Made by a program: the position numbers and the translations under genes. Below, piece after piece: positions 1 to 64,000 of a stretch of DNA of 64,000 nt (position 1 is its first letter; every line of letters begins with the position of its first letter). Source of the stretch: Microbacterium sp. MYb66 (GTDB lineage Bacteria; Actinomycetota; Actinomycetes; Actinomycetales; Microbacteriaceae); the NCBI RefSeq assembly GCF_002979435.1, contig NZ_PCOV01000002.1, forward strand, positions 62,001 to 126,000. Direction: 5' to 3'. Under the pieces are notes generated by a model. The model made no database searches, was not told the DNA's origin, and saw only the letters and a program-made list of their open reading frames with translations.

Positions 1-894
1 CGATTCCATGACCTCTTCCGGCGTACGGTAGCCGCCGTTCGGGTCGCACTCGTCCCAGCGCTGCTCGAGCGGCGACTGCTGCGCGCTGCGGACGCCGAGC
101 TTGACCTGGCCGAACAGGTCGACCGGATATCCGTCGGGCGAGAACTCCGTGGGCGTCGCATCCGCGAGCACGACGAACGGGTTGGCCGACAGCGCCCACC
201 AGACCAGGTCGAACCGCGGCACCTCGTAGGTGGTCGTCACGTCCCAGCGCTCGCAGTCGGGGGCGCCGTTCGCGTCGTACGGCCGCGAATAGCTGGTTGC
301 CTCGCTGCGCACGGCCATGCCGCCGAGCCCGAACGCGATGAGCGTGCCGAACACGAAGGCGGCGACCACGAGATACGTCGCCGCGACCGAGAACAGCGGG
401 CGGGCGATGAGGCCGCTCAGCCCGACGCCGATCGCCGCGACCACGATGATCACGGCCGCGAGCACCAGCAGCGAGACGAGCAGCACCAGCGGATTCGCTC
501 CCCCGCCCAGCAACGACAGGGCGAGGAACGGCACCGCGACGAGGAGGAAGGCGCCGCCGGTCGCGACGGCTGCGACGAGCTTGCCGAGCATGATGTCGCC
601 GGTGGACGCGGCGGTCACCTGGATCGCGGCGAGGGTCGCGGCATCCCGGTCGCCGTTGATCGCGTTCCCGCTGAGCGTCGGCGACACCAGGACCACGAGC
701 AGCAGCACGACGTTGACGACGATCGAGTAGACGCCGGCGCCGACGAAATCGCCCCAGGAGTACACGGCGAACGCGAGCCCGGTCACCCCGAGCAGGATGA
801 GGGCGAAGACGCCGAGCAGGACGTACCAGCCCACGCTCCGCAGCCGCTGGGTCAGTTCGAGTCGGGCGATGATCCCGATGTTCGCGAGGCTCAT
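1..894 (-). CDS. ABC-2 type transporter permease (partial, C-terminus beyond the window)
   Basis: The reading frame starts at an ATG at 894 and runs without a stop off the left edge, so the C-terminal part is missing. The visible ~298 residues begin MSLANIGIIARLELTQR and contain several hydrophobic spans followed by a polar stretch. This is the layout of ABC-2 permeases, the membrane half of an exporter. Its start overlaps the stop of the ATPase gene by 4 bp (ATGA), so the two are translationally coupled and should form one transporter. The substrate cannot be told from sequence. Confidence 0.85.
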   Translation of the reverse strand, partial: MSLANIGIIARLELTQRLRSVGWYVLLGVFALILLGVTGLAFAVYSWGDFVGAGVYSIVVNVVLLLVVLVSPTLSGNAINGDRDAATLAAIQVTAASTGDIMLGKLVAAVATGGAFLLVAVPFLALSLLGGGANPLVLLVSLLVLAAVIIVVAAIGVGLSGLIARPLFSVAATYLVVAAFVFGTLIAFGLGGMAVRSEATSYSRPYDANGAPDCERWDVTTTYEVPRFDLVWWALSANPFVVLADATPTEFSPDGYPVDLFGQVKLGVRSAQQSPLEQRWDECDPNGGYRTPEEVMES

Positions 895-1892
895 GCTCCC
901 GCCTCCGTTCCGGTGGGCGCCGAAGGCGCCGAAGGCGCCGGGGGCGCGGGTGGGGGTGACGCCGGGGAGAGCGGTGCGTGCGAGAGGTTCAGGAACGTGT
1001 GCTCCAGGTCGCTCTGCGCGGGAGCGAACTCCGAGATCGGGAGCCCCGCCTCGACGAGCCGTCGCAGGGCATGCGCCGCGGAATCCTCCCCCGTGAAGCC
1101 GACGAGTACGGCGCCGCGGTCGTCGGCGAGGGCTTCGGGGGCGAGTCCGAGATTGGAGGCGACCTGCCACGTATCGGCGCTCATCCGCTCCGGGGTCGCA
1201 CCTGCCAGACGGATCCGCCAGGGGCGCACCGCGGCCTGCGCAGGAGCCGCGTCGACGACCGCGCCTGCGACGAGGAAGACCGCGTCGTCGACGACCTCCT
1301 CCAACTCCGACAGGATGTGGCTCGAGATCAGCACGGTGCGCCCTTCGGCGGCGAGGCGACGCAGCAGCAGCCGGAGCTGCACGCGTGCCTCCGGATCCAG
1401 CCCGGACGCCGGTTCGTCGAGGAGCAGCACCTGCGGGTCGTGCACGAGGGCGCGGGCGAGTCCGAGCTTCTGCTTCTGCCCGCGGGAGAGCACCTTCGCC
1501 GGAGAGTCGGCGAGTTCGGCGAGCCCGACGAGCTCGAGCAGCTGCTGTGCCCGGGAGGCGGCATCCGGCTTCTCGATGCCGTAGAGACGAGCGGTCGTGA
1601 CGATCGTCTCCCGCGCCGTGAGAGAGGGCCAGGCACCGAGCGCATCCGGCATCCAGCCCAGCAGACGTCGCGCGGCGAGCGGATCGACGGCGGGGTCGAC
1701 TCCTCCGATGCGGATCGTCCCGGTGTCCGGCGCGAGCAAGGAGGCGAGCATCAGGAGCAGGGTGGTCTTGCCCGCACCGTTCGGTCCGACGAGGCCGGTC
1801 ACTCGACCGGGCTCCGCACGGAGGGTCGCCGCCCGCACGGCCTGAACCGTCCCGAATGCTCTACTGACGTCTTGCACCACGATTCCGGTCAT
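891..1892 (-). CDS. ABC transporter ATP-binding protein
   Basis: This is a 333-residue ABC ATPase. Walker A (GPNGAGKTT) lies at residues 36-44, the signature is LSRGQKQKLGLARAL, and Walker B reads VLLLDEP. After the ~215-residue ATPase core comes an extra domain of the type seen in ABC-2 exporter ATPases such as CcmA-like proteins, then a low-complexity Pro/Ala tail. It overlaps the permease at 894 by 4 bp, so it probably energises that exporter. No strong ribosome binding site is seen before the ATG at 1892. The substrate is unknown. Confidence 0.9.
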   Translation of the reverse strand: MTGIVVQDVSRAFGTVQAVRAATLRAEPGRVTGLVGPNGAGKTTLLLMLASLLAPDTGTIRIGGVDPAVDPLAARRLLGWMPDALGAWPSLTARETIVTTARLYGIEKPDAASRAQQLLELVGLAELADSPAKVLSRGQKQKLGLARALVHDPQVLLLDEPASGLDPEARVQLRLLLRRLAAEGRTVLISSHILSELEEVVDDAVFLVAGAVVDAAPAQAAVRPWRIRLAGATPERMSADTWQVASNLGLAPEALADDRGAVLVGFTGEDSAAHALRRLVEAGLPISEFAPAQSDLEHTFLNLSHAPLSPASPPPAPPAPSAPSAPTGTEAGA

Positions 1893-1981
1893 GCGGTCAG
1901 TCTGGCATCGCGGGCCGGTCGCGTCCGGGAGCTCGGGGCGGATGCTCAGGCAGCGCGTCGCGCGGGTGACACAATCTCCCC

Positions 1982-2380
1982 ATGCGCACGATCCTCAACA
2001 TCATCTGGGTCATCCTGGCCGGATGGGCCCTGTTCCTCGGGTACGTCCTGGCCGGCATCCTGCTGTGCATCCCGATCATCACGATCCCGTGGGCGATCGC
2101 TTCGTTCCGCATCGCCGCATACGCCATCTGGCCGTTCGGCCGAGAAGTCATCGCCAAGCCGACCGCCGGCGTGGGTTCGTTCCTCGGCAACGTGCTGTGG
2201 GTCGTCCTCGCCGGATGGTGGCTCGCGATCGGCCACATCGTCTCGGGCGTCCTGCTGTGCATCACGATCATCGGCATCCCGATGGGCATCGCCGATTTCA
2301 AGATGGTCCCGATCTCGCTCATGCCCCTCGGCAAGGAGATCGTCTCGACGCGCAGGGGCGCGTTCGACCGCACCCTCTGA
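1982..2380 (+). CDS. YccF domain-containing inner-membrane protein
   Basis: This 132-residue protein consists of two similar halves, each a hydrophobic helix pair ending in a short polar motif (AYAIWPFGREV and SLMPLGKEIV). This duplicated layout is typical of the YccF family of small membrane proteins, whose function is not well established. The ATG at 1982 follows directly on a weak purine-poor leader. It stands as a single gene between the ABC exporter (opposite strand) and the hemerythrin-like gene. Confidence 0.85.
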   Translation: MRTILNIIWVILAGWALFLGYVLAGILLCIPIITIPWAIASFRIAAYAIWPFGREVIAKPTAGVGSFLGNVLWVVLAGWWLAIGHIVSGVLLCITIIGIPMGIADFKMVPISLMPLGKEIVSTRRGAFDRTL

Positions 2381-2405
2381 CTCGCAGCCCGCCTACACTG
2401 AGGCG

Positions 2406-2867
2406 ATGGATGTCGCTCGCCTGATCGCCTGGGATCAGGAGCTCCGCTCGGCCCACTCCCGTCTGCGCGCCGCCCTCGCCGCGACTCACGAGGCGCTCTC
2501 CGAGGGCGAAGACGCTCCGCAGGCCACGTCCGAGCTCGTGCTCTACTGCATCGGCTTCTGCACGGCGCTGGACGGCCACCACGGAGCCGAAGACCGCATG
2601 CTCTTCCCGGCGCTGCGCGAGGAGCACCCCGAGCTCGGCGGGATCATCGACAAGCTCATGCAGGACCACTCGATGCTCGCGCACCTGCTCGCTTCGCTGC
2701 GGACCGCAGCTGAGAGGGGCGACGATGCCGCATCGATCGGCCGGCACCTCGACGGGATCGCCGCGATCATGGAGTCGCACTTCCGCTTCGAGGAGCGCGA
2801 GATCCTCGAACCGCTTCGCGCGATCGTGGTCGACGGCGACGTGAAGAGCGTTCTCGGACCGCTCTGA
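2406..2867 (+). CDS. Hemerythrin HHE cation-binding domain protein
   Basis: This is a 153-residue, all-helical protein starting MDVARLIAWDQELRSAHSRL. Potential iron ligands are spaced as in hemerythrin-like HHE domains: H in the first helix, DGHHGAEDRMLFP (HxxxE) in the second, MQDHSMLAHLL in the third and ESHFRFEEREIL in the fourth. Such proteins bind a di-iron centre and sense or carry O2, NO or iron. The longer frame upstream overlaps other genes; I chose the ATG at 2406 because the conserved fold starts there. It converges with the phosphodiesterase gene, leaving 11 bp. Confidence 0.85.
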   Translation: MDVARLIAWDQELRSAHSRLRAALAATHEALSEGEDAPQATSELVLYCIGFCTALDGHHGAEDRMLFPALREEHPELGGIIDKLMQDHSMLAHLLASLRTAAERGDDAASIGRHLDGIAAIMESHFRFEEREILEPLRAIVVDGDVKSVLGPL

Positions 2868-2878
2868 CTCGCGGGAGT

Positions 2879-3865
2879 TCAGCCTCGGAAGAAGGCGACG
2901 CCCAGATCCGGATGGTCGACGAAGACCCCGTCGATGCCCTGACGCGCGATGACGCCCCACTCCGCCTCATAGTCGCCGTAGGCGCCGCGTCCGCCCCCAC
3001 CGCGGAACTCGGCCGCGAGGAACGCGTTCTCGGGTCGGCAGGTCCAGGTGAACACCTTGAGGCCCCGCGCATGCGCGTCGGCCACGATGGTGTTGCCGCG
3101 CGCAAGCAGCATCTTCTTGCTCACGCTGATGCCGTCGACGCGGCCGACGAGACCGTCGAGGCCCTGCGGGGTCACGGTCGCTTTGTAGGTGAGCGCCTGC
3201 TTGCCTTCGGCCACCAGCCGGTCGTACGGCCGTCCGGTCGCCTCGATCAGGTAGATGTACGAGGCGACGATCCCGCGCTCGCGCAGCTCGCCGAGCACCG
3301 TCGACTCGAAGCACTCGATCACCAGGGGCAGCTCGCCCTCCGCCCATCCGGCCTCGCGGAGTTCGCGGTCGATGAGCGGGGCGAGGTCGAGACCGATGCC
3401 CGCGAAGTACGTGGCGTGCTTGACCTCGAGCACGACGCCGATCTCGCGACCGTACTCCGTCGATCCGTCGCGCACGATGTCGAGGACGTCGCGGAGGCGG
3501 AGGATCCCCTGGGCGTCGTCGAAGCTCGCGCTCGACACGCGCACCTCCGGCAGCCGCTCGCGTCCGCGGAGCGTCGACAGCTCCGCCCAGGTGAAGTCCT
3601 CGGTGAACCAGCCGGTCAGCGCCTGTCCGTCGACGCGCTTGGTCGTCTTGCGGTCGGCGAACTCCGGATGCGTCGCGACGTCGGTCGTGCCGGAGATCTC
3701 GTTCTCGTGCCGGACGACCAGGATCCCGTCCTTCGTGGCGACGACGTCGGGTTCCACGGCATCCACCCCCATGGCGAGCGCGAGCTCGTAGGAGGAGCGA
3801 CTGTGCTCAGGTCGGTAGCCGGGCGCACCGCGATGCCCGATGACGAGGGGCGTTTTCCTGGGCAC
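2879..3865 (-). CDS. Glycerophosphodiester phosphodiesterase
   Basis: This 328-residue GDPD-family enzyme hydrolyses glycerophosphodiesters to glycerol-3-phosphate and an alcohol. The N-terminus carries the catalytic signature GHRGAPGYRPEHS, followed by the metal-binding EPDVVATKDG and the LVVRHE segment. The C-terminal end has DGVFVDHPDLGV, the usual TIM-barrel closing motif. A GTG at 3865 is the chosen start since the conserved HRG motif follows within ten residues; the same frame stays open far upstream but only opposite other genes. No signal peptide is seen, so it is probably cytoplasmic. It is transcribed divergently from the Bax inhibitor-1 gene. Confidence 0.9.
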   Translation of the reverse strand: MPRKTPLVIGHRGAPGYRPEHSRSSYELALAMGVDAVEPDVVATKDGILVVRHENEISGTTDVATHPEFADRKTTKRVDGQALTGWFTEDFTWAELSTLRGRERLPEVRVSSASFDDAQGILRLRDVLDIVRDGSTEYGREIGVVLEVKHATYFAGIGLDLAPLIDRELREAGWAEGELPLVIECFESTVLGELRERGIVASYIYLIEATGRPYDRLVAEGKQALTYKATVTPQGLDGLVGRVDGISVSKKMLLARGNTIVADAHARGLKVFTWTCRPENAFLAAEFRGGGGRGAYGDYEAEWGVIARQGIDGVFVDHPDLGVAFFRG

Positions 3866-3955
3866 GCTCTCAGCGTAGAACACCCCGGCACCGCCGCCTC
3901 CCGAGTATCGTGGAGGAAAGAGACCTACTACCCCCCTTTGGAGTGAGGCCCACCA

Positions 3956-4882
3956 ATGAGCAACTTCGCTTTCAACAACCCTGCATTCAAGCAGCAGGAC
4001 CCGCGCAACGTCGCGACGTACCCGGGCGGACCTCAGGCTGCCCAGGGCGCGCAGAACGCCTCGCTCCAGCACGGGGCGATGGATGCCGCGGCCAACGCGC
4101 AGCTCGAGGGCATGTACGCAGCGCCCCCCGCCGGCGCCATCGAGACCGACCGGATGTCGGTCGAGGACACCGTCTGGAAGACGGCCGGCCTGTTCGGCAT
4201 CCTGCTGGTCACCGCGGCCGTCGGCTGGGTGATGACCCTCGGCGGTCTCGCCGCACCGGCGTACAACCCGGCGAGCACCTTCCAGCCCAACATGCTTCCG
4301 TGGATCGTCGGCGCGCTCGGCGGTTTCGTGCTCGCGATGGTCATCACCTTCACGTCGCGCAAGAAGGTGCGTCCGGCGCTGATCTTCGCGTACGCGGCAT
4401 TCGAGGGCCTCTTCATCGGAGGCATCTCGGCATTCTTCGAGGTCATCTACCCCGGCATCGTCTTCCAGGCGACGCTCGCGACCGTCTCGGTCGTCGGCGT
4501 GACTCTGGCTCTCTTCGCGAGCGGGAAGATCCGCGCGTCGAAGAAGGCGACCAAGATCTTCATGATCGCGATGATCGGCTACCTGGTCTTCTCGCTCCTG
4601 AACCTCGTCCTCATGTGGACCGGTGTGCTGCCCCAGGACCAGGCGTTCGGCATGCTCAGCGCGTCGATCATGGGCATCCCGCTCGGTCTCATCATCGGAG
4701 TGCTCGTCGTCATCATGGCCGCGTACTCGCTGGTGCTCGACTTCGACCAGATCCAGCAGGGCGTGCGCAACGGCGCCCCGCGCAAGTACGGCTGGCTCGG
4801 CGCGTTCGGCATCATGGTCACGGTCGTCTGGCTCTACGTCGAGATCCTCCGGATCATCGCGATCGTCCGCGGCAGCAACTGA
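3956..4882 (+). CDS. Bax inhibitor-1/YccA family membrane protein
   Basis: This is a 308-residue protein with a ~70-residue hydrophilic, Ala/Gln-rich N-terminal segment followed by seven hydrophobic helices. The pattern matches the long actinobacterial members of the Bax inhibitor-1/YccA family (UPF0005 relatives). The family is linked to calcium leak and to FtsH-related membrane quality control in other bacteria; the role here is unknown. A ribosome binding site (GGAGTGAGG) precedes the ATG at 3956, and a strong hairpin terminator follows. Confidence 0.9.
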   Translation: MSNFAFNNPAFKQQDPRNVATYPGGPQAAQGAQNASLQHGAMDAAANAQLEGMYAAPPAGAIETDRMSVEDTVWKTAGLFGILLVTAAVGWVMTLGGLAAPAYNPASTFQPNMLPWIVGALGGFVLAMVITFTSRKKVRPALIFAYAAFEGLFIGGISAFFEVIYPGIVFQATLATVSVVGVTLALFASGKIRASKKATKIFMIAMIGYLVFSLLNLVLMWTGVLPQDQAFGMLSASIMGIPLGLIIGVLVVIMAAYSLVLDFDQIQQGVRNGAPRKYGWLGAFGIMVTVVWLYVEILRIIAIVRGSN

Positions 4883-4905
4883 CCGCCGACGTCTCTCGAA
4901 CAGCG

Positions 4906-4939
4906 ACGAGGCCCGTCTCCCTGGGGAGGCGGGCCTCGT
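4906..4939 (+). terminator. Rho-independent terminator after the Bax inhibitor-1 gene
   Basis: A 15-bp inverted repeat (ACGAGGCCCGTCTCC / GGAGGCGGGCCTCGT) with a 4-nt loop lies 24 bp after the stop codon and is followed by TTG. Confidence 0.8.
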
Positions 4940-5050
4940 TGCATACCCGGGGACATGCGCGCAAGGGGTTGGCACGCGACCCGCGAAGTCGGCAGTGTGG
5001 TGGTCACGAAGCCCTGGCACCCCGGGGCTCCCGACACATAGGAGCTGACC

Positions 5051-5323
5051 ATGAGTTTTCTCGGCTTTCTTCTTCTCGGCCTCATCGCCGGGGCCATCGC
5101 GAAGCTGATCCTGCCCGGGAAGCAGGGCGGCGGTTGGTTCATCACCCTGCTGCTCGGCGTCGTCGGAGCGCTGCTCGGCGGCTGGCTCGGCAGCCTGATC
5201 CTCAACCGCCCGCTCACCGAGTTCTGGGACCTGGGCACCTGGCTCCTCGCGATCGCCGGCTCGATCATCGTGCTGCTGATCTACGGTCTGATCGTCAACC
5301 GCGGTCAGAAGGTCAACGACTGA
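5051..5323 (+). CDS. GlsB/YeaQ/YmgE family stress-response membrane protein
   Basis: This is a 90-residue protein with three hydrophobic helices and the Gly-rich motifs GFLLLGLIAGAIAKLILPG and GVVGALLGGWLG, which define the transglycosylase-associated (GlsB/YeaQ/YmgE) family. Members are small membrane proteins often induced by stress; biochemical function is not settled. A ribosome binding site (AGGAGCTGACC) precedes the ATG. The gene is monocistronic, between two terminators. Confidence 0.9.
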   Translation: MSFLGFLLLGLIAGAIAKLILPGKQGGGWFITLLLGVVGALLGGWLGSLILNRPLTEFWDLGTWLLAIAGSIIVLLIYGLIVNRGQKVND

Positions 5324-5350
5324 CGCGCACGCCCCCGGGCGCTCCCGCGT

Positions 5351-5398
5351 CACCCCCGCCCGTCCCCTTCGGAAGCCTCGCTCCCGAAGGGGGCGGGT
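5351..5398. terminator. Bidirectional terminator between convergent genes
   Basis: An imperfect inverted repeat, with arms built on CCCGCCCGTCCCCTTCGG and CCGAAGGGGGCGGG, separates the GlsB-type gene (plus) from the sigma factor gene (minus). It touches the sigma factor stop codon. Confidence 0.65.
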
Positions 5399-6693
5399 CA
5401 TTTCTCTGCCCCGCGCGCCTTCCGCTCCAGCAGCGACCGTTCGCGATCGTTTCCGGCGAGTGCGGCGGCGACGACGAACTCGCTCCGTGCCTCGTCCTCG
5501 CGCCCGAGTCGACGCAGCAGTTCTCCCCTGGTCGCGGCCAGCAAGTGGTAGCCGCGCAGCGCTCCTGACGCCGACAACCGGTCGATGATGCGCAGTGCCG
5601 ATGCCGGCCCGGTCGCCATCGCGACAGCCGCTGCGCGGTTGAGTTCGACGACGGGCGAAGGGGAGATCCGTCCGAGCGCCTCGTAGAGCAGCACGATGCG
5701 GTCCCAGTCGGTCTCGTCGACGGATGCCGCGACCGCATGGCATTCGGCGATCGCGGCCTGCAGGCAGTACGCCCCACGTCCGCGTCCGAGCGCATCGGCA
5801 GTCGCCAACGATGTGCGACCGCGGGCGATGCGCCCCCGATCCCACCGTCGACGGTCCTGGTCGGCGAGCAGCACGGGGTCGCCGTTGCGGTCCACACGCG
5901 CGGGGAAGCGCGCCGCCGTCAGCTCCATCAGCGCCAGCAGACCGTGCACCTCCGGCTCTCTCGGCATCAGGGCGGCGAGCACCCTGCCGATGCGGATGGC
6001 CTCGTCACTCAGCTCGGGCCTCATCCACTCCGGCCCGCTGCTCGCCGCATGGGCCTCGTTGAAGATCAGATAAAGCACCCCGAGGATGGCGCCGATGCGC
6101 TGCGTGCGCTCCTCACGGGGCGGCAGGTCGAAGGGGGCGTTCGCGGCAGCGAGGGTCTTCTTCGCCCGCACGATCCGCTGCTGCACGGTCGCGGTCGGCA
6201 CCAGGAACGCGCGGGCGATCTCCTCGCTCGAAAGCCCGCCGACCACCCGCAGCGTGAGTGCTACCTGCGCCTCCTTCGAGAGCACGGGATGGCAGGCGAT
6301 GAAGATCAGCCGCAGGACGTCGTCGTCGACCGCATCCGGATCCCACAGCAGCTCCGGCGATTCGGCCTGTTCCCGCTCCAGATCGTGCGCCAGCAGGGCC
6401 ACACGCTCGTCGAGACGCTCCTGCCTGCGCCAGCGATCGACGGCCTTGCGCTTCGCGACCGTCGTCAGCCACGCCCCTGCGTTACGCGGAACTCCCTCGA
6501 CGGGCCACTGCCGGAGCGCATCGACCAGCGCCTCCTGGGCGAGGTCCTCCGCGAGGCCGAAGTCGCCGACCATCCGTGTGAGGGCCCCCACGATCCGCGC
6601 GGACTCGATGCGCCACACCGCCGCGACGGCGCGCTCCGCCGACCCGTCATCGGGGGCGGAACGCGCCGTCTCGCCGTGTGCGGAGGCGTCCAT
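5398..6693 (-). CDS. ECF42-type RNA polymerase sigma factor with C-terminal extension (DUF6596)
   Basis: This is a 431-residue sigma-70 family protein. The region-2 motif EDLAQEALVDALRQWP is near residue 50, and the region-4 helix-turn-helix (GLSSEEIARAFLVPTATVQQRIVRAKKTL) is near residue 150. A ~220-residue helical C-terminal extension follows, which includes YLIFNEAHAA. Such an extension together with an adjacent DGPF/YCII protein is the hallmark of ECF42. The ATG at 6693 shares one base with the stop of the DGPF gene, indicating coupling. In ECF42 the extension is needed for activity and there is no classical anti-sigma factor; none is encoded here. Confidence 0.9.
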   Translation of the reverse strand: MDASAHGETARSAPDDGSAERAVAAVWRIESARIVGALTRMVGDFGLAEDLAQEALVDALRQWPVEGVPRNAGAWLTTVAKRKAVDRWRRQERLDERVALLAHDLEREQAESPELLWDPDAVDDDVLRLIFIACHPVLSKEAQVALTLRVVGGLSSEEIARAFLVPTATVQQRIVRAKKTLAAANAPFDLPPREERTQRIGAILGVLYLIFNEAHAASSGPEWMRPELSDEAIRIGRVLAALMPREPEVHGLLALMELTAARFPARVDRNGDPVLLADQDRRRWDRGRIARGRTSLATADALGRGRGAYCLQAAIAECHAVAASVDETDWDRIVLLYEALGRISPSPVVELNRAAAVAMATGPASALRIIDRLSASGALRGYHLLAATRGELLRRLGREDEARSEFVVAAALAGNDRERSLLERKARGAEK

Positions 6694-7118
6694 CACTGCT
6701 GTGCGCGCTGGGCCTGCTCCTCGCGCCAGCCGGCTTCCTTCTCGATCCACTCGTTGTCGGCGGGGAAGTCCTCCACACCGGTGACCCGACGCACCTCGAG
6801 GAACGACCCGGCACCGAGGGGTGCGCGGCTCGCCCATTCGGCGGCCTCTTCGCGGGACGACACCTCGAGGATCCAGAAGCCGTTGAAGAGCTCCTTCGTC
6901 TCGCCGTAGGGGCCGTCGGTGATGAGCGGCTTCTCTGCGCTGAAGTCGACGACGAAGCCCTCGGCGGCGTCGGTCAGACCTTCGCCCGCGACCAGGACGC
7001 CGGCCTTGATCATCGACTCGTTGTACTTGCCCATGGCCTCGATGACCTGCTCGAACGGCATCTCCTTGTAGGCCTCGACGGCGTCGTCGGTCGCGCGCAT
7101 GATGAGCATGAACTTCAT
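6693..7118 (-). CDS. YCII/DGPF domain protein partnered with the ECF sigma factor
   Basis: This 141-residue protein starts MKFMLIMRATDDAVEAY and contains the family tag motif (ITDGPYGETKELFNGFW) and a YCII-type ferredoxin-like fold. DGPF proteins are almost always encoded beside ECF41/ECF42 sigma factors and are thought to be part of the regulated output or signal sensing; the chemistry is unknown. AAGGAGAACATC precedes the ATG as a good ribosome binding site. The sigma gene starts within its stop codon. Confidence 0.9.
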   Translation of the reverse strand: MKFMLIMRATDDAVEAYKEMPFEQVIEAMGKYNESMIKAGVLVAGEGLTDAAEGFVVDFSAEKPLITDGPYGETKELFNGFWILEVSSREEAAEWASRAPLGAGSFLEVRRVTGVEDFPADNEWIEKEAGWREEQAQRAQQ

Positions 7119-7163
7119 GATGTTCTCCTTGTTCGTGGGCCGTCTCTCGACCCTCTCATCTCT

Positions 7164-7193
7164 GACGTCGAACGGGAACGCCTCGGATCGACA
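7164..7193 (-). promoter_or_regulatory. Candidate ECF42-type autoregulated promoter
   Basis: On the minus strand TGTCGA (7188-7193) is followed after 17 bp by CGACGTC (7164-7170), about 46 bp before the DGPF start codon. TGTCGA is the -35 element I recall for ECF42 sigma factors, so the pair may be self-activated. This is a pattern match only. Confidence 0.45.
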
Positions 7194-7264
7194 TCACCGA
7201 CGGACTTTCTTCGAGATCTCTCACCCGGTCCCCTCCACCGATCCTCCGGGAGCGGGAGCGCGGG

Positions 7265-8650
7265 TCAGCGACGAGGAGGAGCGGAGGCTGCCGCCGCGAT
7301 CACGGCGGTGAGGGCGTCGAGCGAACGCTGAGGGCTCCAGGCCGCGGCGACCGATGGTGCCTCGATACTCAGCGCCTCGAGCCGGTCGCTGTCGGTCAGC
7401 AGCTGGCGCATCGCCACACCCAGCGCGTCGACGTCGCCGCTCGGCACCAGCACGCCGCCGCCCTGTTCCAGCACGTCGCGGATGCCGTAGCGCACGTCGT
7501 ACGACAGCACAGGGGTTCCGTGCAGCAGCGCCTCGACCACGCCGAGCGGCTGCCCCTCGAACGCGGTCGACGTGACGAGGAGAGACGCCCGATCCAGCAC
7601 CGTCCCCGGGGAGTCGGAGTATCCGGCCAGGACGACGCGGTCCCCCGCGCCGAGCTCTTCGATCACGGCCGTCAGGCGCTGCTGCTCAGGACCCCCACCC
7701 CAGATCTCCATCCGGGAGCCGGGGACATCGGCAGCGAGGAAGGCGCGGATCGCGTGGTCGACACGCTTGCCGGGGGCGAGGCGCCCGAGCACGACGACGA
7801 GTCCGTCCTCTCGCAGCTCGGCGCGGGGCACGACCGGCGCGATCGGATTCGGGACGACGCTGTGGAACGCCGCAGATCCGAACCGGGCGACCACGTCGTC
7901 GCGCTGAGTGGCCGTCGGCCAGATCACCGCGTCGAAGCGGTCGGCGAGTCGGAACCAGCGCGTCCAGAGCGTGTTCATCGACGCATCCGGAGTGTACGGC
8001 GCCTCGACGTGCATCGTGTGGATCGTGTGGAGGATGCGCACCCGGGGATCGGACCAATCAGCGATGAGCTCGCCGAGCTGGCGAGACTCGCAGATCACGA
8101 TGATCCTGCGATCGCCGAATGCTGCGGTCACGTGCTCGAGCCAGGCTCGGTACAGTCCTCGGAATCCGTGCAGGGCTCCCGCGACCTCGCCCGCGGCGTC
8201 GTAGACGAGGACGGGCTCCTCGGTCAGGTGCCAGTCGGGGTTGCCCGGGATCACCGGGAGTGCTGCGAACGGTCGCCCCTCGGCATCCGTGAGCACCCGG
8301 TACTCGATATCGGGATCGGGGCTCACCGCACGGTCGGCGGTGGCACGCAGCCAGTCGGCCGCTCCCCCGCCCGGCGCCGCGGCCTCGTCGAACAGGTTGC
8401 GCATCCGGGACGGGTCGACGAGCGCGCCCTGCTCCGCGAACGTCCGTCGGTGCTCGGCGTGCTCAGCCGGCGTACCGGGGTCGAACGTCAGGAGCTGCGG
8501 ACCCACTCCTTCCGCCACGCCGGCACCCGCCAGCTGCCGGGCGCGCGCGAGCGTCGCGATCGTGTACCCGCCGTCCAGCCCCGGGATCAACCGGCTGGAG
8601 AGCACCAGGTACTCGGCATCGGGCAGGCCCGACGCCGCATCGGGGAGCAA
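7265..8650 (-). CDS. Glycosyltransferase family 4-like (TagE-type) protein
   Basis: From a TTG at 8650 this gene encodes 461 residues. The C-terminal half has the GT-B nucleotide-sugar binding region (VVLGRLAPGKRVDHAIRAF, then EGQPLGVVEALLHGTPVLSYD). The N-terminus (EYLVLSSRLIPGLDGGYTIAT) resembles poly(glycerol-phosphate) alpha-glucosyltransferases, suggesting wall teichoic acid or glycolipid glycosylation. The frame stays open to a GTG at 8728, but that would translate through the hairpin at 8666-8691 and has no good ribosome binding site, while TTG 8650 follows AGGGAG. The start is therefore uncertain. Confidence 0.75.
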   Translation of the reverse strand: MLPDAASGLPDAEYLVLSSRLIPGLDGGYTIATLARARQLAGAGVAEGVGPQLLTFDPGTPAEHAEHRRTFAEQGALVDPSRMRNLFDEAAAPGGGAADWLRATADRAVSPDPDIEYRVLTDAEGRPFAALPVIPGNPDWHLTEEPVLVYDAAGEVAGALHGFRGLYRAWLEHVTAAFGDRRIIVICESRQLGELIADWSDPRVRILHTIHTMHVEAPYTPDASMNTLWTRWFRLADRFDAVIWPTATQRDDVVARFGSAAFHSVVPNPIAPVVPRAELREDGLVVVLGRLAPGKRVDHAIRAFLAADVPGSRMEIWGGGPEQQRLTAVIEELGAGDRVVLAGYSDSPGTVLDRASLLVTSTAFEGQPLGVVEALLHGTPVLSYDVRYGIRDVLEQGGGVLVPSGDVDALGVAMRQLLTDSDRLEALSIEAPSVAAAWSPQRSLDALTAVIAAAASAPPRR

Positions 8651-8665
8651 CGCGCTCCCTACTCC

Positions 8666-8691
8666 CACTCGATCGCTGGCGCGATCGAGTG
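8666..8691 (-). terminator. Hairpin downstream of guaA
   Basis: A perfect 11-bp inverted repeat (CACTCGATCGC / GCGATCGAGTG) with a TGGC loop lies about 50 bp after the guaA stop. The arm reuses the last codons of guaA (see the repeat at 8661-8673 and 8741-8753). It lacks a U-tract, so it is either a terminator or an RNA-stabilising stem. Confidence 0.5.
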
Positions 8692-8738
8692 CCACGCTGT
8701 GCCCGTCACGAGCGCGAGCGCCGGTCACTTCGTGCCCG

Positions 8739-10325
8739 TCACTCCCACTCGATGGTCCCCGGCGGCTTCGACGTGACGTCGAGCACGACCCGGTTCACGT
8801 CGCGCACGCCGTTCGTGATGCGGTTGGAGATCTTCGACAGCACGTCGTACGGCAGACGCGTCCAGTCGGCCGTCATGGCGTCTTCGCTCGACACCGGACG
8901 CAGCACGATCGGATGACCGTAGGTGCGGCCGTCGCCCTGCACGCCCACCGAGCGCACGTCGGCCAGCAGCACGACCGGGCACTGCCAGATCTCCTGGTCG
9001 AGCCCGGCCTTCGTCAGCTCTTCGCGGGCGATGGCGTCGGCCTCACGCAGAATCTCGAGACGGTCAGCGGTGACCTCACCGATGATCCGGATGCCGAGAC
9101 CGGGCCCCGGAAACGGCTGCCGGCCGACGATCGCCTCGGGGATGCCGAGCTCGCGGCCGATCGCGCGGACCTCGTCCTTGAACAGGGCGCGCAGCGGCTC
9201 GATCAGCTCGAAGTCGAGGTCGTCGGGAAGGCCGCCCACGTTGTGGTGCGACTTGATGTTCGCGGTGCCCGCACCGCCGCCGGACTCCACCACGTCCGGG
9301 TAGAGCGTGCCCTGCACGAGGAACTTCACCGGAGCGCCGCCGGAGGCCTTCGCCTCGGCGACGAGGTCGAGCTGCACCTTCTCGAACGCGCGGATGAACT
9401 CGCGTCCGATGATCTTGCGCTTCTCCTCGGGGTCGGTGACACCCTTCAGGTGACCGAGGAACGTGTCTGCGGCATCGACGGTGATGAGACGCACGCCGGT
9501 GGACTCGACGTAGTCCTTCTCGACCTGTTCGCGCTCGCCCTTGCGGAGGAGGCCGTGGTCGACGAAGACCGCGGTGAGCTGGTCGCCGATCGCCTTGTGC
9601 ACGAGGGCCGTGGACACCGCGGAGTCGACACCGCCGGAGAGCGCGGAGATGACGCGGGCGTCGCCGACCTGCTCGCGGATGCGCTCGATCTGCTCGGCGA
9701 TCACGTTGCCGCTGTTCCAGTCGGACGCGAGACCCGCGCCCTTGTGCAGGAAGTTCTCGAGCACGCGCTGACCGTGGTCGGAGTGCTTGACCTCGGGGTG
9801 CCACTGCACACCGTAGAAGCCGCGTTCCTCGTTCGAGAACGCCGCGACCTTGGTCGCATCCGTCGTCGCGAGCACGTCGAAGCCCTCCGGTGCCTTGGCG
9901 ACCTGGTCGCCGTGGCTCATCCAGACGTTCTGCTCCGCGGGCTGGCCGCCGAGCAGCGTTCCACCGTCACCGGTGATGACGGCATCCGTCGCCCCGTACT
10001 CGCGCAGGCCGGTGTTCGCGACCTCGCCGCCCAGTGTCTGGGCCATGTACTGGAAGCCGTAGCAGATGCCCAGCGTGGGGACGCCGAGATCGAAGACGGC
10101 CGGGTCGAGCTTCGGCGCGCCCTCCTCGTACACCGACGAGGGACCGCCCGAGAGGATGATCGCGACCGGGTTCTTGGCGGCGATCTCGGCGGCAGTGGCG
10201 GTGTGCGGCACGATCTCGCTGTACACGCCCGCTTCGCGGACTCGACGGGCGATCAGCTGCGCGTACTGCGCGCCGAAGTCGACGACGAGCGCAGGACGCT
10301 GCTGGGTCTCGGACTGTTCGGTCAA
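8739..10325 (-). CDS. guaA: GMP synthase (glutamine-hydrolysing)
   Basis: This 528-residue enzyme converts XMP to GMP using glutamine and ATP. The N-terminal class I glutamine amidotransferase domain has the nucleophile motif [10 protein letters not shown] and VQWHPEV. The ATP pyrophosphatase domain has the P-loop SGGVDSAV. The C-terminal dimerisation domain ends in GTIEWE, as is typical. Length is normal for the family. Its start overlaps the upstream DUF3817 gene by 4 bp. GuaB and GuaB3 are encoded elsewhere in the window. Confidence 0.97.
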
Positions 10326-10834
10326 CGGACACCTTCCGGGGCGGGGGCGGAGGCCTCGGCGGCCTCTCGGGTGGCGAGATAGGTCTTGACCTCACGGGCG
10401 ACGACCGCCTCCATGAAGAACGACAGCAGCGGGATGACACCGCCGAGCGCGAGGAGGATGAAGCGCGGGAAGCGCCAGCGCATCAGGCTCCACATGCGGA
10501 AGCACGCGAAGAGGTACACGACGTAGAACCAGCCGTGCGCCACCAGGATGAACAGCGAGAGGTTGAACCCGTCGCCCAGCGAGGTCATCTCGCAGGAGTT
10601 GGTCATCGGGGCGAACAGCGACCACCACTGGCAGTCGGGTCCGGCGAGCACGCCCGCGAACCAGAGCGGTCCTCCGGAGCCTCCCATGAAGAGCTCGAGG
10701 TGGATCGGCGTGTACTTCAGCACCATCTCGGTCAGCAGCAGGAGGAGCATGACTCCTGTGATGATCGACGCGATCTGGTAGAACTTCAGCGCACCGCGGA
10801 TCGCCGGAAAGCTGGCGACTTTCGGTTCGGGCAT
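10322..10834 (-). CDS. DUF3817 domain-containing membrane protein
   Basis: This is a 170-residue protein with about four hydrophobic helices, including [21 protein letters not shown], the start of the DUF3817 domain, and the conserved [13 protein letters not shown]. Small DUF3817 proteins often lie directly beside guaA in actinobacteria; the function is unknown. The C-terminus is polar, with an Ala/Pro-rich end. It overlaps guaA by 4 bp and is the first gene of that operon. Confidence 0.85.
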
Positions 10835-10936
10835 GCGTCCAGTCTAGCCGCCGCGAAATCACGTCGAATCCGCCCGCAGACGCATCGGTCAGGAATCGAG
10901 AAGCACGTCGAGACACACCTCCGTAGCGTCGTCGAC

Positions 10937-11560
10937 ATGAACACCACAATCGATTCCCTCACCCTCGACGTCCCGGATGTGGACGCCGCCCGCTCCTTCT
11001 ACGCACAGGCGTTCGACCTCGGCGATCGTCTGCACTTCCGCACCGCGGATGCCGAGACCTCCGGCTTCCGCGGCTACACCCTGTCGCTCGTCGTCTCGCA
11101 GCCCGCGAACGTGCACGCGCTCGTCGACGCGGCCGTCGCCGGGGGCGCCACCGTGATCAAACCGGTCTCGAAGTCGCTGTGGGGCGTCGGCGGGACGATC
11201 CAGGCGCCCGACGGCGCGATCTGGAAGGTGGCCACCTCGACGAAGAAGGACACCGCTCCCCCGAGCCGCGCGGTCGACGAGATCATCCTGCTGCTCGGCG
11301 CCGATGACGTGGTCGCCTCGAAGACCTTCTACGCGGACCGCGGGATCCCGGTGGGCAAGAGCTTCGGCCGCAGCTACGTGCAGTTCGAGACCGGAGCGAG
11401 CCCGATCGGACTGGGACTGTATCGGCACGTCTCCCTCGCCAAGGATGCGGGGGTGCCCGCGGAGGGATCCGGCTCGCACCGGCTCACGGTGAACGGCGTG
11501 CTCGGTGCGGCCGTCGACCCCGACGGCTTCGTATGGGCTCCGGTCGCGGTGTCCGCCTGA
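10937..11560 (+). CDS. VOC family (glyoxalase-like) protein
   Basis: This 207-residue protein has two VOC modules. The first starts SLTLDVPDVDAARSFYAQAFDLG and the second IILLLGADDVVASKTFYADRG; both show the beta-alpha-beta-beta-beta pattern of glyoxalase/bleomycin-resistance proteins. The ATG at 10937 is the first plausible start, and the conserved fold begins within ten residues. Metal ligands are not obvious, so enzymatic activity is uncertain. The gene is monocistronic. Confidence 0.85.
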   Translation: MNTTIDSLTLDVPDVDAARSFYAQAFDLGDRLHFRTADAETSGFRGYTLSLVVSQPANVHALVDAAVAGGATVIKPVSKSLWGVGGTIQAPDGAIWKVATSTKKDTAPPSRAVDEIILLLGADDVVASKTFYADRGIPVGKSFGRSYVQFETGASPIGLGLYRHVSLAKDAGVPAEGSGSHRLTVNGVLGAAVDPDGFVWAPVAVSA

Positions 11561-11576
11561 GACGGAGAGACGACGA

Positions 11577-11610
11577 CGAAGGCCGCCGGGATCGCTCCCG
11601 ACGGCCTTCG
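11577..11610. terminator. Bidirectional terminator between the VOC and nuclease genes
   Basis: A 9-bp perfect inverted repeat (CGAAGGCCG / CGGCCTTCG) with a 16-nt loop sits between convergent genes, 16 bp after the VOC stop and 21 bp from the nuclease stop. Confidence 0.75.
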
Positions 11611-11631
11611 CCTGTGTCACCCGCTATCGGA

Positions 11632-14600
11632 TCAGAACCATCGGGTCAGGAGGTCCCAGAGCCAGTCGAGGATCGCACCGATGATGCCGCCGGCGCGGTT
11701 GACCGTGACCGTGGCCGTGGCCGAATCCCCATCGGCCTGAGACGCCGCGACGGTGTACTTGCCCGACGGAGCGCTCTTGGGCACGGTGACGGAGGTGCTG
11801 AACGTGCCGTCGGCGCCGACCTGGACGGTACCGATCTGGACCGGCTTGCCCTTCTTCGGACGCAGCTCGATGCTCACGCTCTCGCCGGGGACGTAACCCT
11901 CACCGGTGACCTTGAGGCTCTTGCCCGCAGTCACCTTGGACGAGCCGAGGGCGATCGTGCCGGCGAACTCCTCCTCCCCGGCGATCGTGAACGGTACCTG
12001 CACGGTGGTCCCGGTTCCGGCGACCGCGACGGTGAGCGACTGCTCGCCGAAGACGCCCGAGGGAACCGTGAACGTCAGGCTCGCGCGTCCGCCCTCATCG
12101 GTCGTGTCGACCACCGTCGGGTCGACGGCTCCGGTGGCGAGCACGGTGTCGCCCAATGCGAGCGTCACCTCGCCCGGCGCCGGCTCGCCCGCGCTGAACG
12201 CCAGCGAGGAGAGCGACACCGTCACCTGGTCGCCGGCGCTGTAGCCGTCGGCGTCGGCGGGGCTGACGGCCACTCCGACCGCGCGCTGGGCGTAGTCGGG
12301 GCTCGCGGTCTTGTTCGCGTCGAACCAATCGACCATGGACTGCAGATCGATCTTGCCGGTGTCGCGCTTGCCGGTGCCCTCCTTGAAGGTGAAGAAGTTG
12401 TCTCCACCTGCCGCGAGGAACGAGTTGGCGGCGACCGTGTAGTTCGCCGCCGGATCGATCGGCGTGCCGTTGAGCGTGATGGACGTGATCCTCGAACCCG
12501 CTGCCGCGGCGGGGTCGTACGTGTAGACCAGCCCCTCCGAGACGCCGAGCTTCAGGAACGGACGCGCGGAGCCCGCCGGCTGCCACTGCTCCTCGAGGAC
12601 GCCCTTCAGCTGCGCACCCGTGAGCGTCAGCGTCACCAGCGTATTGGCGAACGGCTGCACCGTCGCCGCCTCGCGATAGGTGACGTTGCCCGCGGGATCG
12701 GAGGCTCCGGCCGAGGCGTACGTGAGGTTCGCGCGGATGCCACCCGGGTTCATGAGTGCCAGGTCGGCGCCCGTGGACCACTTCTGCACGTCGGCGACGA
12801 AGTTGCCGATGGTGGACTCGCCACCGCGGTTCTCCGTCTTGCCGTCGCTCTGGCGCGCCCGGTTGAAGTCGGCGGTGATGTCGCCGACCTTGATCGCGCC
12901 GAGCACGTCGGCTTCGGCCTTGGCCTGGTCCACGATCGCCTGCACCTCGGGCACCGCCGGGTAGAGCGGCTTGCCGGCAGCGGTGAGGGGCTTGATCTCG
13001 TTGGTGATCGAGATCAGGTCCTTCGTCTTCGCGTCGACCTGGAGGTTCATCAGGCCCAGGTTCTCGCCGTACTGCCCCGCGGACACGACCGGACGGCCGT
13101 CGATCACGTGGTTGTACGCGAGGTGCGTGTGCGCCGACACGATGGCGTCCACGTCGTCATCGACCCCGTAGACGATCTCGCCGAGGGGCGAGTCCGGAGT
13201 GATGCTCGACAGCTCGACGCTGGATGCGCCCTCGTGCACGAGCAGGATGACGACATCCGCCTCGCCGTTGGACTCGTCGCCGTCGCGCAGGTCGTCGGCC
13301 ACCGCGTTCACGGAGTCGACGATGCTGCGGACCTCGAGGTCCTCGATGCCCTCCGGGGAGACGAGCGAGTCGAGATCCTCGGTGACCGCTCCGACGAAGC
13401 CGACCTTCACACCGTCGAGCTCCTTCACCCAGGCCGGGGCGAGCGCGGGCTCGCCGGTCTCGGTGACGAACACGTTCGAGGAGATGTACTCCCAGTCCGC
13501 ACGCTCCTGCACGCGATCGCGCAGGTCTTCCCAGCCCTGATCGAACTCGTGGTTGCCGGCTGCGCTGACGTCGAGACCGGCCGCGTTGAGCGCATCGATC
13601 GTCGGGTTGTCGTCGTTGATGAACGAGGTGAACGTCGATGCGCCGATCAGGTCGCCGGCACCGGCGAAGATCGTGTTCGGGTTCGCCTCACGGAACTGCT
13701 CCACGGCTCCCGCCAGGACGGCGGCGCCGGCTGCGGCACCGTCGGCCTCGATGCGACCGTGGAAGTCGTTGACCGTGACGACGTCGATGCTCACCGGCGG
13801 GATCTCCGCCGAGACGCCGACGATGATCGGGTCGTGGTCGCTGGACCGGTAGGGCGTTCCCTCCTCGGTGGCGCCGAACGCGTAGCCGCGGTCGCTCCAC
13901 TCCGGCGAGTTGATGCCCCACACCCCGGCGCCCGTGATCGACGAGGCGAGCGACGGCGACGCGATCACGTGGTCGAGTGAGCCGAGTTCGCCGTCGAACG
14001 TGTACGTGTACTGGCCATCGGTCTTGTCGGCGACGAGGTCGCTCCACCCGTTCGAGGTGAACACGTCGATCGGGTCTTCCTTGCCATAGGCGTTGAAGTC
14101 GCCGATCAGCAGCATGTCGCCGCTGCCGGTGGTCTCCTCGAGCTCGGCGGTGAAGGCGAGGATCGCGTTCGCCTGCTTCACGCGGTCGGCGTTGAAGAAG
14201 CCCTGGCCGTCGGCCGGCTCCGCTCCCGCACCCTCGGGCGGCGACTTCGACTTCAGGTGGTTCGCCACGACCGTGACGACGCGGCCGTCGATGTCGAAGG
14301 CCTGCGCGATCGGCTCGCGGGCGTTGCCCCACACGGTCTCATCGGTGACGGTGGCGCTGTCGCCGACCGTCTTGACGGCATCCTTCTTGAAGATGATGGC
14401 GTTGGTGATGAAGTCGGTCGTCGCCGCGTCGTTCAGCGCGGCGGGCGTGGGCACGTAGTCCCACACGTCGCTGCCGGCGTCGGCGTTGAGGCCGGCGACC
14501 AGGTCCTTGAGGGCCGTGTCGACGGGCTTGCCGAGCTTCACCGAGTTCTCGATCTCCATGAGCGAGACGATCTCGGCCTCGAGTCCGTTGATCGCCGCGA

Positions 14601-16254
14601 CGATCTTGGACTTCTGGATCGCGAACTGCGCCGCGTTCGCCGCGCCTCGGGCGTTGGAGTTCTCGCTCTTCAGCGTCGTGAAGTAGTTGTAGACGTTGAA
14701 AGACGCGACCTGCACGTCGCCGCCCACCTCGGGCGCGGAATCGGTGCGCGGGTTCGTCGCCTCGAATCCGACCTTGAGGTCGGCGGACGAGGAATCGTCG
14801 ATCGGCACGACCGGCTGCAGACGCCAGTCGTTGAAGCCCCACTGCAGCACGTAGCCGTTGTCGCCGAAGTCGACCGTGTCGCCGTTGCGGACCACGGTGT
14901 CCTTCGTGAAGTACGGTTGCTCGCCCGGGTGTCCGCCGTTGGACACCTGGATGGACCAGCCGTCGTCGAGCAGGATGCGGTTGGCGCGGTTGGCCGCAGC
15001 GATCGCCGCCGCTGCGTCGCCGGGACGCGTGGTCTCCGTGCTCTTCACCGCGAGGTCGGCCCCGGCGTTGAGCCAGAGCGTGCCGAAGTTGAACAGCTGG
15101 TGGCTGGAGGCGAGACGGTAGGTCCCCTCCGGCGCCACGTACATGTTCTCGTACTGCTCACGGTCGGCTCCCTGCAGCGTGGCGGGCAGCGGAGTGACGG
15201 CGGGAACACCTGCGCCGGCGGTGACCACCGCGACGTCGGCGGCCGCGACCGGGTTGATCTGCGTCTGCCCGAAGTACTCGCTCACGGAGCCGGTGACCGA
15301 GACGAGGTCGCCGATCGCGAGCGTCGGGGTCAGCGCGTTGAGGAAGACGAACACGCCGTCCGACGCGCCGGGAGTCGCATCCGTCGCGCCGCCGGAGCCC
15401 TGGGTCTGGATGACGATGCCCTTGTAGCCGCCGGTGCGGTAGTCGGCGGTGACGACGCCCTCGACCTGCACGGTCTTGCCGCTCAGCGGAGAGACGTCGG
15501 TCGTGCCCTGCACCTCGGCGATCGTCGCCTTCGTCGGCTCCGTGCCGGGGTCGGTCCCGGGGTCGGTGCCGCCCGAGTTCTGCGGAGTGACCGTCGCCGA
15601 CAGCGCGAAGTCCGCGCTGTTGTCGTCGGTGTCGACGCCGCCTGTGCGGTTGAGGGACTTCACGTCGGTGTTGCCCGCGGGCGCAGCCGCCGCCGCGGTC
15701 TCGAACGTGTTCGAAGTGCCGTAGCCGAGCAGGTCGACGACGCCGTCGACGCCCACGGTCGAACCGGGAGTGAGGGTCACTGCGGCGGTGCCCTCGACGA
15801 GTGCGAGCGTTCCGGTGGTTCCGCTCGGGGTCAGGGTGCTGACCGCGTCAGGGGCGGGGAGCTCGGCGCCGTTGGCCCCGTTGCTGTTGCCCTGCACCAG
15901 GTAGTAGCCGCCCGCCGGGATGACGCCCGTGAGCGGAGCGACGCCGTTGAAGGCGCCGGTTCCGGTCGCCGACCGGTACTGCAGCGACATTCCGTCGAGC
16001 GTGATCGGCGCCAAGGTCGGGTTGTAGAGCTCGACGAACTTGTTCTTGAACGCGGCCCCCGCGCTGCCGCCGGAGAGATACGCCTCGTTGATCACCACCC
16101 CCGTCCCGGTGGTGTCGGCTGCGGCGGGAACGGCGGCCAGCGGGCCGAGGCTCAGCGCGGCCACGCAGGTCACGGCGAGAGCGCCGATGCGCCCCCTGCT
16201 TCTACGGTGCGAGACAGGAACCCTGCGGTTCTCGTCTTCTGGAGCGGACATCAT
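11632..16254 (-). CDS. Secreted ExeM/NucH-type endonuclease fused to a 5'-nucleotidase
   Basis: This is a 1540-residue multidomain exoprotein. A Sec signal peptide (residues ~20-50, ending VPAAADT) is followed by a lamin-tail domain (VVINEAYLSGGS), an OB-fold-like stretch and an endonuclease/exonuclease/phosphatase domain (GDVQVASFNVYNYF, LIGDFNAYGKEDP, SSDHDPIIVG). Then come a calcineurin-like phosphoesterase (VTVNDFHGRIE, GAGDLIG, AGNHEFDQG), a 5'-nucleotidase C-terminal domain (LMNPGGIRANL) and two Ig-like repeats. The tail (AILDWLWDLL) is amphipathic, not LPXTG. It could degrade extracellular DNA and dephosphorylate the nucleotides for phosphate or nucleoside supply. The first ATG at 16254 has GGAG 9 bp upstream. 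Confidence 0.92.
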   Translation of the reverse strand: MMSAPEDENRRVPVSHRRSRGRIGALAVTCVAALSLGPLAAVPAAADTTGTGVVINEAYLSGGSAGAAFKNKFVELYNPTLAPITLDGMSLQYRSATGTGAFNGVAPLTGVIPAGGYYLVQGNSNGANGAELPAPDAVSTLTPSGTTGTLALVEGTAAVTLTPGSTVGVDGVVDLLGYGTSNTFETAAAAAPAGNTDVKSLNRTGGVDTDDNSADFALSATVTPQNSGGTDPGTDPGTEPTKATIAEVQGTTDVSPLSGKTVQVEGVVTADYRTGGYKGIVIQTQGSGGATDATPGASDGVFVFLNALTPTLAIGDLVSVTGSVSEYFGQTQINPVAAADVAVVTAGAGVPAVTPLPATLQGADREQYENMYVAPEGTYRLASSHQLFNFGTLWLNAGADLAVKSTETTRPGDAAAAIAAANRANRILLDDGWSIQVSNGGHPGEQPYFTKDTVVRNGDTVDFGDNGYVLQWGFNDWRLQPVVPIDDSSSADLKVGFEATNPRTDSAPEVGGDVQVASFNVYNYFTTLKSENSNARGAANAAQFAIQKSKIVAAINGLEAEIVSLMEIENSVKLGKPVDTALKDLVAGLNADAGSDVWDYVPTPAALNDAATTDFITNAIIFKKDAVKTVGDSATVTDETVWGNAREPIAQAFDIDGRVVTVVANHLKSKSPPEGAGAEPADGQGFFNADRVKQANAILAFTAELEETTGSGDMLLIGDFNAYGKEDPIDVFTSNGWSDLVADKTDGQYTYTFDGELGSLDHVIASPSLASSITGAGVWGINSPEWSDRGYAFGATEEGTPYRSSDHDPIIVGVSAEIPPVSIDVVTVNDFHGRIEADGAAAGAAVLAGAVEQFREANPNTIFAGAGDLIGASTFTSFINDDNPTIDALNAAGLDVSAAGNHEFDQGWEDLRDRVQERADWEYISSNVFVTETGEPALAPAWVKELDGVKVGFVGAVTEDLDSLVSPEGIEDLEVRSIVDSVNAVADDLRDGDESNGEADVVILLVHEGASSVELSSITPDSPLGEIVYGVDDDVDAIVSAHTHLAYNHVIDGRPVVSAGQYGENLGLMNLQVDAKTKDLISITNEIKPLTAAGKPLYPAVPEVQAIVDQAKAEADVLGAIKVGDITADFNRARQSDGKTENRGGESTIGNFVADVQKWSTGADLALMNPGGIRANLTYASAGASDPAGNVTYREAATVQPFANTLVTLTLTGAQLKGVLEEQWQPAGSARPFLKLGVSEGLVYTYDPAAAAGSRITSITLNGTPIDPAANYTVAANSFLAAGGDNFFTFKEGTGKRDTGKIDLQSMVDWFDANKTASPDYAQRAVGVAVSPADADGYSAGDQVTVSLSSLAFSAGEPAPGEVTLALGDTVLATGAVDPTVVDTTDEGGRASLTFTVPSGVFGEQSLTVAVAGTGTTVQVPFTIAGEEEFAGTIALGSSKVTAGKSLKVTGEGYVPGESVSIELRPKKGKPVQIGTVQVGADGTFSTSVTVPKSAPSGKYTVAASQADGDSATATVTVNRAGGIIGAILDWLWDLLTRWF

Positions 16255-16465
16255 CGGTGCTGTCTCCTCGGTCGGGGGTCGACTTCTCGGGCTGCCATGG
16301 CACACAGGGGAAACTCCCAGGGTGCTCACATGGTGCGAGCATACGGAGCGGTCAGGGCATCCTCAATGGAGTTTTCCGATTGGACACCGAGCGCTCACCG
16401 GACGTCCGCGAAGACCCCTGACGAAGGTCTCTATCCGCCGAGCGCAGCGCGCAATTGCGCAGCAT

Positions 16466-16487
16466 ATCGCGCGCGAATGCGCGCGAT
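16466..16487 (-). terminator. Terminator-like hairpin after the SURF1 gene
   Basis: A 9-bp perfect inverted repeat (ATCGCGCGC / GCGCGCGAT) with a 4-nt loop starts 2 bp beyond the SURF1 stop. A further palindrome, GCGCAATTGCGC, lies just beyond. Confidence 0.65.
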
Positions 16488-16489
16488 GA

Positions 16490-17290
16490 TCAGGCGGTTT
16501 CCGCGGCGGCCGCTTCTTCGAACTCCTCGACCTCGCGCTCCCAGGCATCCTTCGCGAGGCGGTACCAGAGATAGAACGCGAAGCCCGCGAAGATCGCCCA
16601 CTCGACGGCGTAGAAGACGTTCAGCCAGTTGACCGGCGACATCTCCTCGGGTGCGGGCGACGAGATGTCGACCAGCCCCGCGGTCGCGGTGGTCGAGGCG
16701 AGATACGGGCGGTAGACGTCGAGTTCCTCGATATCGTGCCAGCGACTGAGGAGGGCGGCGGGCGACATCCGATCCAGCTGCTCCGGATCCGTGCGCGGCG
16801 GCACCCGCGGACCCTCGTCGGAGATGACGCGTCCCGTGACGGCGACCTCCGAACCGTCGGCGTCGGCCTCGAGTTCCTCCACAGCCGCATCCGCAGTGGC
16901 CCGATCAGGAGCCCAGCCCACTGCGACGGCGATCGAGACGCGCTCGTCGACGCGCAGCTGACCGGTGACCCAGTAGCCCTGGACGTCGTCGTTGAAACGG
17001 CTCGACACGACGATGAAGTCTTCCGGCACCCAGGCGCCGGCGGTCTCGACGCGCTGCCCCACGAGTGGCTCGGGGAGGTACTCCCCCGGCTCGAGGACCT
17101 CGGTGAGCTGCTGCACCTGCTCGGTGGCGCCCGGAGCAGGCGGATCGGTCTCGATCGCGCGCTCCAGCTGCCACTGGCCGAGCCAGGCGAAAACGCCCGC
17201 GACGAGGAGGCAGAGCAGGAGCATCCCGATCCAGCGTCCCCGGAGCATGACCTCGCGGAGGGTCGGGGGGAACAGAGCAGGAGCGGTCAC
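16490..17290 (-). CDS. SURF1 family cytochrome oxidase assembly protein
   Basis: This 266-residue protein has one N-terminal transmembrane helix (MLLLCLLVAGVFAWLGQWQL) and a second near the C-terminus (WAIFAGFAFYLWYRLAKDAW), flanking a large external domain. This is the SURF1 layout. It also carries the family motif WLGQWQLERA and a V.GWAPDR segment. SURF1 helps assemble the heme aa3 cytochrome c oxidase. The C-terminal tail is acidic. It stands downstream of guaB3 with a 16-bp gap and may be co-transcribed. Confidence 0.9.
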   Translation of the reverse strand: MTAPALFPPTLREVMLRGRWIGMLLLCLLVAGVFAWLGQWQLERAIETDPPAPGATEQVQQLTEVLEPGEYLPEPLVGQRVETAGAWVPEDFIVVSSRFNDDVQGYWVTGQLRVDERVSIAVAVGWAPDRATADAAVEELEADADGSEVAVTGRVISDEGPRVPPRTDPEQLDRMSPAALLSRWHDIEELDVYRPYLASTTATAGLVDISSPAPEEMSPVNWLNVFYAVEWAIFAGFAFYLWYRLAKDAWEREVEEFEEAAAAETA

Positions 17291-17306
17291 GGTGGTGCGC
17301 AGGACC

Positions 17307-18422
17307 TCAGGCCTCGTACGGTGCGAGCACGACCTCGACCCGCTGGAACTCCTTGAGGTCGGAGTATCCCGTGGTCGCCATCGACTTGCGCAGCGCGCCG
17401 ATCAGGTTCGCGGTGCCGTCGGCGACGGGTGCGGGGCCGTAGAGGATCTCCTCGAGCGTGCCGATGCCGCCGACCTCGACGCGGTGGCCGCGCGGCAGCT
17501 TCGGGTGGTGCGCCTCGGGGCCCCAGTGGAACCCCCGACCGGGGGCGTCGGTGGCGCGTGCGAGCGCGACGCCGAGCATGACCGCGTCCGCTCCCATCGC
17601 GAGTGCCTTGACGATGTCGCCCGAGGTGCCGACGCCGCCGTCGGCGATCACGTGCACGTAGCGTCCGCCGGACTCGTCGAGGTAGTCGCGGCGCGCAGCG
17701 GCGACATCGGAGACCGCGGTCGCCATCGGCGCGTGGATGCCGAGGGTCGCACGGGTCGTCGACGCGGCGCCCCCGCCGAAGCCGACGAGCACGCCCGCGG
17801 CACCGGTGCGCATCAGGTGCAGGGCCGCGGTGTAGGTGGCCGCACCGCCGACGATCACCGGGACGTCGAGGTCGTAGATGAACTTCTTGAGGTTCAAGGG
17901 CTCGGCGACGCTCGAGACGTGCTCGGCCGAGACCGTGGTGCCGCGGATCACGAACAGGTCGACGCCGGCGGCGGCGACGGTGTCGTAGTACTCCTGGGTG
18001 CGCTGCGGCGTGAGGGATCCGGCGACGGTCACGCCGGCCTCGCGGATCTCGGCGAGACGCCGGGTGATGAGCTCGGGCTTGATCGGCTCGGAGTACAGCT
18101 CCTGCATCCGCACCGTCGCCTTGCCGTCGTCGAGTCCGGCGATCTCCGCGAGCAGCGGCTCCGGGTCTTCGTACCGCGTCCACAGGCCCTCGAGATCGAG
18201 CACACCGAGACCACCCAGCTGGCCGAGCATGATCGCCGTCTGCGGGCTCACGACCGAGTCCATCGGCGCACCGAGCACCGGGATGCCGAACCCGAAGGCG
18301 TCGATGGTCCAGGCCGTCGACACGTCCTCCGGGTTGCGCGTGCGCCTCGACGGCACCACCGCGATGTCATCGAACGTGTACGCGCGACGTGCGCGCTTTC
18401 CTCGGCCGAGCTCGATCTCCAT
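17307..18422 (-). CDS. guaB3: GuaB3 family IMP dehydrogenase-like protein
   Basis: This is a 371-residue IMPDH/GMPR barrel without CBS domains, starting MEIELGRGKRARRAYTFDDI. ATG 18422 is chosen because GGAGG stands 7 bp before it; the GTG two codons earlier is too close to that site. Conserved barrel segments include LGAPMDSVVSP and [27 protein letters not shown]. The loop that carries the catalytic cysteine in IMPDH and GMP reductase reads FGGGAASTTRATLG here, and the whole protein contains no cysteine. Its reaction is therefore uncertain even though the family assignment is firm. Confidence 0.93.
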   Translation of the reverse strand: MEIELGRGKRARRAYTFDDIAVVPSRRTRNPEDVSTAWTIDAFGFGIPVLGAPMDSVVSPQTAIMLGQLGGLGVLDLEGLWTRYEDPEPLLAEIAGLDDGKATVRMQELYSEPIKPELITRRLAEIREAGVTVAGSLTPQRTQEYYDTVAAAGVDLFVIRGTTVSAEHVSSVAEPLNLKKFIYDLDVPVIVGGAATYTAALHLMRTGAAGVLVGFGGGAASTTRATLGIHAPMATAVSDVAAARRDYLDESGGRYVHVIADGGVGTSGDIVKALAMGADAVMLGVALARATDAPGRGFHWGPEAHHPKLPRGHRVEVGGIGTLEEILYGPAPVADGTANLIGALRKSMATTGYSDLKEFQRVEVVLAPYEA

Positions 18423-18483
18423 GGTCACCCCTCCAGCCTACCCGGCGACCGAACGCGCGCACTGCCGGGCCCTCGGACACCCC

Positions 18484-18551
18484 GCTCCCGAGGGGTCAGG
18501 AAACGCCGCACCGGGCCTCAGCGTCGGGGCGTGCTTTGACCCCTCGGGAGC
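18484..18551 (-). repeat. Long-loop 15-bp inverted repeat between the ABC-F gene and guaB3
   Basis: GCTCCCGAGGGGTCA (18484-18498) and TGACCCCTCGGGAGC (18537-18551) are perfect reverse complements separated by 38 nt. The repeat starts 5 bp after the ABC-F stop and ends 62 bp before the guaB3 start. It could be a terminator with an unusually large loop or part of the guaB3 leader. Confidence 0.7.
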
Positions 18552-18555
18552 ACAC

Positions 18556-20244
18556 TCAGCGCACTCGAGCGACCCGCTTCTCATCCCACACCGGCGCATC
18601 GGCCTCGTAGACCTCGCCGTCCGATCCGAACACGAGGAACCGGTCGAACGAACGCGCGAACCAGCGGTCGTGCGTGACCGCGAGCACCGTCCCGTCGAAA
18701 CGCGCGAGAGCGTCCTCGAGCGCCTCGGCGGACTCCAAGTCGAGGTTGTCGGTCGGCTCATCCAGCAGGAGCAGCGTCGCCCCCGACAGCTCCAGGAGCA
18801 GCACCTGGAACCGCGCCTGCTGGCCTCCCGAGAGCGACTCGAACGTCTGCAGGGCCTGACGCACGAGACCGTAGCGGTCGAGGGCGGAACTCGCGGCATC
18901 CCTCGGCATCCCGGCCCGGCGGTCGTCGCCGCGGTGGAGGATCTCCAGGAGCGTGCGCCCGACGAACTCCGGATGCGCATGCGTCTGCGCGAACAGCCCG
19001 GGCACGACCCGCGCGCCGAGCGTGGCGGCGCCGGTGTGCGCGACTGCGCTCAGCTCCTCGCCGGTGGAGGTCACGTGACCGAGCGTCGCATCCGGGTCGC
19101 TGCCCCCGCGAGCGAGGAGCCGCAGGAAGTGCGACTTTCCCGATCCGTTCGACCCGAGGACGGCGACACGGTCGCCGTACCAGACCTCGACGTCGAACGG
19201 ACGCATGAGACCGGTCAGCTCGAGCCGCTTCGTCACGACGGCCCGCTTGCCCGTACGCGCGCCCCGCAGCCGCATGTCGAAGTCCTGCGCGGGCGGGCGC
19301 TCTTCGGGCGGTCCCGCCTCCTCGAACTTGCGCAGCCGCGTCTGGGCCGCCTGATACCTCGAAGCGAAGCCATCGTTCGCCGACGCCTTCACCTTGAGGT
19401 TCGCGACGAGGACGCGCAGCTTCTCGTGCTGCTCGTCCCACCGTCGACGCAGCTCGTCGAGCCGGTCCATCCGGTCGGTGCGGGCCTGCTGGTAGGTCGC
19501 GAAGCCGCCGCCGTGCACCCACGCCGTCGCCCCCGCCGCTCCGGGCTCGAGAGTGATGAGCCGGTCGACTGCACGTGCCAGCAGTTCGCGGTCGTGCGAC
19601 ACCAGGAGCACGGTCTTCGGAGTCTGCCGCAGCTGCTCCTCGAGCCATCGCTTGGTGGGGACGTCGAGGTAGTTGTCGGGCTCGTCGAGCAGCAGCACCT
19701 CATCGGGTCCGCGCAGGAGAGCTTCGAGCGCGAGCCGCTTCTGCTCCCCGCCGGAGAGCGTCGTGAGCTCCCGATACCGGGCGCGCTCGAACGGCACACC
19801 GAGCGCCGCCACGGTGCACTGATCCCAGACGGTCTCGTGCTCGTAGCCGCCGGCATCCGCATATTCGGCGATCGCCGACGCGTAGGCCATCTGCGTGTCG
19901 TGCTCATCGCGTTCGATCAGCGCGTTCTCCGCGGCTTCGAGGGCTTCAGCCGCCGTGCGGATGCGCCGAGGAGCGACTCGCACCAGGAGCTGGTGCACGG
20001 TCTCGCCGGCCTCGCCGTGACCGACGAACTGGTCCATGACGCCGAGACCGCCGTCGATCGTGACCACGCCGTCATCGGCAGCCTGGTCGCCTCGGATGAT
20101 GCGCAGGAGGGTGGTCTTGCCCGCGCCGTTCGGACCGATCAGCGCGCTCGTCGAGCCCGAGCCGATCCTGAAGGTCGCCTCGTCGAGAAGCGGTCTGCCA
20201 TCGGGGAGCGTCAGTGAGACGCCGGAGACATCGATATAGCCCAC
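18556..20244 (-). CDS. ABC-F family ATP-binding protein
   Basis: This 562-residue protein has two ABC ATPase domains in one chain and no membrane segment, which defines ABC-F. The N-terminal domain has Walker A GPNGAGKTT, signature LSGGEQKRLALEALL and Walker B EVLLLDEP. The second has Walker A GSNGSGKSH, signature LSGGQQARFQVLLLEL and ATLLLLDEP. A charged linker rich in Arg/Glu lies between. ABC-F proteins act on ribosomes, either as translation factors or in protection from ribosome-targeting antibiotics; which applies here cannot be decided by eye. Confidence 0.92.
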   Translation of the reverse strand: MGYIDVSGVSLTLPDGRPLLDEATFRIGSGSTSALIGPNGAGKTTLLRIIRGDQAADDGVVTIDGGLGVMDQFVGHGEAGETVHQLLVRVAPRRIRTAAEALEAAENALIERDEHDTQMAYASAIAEYADAGGYEHETVWDQCTVAALGVPFERARYRELTTLSGGEQKRLALEALLRGPDEVLLLDEPDNYLDVPTKRWLEEQLRQTPKTVLLVSHDRELLARAVDRLITLEPGAAGATAWVHGGGFATYQQARTDRMDRLDELRRRWDEQHEKLRVLVANLKVKASANDGFASRYQAAQTRLRKFEEAGPPEERPPAQDFDMRLRGARTGKRAVVTKRLELTGLMRPFDVEVWYGDRVAVLGSNGSGKSHFLRLLARGGSDPDATLGHVTSTGEELSAVAHTGAATLGARVVPGLFAQTHAHPEFVGRTLLEILHRGDDRRAGMPRDAASSALDRYGLVRQALQTFESLSGGQQARFQVLLLELSGATLLLLDEPTDNLDLESAEALEDALARFDGTVLAVTHDRWFARSFDRFLVFGSDGEVYEADAPVWDEKRVARVR

Positions 20245-20322
20245 GGTGCGTGGCCGTCCTTCCGCCCGCGCATGCCGAGCCGACCAGGCTATCAGGTGGG
20301 GCCGCGATGCTCCGATCCGTGC

Positions 20323-20874
20323 TCAGGCGAGTGCGCTCGACGTCGGCACCGCGCCCGCGAACAGATCGAGCACGGGGCAGTGCGCATCGACGACCGAGCG
20401 CAGGTTCTCGTACTGCTCGACGCTGTCCGGTCCCGTGATGTCCACCGACACCCGCACATCGTGGAATCCGGCCCGACCGGACTCGTCGATGCCGAACAGC
20501 TTCCGCACGTCGAGATCCCCCTCCGCCGTGATCTCGATCTCGTCGATCGTGAGCCCGAGCGCCTGGGCGTAGAGCCGGTAGACGACCACCTGACACGAGA
20601 TGAGCGCGCCCAGGGCGTACTCGACCGGGCTGGCCGCCACGTCATCGCCGGCCAGTGCGCCCGGCTCGTCGACGAGGAAGCGGTGCTTTCCCGCACGGAT
20701 CTCGGTGGCGACCGAGCCGATTCCGCGCCCGCTGACCCGATAGGTGAGCTGCGCGTTCGCGTCGTCCGCCGCGATCCGCTCGTTCCATGCGGCTCCTGCA
20801 TCGGTGAGGCGCTGGGCGCGCTCGGCGGGAGTGACGTCGGCGACACCGGCGAGCTGGTCCTGGAGAAGAGTCAT
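20323..20874 (-). CDS. OsmC family peroxiredoxin-like protein
   Basis: This is a 183-residue OsmC/Ohr-fold protein. Both family cysteines are visible: one in GALISCQVVVYRLYA, the other in VDAHCPVLDLF, consistent with thiol peroxidase activity. The chosen ATG at 20874 (MTLLQDQLAG) is 16 codons inside an open frame that begins at 20922; neither start has a strong ribosome binding site. It lies between the ABC-F gene and the histidine kinase on the same strand, but gaps of 78 and 87 bp suggest a separate unit. Confidence 0.85.
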   Translation of the reverse strand: MTLLQDQLAGVADVTPAERAQRLTDAGAAWNERIAADDANAQLTYRVSGRGIGSVATEIRAGKHRFLVDEPGALAGDDVAASPVEYALGALISCQVVVYRLYAQALGLTIDEIEITAEGDLDVRKLFGIDESGRAGFHDVRVSVDITGPDSVEQYENLRSVVDAHCPVLDLFAGAVPTSSALA

Positions 20875-20961
20875 GGCCCGACGGTAGCGATTCGGACGCT
20901 CCGGGCTCGCGGCAGCCGTCATCCACGGTCATCGGCCGACATCGACGGCAACAGTCCGTGG

Positions 20962-22767
20962 TCAGTCGGCGCGACTGAGGCTCCTCAACACCTCGGTGCG
21001 GGGAGCCGCCGGCAGGACGAACCGGAACTCCGTGCCCACCCCCTCCTGGCTCGTCACGTCCATGGTCCCGCCGTGCGCGAGCACGATGGCCCGGGTGATC
21101 GTGAGCCCGAGACCCACTCCCGGCACCGCGTTGCGCGTGGCGGTGGATGCCCGGAAGAAGCGGGTGAACAGCATCCCCTGCTCGTCTTCGGGGATCCCGA
21201 CGCCGGTGTCCGCGATCGAGAACTCGACCCCGCCGTCGACCTGCCGGACGCGAGCGGTGACCTTGCCGCCCCGCGGGGTGAACTTGATGGCATTGGACAG
21301 GAGATTGTCGATGGCCTGCCCGACCCTGCCGGCGTCGACGACCACCGGGACGGCGTCGGCACCGACCTCCGCCACGAGCTCGATCCCCTCCCGCTGCGCA
21401 TGCGGTCTCGCCGAGGACACGGCGGACCGCACCAGCTCGGCGACATCGGAGTCCTCGCGATCCAGCGGGAACCGGCCCGACTCCACCTGAGCGGTGAAGA
21501 GCAGGTCGCCGACGAGGTTGAGCAGTCGCTGCGCGTTGCGCTCGATGATCCCGACGAACTCCTGCTGGTCGTCGGTGAGCGGCTGGGCCGGATCGTTCTG
21601 CAGCAGGTCGAGGAAGCCGATGATCGCGCTCAGCGGCGTTCGCAGCTCGTGCGAGATCATCCCCACGAACTCGTCCTTCATGCGCGCGACCTCCACCGCC
21701 CTGGTCTCGTCGGTCAGCACGAACAGGTATCCCTGCTGCGCTCCCGCGCCGTCCTTGTGCGGGCTCACGGTGACGCGAGCCGGTACTGTCGTGCCCCCGG
21801 CCGTCACCACCTCGAGGTCGCCGTCCGTCGCCTGCTCGGCGTCGGCCCGCGCGAACAGCCCCCGGATGCCGCTGGGGAGTTCTGCGTACCCCGGCGGCAC
21901 CGCATCGGAGGGCGCGGAGGACTCGGGGTGCTCCTCCGCCAGAACGGACAGCACCGAGGTCGGGAAGAACCTGTCGATACGCACGCCGGTGAGCGCCTCT
22001 TCGACCGAGAGCCCGAGAAGTCGGACAGCCCCGGGGTTCCAGGCGGTCACGGTGCCGTTGCAATCGGTCGCGATCACCGCCTGCGCCGTGATCGACGACC
22101 AGAGGCTCTCGAACGAGTCGAGGAGTTCCCGGTACTGGTGCTCCTTGTCGCGCAGTTGCACGATCATCGCGACGTTCTCGGACAGCGCCTTGGTGCGTTC
22201 GGCGACCAGTTCCTCCGCCTGCTCGACACGCATGCGCTGCTGCCGGGAGAGCTGGTTGACGACGGCGGCGACCGCGGCGAACACGAGCGGACCGACGACA
22301 CCTCGCAGCCAGTCGACGGAGCTGTCCGGCGGGTCGGCGAAATACGGCATCAGGAGAGCGAGCGACGTCAGCCCGCCGACGACGAAGACGTACCGGATGC
22401 CGGGAGCCGCGGCGATCCACACGACCGGCAGGAGGACGAGGGAGGAGAAGAGCGACGTGGCGCCGCCCGTCCCGGTGCGGAACAGCCCGAGACCGACGAT
22501 GTCGACGATGGGGACGAGGAGGACGACCCATCCGTCCTGCACACCTCGCGCGGTGAGCACCGCCGCGAGAACCGTCGCGGCGAGGACGAGGGCGATCCCG
22601 CCCGTGGCCGGCAGGAAGTGGGTGAGCGGAAGATCGGGGATCCACCAGGTCAGTATCGCCGCGATGACGGTGGCGATGACCGTCGGCGCCTGCTTGAGCA
22701 TCGCGCTCGGGTTGTCGAAGACCTGGTACCAGCGGTTCTCGGCACGATCCAGCGGCGTCGCCCTCAT
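20962..22767 (-). CDS. Membrane PAS sensor histidine kinase
   Basis: This 601-residue kinase is the last gene of the seven-gene operon. Six hydrophobic helices span residues ~25-170, followed by a coiled-coil (QRMRVEQAEELVAERTKAL) and a PAS region (~215-360, with VIATDCNGTVTAWNPGA). The phosphoacceptor His is at ~373 in ISHELRTPLSAI. The ATPase domain carries DNLLSNAIKFTP, DTGVGIP and GVGLGLTITRAI. There is no attached receiver; the preceding gene encodes one. ATG 22767 overlaps that gene by 4 bp. The signal sensed is unknown. Confidence 0.93.
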   Translation of the reverse strand: MRATPLDRAENRWYQVFDNPSAMLKQAPTVIATVIAAILTWWIPDLPLTHFLPATGGIALVLAATVLAAVLTARGVQDGWVVLLVPIVDIVGLGLFRTGTGGATSLFSSLVLLPVVWIAAAPGIRYVFVVGGLTSLALLMPYFADPPDSSVDWLRGVVGPLVFAAVAAVVNQLSRQQRMRVEQAEELVAERTKALSENVAMIVQLRDKEHQYRELLDSFESLWSSITAQAVIATDCNGTVTAWNPGAVRLLGLSVEEALTGVRIDRFFPTSVLSVLAEEHPESSAPSDAVPPGYAELPSGIRGLFARADAEQATDGDLEVVTAGGTTVPARVTVSPHKDGAGAQQGYLFVLTDETRAVEVARMKDEFVGMISHELRTPLSAIIGFLDLLQNDPAQPLTDDQQEFVGIIERNAQRLLNLVGDLLFTAQVESGRFPLDREDSDVAELVRSAVSSARPHAQREGIELVAEVGADAVPVVVDAGRVGQAIDNLLSNAIKFTPRGGKVTARVRQVDGGVEFSIADTGVGIPEDEQGMLFTRFFRASTATRNAVPGVGLGLTITRAIVLAHGGTMDVTSQEGVGTEFRFVLPAAPRTEVLRSLSRAD

Positions 22768-23111
22768 CGGTGCACCTGTTCCACGATCGCGTGCAGATGC
22801 GCTCCCGTGATCGGCTTCGGGAGCGCGGCGTCGGCAGGCGGATAGTCTGCGGCGTCGAGCACCGAGCTGATCACGAGGAAGCAGTCGGGGAACCGCGCCT
22901 GCACCAGCCGCGCACACTCCTGCCCCGAGATGCCGGGAAGGAGGAGGTCGAGGACGGCGAGGACGGGGTCGATGTCTGCGAAGGCGGCGATCGCGGACTC
23001 GGCGTCTCGCGCGATGAAGACGTCGAAGCCCTCGCGATCGAGATAGCGGCGCAGCAGCGCCGCCTGATCCGGGGCGTCCTCGACGACGAGGGCCAACGGC
23101 CTCCCGGTCAT
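22764..23111 (-). CDS. Single-domain response regulator (receiver only)
   Basis: This is a 115-residue receiver domain with no output domain. The acidic pair is E11-D12, the phospho-acceptor is D55 (AVLDLLLPG), and the conserved lysine is K99 (LPKP). Such receivers act by protein contact or phosphorelay. The neighbours suggest it shuttles phosphate between the histidine kinase (4-bp overlap downstream) and either the receiver-PIG-L fusion or the glycosyltransferase complex. ATG 23111 overlaps the stop of the 47-residue membrane protein. Confidence 0.88.
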   Translation of the reverse strand: MTGRPLALVVEDAPDQAALLRRYLDREGFDVFIARDAESAIAAFADIDPVLAVLDLLLPGISGQECARLVQARFPDCFLVISSVLDAADYPPADAALPKPITGAHLHAIVEQVHR

Positions 23112-23251
23112 CGAAGGAACAGCTCTCGCACGATGACGACGATGACGACGACCGCGAGGGCGAGGGCCGCCTGCGGGATCAATCGCCGCTCCCGGCGGGC
23201 ATCCGCGGCGATCTCCTCCACTTCGGTGTCGTGTGACGGGGCTGCGGTCAT
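23108..23251 (-). CDS. 47-residue single-span membrane protein
   Basis: This small protein starts MTAAPSHDTEVEEIAADAR. It has an acidic N-terminus, an Arg-rich patch (RRERR) and one hydrophobic helix (AALALAVVVIVVIVRELFL). It is too short for routine gene callers, but 4-bp ATGA overlaps on both sides support it: with the glycosyltransferase stop at 23248 and the receiver start at 23111. By position it could be an accessory subunit of the synthase, as PgaD is for PgaC; that is inference, as there is no visible homology. Confidence 0.75.
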   Translation of the reverse strand: MTAAPSHDTEVEEIAADARRERRLIPQAALALAVVVIVVIVRELFLR

Positions 23252-24735
23252 GAGTCGACACGTCCGATCTTCTCGGTCTTGATCCAGGAGGCGTCCGCTC
23301 GACGCCATTCTTTGATGTACGAATCCACGGTGATCGCGCAGAGCAGCGAGCCGTAGCCGCAGATGTAGAGCAGCAGCCCGGCGAAGAACTGCCCGCCGGG
23401 GAGGGGTTCGACCGCGCGGGCCAGCCAGACCCCGAGCAGGGAGATCGGTCCCCACAGGTAGAAGACCACGGCCCAGATGAAGCGGGTCTGATCGGTCACG
23501 GCCAGTCCGAGCTCCCGCAGGGTCGACTCGAACAGCCAGGGGAACAGTGCGACGGCCATCAGGATCAACGCGCCGAGACCCGGGAACATCACCGCCTCGC
23601 GCCACGAGTGCCTGCCGGTCCGCGGATCCAGTTGCACCGCGTAGACCATGGAGAACAGGTACACGCACGCCGCGAGGATCCACATGGCGCGGAACACGAA
23701 CTCCGCGATGTCGCTGTGCAGGACGAGCAGCGCGAGCATTCCGACCGCAGCCAGGATCATGAACACCGGCAGGAGCAGGATCGTGAACCACGCGAGGCCG
23801 AAGGTGAAACTGCCCAGGTGGTGGGTCCGGCTCGGGCGGAACCAGAGCTTGCGGTAGATCGACGTCAGCTGCACGTTGCCCCGCGCCCAGCGCAGTCGCT
23901 GCTTCCAGAGGCTGTCGACCGTCCTGGGCTCCTCGGCGAGCACGACGGCGTGCGGCTCGAAGACCATCCGGCGCCCCTTGAGCTGCCCTTCGAACGTGGT
24001 CATGGTGTCTTCGGCGAGGGTCCCCGTCGGGATCCGTCCGCCGATGGCCTCGAGATTCGCACGGGAATGCAGCTGCGCGCCGCCGGCGAGGCAGGCGATC
24101 GCGCCTCCCACGTTCTGGACCCGCCGCGCGGAGAGCTGACCCATCACATACTCGATCGCGATGAACCGCGTGAGGTAGTTGCGGTCACGGCTGCCCTCGG
24201 CGATGTAAGCCGTGACGGCCCCGACCTTCTCGTCGGCGAGGTGCCTGCTGAGCTTGCGGAGCGAGTCGCGCGCGAAGATGACGTCGGCGTCCATGATCAG
24301 CACGGCTTCGGTCCAGGGGTCCGCGAGGACCACGTCGAGGCCGTGGTTGAGGGTGTGCGCCTTGCCCTCGCCGCCCTTCTCGCGGCGCAGGTGCACCACT
24401 CGCCCGGGGTGCGCCTCGGCCTTGGCCGCGACGATCGACGGGGTGTCGTCGGTGGAGGCGTCGTCGACCACGAAGACGCGCAGCCGTTCGGCGGGATACT
24501 CCAGCTGGAGCAGGCGATCGATCGCCGGGCCGATCACGAGACCCTCGTTCCATGCCGGGATGATCACCGCGACGTTCGGGTGATACGGCGCCGCCTTGCT
24601 GTAGTGATTGCGGAAGGCATGCAGCGGCAGCGTGAGGAACTGCAGAGCCGTGTTGAGCACGGGGAGCGTGCCGACCAGGACGAAGAGCAGGAGCACGACG
24701 ACGAGCACCGTCTGCAGCCAGGAGAGATCGGCCAT
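23248..24735 (-). CDS. Processive family 2 membrane glycosyltransferase (PgaC-like)
   Basis: This is a 495-residue GT2 synthase. An N-terminal helix (~8-35) precedes the catalytic domain, which contains DD 91-92, DAD 149-151, the ED catalytic pair 242-243 (AEDTM) and QRLRW 279-283. These are the D, DxD, ED, QxxRW motifs of processive synthases for poly-GlcNAc, hyaluronan or cellulose. About five C-terminal membrane helices would form the export channel. ATG 24735 has GGAGGAGG 7 bp upstream and shares one base with the PHP stop. The polymer made is unknown; a GlcNAc-type substrate is a guess from the deacetylase in the operon. Confidence 0.92.
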   Translation of the reverse strand: MADLSWLQTVLVVVLLLFVLVGTLPVLNTALQFLTLPLHAFRNHYSKAAPYHPNVAVIIPAWNEGLVIGPAIDRLLQLEYPAERLRVFVVDDASTDDTPSIVAAKAEAHPGRVVHLRREKGGEGKAHTLNHGLDVVLADPWTEAVLIMDADVIFARDSLRKLSRHLADEKVGAVTAYIAEGSRDRNYLTRFIAIEYVMGQLSARRVQNVGGAIACLAGGAQLHSRANLEAIGGRIPTGTLAEDTMTTFEGQLKGRRMVFEPHAVVLAEEPRTVDSLWKQRLRWARGNVQLTSIYRKLWFRPSRTHHLGSFTFGLAWFTILLLPVFMILAAVGMLALLVLHSDIAEFVFRAMWILAACVYLFSMVYAVQLDPRTGRHSWREAVMFPGLGALILMAVALFPWLFESTLRELGLAVTDQTRFIWAVVFYLWGPISLLGVWLARAVEPLPGGQFFAGLLLYICGYGSLLCAITVDSYIKEWRRADASWIKTEKIGRVDS

Positions 24736-25451
24736 CAAGGGGCCTCCTCCAGCGCGTCGAGCAGCGGGATCACGCGGGAGTACCGACCGACATCGCCGGC
24801 TTCGTGGCTGTCCGTGGACGCGACGAGCTCACCGCCCGCGCGGCGCAGAGCCGACAACGCGCCGACGCCCGGGCAGCCCCACTTCTCGTTCACCTCGACC
24901 AGGGTGCCGGTCTCTGCGGCGGCCTGCGCCCAGGCGTCCGTCCGCTGCGGGCCCAGGTCGGCCTCCGAGAGCCCGATCTTCGGCAGGATCGAGAAGCAGT
25001 GGGCCAGCTGATTCCCCGGATGCCGGCGCATCGTGGCGACGAGAGACTCGACGAACTGGTCGAGGACATCGGCCGGCGCCCAGCCTGCGGCCATGCGCTC
25101 GCGCACGGAGGAAGGCCCCAGCGGCCCGTCGACACCGGGGAACTGGTGGTCGGCGATCAGGATCCGGTCGATGCCGTCCGGGAGCGCCGGGATGTCGAGG
25201 GTGCCGGTGACGTCGAGGATCTTCGCCTCGACGCCCGTCAGCACGGTGAGCCCGTCCGGCACCCGGAGCGCGCGGACCGCCGCGAGGTACTCGGGAACCC
25301 AGGTGGTGCTCTGGCGCACGTGGTCGACCAGGCGCAGGGTGGTGAGCCCGGCTTCCGCGGCCGCGTCGACGTTCTGCGCGAGCGTCGAGACGGCGTCGTC
25401 CGAGTACGTCGAGTGGACGTGGTGATCGCCGCGGAGCACCGCGTGGGTCAC
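24735..25451 (-). CDS. PHP-domain metal-dependent hydrolase
   Basis: This 238-residue protein has the PHP signature: HHVHSTYSDDA near the N-terminus (HxH metal ligands), LVDHVRQ, the glutamate in LTGVEAKI, a histidine in AHCFSILPK, and the C-terminal STDSHEAGDVG. PHP enzymes cleave phosphoester bonds (for example histidinol phosphatase or tyrosine-phosphatase CpsB types). In this operon it may act on a sugar phosphate, or like CpsB-type enzymes in polysaccharide control. It overlaps the ATP-grasp gene by 4 bp and the glycosyltransferase gene by 1 bp. Confidence 0.88.
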   Translation of the reverse strand: MTHAVLRGDHHVHSTYSDDAVSTLAQNVDAAAEAGLTTLRLVDHVRQSTTWVPEYLAAVRALRVPDGLTVLTGVEAKILDVTGTLDIPALPDGIDRILIADHQFPGVDGPLGPSSVRERMAAGWAPADVLDQFVESLVATMRRHPGNQLAHCFSILPKIGLSEADLGPQRTDAWAQAAAETGTLVEVNEKWGCPGVGALSALRRAGGELVASTDSHEAGDVGRYSRVIPLLDALEEAP

Positions 25452-26437
25452 AGCTCCTCCTGGTGACCCGCATGGTCGGAGACGAGGAGGTCTTCGACCT
25501 CCACGATCACGTCCTCCAGGAACCGCACCGACGCGACCTCGCGGAACGGGACCTGCACCGGCAGCTCGCGCCCCAGGAACAGGTCGGCCACGAGCGACGG
25601 GATGTCGACGCCGGCCGCGATGGTCAAGGGCAGGGCGCCCGGGAAGCGGGGATTGACCTCGAGCAGCACCGCGCGGCCGGTGCGATCGCGACGCAACTGC
25701 ACGTTGGCGACACCGACCAGTCCGATCGCGCGCGCGATCGACGCCGCCGTCTCCTCGAGCTCGGGGTCGAGGACGGTGCGCCCGGCGATGGCGACACCGG
25801 AATCCACCCTGGCCCGGGTGCGCGGCACCGCGGCCACGACGTGGCCCGCGGCATCGGCGATGACGTCGACCGAGTACTCCTCCCCCGGGAGGAAGTCCTG
25901 CACGATCAGACCTTCGTCCGTCGGCAACGCCTCGAGGGCCGCACGATCGGGCACCAGACGCACGCCGCGGCTGCCTGCCCCCTGTCGCGGCTTGGCGAAG
26001 ACCGGGAACTCCCAGCCGATCGCCTCGGCGTCGCTGCCGGCCAGAACCGTGCGCGGGGTGTGCCCGGTGGGTGCGCAGCGCTCGGCGAGGGCGAGCTTGT
26101 CGAGCGCGGTGTTCAGGGTGTCGGCCGACGGCGCGGCCAGCACCGCGGGCGCCAGCTCATCCCGTCGTTCGGCGAGGGCGATGAGTTCGACATCGACCGT
26201 CGAGATCACCAGGTCGAGCTCGTCGGCGGCGACCATGCGGGCGATCGCAGGCACGAAGTCCTCGTCCCGCCCCGGCGGAACCAGGCGACGCTGGGCCGGC
26301 GGAACCAGATAGATCCCACTCGCCCACCCGTCCATGTCCGCCGCGAACACGGTCAGGTCGGAGCGACGGAGGAGGGAGCGGATCACGGCCACTCCGGCCG
26401 GACCGCCGGCTCCGGTCACCAGTACACGCTGCGTCAT
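25448..26437 (-). CDS. ATP-grasp family ligase (CarB-like)
   Basis: This is a 329-residue ATP-grasp protein. The N-terminal Rossmann part starts RVLVTGAGGPAGVAVIRSL, the central part contains PVFAKPRQGAGSRGVRLV (the ATP-binding Lys and Gly loop) and VQDFLPGEEYSVDV, and the metal site is EVNPRFPGALP. Such enzymes join a carboxylate to an amine, thiol or similar group through an acyl-phosphate. The substrate is unknown. It may add an amino-acid or carboxylate decoration to a sugar. Its start shares one base with the upstream stop (TGATG). Confidence 0.88.
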   Translation of the reverse strand: MTQRVLVTGAGGPAGVAVIRSLLRRSDLTVFAADMDGWASGIYLVPPAQRRLVPPGRDEDFVPAIARMVAADELDLVISTVDVELIALAERRDELAPAVLAAPSADTLNTALDKLALAERCAPTGHTPRTVLAGSDAEAIGWEFPVFAKPRQGAGSRGVRLVPDRAALEALPTDEGLIVQDFLPGEEYSVDVIADAAGHVVAAVPRTRARVDSGVAIAGRTVLDPELEETAASIARAIGLVGVANVQLRRDRTGRAVLLEVNPRFPGALPLTIAAGVDIPSLVADLFLGRELPVQVPFREVASVRFLEDVIVEVEDLLVSDHAGHQEEL

Positions 26438-27480
26438 CAGCTCTCCCGTCGGGTGTATTCGTGGGCGCCGATGAACTCGGCCGTCTCGCGCACCACCTCG
26501 AGCGGTTCGACGGCGGTCCCACCGCCGAAGCGCGACCAGTACCGCGCCGTGGCGGTGACGAAGTCCGGCTCGAGGTACTCGCGGCTCGCGGTCTGGGAGC
26601 CGAAACGCTCCAGGAGCCGGAGTTTGTCGTCGAGATAATGATCGATCCGGACGAACCGCGTGGGGCGGAAGTCGATCGTCGAGGAGGGGCTCTGGTAGCA
26701 GGCGACGGTGCCGACGCGCCGGGTCGCCACGATGGTGGCCTCGCTCACCGCGCGGTGGTCCTGGTGGCGGTCGTGGCTCGAGTGCGTGTAGACGATCGTG
26801 GGCTGGATCTCCTGCACCACCTCTTCGATCAGGCGCACCGTGGACCCTCCCCCGGAGATCTCGGTGTCCACGAGGTCCTTCATGAAGAGACGGGCGCCCA
26901 GCATCTCGGCAGCAGCCAGCGACTCGTCCTGACGGTTGTCGGCATCTCCACCGCGGGCGCCCCGGGAGAGGGTCAGGATCGTGATCTCGTCCTGGGCCCC
27001 CGCGTGTGCCGCGAGCAGCCCTCCGACACCGATCTCGACATCGTCGGGATGCGCGCCGATCGCCAGCACCACCTCACGGGGCTTCGCCTCTTCACGTCGA
27101 CGCCGACCTTCCTCGATCAGCCGGGTGACGGACTCGACCAGGCGCGCGTTGTCGAGCGGTTTGGTGAGGAACTCGTCGGCCTGTGCACGCAGTGCAGAGA
27201 CGGCGTACTCGACGGAGACGTGGGCCGTCATCACCACCACGGGCACGTTCGGGACCGTGCGCCGCAACTCGGCGAGCAGTTCCAGTCCGCTGAGTCCGGG
27301 CATCTCGATGTCCGTGACGACGACGTCGGGACGGAACGCGGTCACTCGCTCGACGGCGGTCCGGCCGTCCTCCGCGAGTTCGACGACGCAGCCGGCACGC
27401 CTCTCGAGCACGGTCTTCACGAGCAGGGCGACATCGGGGTCGTCGTCGACGACGAGAACGCGAGGGGGTTCCTCGGACAT
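26437..27480 (-). CDS. Response regulator receiver fused to a PIG-L/LmbE deacetylase
   Basis: In this 347-residue fusion, residues ~5-125 form a receiver domain with the acidic cluster VDDDPD (11-16), phospho-acceptor D57, T85 in VVVMTAH and K107. Residues ~137-345 form a PIG-L (LmbE-type) Zn-dependent N-deacetylase with AHPDDVE (143-149) and HDRHQDH (236-242). All expected catalytic and phosphorylation residues are present. PIG-L enzymes remove acetyl groups from GlcNAc-containing small molecules. The fusion suggests deacetylation gated by phosphorylation from the operon's kinase. It is the first gene; GGAGAG stands before its ATG. Confidence 0.92.
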   Translation of the reverse strand: MSEEPPRVLVVDDDPDVALLVKTVLERRAGCVVELAEDGRTAVERVTAFRPDVVVTDIEMPGLSGLELLAELRRTVPNVPVVVMTAHVSVEYAVSALRAQADEFLTKPLDNARLVESVTRLIEEGRRRREEAKPREVVLAIGAHPDDVEIGVGGLLAAHAGAQDEITILTLSRGARGGDADNRQDESLAAAEMLGARLFMKDLVDTEISGGGSTVRLIEEVVQEIQPTIVYTHSSHDRHQDHRAVSEATIVATRRVGTVACYQSPSSTIDFRPTRFVRIDHYLDDKLRLLERFGSQTASREYLEPDFVTATARYWSRFGGGTAVEPLEVVRETAEFIGAHEYTRRES

Positions 27481-27573
27481 GTAGAGCTCTCCTTGGGGAG
27501 GTTCCCTGCCGATGGGGATCGGGACGCGATCTCGGCGCCTTCATTCACCGGGACCGCAGGGAAAGTCGAGCGG

Positions 27574-27595
27574 GATATGTCGAGTCTGGCATATC
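27574..27595. promoter_or_regulatory. Candidate operator upstream of the seven-gene operon
   Basis: An inverted repeat GATATG-N10-CATATC lies in an AT-richer patch about 95 bp before the first start codon. It could be a binding site for a transcription factor, although no DNA-binding regulator is encoded in the operon. Confidence 0.35.
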
Positions 27596-27618
27596 GGGAT
27601 GCCGCGGCGGCTCCACTT

Positions 27619-27933
27619 CTACGAGCCGGTGCGAGCCGCCCGCTTCTCCTGCTGATACACGCGGATGGCCTCGTACCGCTCGGCGGAGCGCGCGCGCCGC
27701 TTCGCCGCCTCATCCTCGCGGTTCTTGGGTGGGGCGTTGGTCACGAGCTCGTCGAGGAGGCGGCTCACGACATGCGCGATCTCATCGACGGCCCGGTCGA
27801 AGACGGCCTGGTTCGCTCTCGACGGCGCCGTCGAGCCGGAGATCTTGCGCACGAACTGCAGAGCCGCGTCGTGGCACTCCTCCTCGGTCACGGCCGGTTC
27901 GAGGTTGTTCAGCGGGACGATGTTTCGGCACAT
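27619..27933 (-). CDS. DUF2277 domain-containing protein
   Basis: This 104-residue protein starts MCRNIVPLNNLEPAVTEEE, the characteristic DUF2277 opening, and continues with AALQFVRKISGSTAPS and a charged C-terminus. The function is unknown. The ATG at 27933 is chosen because MCRN is the conserved N-terminus; a GTG lies three codons upstream. It is on the same strand as the polysaccharide-type operon but upstream of it, with 138 bp between, so it is probably independent. Confidence 0.85.
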   Translation of the reverse strand: MCRNIVPLNNLEPAVTEEECHDAALQFVRKISGSTAPSRANQAVFDRAVDEIAHVVSRLLDELVTNAPPKNREDEAAKRRARSAERYEAIRVYQQEKRAARTGS

Positions 27934-28091
27934 ACCGTGCACGTTACGCCTGGCGGGGGCCGCGGCGTAAGGGGCGGCGTCCCCGGTCGCGAGGACGGCG
28001 AAGGGATGGTGCGGGCCTCCTCGTCCTCGCTACGCTCTGGCTACCGGAACTGCACTCACGTTCCTCCGTTCACCCATCGACAGGACAGAAC

Positions 28092-28562
28092 ATGACGAAC
28101 CCCCCGTTCCCCGAGCAGCCGACCCCCGACTCTTCGCATCCCGCCGCGCCGCCACCCGCCGGGGCGCCTACTCCCCCGCCGCCCTCTGCTGCGGCGCCGG
28201 CCTGGGACACCACCCCGAATGCGGCTCCGGCCGCGGGCTACCCGGACTCGGGGGCCCCCGCCTACGCGCAGCCGGCAGCGACGCCGCCGGGACGCGTGCT
28301 GTCGATCGTCGGTCTGGTGCTCGCGTTCCTGGCGGCGCCCGTCGGCCTCGTCATCAGCATCGTCGCCGCCGTGAAGCTCGGCAAGGCCGGCCAGCCGAAG
28401 GGACTCGCCATCGCCGGCATCGTCGTCGGCGCGATCATCACGATCTTCTGGATCATCATGTTGATCCTCGCCATCACGGTGTTCGCCGCACTCGGCGGGA
28501 TGTGCGCGGAACTGGGCCCCGGCGTGTGGCAGGTCGACGGCGTGACCTACACCTGCGGCTGA
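28092..28562 (+). CDS. DUF4190 domain-containing membrane protein
   Basis: This is a 156-residue protein. A Pro/Ala-rich, disordered N-terminal ~70 residues is followed by two hydrophobic helices separated by a short loop with KLGKAGQPKGLAIAGIVVG, the signature of DUF4190 membrane proteins. A short external tail with two cysteines (MCAELG, YTCG) may form a disulfide. The function is unknown. ATG 28092 is the first Met after a purine-rich leader. Confidence 0.82.
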   Translation: MTNPPFPEQPTPDSSHPAAPPPAGAPTPPPPSAAAPAWDTTPNAAPAAGYPDSGAPAYAQPAATPPGRVLSIVGLVLAFLAAPVGLVISIVAAVKLGKAGQPKGLAIAGIVVGAIITIFWIIMLILAITVFAALGGMCAELGPGVWQVDGVTYTCG

Positions 28563-28581
28563 CCCGCCCCTGAACCGAACA

Positions 28582-28620
28582 GAAGAGGGACCGGATGCGA
28601 TGCGCATCCGGTCCCTCTTC
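28582..28620. terminator. Strong bidirectional terminator before guaB
   Basis: A perfect 18-bp inverted repeat (GAAGAGGGACCGGATGCG and its complement) with a 3-nt loop stands between the convergent DUF4190 and guaB genes. Confidence 0.85.
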
Positions 28621-28631
28621 CCGTCTGTCGA

Positions 28632-31738
<3,107 letters not shown>

Positions 31739-31741
31739 CGC

Positions 31742-32719
31742 ATGGACTTCGGCAGCATTTTCGGCAACACCGCCTCCTATCTCTTCAGCCCGACCACCAT
31801 CGCGTACGCACTCGCGGCAACGGGTCTCGCCGTGCACTTCGGGTACACCGGACTGCTCAACTTCGGCATGGCCGCGTTCATGGCCATCGGTGCCTACGGC
31901 TACGCGATCTCGATCCTGACGTTCGGCTTCCCCTGGTGGGCGGCGCTCCTCGTCGGCCTGCTCGGCGGAGCGGTGTTCGCTCTCGTGCTCGGCATCCCCA
32001 CCCTCCGTCTGCGCGCCGACTACCTCGCCATCGCGACCATCGCAACCGCCGAGGTGGTGCGCCTGCTGTTCGTGACCGAGCTGTTCAAGGACTGGACGAA
32101 CTCGGCGGGCGGACTCTCGGGTTATCACCAGAGCTTCCGCGACGCGAACCCGTTCCCTCCCGGCACGTACGGCTTCGGACCGTGGACCTACAACGCGACC
32201 GACCTCTGGGTCCGAGTCGTGGGTCTGATCAGCCTCGCAGTGGCGGTCCTCGTGGTCTGGGCGCTCATGCGCAGCCCGTGGGGCCGGGTGCTCAAGGGCA
32301 TCCGCGAGGACGAGGACGCGGTGCGCTCGCTCGGCAAGAACGTCTTCGCCTACAAGATGCAGGCTCTCGTGGTCGGTGGTGTGATCGGCGCCCTCGGCGG
32401 CGTCGTGTTCATCCTGCCGTCCGCGGTGATCCCCGGCAGCTACTCCACGTCGCTGACCTTCTTCCTGTGGACCATCCTCCTGCTCGGCGGCGCGGCCACC
32501 GTGCTCGGACCGACGCTCGGCGCCGTGCTGTTCTGGGTGGTGTTCGCCTTCCTCGGCGCCCTCCTTCCCGCGATGGCGAACGCCGGCTACCTTCCGATGT
32601 CCGGCGCACAGGCCGACGTCGTGCGGTACATCGTGATCGGTGTCGTGCTGATGCTGATCGTCATTTTCCGCCCTCAGGGCATCCTCGGAAACAAGAGGGA
32701 GATGACCTTTGTCAAGTAA
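31742..32719 (+). CDS. Branched-chain amino acid ABC permease (LivM-like)
   Basis: This is a 325-residue membrane protein with eight to ten helices. It has the LivM family motifs GYTGLLNFGMAAFMAIGAYGYA near the N-terminus and the coupling loop WGRVLKGIREDEDAVRSLGKNVFAYK. It pairs with the LivH-like protein to form the transmembrane pore of a HAAT-type importer. It starts 3 bp after the LivH stop and overlaps the LivG gene by 11 bp. Substrates of this family include Leu/Ile/Val, but also other amides and urea. Confidence 0.93.
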   Translation: MDFGSIFGNTASYLFSPTTIAYALAATGLAVHFGYTGLLNFGMAAFMAIGAYGYAISILTFGFPWWAALLVGLLGGAVFALVLGIPTLRLRADYLAIATIATAEVVRLLFVTELFKDWTNSAGGLSGYHQSFRDANPFPPGTYGFGPWTYNATDLWVRVVGLISLAVAVLVVWALMRSPWGRVLKGIREDEDAVRSLGKNVFAYKMQALVVGGVIGALGGVVFILPSAVIPGSYSTSLTFFLWTILLLGGAATVLGPTLGAVLFWVVFAFLGALLPAMANAGYLPMSGAQADVVRYIVIGVVLMLIVIFRPQGILGNKREMTFVK

Positions 32720-33704
32720 TGACGACGCGGCGGTCACGCCCGCGAAGATCACGCCCCGCGCCAAGACCGGAGGCCTGGCGTCCGGCCCCGCGGCTCCCGG
32801 CGTCAAGAAGGTCGACCCGATCCTCATCGTCGATGCCGTGGAGCGTCGCTTCGGCGGTCTCACCGCCGTCGACGTGGATCACCTGGAGATCCCCCGCGGC
32901 GCCATCACGGCGCTGATCGGGCCGAACGGCGCCGGCAAGACGACCCTGTTCAACCTGCTCTGCGGCTTCGACAAGCCGAACAGCGGCACCTGGTCGTTCG
33001 ACGGGACGAACCTGTCGGGCATCCCGTCCTTCAAGGTCGCACGCATGGGTCAGGTGCGCACGTTCCAGCTCACCAAGTCGCTGTCGCTGCTGACGGTGCT
33101 CGAGAACATGAAGCTCGGCGCGAAGGATCAGCGCGGCGAGGGCTTCTGGGCGGGACTGTTCCCGTTCCTCTGGCGCAAGCAGGACCAGGAGATCGAGGTG
33201 CGCGCGCACGAGCTGCTCACCCGGTTCAAGCTCGACGCCAAGGAGCAGGATTTCGCGGCGTCGCTCTCGGGCGGCCAGCGCAAGCTCCTCGAGATGGCCC
33301 GCGCCCTCATGAGCGACCCCACGCTCGTCATGCTCGACGAGCCGATGGCCGGGGTCAACCCCGCCCTCACGCAGTCGCTGCTGGAGCACATCCTCGACCT
33401 CAAGGATCTCGGGATGACGGTGCTGTTCGTCGAGCACGACATGCACATGGTCCGTCACATCGCCGACTGGGTCGTCGTGATGGCCGAGGGCCGCGTCGTG
33501 GCCGAGGGTCCGCCCGATCAGGTCATGGAGGATCCCGCCGTCGTCGACGCCTACCTGGGAGCCCACCAGGACCTCGACCTCGGTGCCGTCACCGGCCGCC
33601 TTCCGGTCATCTCGGAAGAGGACGCCATCCGCATCCGCGAGCAGATCGAGACCGAGGTCGAAGCCGAGGTCGAGGCCGAGGACATCGAGGAGGAGAAGGC
33701 ATGA
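32709..33704 (+). CDS. Branched-chain amino acid ABC ATPase (LivG-like)
   Basis: This is a 331-residue ATPase with Walker A GPNGAGKTT, signature SLSGGQRKLLEMARAL, Walker B LVMLDEPMAGVNP and the switch H in VEHDMHMVRHIAD. It has a ~40-residue extra N-terminus and a strongly acidic C-terminal tail rich in Glu, both beyond the usual ~255-residue LivG length. The start is a TTG at 32709, seven bases after AGGGAG, inside the end of livM. It overlaps the LivF gene by 4 bp. Confidence 0.93.
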   Translation: MSSNDDAAVTPAKITPRAKTGGLASGPAAPGVKKVDPILIVDAVERRFGGLTAVDVDHLEIPRGAITALIGPNGAGKTTLFNLLCGFDKPNSGTWSFDGTNLSGIPSFKVARMGQVRTFQLTKSLSLLTVLENMKLGAKDQRGEGFWAGLFPFLWRKQDQEIEVRAHELLTRFKLDAKEQDFAASLSGGQRKLLEMARALMSDPTLVMLDEPMAGVNPALTQSLLEHILDLKDLGMTVLFVEHDMHMVRHIADWVVVMAEGRVVAEGPPDQVMEDPAVVDAYLGAHQDLDLGAVTGRLPVISEEDAIRIREQIETEVEAEVEAEDIEEEKA

Positions 33705-34468
33705 CCGACGCACCCGTCGAACGGAACGAGATCAAGAACGACGACGTGATCGTCGAGCTGACGGATGTGCACGCGGGGTACCTGCCGGGAGTGAACATCC
33801 TCAACGGCGCGAACCTCGTGGCGCGCAAGGGCGAGCTGATCGGCATCATCGGCCCGAACGGCGCCGGAAAGTCGACGCTGCTCAAGGCGATCTTCGGAAT
33901 GGTCGAGATCCGCTCGGGAGATGTCACGGTGAAGGGCGAGAGCATCGTCGGCCTCAAGGCCGACAAGCTCGTCCGCCGCGGCGTGGCCTTCGTGCCGCAG
34001 ACGAACAACGTGTTCCCGTCGCTGACCATCCAGGAGAACCTGGAGATGGGTCTGTACCAGAACCCGAAGATCTTCGCCGAGCGCCTCGAGTTCGTCAGCA
34101 GCATCTTCGGCGAGCTGGGCAAGCGCCTCAAGCAGCGCGCAGGTTCCCTCTCCGGCGGCGAGCGGCAGATGGTCGCCATGTCGCGGGCGCTGATGATGGA
34201 CCCGTCGGTGCTGCTGCTCGACGAGCCGTCGGCAGGCCTCTCCCCCGTGCGTCAGGACGACGCGTTCATCCGCGTCTCCGACATCAACAAGGCGGGCGTG
34301 ACGACGATCATGGTCGAGCAGAACGCACGGCGCTGCCTGCAGATCTGCGACCGCGGCTACGTGCTCGATCAGGGCAAGGACGCCTACGAGGGCTCCGGAC
34401 GCGAGCTGCTGAACGACCCCAAGGTCATCGGCCTCTACCTCGGCACACTCGGCACCGACGCCGCCTGA
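33701..34468 (+). CDS. Branched-chain amino acid ABC ATPase (LivF-like)
   Basis: This is a 255-residue ATPase, the second nucleotide-binding subunit of the importer. It has Walker A GPNGAGKST, the LivF-typical FVPQTNNVFPSLTIQENL, signature SLSGGERQMVAMSRAL and Walker B LLLDEPSAGLSP. It starts within the end of livG (ATGA overlap) and is followed by a strong terminator. Confidence 0.93.
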   Translation: MTDAPVERNEIKNDDVIVELTDVHAGYLPGVNILNGANLVARKGELIGIIGPNGAGKSTLLKAIFGMVEIRSGDVTVKGESIVGLKADKLVRRGVAFVPQTNNVFPSLTIQENLEMGLYQNPKIFAERLEFVSSIFGELGKRLKQRAGSLSGGERQMVAMSRALMMDPSVLLLDEPSAGLSPVRQDDAFIRVSDINKAGVTTIMVEQNARRCLQICDRGYVLDQGKDAYEGSGRELLNDPKVIGLYLGTLGTDAA

Positions 34469-34479
34469 GCCGCGCACGA

Positions 34480-34514
34480 CGAAGGCCCCGGATGCCGAGC
34501 ATCCGGGGCCTTCG
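34480..34514. terminator. Bidirectional terminator between livF and the binding-protein gene
   Basis: A perfect 15-bp inverted repeat (CGAAGGCCCCGGATG and its complement) with a 5-nt loop lies between the convergent genes. Confidence 0.85.
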
Positions 34515-34523
34515 TGTCTGCGA

Positions 34524-35777
34524 TTACTTGATCCGCGTGGTGGTGTTGTCCGCGCCGAACTCGTAGACGCCGATGGCTGCACCCTTCGGGTCGTTGTTCT
34601 CGTCGAACGTGATGTCACCGGAGAGACCGTTGTAGTCGGCCGTGCCGCCGCCGTTGATGATGTCGGCGCACTCGGCGAACGTCGTGCACTTCTCGCCGTC
34701 GCCGTCGCCACCGGAGACGGTGATCATCTGCTCGGCCATGTCCGCACCCTCGACCGAACCCGCGGCGAGTGCCGACAGGGCGATCAGGATCACGGCGTCG
34801 TACGCCTCTGCGGAGTAGGTCACGGCGTCGATCGGCTCGTTGCCGTCGGCGGTCCAGACCTCGTTCAGCTGGTCGAGGAAGTCCTGCGGCAGCTCAGCGC
34901 CGGCGCGGGTGCCCTTCGAGCCCTCGAGGCTGACCGAGACGTCGGTGCCCCAGTCCTTCAGGTTGCCGTCCACCAGGTACAGCGAACCCGTGTCGACGCC
35001 GGCGTTGCCGAGCAGCGGCGCGATGGTCGCGAACTGGTCGTACGAGACGACGGCGACGGCATCCGGCTTCGCAGCGGCGATCGACGACACCTGCGCGTTG
35101 AACTGACCGTCACCCTGGTTGTAGGAGACCGCTTCGACGACCTCGCCGCCGGTGCCCTCGAACGTCGCCTTGATGGCTTCGAAGAGGCCGGTGCCGTAGG
35201 GGTCGTTCTGGTAGATGATGCCGAGGGTCTTGTGCCCGTCCTCGGCGATCTGGTTGCCCAGCACCTCGCCCTGCAGGTTGTCGCTCGGCGCCGTGCGGAA
35301 GTACAGCGGGTTGATGCCCGTGAAGTCCGGCGACGTGTTCGACGGCGACACGGTGAGGATGCCCGCACCGGCGTTGCCGTCGAGGATGAGCTTGGTGACG
35401 CTCGACGAGGCGGCTCCGACCATCGCGGTGATGCCCGCGTTCTGCAGGTTCGTGATCGAGGTCTCGTACGCCTTGTTGTCGAGGTCGCCCTCGTCGGCGG
35501 TGGTGAGGTCGATGGTCACGCCGGCGTCGGCCTCGTTGATCTCGTTGACGGCCAGCTGGACGCCGGCTTCCATCGGCGCCCCGAGGAACGCGAGCGAGCC
35601 GGTCGCGGGAAGCAGCGAGCCGAGCTTCAGAGTCAGATCGGCGGCCGGCTTGTCACCGCCCTCTGTCGGCTCGGCGTTCGGCGTGCTGCTGCAGCCGGCG
35701 ATGACGATGGCGGATGCGCTGAGCAGCGCGATCCCGGCGAAGACCTTCGCGGTGCGCGAGCCCTTCAGTGCGTTCAT
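34524..35777 (-). CDS. Branched-chain amino acid ABC substrate-binding lipoprotein (LivJ-like)
   Basis: This 417-residue protein has a lipoprotein signal peptide with lipobox IAGC at ~residues 25-28. A type-I periplasmic-binding fold follows (LKLGSLLPATGSLAFLG, AVNEINEADAG, MVGAASSSVTKLI, GIIYQNDPYGTG), as in Peripla_BP_6 amino-acid binding proteins. It is encoded convergently with the four transporter genes, so it is regulated separately. ATG 35777 follows AAGGGAG. Although family members bind Leu/Ile/Val, specificity is not visible. Confidence 0.93.
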   Translation of the reverse strand: MNALKGSRTAKVFAGIALLSASAIVIAGCSSTPNAEPTEGGDKPAADLTLKLGSLLPATGSLAFLGAPMEAGVQLAVNEINEADAGVTIDLTTADEGDLDNKAYETSITNLQNAGITAMVGAASSSVTKLILDGNAGAGILTVSPSNTSPDFTGINPLYFRTAPSDNLQGEVLGNQIAEDGHKTLGIIYQNDPYGTGLFEAIKATFEGTGGEVVEAVSYNQGDGQFNAQVSSIAAAKPDAVAVVSYDQFATIAPLLGNAGVDTGSLYLVDGNLKDWGTDVSVSLEGSKGTRAGAELPQDFLDQLNEVWTADGNEPIDAVTYSAEAYDAVILIALSALAAGSVEGADMAEQMITVSGGDGDGEKCTTFAECADIINGGGTADYNGLSGDITFDENNDPKGAAIGVYEFGADNTTTRIK

Positions 35778-35922
35778 GATGCTCCCTTGCGTAACTGAAC
35801 GTGGATTTGTGACCACAGTCGGGTGCTCTAACACTAGGCCGTGATGCGCGTGCAGAGGGGTCGCAAGTATCTCGGTGCGTTAACGATCCGACACCGGGTT
35901 TCCGTGGCGGCGAACCTCGGGA

Positions 35923-36852
35923 TCAGACCGGTTCGGTCCGCGGGATCCCGCGTCCCCGCCCCGCGGCGAGGAGGAGGTCGACGATGAAGACCACGATCGC
36001 GATCCAGACGATGATGAATCCCGCCCAGCGTTCCGCGGGCATCGGCTCATGCAGCACCGCGACGCCGATGAGGAACTGCATCACCGGGGTGATGAACTGG
36101 ATCATCCCGATCACGGTGAGGTTGATCCGCCGGGTCCCGGCGGCGAAGAGCAGCAGGGGAACGGCCGTGGCGACACCGGCGAAGGCGAGCAGCAGGGCAT
36201 GCGTCCAGCCGTTCGCGCCCATCGTGATCCCCGTCGTCTGCGCGACGACGATCAGCTGCACGACGGCGATCGGGATCAGCCAGAACGACTCGAGGGTCAG
36301 GCCGCTGACGGCATCGACCGCGGGGCCGATCTTCTTCTTGATGAGTCCGTAGACCCCGAAGGACGCCGTCAGCGAGAGCGCGATCCACGGGAAGTCACCG
36401 TAGGCCACGATGATCACGACGACGGCGATCGCCGCGATCGCGATGGCCGCCCACTGCAGCCTGCGGATGCGCTCCTTCAGGACGAAGACGCCGAGCAGCA
36501 CGGTGGTGATGGGGTTGATGAAGTAGCCCAGGCTCGTCTCGACGACGTTGTCGCTGAGCGTCCCGATCAGGAACACCTGCCAGTTGACGTAGATGAGGAG
36601 ACCGGCGAGGGCCGTCCAGCCCAGCAGCTTCGGGTGCCGGAGGATCACACCGAACGCCGCCCACCCGCGCGTGACCGTGAGGAGCAGGAGACAGAAGACG
36701 AAGGACAGCAGCACCCGCCAGGCCACGACCTCCCACGGGCCGGTGGGAACCAGGAGGAGGAAGTAGAGCGGGAGCACGCCCCAGAGGAGGTAGGCGGCTC
36801 CGGCGTAGGCGACTCCGGCGGACTGCGTGGCGCGGGTCGTCTCAAGGGGCAC
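35923..36852 (-). CDS. rarD: EamA family transporter RarD
   Basis: This 309-residue protein has ten hydrophobic helices. The N-terminus GVAYAGAAYLLWGVLPLYF followed by GPWEVVAWRVLLS is typical of RarD, and the loop ETSLGYFINPITTVLLGVFVLKERI carries the family's most conserved motif. RarD was named from chloramphenicol sensitivity, and EamA relatives export metabolites; the substrate here is unknown. It lies upstream of the LivJ-like gene on the same strand, with 145 bp between. Confidence 0.9.
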   Translation of the reverse strand: MPLETTRATQSAGVAYAGAAYLLWGVLPLYFLLLVPTGPWEVVAWRVLLSFVFCLLLLTVTRGWAAFGVILRHPKLLGWTALAGLLIYVNWQVFLIGTLSDNVVETSLGYFINPITTVLLGVFVLKERIRRLQWAAIAIAAIAVVVIIVAYGDFPWIALSLTASFGVYGLIKKKIGPAVDAVSGLTLESFWLIPIAVVQLIVVAQTTGITMGANGWTHALLLAFAGVATAVPLLLFAAGTRRINLTVIGMIQFITPVMQFLIGVAVLHEPMPAERWAGFIIVWIAIVVFIVDLLLAAGRGRGIPRTEPV

Positions 36853-36947
36853 CGCACAACCCTATGCCCGGGGCAGTGGTGCGAATCGCGCCGCGGAGGG
36901 CTCGGGCCGGAGATTGGCAGGAAACGGATGCCGCCTGGCGGAACGCA

Positions 36948-36986
36948 GAAGAGGGCCCGGATGCGGTGAGCATCCGGGCCCTCTTC
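36948..36986. terminator. Strong terminator downstream of groES
   Basis: A perfect 17-bp inverted repeat (GAAGAGGGCCCGGATGC and its complement) with a 5-nt loop lies 50 bp beyond the groES stop. groES therefore appears monocistronic, with groEL elsewhere. Confidence 0.85.
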
Positions 36987-37036
36987 GAGGACCGAGTTCC
37001 TCCCCCTCGGAGAGGGGCGGGAACGGCTTCAGTCGA

Positions 37037-37333
37037 TCAGCGGACGACGACGGCGAGGACGTCGCGAGCCGACAGGACGAGGTACTCGTCTGCGCCGAAC
37101 TTCACCTCGGTGCCGCCGTACTTGCTGTACAGGACACGGTCGCCGACGGCGACGTCGATCGGAACGCGGTTGCCGTTGTCGTCGATGCGGCCGGGGCCGA
37201 CAGCCACGACCTCGCCCTCCTGGGGCTTCTCCTTGGCGGTGTCGGGGATGACCAGGCCACTCGCGGTGGTCTGCTCGGCCTCGACCTGCTGGATGACGAT
37301 GCGGTCCTCGAGCGGCTTGATGGAAACCGACAC
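37037..37333 (-). CDS. groES: Co-chaperonin GroES
   Basis: This 98-residue protein starts [23 protein letters not shown] and contains [23 protein letters not shown] and [12 protein letters not shown], the hallmark GroES segments including the mobile loop. It caps the GroEL folding chamber in the cytoplasm. AAAGAAGAGG precedes the ATG. It is preceded by a CIRCE operator, so it should be repressed by HrcA. groEL is not in the window. Confidence 0.97.
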
Positions 37334-37373
37334 GGTCTACCTCTTCTTTCTTGACGCTGACACGAAAGACTTG

Positions 37374-37400
37374 TTCGCACTCTCAACCCGAGAGTGCTAA
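37374..37400 (-). promoter_or_regulatory. CIRCE operator (HrcA binding site)
   Basis: TTAGCACTC-N9-GAGTGCGAA on the minus strand, 41 bp before the groES start, matches the CIRCE consensus TTAGCACTC-N9-GAGTGCTAA in 17 of 18 arm positions. Confidence 0.92.
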
Positions 37401-37419
37401 TGCCAGTGTAGGCGGTCGG

Positions 37420-37446
37420 CTGGCACTCATGCAATGCGAGTGCCAG
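37420..37446. promoter_or_regulatory. Second CIRCE-like operator
   Basis: CTGGCACTC-N9-GAGTGCCAG is a perfect 9-bp inverted repeat with the same 9-bp spacer and the same GCACTC/GAGTGC core as CIRCE. It lies 19 bp upstream of the first one and 49 bp before the divergent methyltransferase start. Confidence 0.7.
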
Positions 37447-37494
37447 TGCGCGCGGGGCGTCCTGTCGAGCGGGACGGGGAATTAGGCTGAGGCG

Positions 37495-38706
37495 GTGGAG
37501 ATCTCCGAGCTGCGCGCCCTGTTGACCCCCGCCGGTCTCGAGCTGCTCGACGCGGTCGGGGAGATCGGATCGACCGCGGACGTCGCCCGCGCCGTCTCGC
37601 GGCTGCGCGCGGCGGGCCATTCCCCCGAGTTGGTCTCCGCGGTGGTCGGGCAGGCCCATCTGCGCTCCAAGGCAGCGTCCAAGTTCGGACCCTTCGCCGC
37701 TCGGATGCTGTTCACCCGCGCCGGGCTCGAGCAGGCGACGAGGCTCGGCGTCGCGGCGCGGCACGCGCAGCGGATCCGTCGAGCGGGGCTCACCGAAGTC
37801 TCCGATCTCGGATGCGGCATCGGCGGCGACGCGCTCGCCTTCGTCGGCGCCGGACTCGAGGTGCTCGCCGTCGACGCCGACGAGGTCACCGCGGCGATCG
37901 CGGCCTACAATCTCGCCCCGTTCGGCGACAGCGCGGTGGTGCACCATGGCACCGCGGAGGAAGCCCTCCCCGCCGGTGACCAGGCGGGGTCCCGCGCGAT
38001 CTGGATGGATCCGGCCCGACGCACGTCGGGGCACAGCGAGACCCGACGCGTCTCCGCCGACGACTACTCCCCCTCATTGGACTGGGCCTTCGATGTCGCG
38101 GCCCGCTTTCCGACCGGAATCAAGCTCGGTCCGGCACACGACCGGGATGCGCTTCCCGCTGATGCCGAGGCGCAGTGGGTGAGCGCCGACGGCAGCGTCG
38201 TCGAGCTCGTCGTCTGGAGCGGCGTCCTGGCGCGCGAGGGCGTCCGGCGCGCCGCGCTCGTGATCCGCGACGACCGTTCGCACGAACTCACCGCGCCCGC
38301 GGACGCCCCCGACGAGCCGGTGCGCGAGCTCGGAGCTTTCCTGCACGAGCCCGACGGTGCGGTCATCCGCGCGCGCCTGATCGGAGACGTCGCCCGGAGC
38401 CTCGATGCGGGGATGCTCGACGAGCACATCGCCTATCTGACGTCGGACGCCGCGCTGACCAGTCCGTTCGTGCAGTCGTTCCGGGTGCGCGAGACCCTGC
38501 CCGCGAACACGAAGGCCATCAGCGCCGCGCTGAAGGCGCACGGGATCGGGCGCCTGGAGATCAAGAAGCGCGGCGTCGACGTCGACCCCGCGGCATTCCG
38601 GAAGAAGCTCGTGCTGCGCGGCGACCAGGAGGCGACGCTGATCCTCGCGCGTGTGGGCGATCAGCGTCGCGCGATCCTCGCCGACCGGGTTCCCGCGGCG
38701 AGCTGA
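37495..38706 (+). CDS. SAM-dependent methyltransferase with THUMP-like C-terminal domain
   Basis: This is a 403-residue protein starting at a GTG. The class I methyltransferase fold shows motif I DLGCGIGGD (104-112), VLAVDADEVT and WMDPARRT. The C-terminal ~70 residues (RLEIKKRGVDVDPAAFRKKLVLRG) match the THUMP-like domain found in bacterial RNA-methyltransferase-like proteins. The substrate is probably RNA, by family. It is divergent from groES and shares the CIRCE region, so HrcA could also affect it. Confidence 0.85.
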   Translation: MEISELRALLTPAGLELLDAVGEIGSTADVARAVSRLRAAGHSPELVSAVVGQAHLRSKAASKFGPFAARMLFTRAGLEQATRLGVAARHAQRIRRAGLTEVSDLGCGIGGDALAFVGAGLEVLAVDADEVTAAIAAYNLAPFGDSAVVHHGTAEEALPAGDQAGSRAIWMDPARRTSGHSETRRVSADDYSPSLDWAFDVAARFPTGIKLGPAHDRDALPADAEAQWVSADGSVVELVVWSGVLAREGVRRAALVIRDDRSHELTAPADAPDEPVRELGAFLHEPDGAVIRARLIGDVARSLDAGMLDEHIAYLTSDAALTSPFVQSFRVRETLPANTKAISAALKAHGIGRLEIKKRGVDVDPAAFRKKLVLRGDQEATLILARVGDQRRAILADRVPAAS

Positions 38707-38713
38707 CCGACTC

Positions 38714-39877
38714 TCAGCCGTCCGCGCCGCGGTTCGGCGTCTCGACCTCGATCGGGTCGCCGGGCGGCGACTGGATCACGACCGAGTCTCCGGGGGCCAC
38801 CGCGGTGACGCCGGCGGCCTCGGTGATCGTGAGGTACGGCGTCTGCTGGGTCGTGAACCGCAGATCGAGCACGGAGATCGATGCCACGTCGCCGGCGGCG
38901 TCGACATCGACGATCTGTGCGCCCAGGCCCGCCTGCAGGGCGGTCTCGAAGGGTTCGCACGACGCCGACCCCCAGGCGTCGACGATCAGACAGCGCACCG
39001 ACGCCCCCTGGGTGGAGAGACGATCGGCGAGCCAGACGGGCTCACCGCGGAAATCGCCGATGACCGAGAGCCCGAGCTCATACCCTTCGGCGAACAGCGC
39101 CTCGGCACGCGTGCGCTCCGCGTCCGAGAACTGGTTCGCGAGCGCGGGCCCCGCTCCCCAGCGCTGGATGCCGGCCATCGGCTCGCCGGCTGTCGAGAAC
39201 AGCAGCGTGGCGTACACGACGTCGCCTGCCGCGGCATTCTCTTCCTCCCCCTCGGAGGGCGGCACGGGCAGGGAGGCGGACAATCCGAAGGCGATCTCGT
39301 CGGTCGGCAGACAATCGGTCTGCGACTGCACGCCGACGTCGAGGATCAGGCAGCGGACTTCGCCATCGTCCTGCGTCGCGTACCAGACCAGCGCCTGCTC
39401 GTCCTGCGCGATCGCGTGCACGGAGCCGGGGTCGAACGCCTCGGCGGCGAGTTCGGCTCGGCGCTGCTGCTGCTCGTCGGTCAGCGGGAGGCCGTTGCGC
39501 GGAGAGAACAGCGCCCAGCCGGCGCCGATGCCGATCACGAGCAGGACGGCGGATGCCGCGACCGCCGCCGCGACCCGCCGCAGCAGCGGGTGCCGGGGAC
39601 CGGGGCGCGCCGGCACGGGAGCATCCGGGCCCGGCTCGTCAGGTTCGTCCGATTCCGCGACGACGAGCGGCTCCTGTGACGCGACAGGGGGCGTCCCGCG
39701 CGCATCGCGCTCGGGGTCCGCGGACTGCGAGGCTTCCGGGACGAGGTCGGAGCGGCGCGCGTCTTCGAGCGCACGCAGGCGCCGCGACTCCGCCTCGGTC
39801 AGCGCACCGCCGCGGCCATAGGCCTTGCGCTGCAGGGCCCGCCGTTCCTCGGCCTCTGCCTCAGTCTCCGCCGGCAC
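38714..39877 (-). CDS. Single-span membrane protein, paralogue of the preceding gene product
   Basis: This is a 387-residue protein of unknown function. The cytoplasmic ~110 residues open with a charged motif (RRALQRKAYGRGGALTEAE) and are otherwise low complexity. One helix (AAAVAASAVLLVIGIGAGWAL) leads to an extracytoplasmic domain with two similar halves, each holding a Cys pair (VRCLILDV...TDCLP and VRCLIVDA...ASCEP). The 375-residue protein encoded just upstream has the same plan, so the two arose by duplication. The genes overlap by 17 bp. It is the last gene of the tsaB operon. Confidence 0.78.
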   Translation of the reverse strand: MPAETEAEAEERRALQRKAYGRGGALTEAESRRLRALEDARRSDLVPEASQSADPERDARGTPPVASQEPLVVAESDEPDEPGPDAPVPARPGPRHPLLRRVAAAVAASAVLLVIGIGAGWALFSPRNGLPLTDEQQQRRAELAAEAFDPGSVHAIAQDEQALVWYATQDDGEVRCLILDVGVQSQTDCLPTDEIAFGLSASLPVPPSEGEEENAAAGDVVYATLLFSTAGEPMAGIQRWGAGPALANQFSDAERTRAEALFAEGYELGLSVIGDFRGEPVWLADRLSTQGASVRCLIVDAWGSASCEPFETALQAGLGAQIVDVDAAGDVASISVLDLRFTTQQTPYLTITEAAGVTAVAPGDSVVIQSPPGDPIEVETPNRGADG

Positions 39878-40988
39878 CGCCGACGCCTCCCTCGCGCGTG
39901 ATGACGAGGTATGCCGGACCCTGGGCGGACCCCATCTCGAGGTGGGTCACGGCGCCGGTGTCGGTGTCGACGACGTTGAGGACGAGACTCGACGCCTGCT
40001 CCTGCATCGTCTCGGGATCGGCGCAGGTCATCGGGGACTCCGGGGTGGACCCGTCGTGGATGAGGCACCGGTTCTGCGAGTCGACCTGCACGCCGTTCCA
40101 GACCGGCACCTCGCCGTCGTAGCCGACCACCCAGAGGGAGCTGGCGTCGAAGCCCTCCTCGACCAGACGCGCCGCTGTGTCGGCCTCCTGCTCGTTCGCG
40201 TAGGTGATGCCGCTGGAGACCGGGTCGTAGTCGTACGCGGTGACCGCCACCGCCGGATCGCCGGTGGCGGTGAGCAGCATCTGCACATTGACCTGGCGCT
40301 GCAGATCGTCCGACGCTCCGACCGTGATCGACCCGTAGATCCCGGTTTCGGCGACCCGGTCCGTGCGATCGCAGGAGGGCAGGGACACCGCTCCCGTGCT
40401 CAGGATCACGCACGTCCGGGCCCGCGAGTCCTTGGTGGCCGCCCAGACGACCACGCCCTCCTCGACCGCGAGCGCACGGACCGAACCCGCGTCGTAGACG
40501 CCCCCGGAGATCAGGTCGTCCTGCCATTCCTGCTGCTCGGCCGTGAGCTCCACCGACGCGACGCCGGAGCGTCCGAATGCGAGCCAGCCGACTCCCAGCC
40601 CGACCAGGAGCACGGCCACGGCCGCGATCGCGACCGGTCGCCACCGCGTGCGGAGCAGGGACCAGAGGGACGGTGCCGGCGACGAGGGCGTCTCGTCCCC
40701 GTGCGCCTCTGCGGACTCCGGACCGCCGTCATCGGTCTCGGGCGCCACGAGAACGCTCGCGTCGCCGCCCCCTGCTCCGGCAGGAGCGCGCTCCGCCGAC
40801 GGCGGCTCAGAAGGCGAGGGCACTCGGGGCTCGGCCGGCTCGTGCTCGGCGGCCTCGGGAGCAGGCGCCACCCGGCGGGCCTGGAGTTCCCGCAGCCGGA
40901 GGGCGTCGGCGTCGGTGAGCACGGCGTCGCGCCCGTAGGCCCGCGCCTGCAGGGAACGCAGTTCCTCGAGCTCTTCGGCGTGCAGCAT
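39861..40988 (-). CDS. Single-span membrane protein, first of a tandem paralogous pair
   Basis: This is a 375-residue protein of unknown function. It starts MLHAEELEELRSLQARAYGRD, a motif shared with its downstream paralogue, then has a Pro/Glu/Ala-rich cytoplasmic segment. One helix (AIAAVAVLLVGLGVGWLAF) precedes an external domain with paired cysteines (RTCVIL...PSCDR and NRCLIHD...MTCAD). Residues such as VRALAVEEGVVVWAATKD align by eye with the sister protein. It starts 4 bp after the preceding gene and belongs to the tsaB-rimI-tsaD transcription unit. Confidence 0.78.
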   Translation of the reverse strand: MLHAEELEELRSLQARAYGRDAVLTDADALRLRELQARRVAPAPEAAEHEPAEPRVPSPSEPPSAERAPAGAGGGDASVLVAPETDDGGPESAEAHGDETPSSPAPSLWSLLRTRWRPVAIAAVAVLLVGLGVGWLAFGRSGVASVELTAEQQEWQDDLISGGVYDAGSVRALAVEEGVVVWAATKDSRARTCVILSTGAVSLPSCDRTDRVAETGIYGSITVGASDDLQRQVNVQMLLTATGDPAVAVTAYDYDPVSSGITYANEQEADTAARLVEEGFDASSLWVVGYDGEVPVWNGVQVDSQNRCLIHDGSTPESPMTCADPETMQEQASSLVLNVVDTDTGAVTHLEMGSAQGPAYLVITREGGVGGAGGD

Positions 40989-40992
40989 CCGG

Positions 40993-41478
40993 TCAGCCGA
41001 GCTTCTCGAACTGCATGCCCGCCCAGACCAGCCAGCCCAGGCTGTAGACCGTCGCGCAGAGCCCCAGCACGAGCGCCCACCGAGCGATCGCGCGGCTCTC
41101 GACGGGACGACGCAGGGACATGATCGCGGCGATGACGGCCACGACGGCGACCGGGATGCCCCAGCCGACGAAGAACGATGCGCCGAGGGCCACGATCGCG
41201 GCGAGCAGCGCCCACGGCGCGAGCCGGGTGTCGTCGATCGCAGCGGCGTCGGTCGTCGGCTCCCACTCCGTCTCGTCGGGCGCGTCGATGTCGGGGCCGC
41301 TCACGACCACCGGCTCGATGCCGACGGGTCCCGTGGGCAGCTTCGTGTAGCCCTCGCGACGGGCGCCGGGGAGCCGCGCCGCGCCGGCCGGGTGCTCGAC
41401 CTCATCGCTGGGACGCTCGATGCGCGCAGACGGGGTCGGCGGCCCCTTCGCGTCGGGTGCGGCGGGGGTGTCACTCAT
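40993..41478 (-). CDS. Small membrane protein of unknown function
   Basis: This is a 161-residue protein with a ~85-residue hydrophilic N-terminus rich in Pro, Glu and Asp, followed by about three hydrophobic helices ([53 protein letters not shown]). It resembles DUF4190-like membrane proteins in layout, but I do not recognise a clear motif. Its ATG overlaps the tsaD stop by 4 bp, so it is translated with tsaD. Confidence 0.72.
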
Positions 41479-42542
41479 ACCGACACCGCCTCCGCGATCT
41501 GGATCTCCGTGACCGGAAGCGTCGAGTCCGCACCGAACGCGAGTGTCGACGGGCGGCGTCCCGACGAGATCAGCTCGGCGGCGAGCGCCGCGATCATCGC
41601 GCCGTTGTCGGTGCACAGCGACAGCGGCGGAATGCGCACGGTGACACCTGCCGCCGCCGCCCGCTCGAGAGCGACCTGCCGCAGACGCCGGTTCGCGATC
41701 ACGCCTCCGCCGAGCAGCAGACGCGGCACGCCGAGGTCCGCGCACGCGGCGAGCGCCTTCGTCACGAGCACGTCGACGACGGCTTCGCGGAAGCTCGCGG
41801 CGACGTCGGCGATCGGCACCTCGATGCCGTCGGCCTCGCAGCGCTCGACCCAGCGAGCCACGGCCGTCTTCAATCCCGAGAACGAGAAGTCGTAACGGTG
41901 CTTCGCCAGGTCGGACGCGCGGGAGAGCCCGCGCGGGAACCGGATCGCGTCAGGGTCGCCTTCTGCGGCTGCGCGGTCGATCTCCGGGCCACCGGGATAC
42001 GGCAGCGACAGGAGGCGGGCGACCTTGTCGAACGCCTCCCCCGCGGCATCGTCCATCGTCTCGCCCAGCAGCCGCACGTCGGTGGTGAGGTCTCGCACGT
42101 GCAGCAGCGAGGTGTGACCACCGGAGACGAGCAGTGCGATGGTCGGGTATTCGAGCGGTCCCGAGTCGGGCGCCAGGATGTCGGCCGCGATGTGCCCCAC
42201 CAGGTGGTTCACCGCATACAGCGGCTTGTCGATCGAGACGGCCAGACCCTTCGCGGCCCCCACCCCGACCATCAGGGCACCCGCGAGACCGGGACCGCTC
42301 GTCACCGCGACAGCGTCGAGGTCTTCCAGACCCACCCCTGCTTCGGCGAGAGCCGCATCGATCGCGGGCTGCAGCGCCTCGAGGTGCGCCCGCGCGGCGA
42401 CCTCCGGCACGACCCCGCCGTATCTTGCGTGCTCGTCCATGCTGGACGCGATGGTGTTCGAGAGCAGGGTGCGACCGCGGACGATGCCGATGCCCGTCTC
42501 GTCGCAGCTCGTCTCGATTCCGAGGACCAGCGGTTCGCTCAT
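41475..42542 (-). CDS. tsaD: tRNA N6-adenosine threonylcarbamoyltransferase TsaD
   Basis: This is a 355-residue ASKHA-family protein that transfers the threonylcarbamoyl group to A37 of ANN-decoding tRNAs, working with TsaB and TsaE. It starts [13 protein letters not shown], has [16 protein letters not shown] and the metal-binding [13 protein letters not shown], and the ATP site includes [11 protein letters not shown]. Length is normal. It overlaps rimI by 4 bp upstream; tsaB is two genes upstream in the same operon. Confidence 0.97.
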
Positions 42543-43027
42543 GCCTTCGCCTCCTCGGCCGCGGCGGCGGTCGCCGGGTGCCTGCGCAGCTCGAGACGCA
42601 TCACGATCGCGTCGACGTCATCCGGCTGATAGTAGTGCGGACGCCGGGCGATCTCCTCGAATCCTTCGGCCAGGTACAGGCCTTCGGCGGAGGGGTTGTC
42701 GGCCCTGACCTCGAGGAAGACCTCGCGTGCGCCCCGCTCGGCCGCTGCCGCGAGCAAGGCGCGCAGGAGCGCGCGACCTCTCCCCTGTCCGCGGTGTTCG
42801 GCGAGGAGGGCGATGGTCTGGATGTCGGCATCGGCACTGCCGCGGAGAGCGCGCACCCCGCCGTAGCCGATCACGGAGCCGTCGTGCTCGTCGACGAGAT
42901 ACCGACCGTGCGGGCTGGCGAGCTCGGCCGCCATCGCCTCGGAGCTCCAGGCATCCGTGGGGAAGGACCGGTTCTCGATCGCCATGATCGCGTCGAGGTC
43001 TTCGGGCGCGGCGTCGCGGAGGGTCAT
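42539..43027 (-). CDS. rimI: Ribosomal-protein-alanine N-acetyltransferase RimI
   Basis: This is a 162-residue GNAT acetyltransferase. The acetyl-CoA loop reads [16 protein letters not shown], followed by [20 protein letters not shown], as in RimI. By family it acetylates the N-terminal alanine of ribosomal protein S18. Its place between tsaB and tsaD is the conserved arrangement. Overlaps of 4 bp occur on both sides. Confidence 0.92.
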
Positions 43028-43641
43028 GTTCCCACCTTCTTCGGCGCACCGGGGAGGGTCACGTCGGGGTGACGCATGTAGAGGGGTTCGTCACCGGTCA
43101 GTGCGCGGCCGGCGGCGAGAGCCCGTGCGCCCACCCTGGCCAGATCCCGCGCCGACAGGGTCGCCACGTCGATGCGACGGATGCCGTCCAGGTGCGCGTC
43201 GGCGTCGGCAGCCCGCACCAGCACCGTGTCGGCGGCGACATGCGGGATCCCGTCGGCATCCACACCGTCGAAGACCGTGATGGCGACCTCGCGTCGACGC
43301 GCATCGGTGACGATCGCGAACGGCTGCGTCTCGGTCTCCAGCGCAGTGAGTGCCGCCGCGAAGTGGCTCGGGACGGGGATCACCGGGATGCCGCGGCCGA
43401 GGGCGAAGGCACGCGCGGCGGCGATGCCGATGCGCAGTCCGGTGAAGGGTCCCGGTCCCATGCCCGCGACCACATGCGTGACGTCGCCGTCGCCGGCCTC
43501 ACGGAGCGCCTCGACGAGCAGATCGCCGATGACTTCGGCATGACCGAGCGGGTCGGTGGCGGCGGCTTCGGCGCGTCGCCCCTCGTCGGCATCGATGAGG
43601 GCGACAGCCGTGCCCAAGGAGGTGTCGACGGCAAGGATCAC
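43024..43641 (-). CDS. tsaB: tRNA threonylcarbamoyladenosine biosynthesis protein TsaB
   Basis: This is a 205-residue partner of TsaD with the ASKHA opening MILAVDTSLGTAVALI and the conserved GMGPGPFTGLRIGIAAARAFA. It is needed for t6A formation as a TsaD dimerisation and activation subunit. It starts with GTG at 43641. It is the first gene of the operon in this window; tsaE is not adjacent, as the next gene upstream is fliW. Confidence 0.94.
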   Translation of the reverse strand: MILAVDTSLGTAVALIDADEGRRAEAAATDPLGHAEVIGDLLVEALREAGDGDVTHVVAGMGPGPFTGLRIGIAAARAFALGRGIPVIPVPSHFAAALTALETETQPFAIVTDARRREVAITVFDGVDADGIPHVAADTVLVRAADADAHLDGIRRIDVATLSARDLARVGARALAAGRALTGDEPLYMRHPDVTLPGAPKKVGT

Positions 43642-43702
43642 GCTTCCAGATTAGCCGTGGTTCCGCTGGGAGAGCGGTCAGCGGCGAGAGGAGGATCGTG
43701 CG

Positions 43703-44074
43703 TCAGCCGAGCGGAGCGCGGAGCGGATAGTCCTGGTCCTCGAGGATCACCTGCGACGCCGCTCCCGTGGTGCGGTTGACGATCACGGGAGCCAGGAGGT
43801 TCACGCTCACCCCGTCGGCCGCGGGATGGGCGACCACGAGGATCAGCGCGTCGTCGGGCGAGCCCAGCGCCAGCCCGTCCGCCTGCTCGTCCGTGAGGAT
43901 CGGCGCGTACTCGCTCAGCACGGTCTGCGGGTCGACGAGATACAGACGCAGTTCGGGGTCCTGGACCGCTCGCATCGAGAAGAGTCCATCGGCCCCGTCG
44001 ACCGGCGCGAGCGCGAAGTCGACGTGCGGCGCCAGCCCGGGCGGCGGAGCGAGGAAGCTCAGCGCCGCGGTCAT
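43703..44074 (-). CDS. fliW: Flagellar assembly factor FliW
   Basis: This 123-residue protein starts MTAALSFLAPPPGL and contains LFSMRAVQDPELRLYLVDP, DALILVVAHPA and VNLLAPVIVNRTTGAASQVIL, the FliW signature segments. FliW binds flagellin and, in many bacteria, antagonises CsrA; csrA is not in this window. Its ATG overlaps flgL by 4 bp, and it ends the leftward flagellar operon flgN-flgK-flgL-fliW. Confidence 0.92.
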   Translation of the reverse strand: MTAALSFLAPPPGLAPHVDFALAPVDGADGLFSMRAVQDPELRLYLVDPQTVLSEYAPILTDEQADGLALGSPDDALILVVAHPAADGVSVNLLAPVIVNRTTGAASQVILEDQDYPLRAPLG

Positions 44075-44952
44075 CGCAGGAAGTCCATGAGCGAGGGCTG
44101 GAGCACACGCGCGTTCACGGCGAGCGCGGAGCGGTACACGAGCTCCTGCGCCTGCAGCCGCACGAGCACCTCGATCGAATCGACATCCTCCACCGCCGTC
44201 CTGCGGGACTCGAGGGACACGGAATTCTGCACTGCCGCCTCCTTGGCGCGTTCGATCTGAGACTGCCGGGTGCCGACCGAGCCCTGCACGCCGAGCATGG
44301 CGGTGCGACGGGAGTCGATCTCGGCCAAGCGGGGGCCGACGTTCGTGCCGGAGCGGAGATCGGCGACGATCTTGTCCACGAGCGCGAACACCGAGTCGTC
44401 GCCGGTGCCGAAGACGGCCGCGCCGTCGGTGTCGACACGCACGGACGCCCCGTCGGACACGCGGCGGGTCACCTCGGCACCGGGCACTCCGCTGTAGCTG
44501 TAGTCCGCGGCGAACGCCGCGGTGTCCGATGTGCCCGCGAACACCGAACGGCCGAGCAGCCGGGTGTTCGCCTGCGCGAGGAGCTCCTTGCGGATTCCTT
44601 CGAGCTCGACGGCCAGGGCCTCCTTCGCCGTGGCGTCGAGCGCTCCGTCGTTCGCCCCCTGCGCGGTGAGGTCGCGGATCCTTCCCAGCAGCGAGGTGCT
44701 CGCGGTGATCGCCCCGTCGGCCGCCGTGACCCACGCGAGTCCGTCGTCGATGTTGCGCGCGTACTGGTCGTTGCGACGCTGCTCGGCATGCAGCGCGAGC
44801 GCGGTCGCGGCCGCGGCCGGGTCGTCGGACGGCGCGGCGAAGGCGCGCTGAGAGGTCGCCTGCTCCTGCAGACGCGCCAGCTCCGTGAGGTTGGACTGCA
44901 GCTGACGCATGGCCGTCTGCGTCATGGATGACGAGGTCACTCGAGAGATCAC
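44071..44952 (-). CDS. flgL: Flagellar hook-associated protein 3 (FlgL)
   Basis: This is a 293-residue flagellin-like junction protein. The N-terminal coiled coil starts VTSSSMTQTAMRQLQSNLTELARLQEQ, and the C-terminal helix carries ESRRTAVEDVDSIEVLVRLQAQELVYRSALAV, typical of FlgL. It links the hook (with FlgK) to the filament. There are 13 bp between the flgK stop and this start. Confidence 0.93.
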   Translation of the reverse strand: MISRVTSSSMTQTAMRQLQSNLTELARLQEQATSQRAFAAPSDDPAAAATALALHAEQRRNDQYARNIDDGLAWVTAADGAITASTSLLGRIRDLTAQGANDGALDATAKEALAVELEGIRKELLAQANTRLLGRSVFAGTSDTAAFAADYSYSGVPGAEVTRRVSDGASVRVDTDGAAVFGTGDDSVFALVDKIVADLRSGTNVGPRLAEIDSRRTAMLGVQGSVGTRQSQIERAKEAAVQNSVSLESRRTAVEDVDSIEVLVRLQAQELVYRSALAVNARVLQPSLMDFLR

Positions 44953-44965
44953 GATGCTCCTTCGC

Positions 44966-46375
44966 TCAGCGTCCGACGAGGCCCGTGCGGTTGATGAGGA
45001 CGTCGAGGGCCTCGTCCACCGCGGTCATCACTCGGGCCGCGGCCTGGTAGGCGGTCTGGTAGGTGAGCAGACTGATCGTCTCCTCGTCGCCGTCGACGGC
45101 TGCGACGGACTGCTGCGCCCCGACCGCGGCCACGGCGGCCGCATCGGAGACCTTCGCTCGCTGCACGTCAGCGGCGGTGGCCACTCCGAAGCGGGTGACG
45201 TGGTCGGACCAGAGGGCATCGGGCGAGGTCGCACTCCGACCGATCTGAGAGATCAGGTCGGCGTTGGTCGCGTCCCAGGCGCCGGCACCGGGAGCGGCGA
45301 GCGCCAGCTCCGACGGCGCGGTCACGGCGACCCTCAGGCCGAGTGCCGCCGAGCCGGTCGTCGGAACGGTGAAGAAGTCTCCGCCCGGCTGCCCGGAAGA
45401 GGTGACGCCCGCGCGATGCTGGGTGTTCAGGGCGTCGGCCAGCGCCGTCGCCACCGCGTCGTACGTCGAGGCGAGCTGCGCGAGCATCCCACCGTCCGCG
45501 GCCGGAGCGAGGACCGCGAGCGACCCGCCGAGTTCGCCGCCGTCGATCGACGCGGGAAGGTCCGGAGCGGATGCCCAGGACACGGTGAAGCGCTGACCGG
45601 CGTCGATCGTTGCCGGTCCGTTCAGAACGAGGTGGCGGGCATCGGAACCGGCGACGAGCGCGTTGCCGCCGACCCGCACGGTCATCGTCCCGTCGCTCTC
45701 CACCGTCGCGGCGGCACCCGACATGCGGGCGACGTTCTGGGCGAGGACGCTGCGCTGGTCGATGAGCTCGTTGGCGGAGCGTCCCGAAGCGAGAGCATCG
45801 CGGATCTCGCCGTTGAGCACCGCGATCTGGTCTGCCGCCGCATTCACCTGGGTCACCGTGCGATCGGCCGCGGCGCGCGCGTCGTTCCACTGGCTCGCGA
45901 CCGTGCGATACCCACCCGCGATCTGGGAGGCGAGCTCCTTCGCCGATTCCAGGATGCTCGAGGCCGCAGCGCCCGAGTCGGGAGTGTTGGCGAGGTCCTG
46001 CCATCCCGACCAGAACTTCGACAGCCTGGCCGCCAGCCCGTTCTCGGTGGGCTCGGCGAGCGAGGCCTCGATCGTGGTCGCGGCGACCGCGCGCGTGGAC
46101 CAGAAGCCCGATGCGGCGAGGGAATCGCGAACCCTGGCGTCGAGCAGAGCGTCACCGAGCCGGGCGACTCCGTCGATCGAGACGCCGTGCCCCGGCAGGG
46201 CCCCCACACTGAAACGCCCCGTCTGCGCGACGGCGGCGACGGCCGAGGTCAGCACGCGCTGCCGCGTGTACCCCTCGGTCTTCTGGTTGGCGATGTTCTG
46301 CCCGACCACGTCCATGCCGCGTCGGGCGGCGGCCAGTCCGCTGGCCGCCGTGTTCAATCCGCTGAAGGTCGACAT
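44966..46375 (-). CDS. flgK: Flagellar hook-associated protein 1 (FlgK)
   Basis: This is a 469-residue protein with the rod/hook N-terminal signature FSGLNTAASGLAAARRGMDVVGQNIANQKTEGYTRQ and the C-terminal helix ETISLLTYQTAYQAAARVMTAVDEALDVLINRTG. The start ATG at 46375 is chosen since the conserved region begins at once; upstream in-frame Met codons lack similarity. It caps the hook and joins it to FlgL. Confidence 0.94.
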   Translation of the reverse strand: MSTFSGLNTAASGLAAARRGMDVVGQNIANQKTEGYTRQRVLTSAVAAVAQTGRFSVGALPGHGVSIDGVARLGDALLDARVRDSLAASGFWSTRAVAATTIEASLAEPTENGLAARLSKFWSGWQDLANTPDSGAAASSILESAKELASQIAGGYRTVASQWNDARAAADRTVTQVNAAADQIAVLNGEIRDALASGRSANELIDQRSVLAQNVARMSGAAATVESDGTMTVRVGGNALVAGSDARHLVLNGPATIDAGQRFTVSWASAPDLPASIDGGELGGSLAVLAPAADGGMLAQLASTYDAVATALADALNTQHRAGVTSSGQPGGDFFTVPTTGSAALGLRVAVTAPSELALAAPGAGAWDATNADLISQIGRSATSPDALWSDHVTRFGVATAADVQRAKVSDAAAVAAVGAQQSVAAVDGDEETISLLTYQTAYQAAARVMTAVDEALDVLINRTGLVGR

Positions 46376-46388
46376 GATCCCCTTCCGG

Positions 46389-46871
46389 TCACATCTCGGT
46401 ATCGATGATGCGCGCTGCGTCGTCGCGAGCGCGGTCACCGTTCGTCGTGTACTCGCCGGTGTCGTGCCCCAGTGCGGCGATCGTCTCCTGGGTCGCGCGG
46501 AGCACGCCGCTGAGCTGCTCCGCGTTGGCGTCGCGCATCTGCTCGACCTCGGCGGCGAGCTTGGTCAGCGCACGCATGTGGTCTGCGAAGACCTCCTGCC
46601 AGGCCCCCTCGGGCGCATGCTCGATCAGTTCGCGGATCGTCGCACCTTCGGGAGCCCCCCACTCCTCGGCGACGGTCGCGACCTCGACGGTGCGTGCCAG
46701 TCCTGCGCCCCGCAGCCGGTCGAGTACCTGATCGATCTCGCGCGCGGCAAACTGTATCCATTGGGATCGTCCGGCGGCGAGCAGCAACTGCTGCTCGTCG
46801 AGCTTGAAGAGAAGCATCTCGAGCAGTTCACGCTCGCGCCACAGCTGTATCGATAGTTCGTTGGCTCCCAT
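46389..46871 (-). CDS. flgN: Flagellar export chaperone FlgN
   Basis: This is a 160-residue all-helical protein starting MGANELSIQLWRERELLEMLLFKLDEQQLLLAAG, the FlgN pattern. It serves as chaperone for FlgK and FlgL, which are encoded directly downstream. ATG 46871 has GGGGATC before it. A sigma-28-type promoter stands 52 bp upstream. Confidence 0.88.
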   Translation of the reverse strand: MGANELSIQLWRERELLEMLLFKLDEQQLLLAAGRSQWIQFAAREIDQVLDRLRGAGLARTVEVATVAEEWGAPEGATIRELIEHAPEGAWQEVFADHMRALTKLAAEVEQMRDANAEQLSGVLRATQETIAALGHDTGEYTTNGDRARDDAARIIDTEM

Positions 46872-46922
46872 GATCCCCTTTTCCCCAGTGATCGCCACGC
46901 CTTGTAACGCGGCCAAAGGTCA

Positions 46923-46949
46923 CTATCGGCTGCCGCGCCCCTAAGGTTA
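46923..46949 (-). promoter_or_regulatory. Sigma-28-type promoter of the flgN-flgK-flgL-fliW operon
   Basis: TAAC-N15-GCCGATAG on the minus strand, 52 bp before flgN. It matches the FliA consensus TAAA-N15-GCCGATAA and is identical in both boxes and spacing to the sites at 47883 and 51220. Confidence 0.85.
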
Positions 46950-46984
46950 CTATGTGGAACGGCGGTGGGTAGTTCTCCCCATGT

Positions 46985-47002
46985 ACATATCTCGGTATAT
47001 GT
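46985..47002. promoter_or_regulatory. AT-rich inverted repeat before the flagellar sigma factor gene
   Basis: ACATAT-N6-ATATGT lies in the most AT-rich stretch of the cluster, about 65 bp before the sigma factor start. It may contain the -10 region of that promoter or an operator. Confidence 0.4.
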
Positions 47003-47067
47003 GATATATGCATCTACTCATCTCCTCGGAGCTTCCGGAGTGCATCCAGAGAGGTGGATCATCCCCC

Positions 47068-47868
47068 ATGTCGTCGCGCGCTGAGCGCAATCTCCTCATA
47101 GAGAGCAACCTCCCTCTGGTCGGATACCTCGCCGCCGAGACCCATTCCCGCGCCACTCACATCCCCCGTGACGAGCTCGCGGCCGTCGGTGCGCTCGCGC
47201 TCGTGACCGCCGCCGAGGCGTTCGATCCTGCACTGGGCGTCCCCTTCGGCGCGTACGCGCGCCGCCGCATCCTCGGCGCCTTCGCCGACGAGATGCGCTC
47301 GATGGACTGGGCGTCCCGCGGCATCCGCAAGCGCATCAAGGAGACGGTCGCCGTCCGCGACACCCTCACCGCCGCGCTCGGCAGAACCGCGACGGCCGCC
47401 GAGGTCGCCACGGCGATGGGCGTCGCGAAGGCGATCGTCGTCGAAGCGCTCGGCGACGCCGCGCGCAGCGTGACCACGATCGACGACCCCTCCGCCCGCG
47501 ACGTGGCCGCCGAGATCCCGCTTCCCGAGGAATCGGCACTCGTCGGCGAACGGCGCGAGGTGCTCGAGCGGGCCGTCGCCGCCCTCCCGGAGCGCATGCG
47601 CCGGATCGTGCAGGCGGTGTACTTCGACGAGCGACCGGTCAAGGAGATCGCCGAGGAGCTGGGCGTGACGCACTCCGCGGTCTCGCAGCAGCGCTCCGAG
47701 GCGATCAGGCTCCTGCGCGATGCGCTGGACCGATACTTCGCCGAGGGACAGGCCCCTGCCACCACGACACGGGTCTCCGCCGGAGCACGCGACGCGTACT
47801 TCTCGCGGATCGCCGATGCGGCAGGGTCCCGGATCGCGGACATCTTCCGCGAATCCGCCCCCGCCTGA
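47068..47868 (+). CDS. fliA: Flagellar sigma factor (FliA/WhiG type)
   Basis: This is a 266-residue sigma factor with region 2 (LVGYLAAETHS... DELAAVGALALVTAAEAFDP), the RRRILGAFADEMRSMDW segment characteristic of FliA/WhiG, region 3, and region 4 (YFDERPVKEIAEELGVTHSAVSQQRSEAI). It should direct RNA polymerase to the sigma-28-type promoters found in this cluster. ATG 47068 is preceded by GAGGTGG; the frame is open for 20 more codons upstream without similarity. FlgM was not seen. Confidence 0.92.
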   Translation: MSSRAERNLLIESNLPLVGYLAAETHSRATHIPRDELAAVGALALVTAAEAFDPALGVPFGAYARRRILGAFADEMRSMDWASRGIRKRIKETVAVRDTLTAALGRTATAAEVATAMGVAKAIVVEALGDAARSVTTIDDPSARDVAAEIPLPEESALVGERREVLERAVAALPERMRRIVQAVYFDERPVKEIAEELGVTHSAVSQQRSEAIRLLRDALDRYFAEGQAPATTTRVSAGARDAYFSRIADAAGSRIADIFRESAPA

Positions 47869-47882
47869 CCCGCGCGCTCGAC

Positions 47883-47909
47883 TAACGGACGCGCGCCCTC
47901 CGCCGATAG
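47883..47909 (+). promoter_or_regulatory. Sigma-28-type promoter of the flagellin gene
   Basis: TAAC-N15-GCCGATAG, 59 bp before the flagellin ATG, with the same boxes and spacing as the sites at 46923-46949 and 51220-51246. Confidence 0.88.
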
Positions 47910-47968
47910 GTGTGTGCGGGAGACCACGGATGGTCCCCCGGTACGAACAAATCACGGAGGAGACCCTC

Positions 47969-48799
47969 ATGGGTATGCAGATCAACACCAATGTGTCGGC
48001 GCTCAACGCCTACCGCAACCTGTCCAGCACGCAGAACGACCTGTCGAAGTCGCTCGAGAAGCTCTCGAGCGGTCTGCGCATCAACCGCGCGGCGGACGAC
48101 GCTGCAGGCCTCGCGATCTCCGAGGGCCTGCGCTCGCAGGTCAACGGCCTGAACGTCGCGGCCCGCAACGCCCAGGACGGCATCTCGGTCATCCAGACTG
48201 CAGAAGGCGCCCTGACCGAGGTCCACTCGATCCTGCAGCGCGTTCGCGACCTGACCGCTCAGGGTGCGAACGACTCGAACAACGCGAAGTCGCGCGACGC
48301 GATCCAGAAGGAGATCAACACCCTCGGTGATGAGCTCACCCGGATCGCCGAGAGCACGAACTTCAACGGCATCAAGCTGCTCTCGGGCGGCACGACGCTG
48401 ACGTTCCAGGTCGGCGCGGGCGCCGTCGCCGCCGAGGACCAGATCTCGGTGGCCCTGACCAACTTCGCCGACCTCGGCGCGGACATCAAGGGCTACGCGG
48501 CGACGATGACGACGGCGGCGACGTACGGCGCCGCACTCGCCGATCTCGACACCGAGATCCAGGCGGTCTCGACCGCACGCGCCGGCTACGGTGCACTGCA
48601 GAACCGGTTCGAGTCGACCATCAACAGCCTCAACGTGTCGGCGGAGAACCTCGCCGCCGCCGAGAGCCGCATCCGCGACACCGACATGGCGTCCGAGATG
48701 GTCAAGTTCACCTCGGCGAACATCCTGTCGCAGGCGGGCACGGCCATGCTGGCCCAGGCCAACCAGGCCAACCAGGGCGTGCTCCAGCTGCTGCGCTGA
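47969..48799 (+). CDS. fliC: Flagellin
   Basis: This 276-residue protein has the N-terminal D0/D1 signature (MQINTNVSALNAYRNL, SGLRINRAADDAAGLAI) and the C-terminal match (AAESRIRDTDMASEMVKFT, QANQGVLQLLR). It is short: the central surface domains are nearly absent, leaving only a small D1 insert. GGAGGAG stands 6 bp before the ATG at 47969; a second Met two codons on is possible. It has its own promoter and terminator, allowing high expression. Confidence 0.97.
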   Translation: MGMQINTNVSALNAYRNLSSTQNDLSKSLEKLSSGLRINRAADDAAGLAISEGLRSQVNGLNVAARNAQDGISVIQTAEGALTEVHSILQRVRDLTAQGANDSNNAKSRDAIQKEINTLGDELTRIAESTNFNGIKLLSGGTTLTFQVGAGAVAAEDQISVALTNFADLGADIKGYAATMTTAATYGAALADLDTEIQAVSTARAGYGALQNRFESTINSLNVSAENLAAAESRIRDTDMASEMVKFTSANILSQAGTAMLAQANQANQGVLQLLR

Positions 48800-48810
48800 A
48801 CCACGCCGTA

Positions 48811-48850
48811 GGAGGTCCGGGTGGCGGCGTCCACCGCCACCCGGGCCTCC
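48811..48850 (+). terminator. Terminator after flagellin
   Basis: A 17-bp stem with a single G-U pair (GGAGGTCCGGGTGGCGG / CCGCCACCCGGGCCTCC) and a 6-nt loop follows the flagellin stop by 11 bp. fliD is probably expressed by partial read-through or its own promoter. Confidence 0.78.
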
Positions 48851-48881
48851 TCCGCACTGCACCTGAATCGGAAAGGCGCGC

Positions 48882-50264
48882 ATGTCCCTCTCACTCGACG
48901 GTCTCGTCTCCGGCCTGAAGACCACGGAGGTCATCAAGGCCCTGATGGACGTGCACGCCATCCCGCGCTCGCTGCTCAAGGCGAAGATGGATGACAAGAA
49001 CGGCATCGTCACCCAGCTGCAGACGCTGAACACCGCGATCCAGAATCTCGCCACGGCCGCCGAGAAGGCCGCGTCGCGCGACGGACTGGCCCGATTCACG
49101 ACATCGTCGTCGTCGACCTCGGTCACCGTCGCCACTCGCGCCGGCGCCGCTCCCGTCTCGGCGGAGATCGTCGTAGACGCGGTCGCGAAGAACCACACCA
49201 TCGTCTCGGCAGCCTCGAACGGGTGGCCCGTCGATCCGCCGGTGATCACCCTTGAGAACGCCAAGGGCGAGCGTCTGCAGATCGAGGCCGACGGCGTCTC
49301 GATGCAAGACGTCGCCCAGGCCATCAACGAAGCGGGCTTCGGAGTCGTCGCCTCCGCTGTGCCCGCGGGCCGCGATGCCGACGGCAACCCCCTGCACCGC
49401 CTGCAGCTGCGCGCGGCCGACTCCGGCGAAGGCGGTCAGTTCCGCGCCCATCGCGGCGATGTCGCCGCGGTCGAGGCCGGCACCGCGTCCGACCTCGCGA
49501 CCGAAGCGGGAGCGGCCGTCATCGCGGTGGGCGCCGACGCACGGCTGCGACTGTGGGCGGGCACCAGTGCCGAACAGGTGCTGACCTCGTCGAACAACAC
49601 CTTCACCGACCTGTTCGACGGTGTCGACGTGACGGTGTCCGGGGTATCCGCCGACCCCGTCACGGTCGGTGTGACCATCGACACCGAGGCCCGCACGAAG
49701 GCCTCCGCCGACTTCATCGCCGCGGTCAAGGACATCCTCACACGCATCGACAACGGATCGAAGGCCACCGTCGCCGCGAACCCGGGCGACAAGACGACCC
49801 TGGGCGTGTTCACCGGCGACAGCACCGTCCGCTCGCTGCGGACGGCGATCGCCGACGCCATCCAGTATCCGGTGGACGGCGTCTCCCCCTCCTCCATCGG
49901 CATCTCCACCGACATGTACGGTGTGCTGACCTTCGACGAGGAGAAGTTCGCCGAAGCCCTCGCGAAAGACCCGGATGCGGTCGCCGGACTGTTCTCCGAC
50001 GTCGCCGCGCGCGTGCAGGACACCGCGAAGGTCTACTCCGACAAGTACGAAGGCCTGCTCACCTCCCGAATCACCGGCCAGGAGAGCGAGGTCAAGAGCC
50101 TCGGCGAGCAGATGGAGCGCTGGGACGTGCGCCTCGCCCAGCGGAAGGCGACGCTCGAGCGCACCTACGCCCGCCTCGAGGTGATGCTGTCGCAGCTGCA
50201 GTCGCAGTCGACCTACCTGTCGTCGCAGATCGCCGCCCTTCCGACCTCGAGCTCGGGGAAGTGA
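48882..50264 (+). CDS. fliD: Flagellar filament cap protein FliD
   Basis: This is a 460-residue protein with the N-terminal LDGLVSGLKTTEVIKALMDVHAIP, the SGEGGQFRAHR-like region of the middle domain and the C-terminal coiled coil (LGEQMERWDVRLAQRKATLERTYARLEVMLSQLQSQ typed as FliD_C). FliD caps the filament tip and guides flagellin folding. It is 2 bp upstream of fliS. Confidence 0.93.
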   Translation: MSLSLDGLVSGLKTTEVIKALMDVHAIPRSLLKAKMDDKNGIVTQLQTLNTAIQNLATAAEKAASRDGLARFTTSSSSTSVTVATRAGAAPVSAEIVVDAVAKNHTIVSAASNGWPVDPPVITLENAKGERLQIEADGVSMQDVAQAINEAGFGVVASAVPAGRDADGNPLHRLQLRAADSGEGGQFRAHRGDVAAVEAGTASDLATEAGAAVIAVGADARLRLWAGTSAEQVLTSSNNTFTDLFDGVDVTVSGVSADPVTVGVTIDTEARTKASADFIAAVKDILTRIDNGSKATVAANPGDKTTLGVFTGDSTVRSLRTAIADAIQYPVDGVSPSSIGISTDMYGVLTFDEEKFAEALAKDPDAVAGLFSDVAARVQDTAKVYSDKYEGLLTSRITGQESEVKSLGEQMERWDVRLAQRKATLERTYARLEVMLSQLQSQSTYLSSQIAALPTSSSGK

Positions 50265-50266
50265 GC

Positions 50267-50653
50267 ATGAACGCCGCCCTGCGTGCGCAGCAGCGCTACC
50301 GTGACGATGCCGTCCTCTCGGCACCACCCGAGCGTCTCGTGACGCTGCTGTACGACCGGCTGCTGCTCGACATCGAGCGCGGCGAGGCCGCCCAGCGGGC
50401 CGAGGACTGGACCGAGGCGAACGCCCAGCTCCAGCACGCGCAGGCCATCGTGTCGGAGCTGACCTCGTCGTTGACCGACGACTGGAACGGCAGCGCCGAC
50501 CTGCGCTCGCTGTACGTGTTCCTGTCGCAGACCCTCATCGGCGCGAACATCGGCCGCGACCCCGAGCGCACACGCGCCTGCCACGGGATCGTCGCCCCGC
50601 TGCGGGAAGCCTGGCACGAAGCCGCGCGGACCGTCGCGGAGACGCGTTCGTGA
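50267..50653 (+). CDS. fliS: Flagellar export chaperone FliS
   Basis: This is a 128-residue helical protein with ERLVTLLYDRLLLDIERGEAA, close to the FliS signature, and LYVFLSQTLIGANIGRDP. It binds the flagellin C-terminus and prevents early polymerisation. It starts 2 bp after fliD and overlaps the next gene by 4 bp. Confidence 0.92.
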   Translation: MNAALRAQQRYRDDAVLSAPPERLVTLLYDRLLLDIERGEAAQRAEDWTEANAQLQHAQAIVSELTSSLTDDWNGSADLRSLYVFLSQTLIGANIGRDPERTRACHGIVAPLREAWHEAARTVAETRS

Positions 50654-50973
50654 GCGCAGACGACGTGACCGCAGACGATGTGACAGCGGAGTGGACCGAC
50701 CTGCTGGATCGCCTCGAGCTCGACGCCGACCGGATCCTCGCGGCCGCCCCCGGAACCGCGGACACGGCCGTCATCGAAGCGTGGACACCACCCACCACTC
50801 CCCTGCCCCCGGCGCTCATCGACCGGGCCCGCCACGTGATCGAACGTCAGCGCCTCGCGATGGAGCGCGCCCGCACGGATCTCGACGGCCTCCGACAGCA
50901 CCTCAGCGTGGTGGATCGGATCCCGGGGACCCGGCGCCCCGATGCTCCCGCATTCCTGGACGTGGACGGCTGA
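50650..50973 (+). CDS. Small flagellar-cluster protein in the FliT position
   Basis: This is a 107-residue protein starting at a GTG that overlaps the fliS stop. It is predicted mainly helical, with a long segment ALIDRARHVIERQRLAMERARTDLDGL. Its place directly after fliD-fliS is where fliT, the FliD chaperone, often lies, but I see no firm sequence match. It ends in the first copy of a 17-bp direct repeat. Confidence 0.7.
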   Translation: MSADDVTADDVTAEWTDLLDRLELDADRILAAAPGTADTAVIEAWTPPTTPLPPALIDRARHVIERQRLAMERARTDLDGLRQHLSVVDRIPGTRRPDAPAFLDVDG

Positions 50974-50981
50974 GACCGCTC
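50965..50981 (+). repeat. 17-bp direct repeat, copy 1
   Basis: GACGGCTGAGACCGCTC includes the stop codon of the fliT-position gene. The same 17 bases recur at 51201-51217. Confidence 0.85.
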
Positions 50982-51200
50982 GGCCGGCGTGGCCTCGGCG
51001 TCCCACGAGACGATCCGTGACCACCTATCGTCGTCTGGAGTCGCGTGATCTGCGCCGCGTGTTCACGAGACTGGCGATCAATCCAGTGAGCAACAGAAGG
51101 CCCGAAACGAGCCAGAGGATTGCCGCAATATTGCTGAGGGGAGAGACCTGTCTCAAGAGCATCGGGCCGATCAGATATCGCCGCTGTGCTACCTGCGGTC
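50982..51200. other. 219-bp segment between direct repeats, no supported gene
   Basis: This is the main part of the only gap over 300 bp (50974-51318). It is visibly lower in GC than its neighbours. The minus strand holds a possible 45-residue frame (51162 to 51025) with one hydrophobic helix (NIAAILWLVSGLLLLTGLIA) and an Arg-rich end, but no ribosome binding site, so I do not call it a gene. The bounding direct repeats suggest an insertion or a diverged duplication. Confidence 0.5.
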
Positions 51201-51217
51201 GACGGCTGAGACCGCTC
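51201..51217 (+). repeat. 17-bp direct repeat, copy 2
   Basis: GACGGCTGAGACCGCTC, identical to 50965-50981; it lies 2 bp before the TAAC box of the flgB promoter. Confidence 0.85.
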
Positions 51218-51219
51218 CC

Positions 51220-51246
51220 TAACGCGGTGCGCGACCCTGCCGATAG
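51220..51246 (+). promoter_or_regulatory. Sigma-28-type promoter of the flgB-to-flgE operon
   Basis: TAAC-N15-GCCGATAG, 72 bp before the flgB start, identical in both boxes and spacing to the sites at 46923 and 47883. It probably drives the whole basal-body and hook operon. Confidence 0.85.
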
Positions 51247-51318
51247 AGCAGGGAGAGCACGGATGGCTCGCAAGACTCGGCCAGGGATCGGCCACACCAC
51301 CACACACGGGGAGCGGTC

Positions 51319-51660
51319 GTGTTCGATTCTGTGACCATCAACGCGCTGACGAGTGCGCTCGACGGCCTCGCGCTGCGCCAGCGTGCGATCTCCGACAACA
51401 TCGCCAACATCAACACCCCGAACTATCACGCCAAGCGCGTGCAGTTCGAGGAGGCGCTCGCCCGCTCGATCGATGCGGGCGACGGGCGGGTCGGCGCGAC
51501 CGTCGGCACCTCCCTCGAGCCGACGCGCCTGAACGGCAACAACGTCAACCTCGACACCGAGACCCTGTCCAGCATCGACACGATGCTGCGCTACCAGTTC
51601 GCGACGCAGGCCGTGAACGGCTCGTTCACGTCGATGCGCACCGCGATGAGGACCTCATGA
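51319..51660 (+). CDS. flgB: Flagellar basal-body rod protein FlgB
   Basis: This is a 113-residue rod protein from a GTG start, GGGGAG upstream. It has the rod signature LALRQRAISDNIANINTPNYHAKRV and the C-terminal MLRYQFATQAVNGSFTSMRTAM. It forms the proximal rod. It overlaps flgC by 4 bp. Confidence 0.93.
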   Translation: MFDSVTINALTSALDGLALRQRAISDNIANINTPNYHAKRVQFEEALARSIDAGDGRVGATVGTSLEPTRLNGNNVNLDTETLSSIDTMLRYQFATQAVNGSFTSMRTAMRTS

Positions 51661-52049
51661 CCTTCGACGCGATCGGCATCGCCGGCACCGGCCTGACCGT
51701 GCACCGCAAGTGGCTCGACGCCATCAGCGACAACATCGCCAACATCAACACCGCCACGGCGAGCAACGGTGCGGCCTTCCGTGCCCGCTACATCCTCGCC
51801 CAGACGAGCGACCAGTCGCCCGGGGTGTACGTGGCAGGCACCGTGCAGGGCAGCGCGCAGGGACGGCTCGTCCATCAGCCCGACCACCCGCTCGCGGACG
51901 CGGACGGCTACGTGCGCTATCCGGACATCGACCTCGGCGATCAGATGAGCCAGCTCATCCTCGCCCAGCGCGGGTACCAGGCCAGCGCGGCCATCGTGGA
52001 CCGCGCGCGCAACTCCTACGAATCGGCACTGCAGATCGGACGCGGCTGA
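51657..52049 (+). CDS. flgC: Flagellar basal-body rod protein FlgC
   Basis: This is a 130-residue rod protein with FDAIGIAGTGLTVHRKWLDAISDNIANINT at the start, the FlgC-type DHPLADADGYVRYPDIDL, and the C-terminal rod motif MSQLILAQRGYQASAAIVDRA. Its stop shares one base with the fliE start. Confidence 0.94.
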   Translation: MTFDAIGIAGTGLTVHRKWLDAISDNIANINTATASNGAAFRARYILAQTSDQSPGVYVAGTVQGSAQGRLVHQPDHPLADADGYVRYPDIDLGDQMSQLILAQRGYQASAAIVDRARNSYESALQIGRG

Positions 52050-52354
52050 TGGCCTCACTCCCCGGCATCGAAGCCATCTCCTCGACGTTCACCCTCGCCC
52101 CGCCCGCGACCGCACCCGCGAAGGCGACCGACGACACCGCCTTCGCGAACAGCGTCACCGGCGCTATCGACGAGCTGCGATCGCTGCAGTCCGACTCCGA
52201 TGCGCTCAAGGTGGCCGCCGTCACCGGCGACCTCGACGACATCCACTCGGCGATGATCGCCTCCTCGCGCGCCGCCGTCACCCTCGAACTCGTCGCCGCC
52301 GTGCGCAACAAGGGCGTCGACGCGTTCAACGAGATCATGCGGATGCAAGCCTGA
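52049..52354 (+). CDS. fliE: Flagellar hook-basal body complex protein FliE
   Basis: This is a 101-residue protein. The C-terminal half DLDDIHSAMIASSRAAVTLELVAAVRNKGVDAFNEIMRMQ is the FliE signature. It joins the MS ring to the rod. The ATG at 52049 and the stop at 52354 each share a base with the flanking genes. Confidence 0.92.
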   Translation: MASLPGIEAISSTFTLAPPATAPAKATDDTAFANSVTGAIDELRSLQSDSDALKVAAVTGDLDDIHSAMIASSRAAVTLELVAAVRNKGVDAFNEIMRMQA

Positions 52355-53979
52355 TGCCCCAAGCCGTCACGAACGTGTTCCAGCGGATCGGACGCGTGAT
52401 CGCGGGCTTCTCGCTCGCGCAGCGCACGATCGCGATCATCGGGGTCGCCGTGCTCGCGCTCGGCATCGTCGCGCTGTCCAGCTGGCTGAGCCGCCCGACA
52501 TACACACCCCTGTTCTCCGGGATGAGCGCCTCCGACGCGAATGCCGTCGTCGAGCAGCTGCGATCCTCGTCCGTCCCCTACGAGCTCGCCGACGGCGGGG
52601 CCACCGTGCTGGTCCCGGAGAAGGACGTCTACGATCAGCGGCTCGCCGCAGCCTCCGCAGGGCTGCCCGGCTCGAGCTCCGGCGGGTACTCGCTGCTCGA
52701 CGACATGGGTGTGACGACCTCGGAGTTCCAGCAGTCCGTCACCTTCAAGCGCGCCATCGAAGGCGAGCTCGCCGCCACGATCTCCTCGATCAAGGGCGTG
52801 ACCGCCGCGTCGGTGCAGCTCGCGATCCCCGAGGAGAGCGTGTTCGTCTCGGAGACCGTCGACCCCACGGCATCCGTGTTCGTGGAGACGTCCGGCAGCT
52901 CGACGCTGTCGCCGAAGCAGGTCGAGGCCATCGTGCATCTCACCTCCGCAGCGGTCAGCGGCATGAAGCCCGAGAACGTCGCTGTGGTGGACCAGAGCGG
53001 TCAGACGCTCTCGGCCGCCGGTGTCGGAACCACGGGCGGCATGGACCAGCAGGCCAGCGACTACGAGGCACGGGTGACGGCGAGCGTGCAGCAGATGCTC
53101 GACACGGTCGTCGGACCGGGGAACGCCACCGTGACCGTCGTCGCCGAGATCGACCACTCCGTCAACGAGCGCGTCGAAGAGACCTACACCCCCGCCGAGG
53201 GCGCTCCCCCGCTCTCCGAGCAGAGCAGGACGGACAGGCAGAACGGCTCGAGCTCGAACGCCGGCGTGCTCGGCCCCGACAACATCGCGGTGCCGTCGGC
53301 CGAGGGGGATGGGACCTCCGAGTCCACGGAGACGTCGAAGACCAACGCGGTCAACAAGAGCACCCAGAGCACCTCGACCCCGGCCGGGACCCTGCTGCGC
53401 CAGTCGGTCTCCGTCGCGGTCGACGCCGGCGCGGGCGGCGACCTCAGCACGGCGCAGCTGAGCGATCTGGTCGAGACCGCCGCCGGGATCGACACCGAGC
53501 GCGGCGACGCCATCACGGTCGAACTCGTCTCGTTCAGCCAGACCAGCTCAGAGGCCGCTCAGGCCGCACTCCAGGCGGCCAAGGACGCCGAGGGCGCCGA
53601 ACGCCAGTCTGTCCTGCTGAACACGCTGATCATCGCCGCCGCCATCGCCATCCCGCTGCTGGCTGGGGTCATCGCCCTCATCATGCGCTCACGGCGGCGG
53701 AACAGCGCTGCCGGCGAGTTCGACCAGCTCTTCGGCGACCGGCCGCCCGCGCTCTCCGCCCTCGACGCCGGTGCGGCGACCACCGCGATCGATCAGGCCC
53801 CCACGACGCCGCTGGCGTTCCTCGAGACCACTCCCGATCCGGAGCCGGAGCCCGACCCCGAGCCCGCGCAGGTCAGCCTCGAGCGCCGCCGCGCCGAGAT
53901 CGACTCCCTGACGCGGCAGGATCCGAAGCGGACGGCAGAACTGCTGCGCACCCTCATCGACGACAGGCAGCACGTATGA
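52354..53979 (+). CDS. fliF: Flagellar MS-ring protein FliF
   Basis: This 541-residue membrane protein has an N-terminal helix (TIAIIGVAVLALGIVALSSWL), ring-building motifs (YTPLFSGMSASDANAVVEQL; KRAIEGELAATISSIKGVTAASVQLAIPE), a C-terminal helix (LLNTLIIAAAIAIPLLAGVIALIM) and the FliG-binding tail ending in DPKRTAELLRTLIDD. It forms the inner-membrane MS ring on which motor and export gate assemble. It overlaps fliG by 4 bp. Confidence 0.95.
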   Translation: MPQAVTNVFQRIGRVIAGFSLAQRTIAIIGVAVLALGIVALSSWLSRPTYTPLFSGMSASDANAVVEQLRSSSVPYELADGGATVLVPEKDVYDQRLAAASAGLPGSSSGGYSLLDDMGVTTSEFQQSVTFKRAIEGELAATISSIKGVTAASVQLAIPEESVFVSETVDPTASVFVETSGSSTLSPKQVEAIVHLTSAAVSGMKPENVAVVDQSGQTLSAAGVGTTGGMDQQASDYEARVTASVQQMLDTVVGPGNATVTVVAEIDHSVNERVEETYTPAEGAPPLSEQSRTDRQNGSSSNAGVLGPDNIAVPSAEGDGTSESTETSKTNAVNKSTQSTSTPAGTLLRQSVSVAVDAGAGGDLSTAQLSDLVETAAGIDTERGDAITVELVSFSQTSSEAAQAALQAAKDAEGAERQSVLLNTLIIAAAIAIPLLAGVIALIMRSRRRNSAAGEFDQLFGDRPPALSALDAGAATTAIDQAPTTPLAFLETTPDPEPEPDPEPAQVSLERRRAEIDSLTRQDPKRTAELLRTLIDDRQHV

Positions 53980-54980
53980 GCGGGCTGACCGACCGGCAGA
54001 CGGCGGCCGTCGTACTGATGAACCTCGAGCGCGCCCAGGCGATCGAGGTGATGAAGCACCTCTCGGAGTCGGAGGCGGAGGCCGTCGCCGCCGAGATCAT
54101 CGAGCTGCAGAACCTGGATGCCGCGACCACCGCCCAGGCGCTCGGACAGTTCCACCGGATCGCGTCCGGGCATCTGCCGCCCGCCCGCGGCGGCCGTGAC
54201 ATCGCCGCGGGTCTGCTGGAGGCGACCTTCGGCGTGGAACGCGCCACCGCCGTGCTCGGCCGAGTCGGGTCGACATCCATGAACTCCTCGTTCGAGTTTC
54301 TCGGCTCCGCCGATCCGGCCCAGCTCGCGACGCTGCTCGACGGCGAGCTCCCGCAGACCGTCGCCCTGGTGCTCGCGCACCTTCCCACCGACCGGGCAGC
54401 GGCCGTGCTTGCCGCACTGCCCGATCCGACGCGCACCGACGTCGCCCACGCGATCGCGACCATGGGGACCGCGTCGCAGGAGGCGATCGCGATCGTCGCC
54501 GACGTGCTCAAGTCCCGCACCGGGACTTTCGCGGCCCGCGACACCCCCGAAGTGCTCGGCGGCGTCGAACCGCTGGTGGAGATCATCGCCCGCTCCGGAG
54601 CCACCGTCGAGAAGGCACTGCTGGCGAGCATCGAAGACCGGGACAGCGCTCTCGCGGAGGACATCCGCTCGCGCATGTTCACCTTCGCCGACATCGTGAA
54701 GCTCGACGACCGCGACACGCAGCGAGTGCTCCGCGGCATGGACATCCGCTCCCTGGCGCTCGCGCTGAAGGGCGCGCATCAGCCGATCGCCGACCTCATC
54801 CGCCGCAACGTATCCGAGCGAAACCGCGAGAACCTCGACGAGGAGGCCCGCACGCTCGGTCCGGTGCGCGTCTCGCAGGTCGAAGAGGCACGAGCCGAGA
54901 TCGTGCGCACCATCCGCGCCTTGGAGGCGGCCGGCGACATCACGGTGCAGCGCGCCGACGAGGACGAGTATGTCTACTGA
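53976..54980 (+). CDS. fliG: Flagellar motor switch protein FliG
   Basis: This is a 334-residue rotor protein with an N-terminal FliF-binding domain (LTDRQTAAVVLMNLERAQAIEVMKHLSESE), a middle domain with EFLGSADPAQLATLLDGELPQTVALVLAHL, and a C-terminal torque domain (FTFADIVKLDDRDTQRVLRGMD). The fliM and fliN genes for its switch partners are not in this window. Confidence 0.95.
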   Translation: MSGLTDRQTAAVVLMNLERAQAIEVMKHLSESEAEAVAAEIIELQNLDAATTAQALGQFHRIASGHLPPARGGRDIAAGLLEATFGVERATAVLGRVGSTSMNSSFEFLGSADPAQLATLLDGELPQTVALVLAHLPTDRAAAVLAALPDPTRTDVAHAIATMGTASQEAIAIVADVLKSRTGTFAARDTPEVLGGVEPLVEIIARSGATVEKALLASIEDRDSALAEDIRSRMFTFADIVKLDDRDTQRVLRGMDIRSLALALKGAHQPIADLIRRNVSERNRENLDEEARTLGPVRVSQVEEARAEIVRTIRALEAAGDITVQRADEDEYVY

Positions 54981-55575
54981 CGCCTTCGCACCGGTGCGGT
55001 TCCCGCGTCTCGACGGACGCGAGATCGGTGCCGAGCATGCGGCTGCGCGGTTGCGCGGCTACGCCGAGGGTCATGCGGAGGGCTTCCGTGCAGGGTCCGC
55101 GGAGGCGGCAGCGGCCCGGCGCACGGCCGAGGCCGAGCAGACCGCCCGGGACGCGGCCGCAGCGCGCGAGATGGAGAGCGCGGTGGCTGCCCTCCGGGCG
55201 GCGGCGCGGTCTCTGGGCGATCGGGAACGCGAGCTGACCGCGGCGGCGCAGGATCAGGTGCTGCGCTGCGCGATCGAGCTCGCGGAGCTGATCATCGCGG
55301 GAGAGCTCACGGATGCCGGGGCGGCGGCGGCCGCAGCCGCACGGCGCGCGATGGTGGGGGCGGACCCCGCCGAGGTCCGCGAGGTGCGTCTGCACCCGGA
55401 CGATCTCCGCATGCTCGAGGGGACGGACGATGCGCTGGCCGCCTTCGCTCTGGTCGCCGACGACACGCTCGACCGCGGCGACGCCGTCGCGATCCTCGAC
55501 CATGGCCGCATCGACGCCCGGATCGGCAGCGCGCTCGAGCGTGCTCGTCGCGCTCTCGCCGAGGTCGGGCCATGA
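54970..55575 (+). CDS. fliH: Flagellar assembly protein FliH
   Basis: This is a 201-residue protein with an Ala/Glu/Arg-rich coiled coil (AHAEGF-type repeats, then EAAAARRTAEAEQTARD) and a C-terminal domain (EVREVRLHPDDLRML; RGDAVAILDHGRIDARIG) like FliH/HrpE. It regulates the FliI ATPase. The start lies 11 bp inside fliG, with a 4-bp overlap into fliI. Confidence 0.87.
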   Translation: MSTDAFAPVRFPRLDGREIGAEHAAARLRGYAEGHAEGFRAGSAEAAAARRTAEAEQTARDAAAAREMESAVAALRAAARSLGDRERELTAAAQDQVLRCAIELAELIIAGELTDAGAAAAAAARRAMVGADPAEVREVRLHPDDLRMLEGTDDALAAFALVADDTLDRGDAVAILDHGRIDARIGSALERARRALAEVGP

Positions 55576-56867
55576 ACGCGTGGAGCGCGGTGCGCGAGGC
55601 GGTGCGACCGGAGCGCCTGGGCGAGGTCTCGCAGGTGCGAGGGCTGAGCGTGCAGGTGCGCGGACTCGAGGGCGCGGTGGGCGACGTCGTGACGCTCGAC
55701 GGAGTCGACGCGGAGGTCGTGGCGATCGGCGAGGGCGGTCTGCGGTGCATGCCGCTCGGCCCGGTCGCAGGTCTCACCGTCGGGGCACCGGTGCGCGGTC
55801 GCGGAGGGCCACTGCGTGTGCCGACCGGGGCCGCTCTGCTCGGGCGCGTGCTCGACGGGCTCGGGCGTCCGATCGACGGAAAGGGCCCGCTGGCCGGGGC
55901 GACGACCGTGAGCCTCGATCACCCCGCACCCTCGATCATGGGGCGGGACCGGATCGAAGCCCCGCTCCCCCTCGGTGTGCGAGCGCTCGACACCCTCGTC
56001 AGCGTCGGACGCGGCCAGCGGGTCGGGCTCTTCGCCGGTTCCGGTGTGGGCAAATCCTCGCTGCTGTCGATGATCGCGCGCGGTACCGAGGCCGAGGTCA
56101 CCGTGATCGCCCTCGTCGGCGAGCGCGGCCGCGAGGTGCGCGAGTTCATCGAGGACGACCTCGGCCCGGAAGGTCTCGCCCGGTCGGTCGTCGTGGTCTC
56201 GACCTCGGACCAGCCGGCCATGGCGCGCATCCGGGCGGCCTACACCGCCACGCGGATCGCCGAGGCGTTCCGCGACGAAGGGGCGCACGCCATCCTCATG
56301 ATGGACTCCCTCACCCGCGTGGCGATGGCGCAGCGCGAGATCGGGCTGTCCGCCGGCGAGCCTCCGGCCACCCGCGGCTACCCGCCGTCGACGTTCTCCC
56401 TCCTCGCGGGGCTCCTGGAGCGGGCCGGCACCGACCGGCGCGGCTCCATCACGGGCATCTACACCGTGCTCGTCGACGGCGACGACCACAACGAACCCAT
56501 CGCGGACACGGTCCGGTCGATCCTCGACGGCCACGTCGTACTCGATCGCGCGCTCGCGCTGTCGGGACACCATCCCGCGATCGACGTCCTCGGATCCGTC
56601 TCCCGGGTGGCCGGCAAGATCACCAGTCCTGAGCGCCGGGCCCATGCGACGACGCTGCGCGCGGTGCTCGCCGCCCGCCGCCGCGCCAACGACCTGATCG
56701 ACATCGGCGCCTATCAGGCGGGGGCCGACCCCCGCATCGATGCGGCGATCGCGAACGAACGGGCGATCAGCGCGTTCCTCACTCAGCCGCTCGACGAGAC
56801 GAGCGGGATCGGCGAATCCTGGCGCCGCCTGGACGAGCTGGTCGCGGCGTTCGGAGGAGTCTCATGA
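55572..56867 (+). CDS. fliI: Flagellum-specific ATPase FliI
   Basis: This is a 431-residue F1-type ATPase that powers flagellar protein export. It has Walker A GSGVGKSS (~156-163), GERGREVREFIEDDLG, Walker B ILMMDSLTRVAMAQREIGL, and GEPPATRGYPPSTFSLLAGLLERAG, the type III export ATPase signature. Overlaps of 4 bp exist on both sides. Confidence 0.96.
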   Translation: MNAWSAVREAVRPERLGEVSQVRGLSVQVRGLEGAVGDVVTLDGVDAEVVAIGEGGLRCMPLGPVAGLTVGAPVRGRGGPLRVPTGAALLGRVLDGLGRPIDGKGPLAGATTVSLDHPAPSIMGRDRIEAPLPLGVRALDTLVSVGRGQRVGLFAGSGVGKSSLLSMIARGTEAEVTVIALVGERGREVREFIEDDLGPEGLARSVVVVSTSDQPAMARIRAAYTATRIAEAFRDEGAHAILMMDSLTRVAMAQREIGLSAGEPPATRGYPPSTFSLLAGLLERAGTDRRGSITGIYTVLVDGDDHNEPIADTVRSILDGHVVLDRALALSGHHPAIDVLGSVSRVAGKITSPERRAHATTLRAVLAARRRANDLIDIGAYQAGADPRIDAAIANERAISAFLTQPLDETSGIGESWRRLDELVAAFGGVS

Positions 56868-57286
56868 CACGGTCCTTCTCTCTGGCCGGCCTCCTGCGCG
56901 TGCGCGAGATCCAGGAGCGCGCCGCCGCCCAGCGCCTCTCCCGCGCCGTGATCGACGCCCAGCACACCGAGGCCCGCGACCGTTCCCTCCGGGCGCACCT
57001 CGCCGGGGCGGGAAGCGAAGCCGTCGACGTCCGCTCGCTCGCCGCCCTCGCCGCCGCCAGAGTGGCCGGCAGGACCCTGCTCGCCGACCTGACCACGCTC
57101 TCGGAACTGCAGGAGCAGACGGTCGACCGCGCACGCACGGAGCACGCGGAAGCACGGAGGGCGATGCGCGGGCTCGACCGTCTCGCCGAGGCCCATGCCG
57201 TGAAGGTGCGCGCGGCCGAGCTGCACGCGGAGCAGTCGGAGCTCGATGAGATCGGATCGCGCATCCGCACGGAGGGCCCCTCATGA
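56864..57286 (+). CDS. fliJ: Flagellar export protein FliJ
   Basis: This is a 140-residue, almost fully helical coiled-coil protein starting SFSLAGLLRVREIQERAAAQRLSRAV, the FliJ-like layout. FliJ binds the FliI ring and the export gate. Its position between fliI and fliK and 4-bp overlaps on both sides support the call, as sequence conservation in this family is low. Confidence 0.85.
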   Translation: MTRSFSLAGLLRVREIQERAAAQRLSRAVIDAQHTEARDRSLRAHLAGAGSEAVDVRSLAALAAARVAGRTLLADLTTLSELQEQTVDRARTEHAEARRAMRGLDRLAEAHAVKVRAAELHAEQSELDEIGSRIRTEGPS

Positions 57287-58701
57287 CCTCACTCGGAATC
57301 GTCGACATGCTCGACTCGCGAGGGACGCGGCCGGCCGGACCGGGGGCGGGCTCCCGACACGCCACGCCCGGCGCCGCGGCGTTCGCGGACGTGATCCAGG
57401 ATGCCGCACGCACTCCTGCCGCGGAGGGATCGCGTGCGGACGGCGCACCCGCGGAGACCGCGACGGAAGCACCCTCGGGTGTCGGGTTCGCCCCCGCCCC
57501 GCCGGATCTCGGCTCGCTCGCTCCCGCGCTCACTGCCTCCGTGGACATCGACGTGGATGCTGCCGTGGATGCCGACCCGCTCGTCGCCGTGCCCGCGGAG
57601 GATTCGTCCGCCGCAGCGATACTCGTGCCGACGGACGCCGCGGCTGGCGCCGCCACGACGACGAGGGGACTCGACGCGGGCATCGTTCCCGCGGCCGGCG
57701 TCGTCACGGCGGACCTCGCCGCGATCGCCGGTTCGAGCAGTGCGCTCTCGACCCCGGCAGGAACGGGCATGCCGTCCACCGCTGTCCGCATCCCCCCGGC
57801 GCTCGCCCCGCAGGGCGGGCCCCGCATGACCGCGAATGCCGTCGACTCTGCGACCGCCGCCGCACCCTCGGCCCCTGCGGCAGAATCCTCGACGCTCCCT
57901 CCCGCGAGCGCACTCGGTTCGGCAGGCATGACGGAAGAAGCGACCACCGCCGCGGCCCCGCGCGTCAGCACCGTCGGCGTCGCCGAGACGACGACCCGCT
58001 CCGAACGGACCGCCTCGACGGCGCCCACCGCCGATGCTGCGGCGGACTCGACCGCGCGGAGGCCCGAGTCCGCGGCTCCGGCATCCGTCCCGGCCCCCAC
58101 GCCTGCCACCCCGTCCGGCGAGGCGCTCCCTGTGCCACCTGCCGCCGGCGGCACCCCTGCTGTCGCATCCGCAGCCGCACTCGCCCCGGCAGCACCCGCC
58201 GCAGCCGCCGCGCGGCCGGTGCTGCTCCCCCAGATCGCGGCGCCCATCGTCTCGCTCGCGCAGGCCGCGGACGGCGATCACAGCCTCACCCTGACCGTGT
58301 CGCCGGAGAACCTCGGGCCGGTGACGGTGCGGGCGCACATCTCGGGCGGCGCCATCCACATCGAGCTGCACGCGCCGACCGACCTCGGCCGCGATGCGCT
58401 GCGGGCCCTCCTCGTCGACCTCCGCCGGGATCTCGCCGCCGCGGCACCGCACGCCTCCCTCCTGCTGTCGACCTCGGACGACGGCCCCGGTTCGGCGACT
58501 CCGCAGAACTCACCGAACGGCAACGGGTCCGCACCGGGCGGCCCGTCGAACGGCACCGCCGCCGGAACGGGCACGGGTGGCCACGGTGGCCGGGACGGCC
58601 CCGGCGCAGGCTCCACCCCTGCCGTCCCCGCATCCGCAGCCGAGGAGCCCTCTCCTCTCCCCCTCGCCACGCCGCACGGCGGCATCGAAGTCTTCGCCTG
58701 A
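57283..58701 (+). CDS. fliK: Flagellar hook-length control protein FliK
   Basis: This is a 472-residue protein, mostly low-complexity Ala/Pro/Thr/Ser in residues ~30-310, as expected for the ruler part of FliK. A compact C-terminal domain (~325-395) has DHSLTLTVSPENLGPVTVRAHISGG and LRALLVDLRRDLA, the Flg_hook (FliK_C) pattern. It measures hook length and switches export specificity. It starts in the fliJ stop codon. Confidence 0.88.
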   Translation: MTSLGIVDMLDSRGTRPAGPGAGSRHATPGAAAFADVIQDAARTPAAEGSRADGAPAETATEAPSGVGFAPAPPDLGSLAPALTASVDIDVDAAVDADPLVAVPAEDSSAAAILVPTDAAAGAATTTRGLDAGIVPAAGVVTADLAAIAGSSSALSTPAGTGMPSTAVRIPPALAPQGGPRMTANAVDSATAAAPSAPAAESSTLPPASALGSAGMTEEATTAAAPRVSTVGVAETTTRSERTASTAPTADAAADSTARRPESAAPASVPAPTPATPSGEALPVPPAAGGTPAVASAAALAPAAPAAAAARPVLLPQIAAPIVSLAQAADGDHSLTLTVSPENLGPVTVRAHISGGAIHIELHAPTDLGRDALRALLVDLRRDLAAAAPHASLLLSTSDDGPGSATPQNSPNGNGSAPGGPSNGTAAGTGTGGHGGRDGPGAGSTPAVPASAAEEPSPLPLATPHGGIEVFA

Positions 58702-58716
58702 TCCGAGAGGAAACAC

Positions 58717-59160
58717 ATGACCACGGTCGACGCCATCTCCGGCACCATCCCGCCCTCTGGAGTGCAGACGGGGAGCACCACGCCCGCGGCCGAGCGCAAG
58801 AAGACGCTCGACTCCGAGGTGTTCCTGAAGCTGCTGGTGACCCAGCTCACCAACCAGGACCCCAGCTCGCCCATGAACACCAACGAGATGATCTCGCAGA
58901 CCACTCAGCTGGCCTCGATGGAGCAGCTGACCGCGCTCACCGCGACGTCGACCGAGAGCTTCGCGCTCAGCATGCGGCAGACGGCCGCCGCGCTGATCGG
59001 CCACGAGGCGCAGTACGTCGACGAGAAGGGCGTCACGCAGAAGGGCATCGTCACCTCGGTCTCCTACGCCGGCCCCGTACCGCTCGTCACCATCGGCGAG
59101 GCATCCATCCCCCTCGACGCCGTCTCGGGCGTCTCCCTCGTCCCCCGCACGCAGTCCTGA
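58717..59160 (+). CDS. flgD: Flagellar hook assembly scaffold FlgD
   Basis: This is a 147-residue protein with the FlgD core KTLDSEVFLKLLVTQLTNQDPSSPMNTNEMISQTTQLASMEQ split over residues 28-70, then LIGHEAQYVDEKGVTQKGIVTSV. It is shorter than enteric FlgD (~230) and lacks most of the C-terminal FnIII/Tudor part, as in other short FlgD proteins. GAGAGGAAA precedes the ATG. Confidence 0.92.
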   Translation: MTTVDAISGTIPPSGVQTGSTTPAAERKKTLDSEVFLKLLVTQLTNQDPSSPMNTNEMISQTTQLASMEQLTALTATSTESFALSMRQTAAALIGHEAQYVDEKGVTQKGIVTSVSYAGPVPLVTIGEASIPLDAVSGVSLVPRTQS

Positions 59161-59187
59161 CCAGCCCCCTTCCAGAAAGGCATCACC

Positions 59188-60348
59188 ATGCTCCGCTCTC
59201 TGTTCGCCGGAATCTCGGGTCTGCGTTCGCACCAGACCATGCTCGACGTCACGGGCAACAACATCGCCAACGTCAACACGACGGGCTTCAAGGCCTCGTC
59301 CGTGCAGTTCCAGGACTCGCTCTCGCAGCTGCTGCGCAACTCGATGATGCCGCAGCAGGCCGCCGGCGGTCAGAACCCCGCCCAGGTCGGTCTCGGTGTG
59401 CAGGTCGCCGGCATCAGCACGAACTTCGCCTCCGGGGCGCCGCAGCCCACCGGTGTGCCGACCGACCTCATGATCGCCGGCGACGGGTTCTTCGTGGTCC
59501 GTTCCGGCGGCGAGACCCTGTACACGCGCAACGGCGGCTTCTCGTTCGACGCGAGCGGCAAGCTGGTCTCGGCCGACGGCGCTCTCGTGCAGGGCTGGAC
59601 CGCTCAGGGCGGGGCGATCGTCCCCGGACAGGGCATCGGCGACATCACGCTGCCGGTCGGAGCGCTGAGTCCCGCGACCGCGACCACCACTGCCCGCGTC
59701 ACGGGCAACCTGCCCTCCGGCGCGGCCGTCGGCGACCAGCTGGTGCGCGACATCAAGACCTACGACGCCGAGGGCACCGCCACCTCGCTGCGTCTCACCT
59801 TCACCCGCACCGGCAACGGGTGGGACGTCACCGATCCCGCAGGGACGACCACGTCCCTCACGTTCACCGACGGCAAGCAGGCCGGGGCCTCCTCCATCGT
59901 GTCCGGCGGGATCACGGTCGACCTGTCCGCGGTCACCGGTTTCGCCGACGTCAGCGACGTCGCCATCAAGGAGCAGAACGGCAAGCCGGCCGGCACCCTG
60001 AGCTCGTACGCCCTGACCAACGACGGCAGCCTCGTCGGCACCTTCAGCAACGGCGACACCGAGGTGCTCGCACGCATCGCGCTGGCCGGCTTCGTCAACC
60101 CGGGCGGGCTCGAGAAGGCCGGCTCCTCGCAGTTCCGTCCCAGCGGCAACTCCGGCCAGCCCACACTCGGCCAGGCGGGATCCGAGGGCATGGGCGCCAT
60201 CATCAGCGGCGCACTCGAGATGTCCAACGTCGACCTCTCGCAGGAGTTCACCAACCTGATCGTCGCTCAGCGCGGCTTCCAGGCGAACGCCCGCATCATC
60301 ACCACCAGCGACGAAGTGCTGCAGGAGCTGACGAACCTCAAGCGCTGA
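59188..60348 (+). CDS. flgE: Flagellar hook protein FlgE
   Basis: This is a 386-residue hook protein with the N-terminal signature LFAGISGLRSHQTMLDVTGNNIANVNTTGFKAS, the hook-type DLMIAGDGFFVVR and YTRNGGFSFDASGKLV, and the C-terminal helix SQEFTNLIVAQRGFQANARIITTSDEVLQEL. AGAAAGGCATCACC precedes the ATG. It is the last gene of the operon, followed by a terminator. Confidence 0.95.
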   Translation: MLRSLFAGISGLRSHQTMLDVTGNNIANVNTTGFKASSVQFQDSLSQLLRNSMMPQQAAGGQNPAQVGLGVQVAGISTNFASGAPQPTGVPTDLMIAGDGFFVVRSGGETLYTRNGGFSFDASGKLVSADGALVQGWTAQGGAIVPGQGIGDITLPVGALSPATATTTARVTGNLPSGAAVGDQLVRDIKTYDAEGTATSLRLTFTRTGNGWDVTDPAGTTTSLTFTDGKQAGASSIVSGGITVDLSAVTGFADVSDVAIKEQNGKPAGTLSSYALTNDGSLVGTFSNGDTEVLARIALAGFVNPGGLEKAGSSQFRPSGNSGQPTLGQAGSEGMGAIISGALEMSNVDLSQEFTNLIVAQRGFQANARIITTSDEVLQELTNLKR

Positions 60349-60362
60349 GTCGGCGAGACGCC

Positions 60363-60392
60363 GCGGCCGCTCGTGAGATCACGAGCGGCCGC
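60363..60392. terminator. Terminator ending the flagellar operon
   Basis: A perfect 13-bp inverted repeat (GCGGCCGCTCGTG and its complement) with loop AGAT is followed by TGTCTTCT. It lies 14 bp after flgE and also 14 bp from the convergent arsC stop, so it serves both. Confidence 0.85.
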
Positions 60393-60406
60393 TGTCTTCT
60401 CTGCCG

Positions 60407-60814
60407 TCAGACCAGTTCGCTCACCAGCTGCTCGATGCGCGCCCGGATGTCGTCGCGGATCGGACGGACGGCGTCGATCCCCTGACCGGCCGGGTCGTCC
60501 AGCGTCCAGTCCTCGTAGCGCTTGCCGGGGAAGATGGGGCAGGCGTCGCCGCAGCCCATCGTGATGACGACATCCGACGCCTGCACGGCCGCGGTCGTGA
60601 GGACCTTGGGCTGTTCAGCGGTGATGTCGATCCCGAGTTCGCTCATGGCCTCGACGGCGATCGGATTGATCTGCTCGGCGGGCATGGAGCCGGCGGATCG
60701 CACCTCGATGCGGTCGCCGGCGATGTCGCGGAGGAATCCCGCGGCCATCTGCGAGCGTCCGGCGTTGTGCACGCAGACGAAGAGGACGGAGGGCTTGGTG
60801 GGCGTGTCGGTCAT
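60407..60814 (-). CDS. arsC: Arsenate reductase (low-molecular-weight phosphatase type ArsC)
   Basis: This is a 135-residue enzyme with the phosphatase P-loop VCVHNAGRSQ (CX5R) near the N-terminus and VVITMGCGDACPIFPGKRYEDWTLDDPAGQ, whose two cysteines match the redox-active Cys pair of thioredoxin- or mycothiol-coupled ArsC. It reduces As(V) to As(III). It is the last gene of the leftward ars unit, 23 bp after the ArsR-ArsC fusion. Confidence 0.93.
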   Translation of the reverse strand: MTDTPTKPSVLFVCVHNAGRSQMAAGFLRDIAGDRIEVRSAGSMPAEQINPIAVEAMSELGIDITAEQPKVLTTAAVQASDVVITMGCGDACPIFPGKRYEDWTLDDPAGQGIDAVRPIRDDIRARIEQLVSELV

Positions 60815-60837
60815 GGTCGCTCCTGGTGAATCGTCGG

Positions 60838-61830
60838 TCACGAGAGAAGGTCGTCGACGAGCACGCGCACGCGTCGGGCGATGTCGTCGCTGATGGCTTC
60901 GACGCCCTCGCGCGAGGCGAGGGCGGGGTCTCCGACCGCCCAGTCGTCGTAGCGGACGCCGGGGATCACGGGACAGACGTCGCCGCAGCCCATCGTGATG
61001 ACGACATCGGACGCGCGGACGGCGTCGTCGGTGAGAGGTTTCGGGAAGCGCTCTGCGGCCGCATCGCCTTCGATCTCGGCGAGGATCGAGCGGACGTGCG
61101 GGTGGACGACGTCGGCAGGAGCGGACCCCGCCGAGCGCGCGACCACCTTGCCTGCTGCGAGCTTGTCGACCAGCGCTGCAGCGAGCTGCGAACGTCCGGC
61201 GTTGGCGACGCAGACGAAGAGCACCTGGGGCACGGATGCGTCGCGGTCGCGGGTGAGGTCGGCGAGGCGCTGGCGGGCGAAGCGCTCGGTGAGGGGAACG
61301 AGCGACGACGTCACCCGGGTATTCCGAGCGAGCGCGGTGTAGGACTCCCGAACGGTCGTGAGCACGACGTCGGCCTCGAGCTCGGGGACCTCCGCCGCGA
61401 GCTCCTCCGCCAGACGGGTCACTCGTGCGTCGAAGTCGGGCCGGCGCCGATCGTCTTCGTCGTCGACGCTCCATGGCGCGACAGACGCCGGCGCGAACGA
61501 ATCGAGCAGAGCCGTCACGGCGGTGCGCCGGGTCGGGTTGATCCGGTACCAGACCCACGTCCCCCGGCGCTCCGAGGTGAGGACGTCGACGTCCTTGAGC
61601 ACCTTGAGGTGATGGGACACCGTGGGCTGCGAGACGTCGGCGAGCTCGGCGAGATCGCAGACGCACGACTCTCCCCGCGGATCGGAGGCGATGGCGGACA
61701 GCATCCGCAGCCGCAGCGGATCCGACAGCGCCTTCAGCGTGGCCGCCACCGCGGAAGCGGTCTCCCGCCCGATGGCATGGCCGCCGGCGGGGCTGCCGGT
61801 GTCATCTGCGATCGTCCGGGTGACGTTCAC
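60838..61830 (-). CDS. ArsR regulator fused to an ArsC-like phosphatase
   Basis: From GTG 61830 (GGAGGGG upstream) this encodes 330 residues in three parts. First is an ArsR winged helix with the metal motif ESCVCDLAELADVSQPTVSHHLKVL. Then comes a ~60-residue helical segment (TRLAEELAAEVPELEADVV), and finally an LMW-phosphatase ArsC domain with VCVANAGRSQ (CX5R) and ITMGCGDVCP. All key cysteines are present. Sensor and enzyme are therefore in one chain. The frame is open to ATG 61878, but the operator abuts that codon, making the GTG likelier. Confidence 0.88.
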   Translation of the reverse strand: MNVTRTIADDTGSPAGGHAIGRETASAVAATLKALSDPLRLRMLSAIASDPRGESCVCDLAELADVSQPTVSHHLKVLKDVDVLTSERRGTWVWYRINPTRRTAVTALLDSFAPASVAPWSVDDEDDRRRPDFDARVTRLAEELAAEVPELEADVVLTTVRESYTALARNTRVTSSLVPLTERFARQRLADLTRDRDASVPQVLFVCVANAGRSQLAAALVDKLAAGKVVARSAGSAPADVVHPHVRSILAEIEGDAAAERFPKPLTDDAVRASDVVITMGCGDVCPVIPGVRYDDWAVGDPALASREGVEAISDDIARRVRVLVDDLLS

Positions 61831-61881
61831 GCCAGCGTCCCCTCCGCGGGGGACCTGCGTCCTCGGATCCACATGCATCTA

Positions 61882-61899
61882 TATTGACGAATATCAATA
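61882..61899 (-). promoter_or_regulatory. ArsR-type operator upstream of the ArsR-ArsC fusion
   Basis: TATTGA-N6-TCAATA is a perfect inverted repeat in the ArsR/SmtB box format, lying between the flavoprotein stop and the fusion gene. It matches the site at 63257-63274. Confidence 0.75.
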
Positions 61900-61912
61900 C
61901 AGAGGGCAACCG

Positions 61913-63208
61913 CTAGGAAGCGCTCCGTGCGCCGATCTGGAGGAGGGCGGGAGCTGCACAGCAGCCGGCCGCCGTCTCGTCGAATCCGCCCGAACCACCG
62001 CAGACCCCGGTCTCCGGAAGGGTGAGCTCGTTGCGAGCCGCTGCGTCGTGATCGCCGACGAGATGCGCGGCGACGCTGCGCACCTGCTCGTAGCCGGTCA
62101 GCGCAAGGAAGGTCGGCGCCCGGCCGTACGACTTGGCCCCCACGATGAAGAGCGCGTGCTCCGGATGCGCGAGCGCTCTCGCTCCGGTCGCCGACACCGA
62201 TCCGCAGGAATGGATGTTCGGGTCGATCTCGGAGGCGATGCCCGCAACGGCTTCGAGCGCGGGATCGAGGTCGATCCGCAGCTCTCGCAGCATCCCCGTA
62301 TCGGGTCGGAAGCCCGTGAGCGCGAACACGCGCCCGACCGCCGGCACCTCTCGCCCATCCTCGGCGACGACCGTCAGGCCGTCGGCGCCCTGCCGGAACT
62401 CGGCGACCCGGAATCCCCTCACCAGATCCACGACCCCGTCGTCGATGACCTTGCGCGCGCGCGAGCCGAGAGCGGCACGCTCGGGGAGCTCATCCCCGGC
62501 TCCGCCGCCGAACACGTTCGCGGCGTTTCCTCGGCGCAGCAGCCAGGTCACGCGAGTGCCCGGAGACCGGCGGGCGAGCTCGCTCAGGCGCAGCACGGCG
62601 TGCGTCGCCGAGTGCCCCGCTCCGATCACGACGACATGCGAGCCGGCGAGTTCGGAGACATCCGCCGGGATGCGGTACGAGATCAGATCGGCCGCCGCAG
62701 TCTCGCCGAGGGCCCGGAACCCGTCCGCCCCCGCGGGGTTCGGAAGCCCCCAGGTGCCGCTCGCATCGACGACCGCGCGAGCGATGATCCGGGCCTCATC
62801 ACCCGCGGCACCGACGGTGTGGACGACGAACGGTCGGCTCCTGCGTCCGCCGTCGACGACCTTGTCGCCGCCCTGACGTGCAACCCCGGTGACCGTGGTC
62901 GCGTAGCGGACCCGCTCCCCCAGAGCATCCGCGAGGGGTGCCAGGTATTCGCGTATCCATTCCGCGCCGGTCGGATATCCCGAGGCGGGTGCACGCCAGC
63001 CCGTCGGCTCGAGCAGGCGACGAGAAGCCGCATCCGTGAGTTCCGGCCATGCCGAGAACAGGCGCACATGCCCCCACTCCGCGATCGCCGACGCCGGCTC
63101 GTGCCCACGTTCCACGACGACGACGTTCTCGCCGCGTTCGACAAGGTGCGCCGCGGCCGCAAGGCCCTGCGGGCCCGCTCCGATGACGACGACAGGAAGC
63201 TCGGACAT
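61913..63208 (-). CDS. ArsO-like FAD-dependent oxidoreductase with cysteine-rich tail
   Basis: This is a 431-residue flavoprotein. The FAD-binding Rossmann motif VVVIGAGPQGLAAAAHL is at the N-terminus, and a second dinucleotide motif (VVVIGAGHSATHAVL) near ~185 binds NAD(P)H, as in flavin monooxygenases. The last 30 residues contain GVCGGSGG and GCCAAP, a Cys-rich tail suited to arsenic binding. Such proteins occur in ars operons (ArsO) with unsettled function. ATG 63208 follows GAGGAG; a GTG one codon before is possible. Confidence 0.85.
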   Translation of the reverse strand: MSELPVVVIGAGPQGLAAAAHLVERGENVVVVERGHEPASAIAEWGHVRLFSAWPELTDAASRRLLEPTGWRAPASGYPTGAEWIREYLAPLADALGERVRYATTVTGVARQGGDKVVDGGRRSRPFVVHTVGAAGDEARIIARAVVDASGTWGLPNPAGADGFRALGETAAADLISYRIPADVSELAGSHVVVIGAGHSATHAVLRLSELARRSPGTRVTWLLRRGNAANVFGGGAGDELPERAALGSRARKVIDDGVVDLVRGFRVAEFRQGADGLTVVAEDGREVPAVGRVFALTGFRPDTGMLRELRIDLDPALEAVAGIASEIDPNIHSCGSVSATGARALAHPEHALFIVGAKSYGRAPTFLALTGYEQVRSVAAHLVGDHDAAARNELTLPETGVCGGSGGFDETAAGCCAAPALLQIGARSAS

Positions 63209-63256
63209 CACATCTCCTCAGATCGAAAACTTTCAATATGAAGACTGTCGCCGATG

Positions 63257-63274
63257 TATCGAAGATTGTCAATA
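63257..63274 (+). promoter_or_regulatory. ArsR-type operator in the divergent ars promoter
   Basis: TATTGA-N6-TCGATA (minus-strand reading) matches the operator at 61882-61899 in 11 of 12 arm bases. It lies between the flavoprotein gene and arsR and could control both. Confidence 0.65.
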
Positions 63275-63291
63275 CGTGCGAGAATGGACCC

Positions 63292-63633
63292 GTGACCCTG
63301 CCGACGACAATCGAAGCGCGCACCTGCTGCGTCCCGCCGATCACTCCCTCGATGTCCGTCGAGGACGCCGAACGTGTCGCCCGGGTGTTCAAGGCGCTCG
63401 GCGATCCGACGCGCGTCAGGCTGTTGTCCCTCATCGCCGCGGGAGCCGGCGGGGAGGCGTGCATCTGCGATCTGACCGAACCCGTCGGCCTCTCACAGGG
63501 CACCGTCTCCCACCACATGAAGCTCCTCGCGGAGGCGGGTCTTGTCACGCGCGAACAGCGCGGCAAGTGGGCCTACTTCGCCCTCAACGGCGACGCGATG
63601 GATGCCGCGGCCTCCGCCCTCCGCGCGGTGTGA
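63292..63633 (+). CDS. arsR: ArsR family arsenic-responsive repressor
   Basis: This is a 113-residue winged-helix repressor with ARVFKALGDPTRVRLLSLIA, the metal motif EACICDLTEP (CxC on helix 3) and recognition helix LSQGTVSHHMKLLAEAGLV. An extra CC pair lies near the N-terminus (EARTCCVPP). GTG 63292 is chosen because the operator at 63257-63274 sits just upstream; a longer open frame from 63238 would run through it. Confidence 0.9.
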   Translation: MTLPTTIEARTCCVPPITPSMSVEDAERVARVFKALGDPTRVRLLSLIAAGAGGEACICDLTEPVGLSQGTVSHHMKLLAEAGLVTREQRGKWAYFALNGDAMDAAASALRAV

Positions 63634-63780
63634 GCACTCACCCTGGCCCAGGACGTCGTACCCGCGCCGACGGCGACCGACGACGGCAGGACCCCTTCCA
63701 CAACCTTCCGTCCGGACCCAGCTGATCGGAGTTGCCAGGACTCCGCCGGTACTGTCGTATCCGGGAGAACGGAGCCGGGC

Positions 63781-64000
63781 ATGAATGCGGTCGACGCGGT
63801 CGGGACCATCGCCGAGATCCTCTCGTGGATCGGCCTCGGCCTCGGCCTCCCGCTGCTCGCGGTCGTGTTCCTGGTGAAGGTGCACGACGGCTCCTGGCTG
63901 CCTCACGAGATCGTCATCGTCGAGGATGAGGACGGTCGGGCGCGCGCCCGCTGGTTCACCGCGGGCGACTTCTGGGAACGCCCGCTCCGCCCACAGGAGT
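63781..64000 (+). CDS. Small membrane protein of unknown function (partial)
   Basis: An ATG at 63781 opens a frame of 73 codons that runs off the right edge. The visible part starts MNAVDAVGTIAEILSWIG, has one hydrophobic span (LGLGLGLPLLAVVFLV) and continues with a soluble acidic segment (IVEDEDGRARARW). I do not recognise it. It follows arsR by 147 bp and could belong to the ars region or to the next unit. Confidence 0.6.
   Translation, partial: MNAVDAVGTIAEILSWIGLGLGLPLLAVVFLVKVHDGSWLPHEIVIVEDEDGRARARWFTAGDFWERPLRPQE

Follow-up and report, generated by a model that had tools for sequence, protein, structure and literature searches.

What reads the repeated two-box elements among the flagellar genes of Microbacterium sp. 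MYb66, and which operons do they switch on? An earlier note on a 64,000-nucleotide stretch of this genome (hereafter the window) described three elements of one pattern, and our scan of the window recovers all three as perfect matches to TAAC-N15-GCCGATAG, in the positions and on the strands claimed: 46923–46949 (minus), 47883–47909 (plus) and 51220–51246 (plus). Building on the observed presence, positions and conservation of these sites, and on their co-variation with a sigma factor, we consider it highly likely that they belong to a five-promoter regulon read by a FliA-type protein, whose role, without FlgM, would be that of an early master sigma factor working through a derived −35/helix code.

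Three predicted promoters around a sigma factor gene

Each site stands before a set of flagellar genes. The minus-strand site (TAACCTTAGGGGCGCGGCAGCCGATAG), which relatives also have before flgN, is a predicted FliA-type promoter for flgN (46389–46871; Pfam FlgN, 3.3e-17, on a longer frame), flgK (44966–46375; FlgK_D1, 4.6e-53) and flgL (44071–44952; Flagellin_N, 1.2e-16), a second flagellin-type protein named from its position after flgK, all on the minus strand. The other two predicted promoters, both kept in relatives, lie on the plus strand: one before the flagellin gene fliC (47969–48799; Flagellin_N, 5.5e-48), fliD (48882–50264; FliD_C, 6.7e-33) and fliS (50267–50653; FliS, 5.9e-27), and one before the flgB-flgC-fliE-fliF-fliG...flgE basal-body operon, whose first gene, flgB, encodes a rod-type protein (51319–51660; Flg_bb_rod, 1.3e-06).

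Among sigma-28 class traits, the −10 core GCCGATA, the 15-nt spacer (both in 3/3 window sites) and, from Pfam neighbours and relatives, the position before flagellar genes are present; a −35 TAAA and a final −10 A are absent, with TAAC and G in their place in 3/3. The three sites thus look like flagellar, sigma-28-type promoters. The earlier note had read the C and the terminal G as departures from the FliA consensus; both bases hold at every site, but set beside other flagellated Actinomycetes the ancestral-looking −35 box is TCA(G) rather than TAAA.

Between the sites lies fliA (47068–47868, plus), encoding a sigma-28-like sigma factor of 266 residues from a conserved ATG, with Pfam sigma-70 regions 2, 3 and 4 all above cut-off; FliA_WhiG is its best-ranked NCBIfam family, at 129.2 bits against a cut-off of 189.6. 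The gene sits within a flagellar cluster, as those of FliA/WhiG sigma factors do, and its product, in RNA polymerase, would read the three sites. Alignment with solved FliA and WhiG, whose helix is ESRVSQ[LI]H (6pmi, 6pfv) or VSRVSQLK (1rp3), places the region 4.2 recognition helix at 47671–47694 (plus), where the window protein has HSAVSQQR (H202, A204) instead of E-S-R-V-S-Q.

The fliA gene itself is the exception. Its promoter presumably lies in the flgN–fliA intergenic region (46950–47067, plus), and no plus-strand FliA-type site occurs for it in the window at ≤2 mismatches, ruling out a FliA-type promoter of its own. Scanning the region for sigma-70 promoters returned one weak site, elsewhere than fliA, and an inverted repeat, ACATAT-N6-ATATGT, lies between flgN and fliA at 46985–47002. 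Presumably a housekeeping sigma factor, together with a further regulator, would start fliA. An open reading frame at 50650–50973, tried as an anti-sigma factor, had no match in Pfam or NCBIfam.

A probable five-promoter regulon and its conservation

Across the whole genome (3.88 Mb) there are exactly three perfect matches, all before flagellar operons. The earlier note had proposed scanning it for stator, fliM/N and chemotaxis sites, and the first two turned up just past the window with one mismatch each: a predicted promoter before flbD-motA-motB (GCCGACAG; contig C11, 128728–128754) and another before fliM (CCCGATAG; C11, 130704–130730). For chemotaxis, the search, which was for sites and not for chemotaxis genes, gave none at ≤1 mismatch. 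A further one-mismatch site, at C1:359239, lies inside a long opposite-strand reading frame and is probably due to chance. Five sites thus stand before every flagellar operon mapped, fliA excepted, lending in silico support to the suggestion of a small regulon around the FliA-type gene. With operon extents predicted, the regulon would comprise flgN-flgK-flgL, fliC-fliD-fliS, flgB...flgE, flbD-motA-motB and fliM...fliP-fliQ-flhA, and these mapped operons are probably switched on together by the five-site set.

The arrangement recurs in relatives. In Microbacterium relatives the fliM site is found in 11/12 loci and the motA site in 9 of the 11 with room for it. Where Microbacterium loci carry the fliC site, it starts 84–107 nt upstream of the gene; the flgB site, in most relatives possessing it, starts about 96–114 nt upstream. 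The motif stands at corresponding places across the named Microbacteriaceae and Micrococcaceae loci, and among TAAN-N15-GCCGATAN sites in 80 named loci (the best 80 of 221) the variable bases are C..G in 107/114 and C..A in 7, with TAAA in none; FliE calls in relatives are unreliable, the query having been out of frame. Across 198 Microbacterium genomes, a perfect site occurs in 21 of the 23 with canonical FliA and in 2 of the 175 others (Fisher p = 5.7e-24), and the pattern gave 59 sites where its reversed form gave 10; the two exceptions (G188 and G192) carry close variants.

Could the sites be chance resemblances in GC-rich DNA? At one mismatch the genome count is little above its control, with six forward matches in all against three for the reversed pattern, an excess that is unclear by number alone. 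Base composition, however, predicts 0.003 perfect matches for the window and 0.18 for all 3,877,274 bases of the genome, against the three found, all at operon starts; with ≤2 mismatches allowed, the window holds five matches, where shuffled sequence averages 1.39 and a single shuffle in 100 gets to five. Conservation across genera at near-constant distance contradicts chance outright, and we regard this reading as negligible. It is improbable, though somewhat less so, that FliA is not the reader, the boxes serving instead as an operator for a flagellar activator or as the target of some other sigma factor. Transcription from the boxes and its FliA dependence are predicted from sequence, and the genome encodes further sigma-70-type proteins (31 Sigma70_r4 matches at E ≤ 0.001); against such a reader, the pair of boxes set 15 nt (sometimes 16) apart, the GCCGATA core and the orientation fit the flagellar consensus TAAA/GCCGATAA given in the accessible part of PMC8325347, and the class of site tracks both the FliA helix class and, within one genus, the type of FliA.

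FlgM was found in 0/59 Microbacterium genomes, at least 15 of which carry a FliA type seen in this analysis, by a search that recovered it from E. coli and B. subtilis, used as controls; this absence agrees with the accessible part of PMC10746217. Given that FlgM was not found and that fliA lacks a promoter of this kind, FliA has the look of an early master sigma factor; without FlgM it would start the genes for basal body, export gate, motor and filament at one time. Taken with the five sites before the mapped operons but not fliA, this suggests that basal body, motor and filament are probably all under a single sigma factor, without the enteric checkpoint. The proposal that early genes fall under the late sigma factor is therefore half right: basal-body genes share the sigma factor in silico, but "late" is the wrong word for it.

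Promoter code and recognition helix across Actinomycetes

The −35 box is T[A/T]AC in Microbacteriaceae, Micrococcaceae and one further family, and TCA(G) in other flagellated Actinomycetes, so that the lineage-specific motif proposed earlier is supported in silico but wider than one species. With TCA(G) rather than TAAA as the ancestral-looking −35, two positions differ. We compared boxes with helices starting from 191 loci (168 distinct FliA), the sampling having included 60 stretches hand-picked for family spread; 49 promoter slots with an H-S/A-A-V/I-S-Q helix (HxA) and 97 with x-S-R-V/I-S-Q (xSR) went unscored, upstream DNA or the −10 box being missing. With HxA FliA, 251 of 254 scored promoters have T[A/T]AC and none TCA; with xSR FliA, TCA occurs in 80/95, T[A/T]AC in 1 and neither in 14. 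Locus L198 is an exception, having CTAAC together with an xSR helix. At control spacings of 5–8 nt the counts fall to only 3/253 and about 3/95 in either class. Membership of the T[A/T]AC or TCA class already determines certain bases, so within-class base counts are informative at free positions only; at one of these, the fifth base within the xSR class, G varies with helix residue 1 (E, 39/49; Q, 8/23; R, 0/6).

The recognition sequence thus seems to have changed together with its sigma factor, −35 TCA(G) giving way to T[A/T]AC along with the helix on one Actinomycetes branch. In a helix-masked quick tree, which omits roughly half the named HxA rows and in which long-branch rows L223–L226 are unsure, xSR forms one side of one branch with support 100; the HxA label needs three changes and the odd rows two. 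A further code appears within Microbacterium: GGTTAC-N12..14-GTCGCGATAG occurs in 25/198 genomes (96 sites, control 0), the pattern having been derived after inspecting the DNA upstream of fliC, flgB and flgN, with a stricter form used for the genus scan. In these genomes a rewritten FliA adjoins fliC, with A-D-P-A-G in region 2.4 and the helix S-H-A-Y-V-S-K; none of the 25 has the window's FliA type, and some have a second, more canonical FliA paralogue, which may be a trace of a duplication that let all promoters change. We infer a direction and an order for these changes, and on balance favour two rewritings of flagellar promoter recognition, one basal to a Micrococcales branch (−35 and helix) and one within Microbacterium (GGTTAC code, fliC-adjacent FliA).

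Promoters and sigma factor might be correctly assigned and the helix still not be the cause, the match being a same-branch coincidence or specificity lying in other parts of FliA or polymerase; we think this possible, if not the likelier case. The first switch is a single evolutionary event confined to one branch, so non-causal helix residues that changed there would co-vary too. E-S-R-V-S-Q is, moreover, common to E. coli FliA (TAAA) and actinobacterial xSR FliA (TCA(G)): the E. coli protein has the R in question but is reported to recognize TAAA. An R there is therefore not enough to specify C, and we dropped a one-residue-one-base rule. Yet the changed residues belong to the helix of region 4.2 that aligns with the one recognizing the −35 box, where they may contact the altered bases; the fifth base shifts with helix residue 1 inside the xSR class; and in Microbacterium, where helix and region 2.4 changed a second time, both boxes did so too.

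Relation to known flagellar systems

Flagellar promoter recognition is generally regarded as nearly fixed across bacteria, and a sigma factor with many promoters does not change easily, since every one of its sites has to change with it. No paper among the matches listed concerned FliA promoters of Micrococcales, weak evidence of novelty from a search mostly outside subscription journals. For sigma-28/FliA-WhiG promoters, the accessible part of PMC8325347 gives −35 TAAA and −10 GCCGATAA. The sites described here share with these the 15-nt separation, the GCCGATA core, the flagellar genes and a cognate FliA-type sigma factor, but differ in having TAAC/TTAC at −35 and a −10 ending in G, and in including basal-body operons and leaving out fliA. 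Other flagellated Actinomycetes (TCA(G)-N15-GCCGATNR) are alike in spacing, in position before fliC and flgN and in a closely related FliA, but have TCA(G) rather than T[A/T]AC, an xSR rather than an HxA helix, and often G as seventh −10 base; Jang et al. (2016) reportedly described a CTCA-type motif for Actinoplanes missouriensis.

The E. coli hierarchy runs FlhDC-FliA-FlgM, with FliA driving fliC, flgK and flgL. A FliA-type sigma factor is predicted for the same three genes here; unlike in E. coli, a FliA site also stands on basal-body operons and FlgM was not found, and the apparent joint start of basal body and filament without it raises the question of how assembly order is kept. The third-code Microbacterium share operons, positions and a sigma gene beside fliC with the window type, and differ in both boxes and in FliA region 2.4 and helix. 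Orthologous flagellar promoters thus carry three codes, each with its own FliA version and two of them inside one genus: pairs ready-made for swap experiments on regulator-site co-evolution, as well as candidate pairs of orthogonal sigma factors and promoters for Actinobacteria.

Predicted flagellar promoters in the window and its genome

The earlier note had placed three FliA-type promoters, TAAC-N15-GCCGATAG, before flgN (46923-46949, minus strand), fliC (47883-47909, plus) and flgB (51220-51246, plus), and a motif scan bore out all three positions and strands, each a perfect match; the 3,877,274-base genome holds 3 perfect sites against 0.18 expected. The window occupies C11:62001-126000 of this genome and has its nearest named relatives in Microbacterium. 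Three additional sites have one mismatch. Because the reversed pattern also gives three, the count at this level says little; position is informative. Two of the three lie just beyond the window's end, within the same flagellar cluster: one (contig positions C11:128728-128754) before a small flbD-like frame and motA-motB, the other (C11:130704-130730) where a fliM-like frame begins, with fliN, fliP, fliQ and flhA (Pfam) after it, the flbD-like and fliM-like frames being named by eye. The genome scan proposed in that note for stator and fliM/N promoters therefore returned sites of both kinds, with operon extents inferred from gene order. Among Microbacterium loci, our own counted, the fliM site is present in 11 of 12, L181 being the exception. 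Of the 11 loci with room for the motA site, 9 have it and L176 and L181 lack it; L187, which gave no gene match, was excluded.

Upstream of fliA (47068-47868, plus), no TAAC-N15-GCCGATAG-type site occurs on the gene's own strand. FlgM was found in none of 59 Microbacterium genomes, non-flagellated ones included, with E. coli and B. subtilis controls positive, in agreement with the statement in PMC10746217 that this protein is missing from the later actinobacterial classes. If basal-body genes require FliA, a FlgM-type checkpoint would block itself.

Among 31 Microbacterium sequences aligned upstream of fliA, 11 (L056 and L058-L067) share a perfect inverted repeat, ATGAG-N6-CTCAT, which is a possible candidate operator for a putative master regulator; the window's group has GATGG...CCCCATG at that place (46950-47067). 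A 107-aa frame after fliS (50650-50973) is retained in many related loci and has no Pfam or NCBIfam match. Arsenic-type genes lie between flgE and the motility genes (60407-63633), with ArsR and low-molecular-weight phosphatase domains at 60838-61878 (Pfam; other frames by eye), and the flgB-to-motA distance differs among relatives.

Promoter box and recognition helix

Perfect sites occur in 23 of 198 Microbacterium genomes (59 sites versus 10 for the reversed pattern). FliA matches at E <= 1e-60 are found in 38 of the 198 and fall into two groups: a canonical one of the window's type (23 genomes, E <= 4.9e-127) and a divergent one (15 genomes, E between 1.1e-100 and 8e-62). Perfect sites are present in 21 of the 23 canonical-FliA genomes versus 2 of the 175 others (Fisher p = 5.7e-24), and the two canonical genomes without one have close variants, such as CTTAC...GCCGATAG. 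The flgN promoters of four genomes (G000, G186, G060 and G023) share the entire 15-nt spacer (CTTAGGGGCGCGGCA), an identity that exceeds promoter-box needs; the spacer overlaps the upstream region of the divergently oriented fliA.

The earlier note's interpretation was right in kind and too narrow in scope: the motif it called lineage-specific spans several genera. In the best 80 of 221 named loci, TAAN-N15-GCCGATAN occurs 114 times, with C as fourth base in all and G (107) or A (7) as the last; distances before flgN, fliC and flgB are similar across genera such as Microbacterium, Curtobacterium, Arthrobacter and Frondihabitans, and the variants include TTAC and GTCGATAG. The FliA proteins of all 80 loci carry an H-S-A-V/I-S-Q recognition helix (the isoleucine form in two or three), and the code extends beyond the genus Microbacterium. 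One record titled as an Acidobacteria MAG (L094) holds a Microbacteriaceae-type flagellar cluster and is probably misbinned.

FliA of other Actinomycetes has an x-S-R-V/I-S-Q helix and promoters with TCA(G). We compared helix (HxA or xSR) and -35 box across 168 distinct FliA loci, choosing the -10 box blind to the -35 box: of 254 scored HxA promoters, 251 have T[A/T]AC and 3 another box, and of 95 scored xSR promoters, 80 have TCA, 1 T[A/T]AC and 14 another (49 HxA and 97 xSR slots were left unscored). At control spacings of 5-8 nt, 3 promoters per helix group matched either -35 class. Among xSR promoters, G stands at the fifth base in 39/49 when the helix has E as residue 1, in 8/23 when it has Q and in 0/6 when it has R. 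In a quick tree of 128 FliA proteins, computed with the helix masked, all 64 xSR rows fall to the same side of a single branch (support 100). The joint change of helix and -35 box counts, on these sequences, as a single event, an association of helix and box; the HxA helix is probably the derived state, because solved FliA and WhiG chains (6pmi, 6pfv) have ESRVSQ[LI]H.

A third promoter code in Microbacterium

In the 15 divergent genomes the flagellar cluster is complete and encodes two FliA paralogues, on a reading of 13 genomes that included G543 and, only in part, G125. Their promoters comprise GGTTAC or AGTTAC, 13-14 nt, then GTCGCGATAG or GTCGCGAATG, and stand before fliC (10/12), flgB (12/12), flgN (3/3), motA (3/3) and fliP (2/3), and about 750 nt before fliI (10/12). 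The strict pattern has 0 sites in the best 80 of 221 named loci and 39 in 16 third-code-type loci; T[A/T]AC-N15-GCCGATAG has 128 and 1. The FliA paralogue beside fliC has RADPAGERGRDK in place of the window's SMDWASRGIRKR, and the helix SHAYVSKLR in 11/12, with SRPRVNKVR in G043. Some third-code genomes (loci L248, L251, L252 and L256) have a second paralogue close to flgL, 52-55% identical to the window's FliA (46% in L252); no target promoters of its own were found.

GGTTAC-N12..14-GTCGCGATAG occurs 96 times in 25 of 198 Microbacterium genomes (reversed pattern, 0): all 15 divergent-FliA genomes, 0 of 23 canonical ones and 10 newly examined. All ten carry the fliC-side FliA version (E <= 5.4e-77), in seven as the sole match to either paralogue at E <= 1e-8, and in all 12 loci read next, ten of them new and two known, this version lies beside fliC with ADPAG and the helix SH[AP]Y[VI]SK, and a third-code promoter precedes fliC. 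Because seven new genomes match no other paralogue at that cut-off and all 12 loci pair this version with the promoter, the likely reader of these promoters is the fliC-side FliA rather than the second paralogue. Third-code FliA rows sit on long branches in the quick tree; the code may be an outgrowth of the second code, or may have arrived with a transferred cluster.

Relation to known sigma-28 regulons

To judge from its genes and promoters, the system appears to work like a sigma-28 regulon, for which the label 'late' that the earlier note gave FliA is mistaken here. Because it is sigma-28-like, yet its sigma factor falls below the NCBI FliA_WhiG cut-off (129.2 versus 189.6 bits) and the window sites leave two bases of the classical sigma-28 consensus unmatched, we rate it a variant form of the known sigma-28 regulon.
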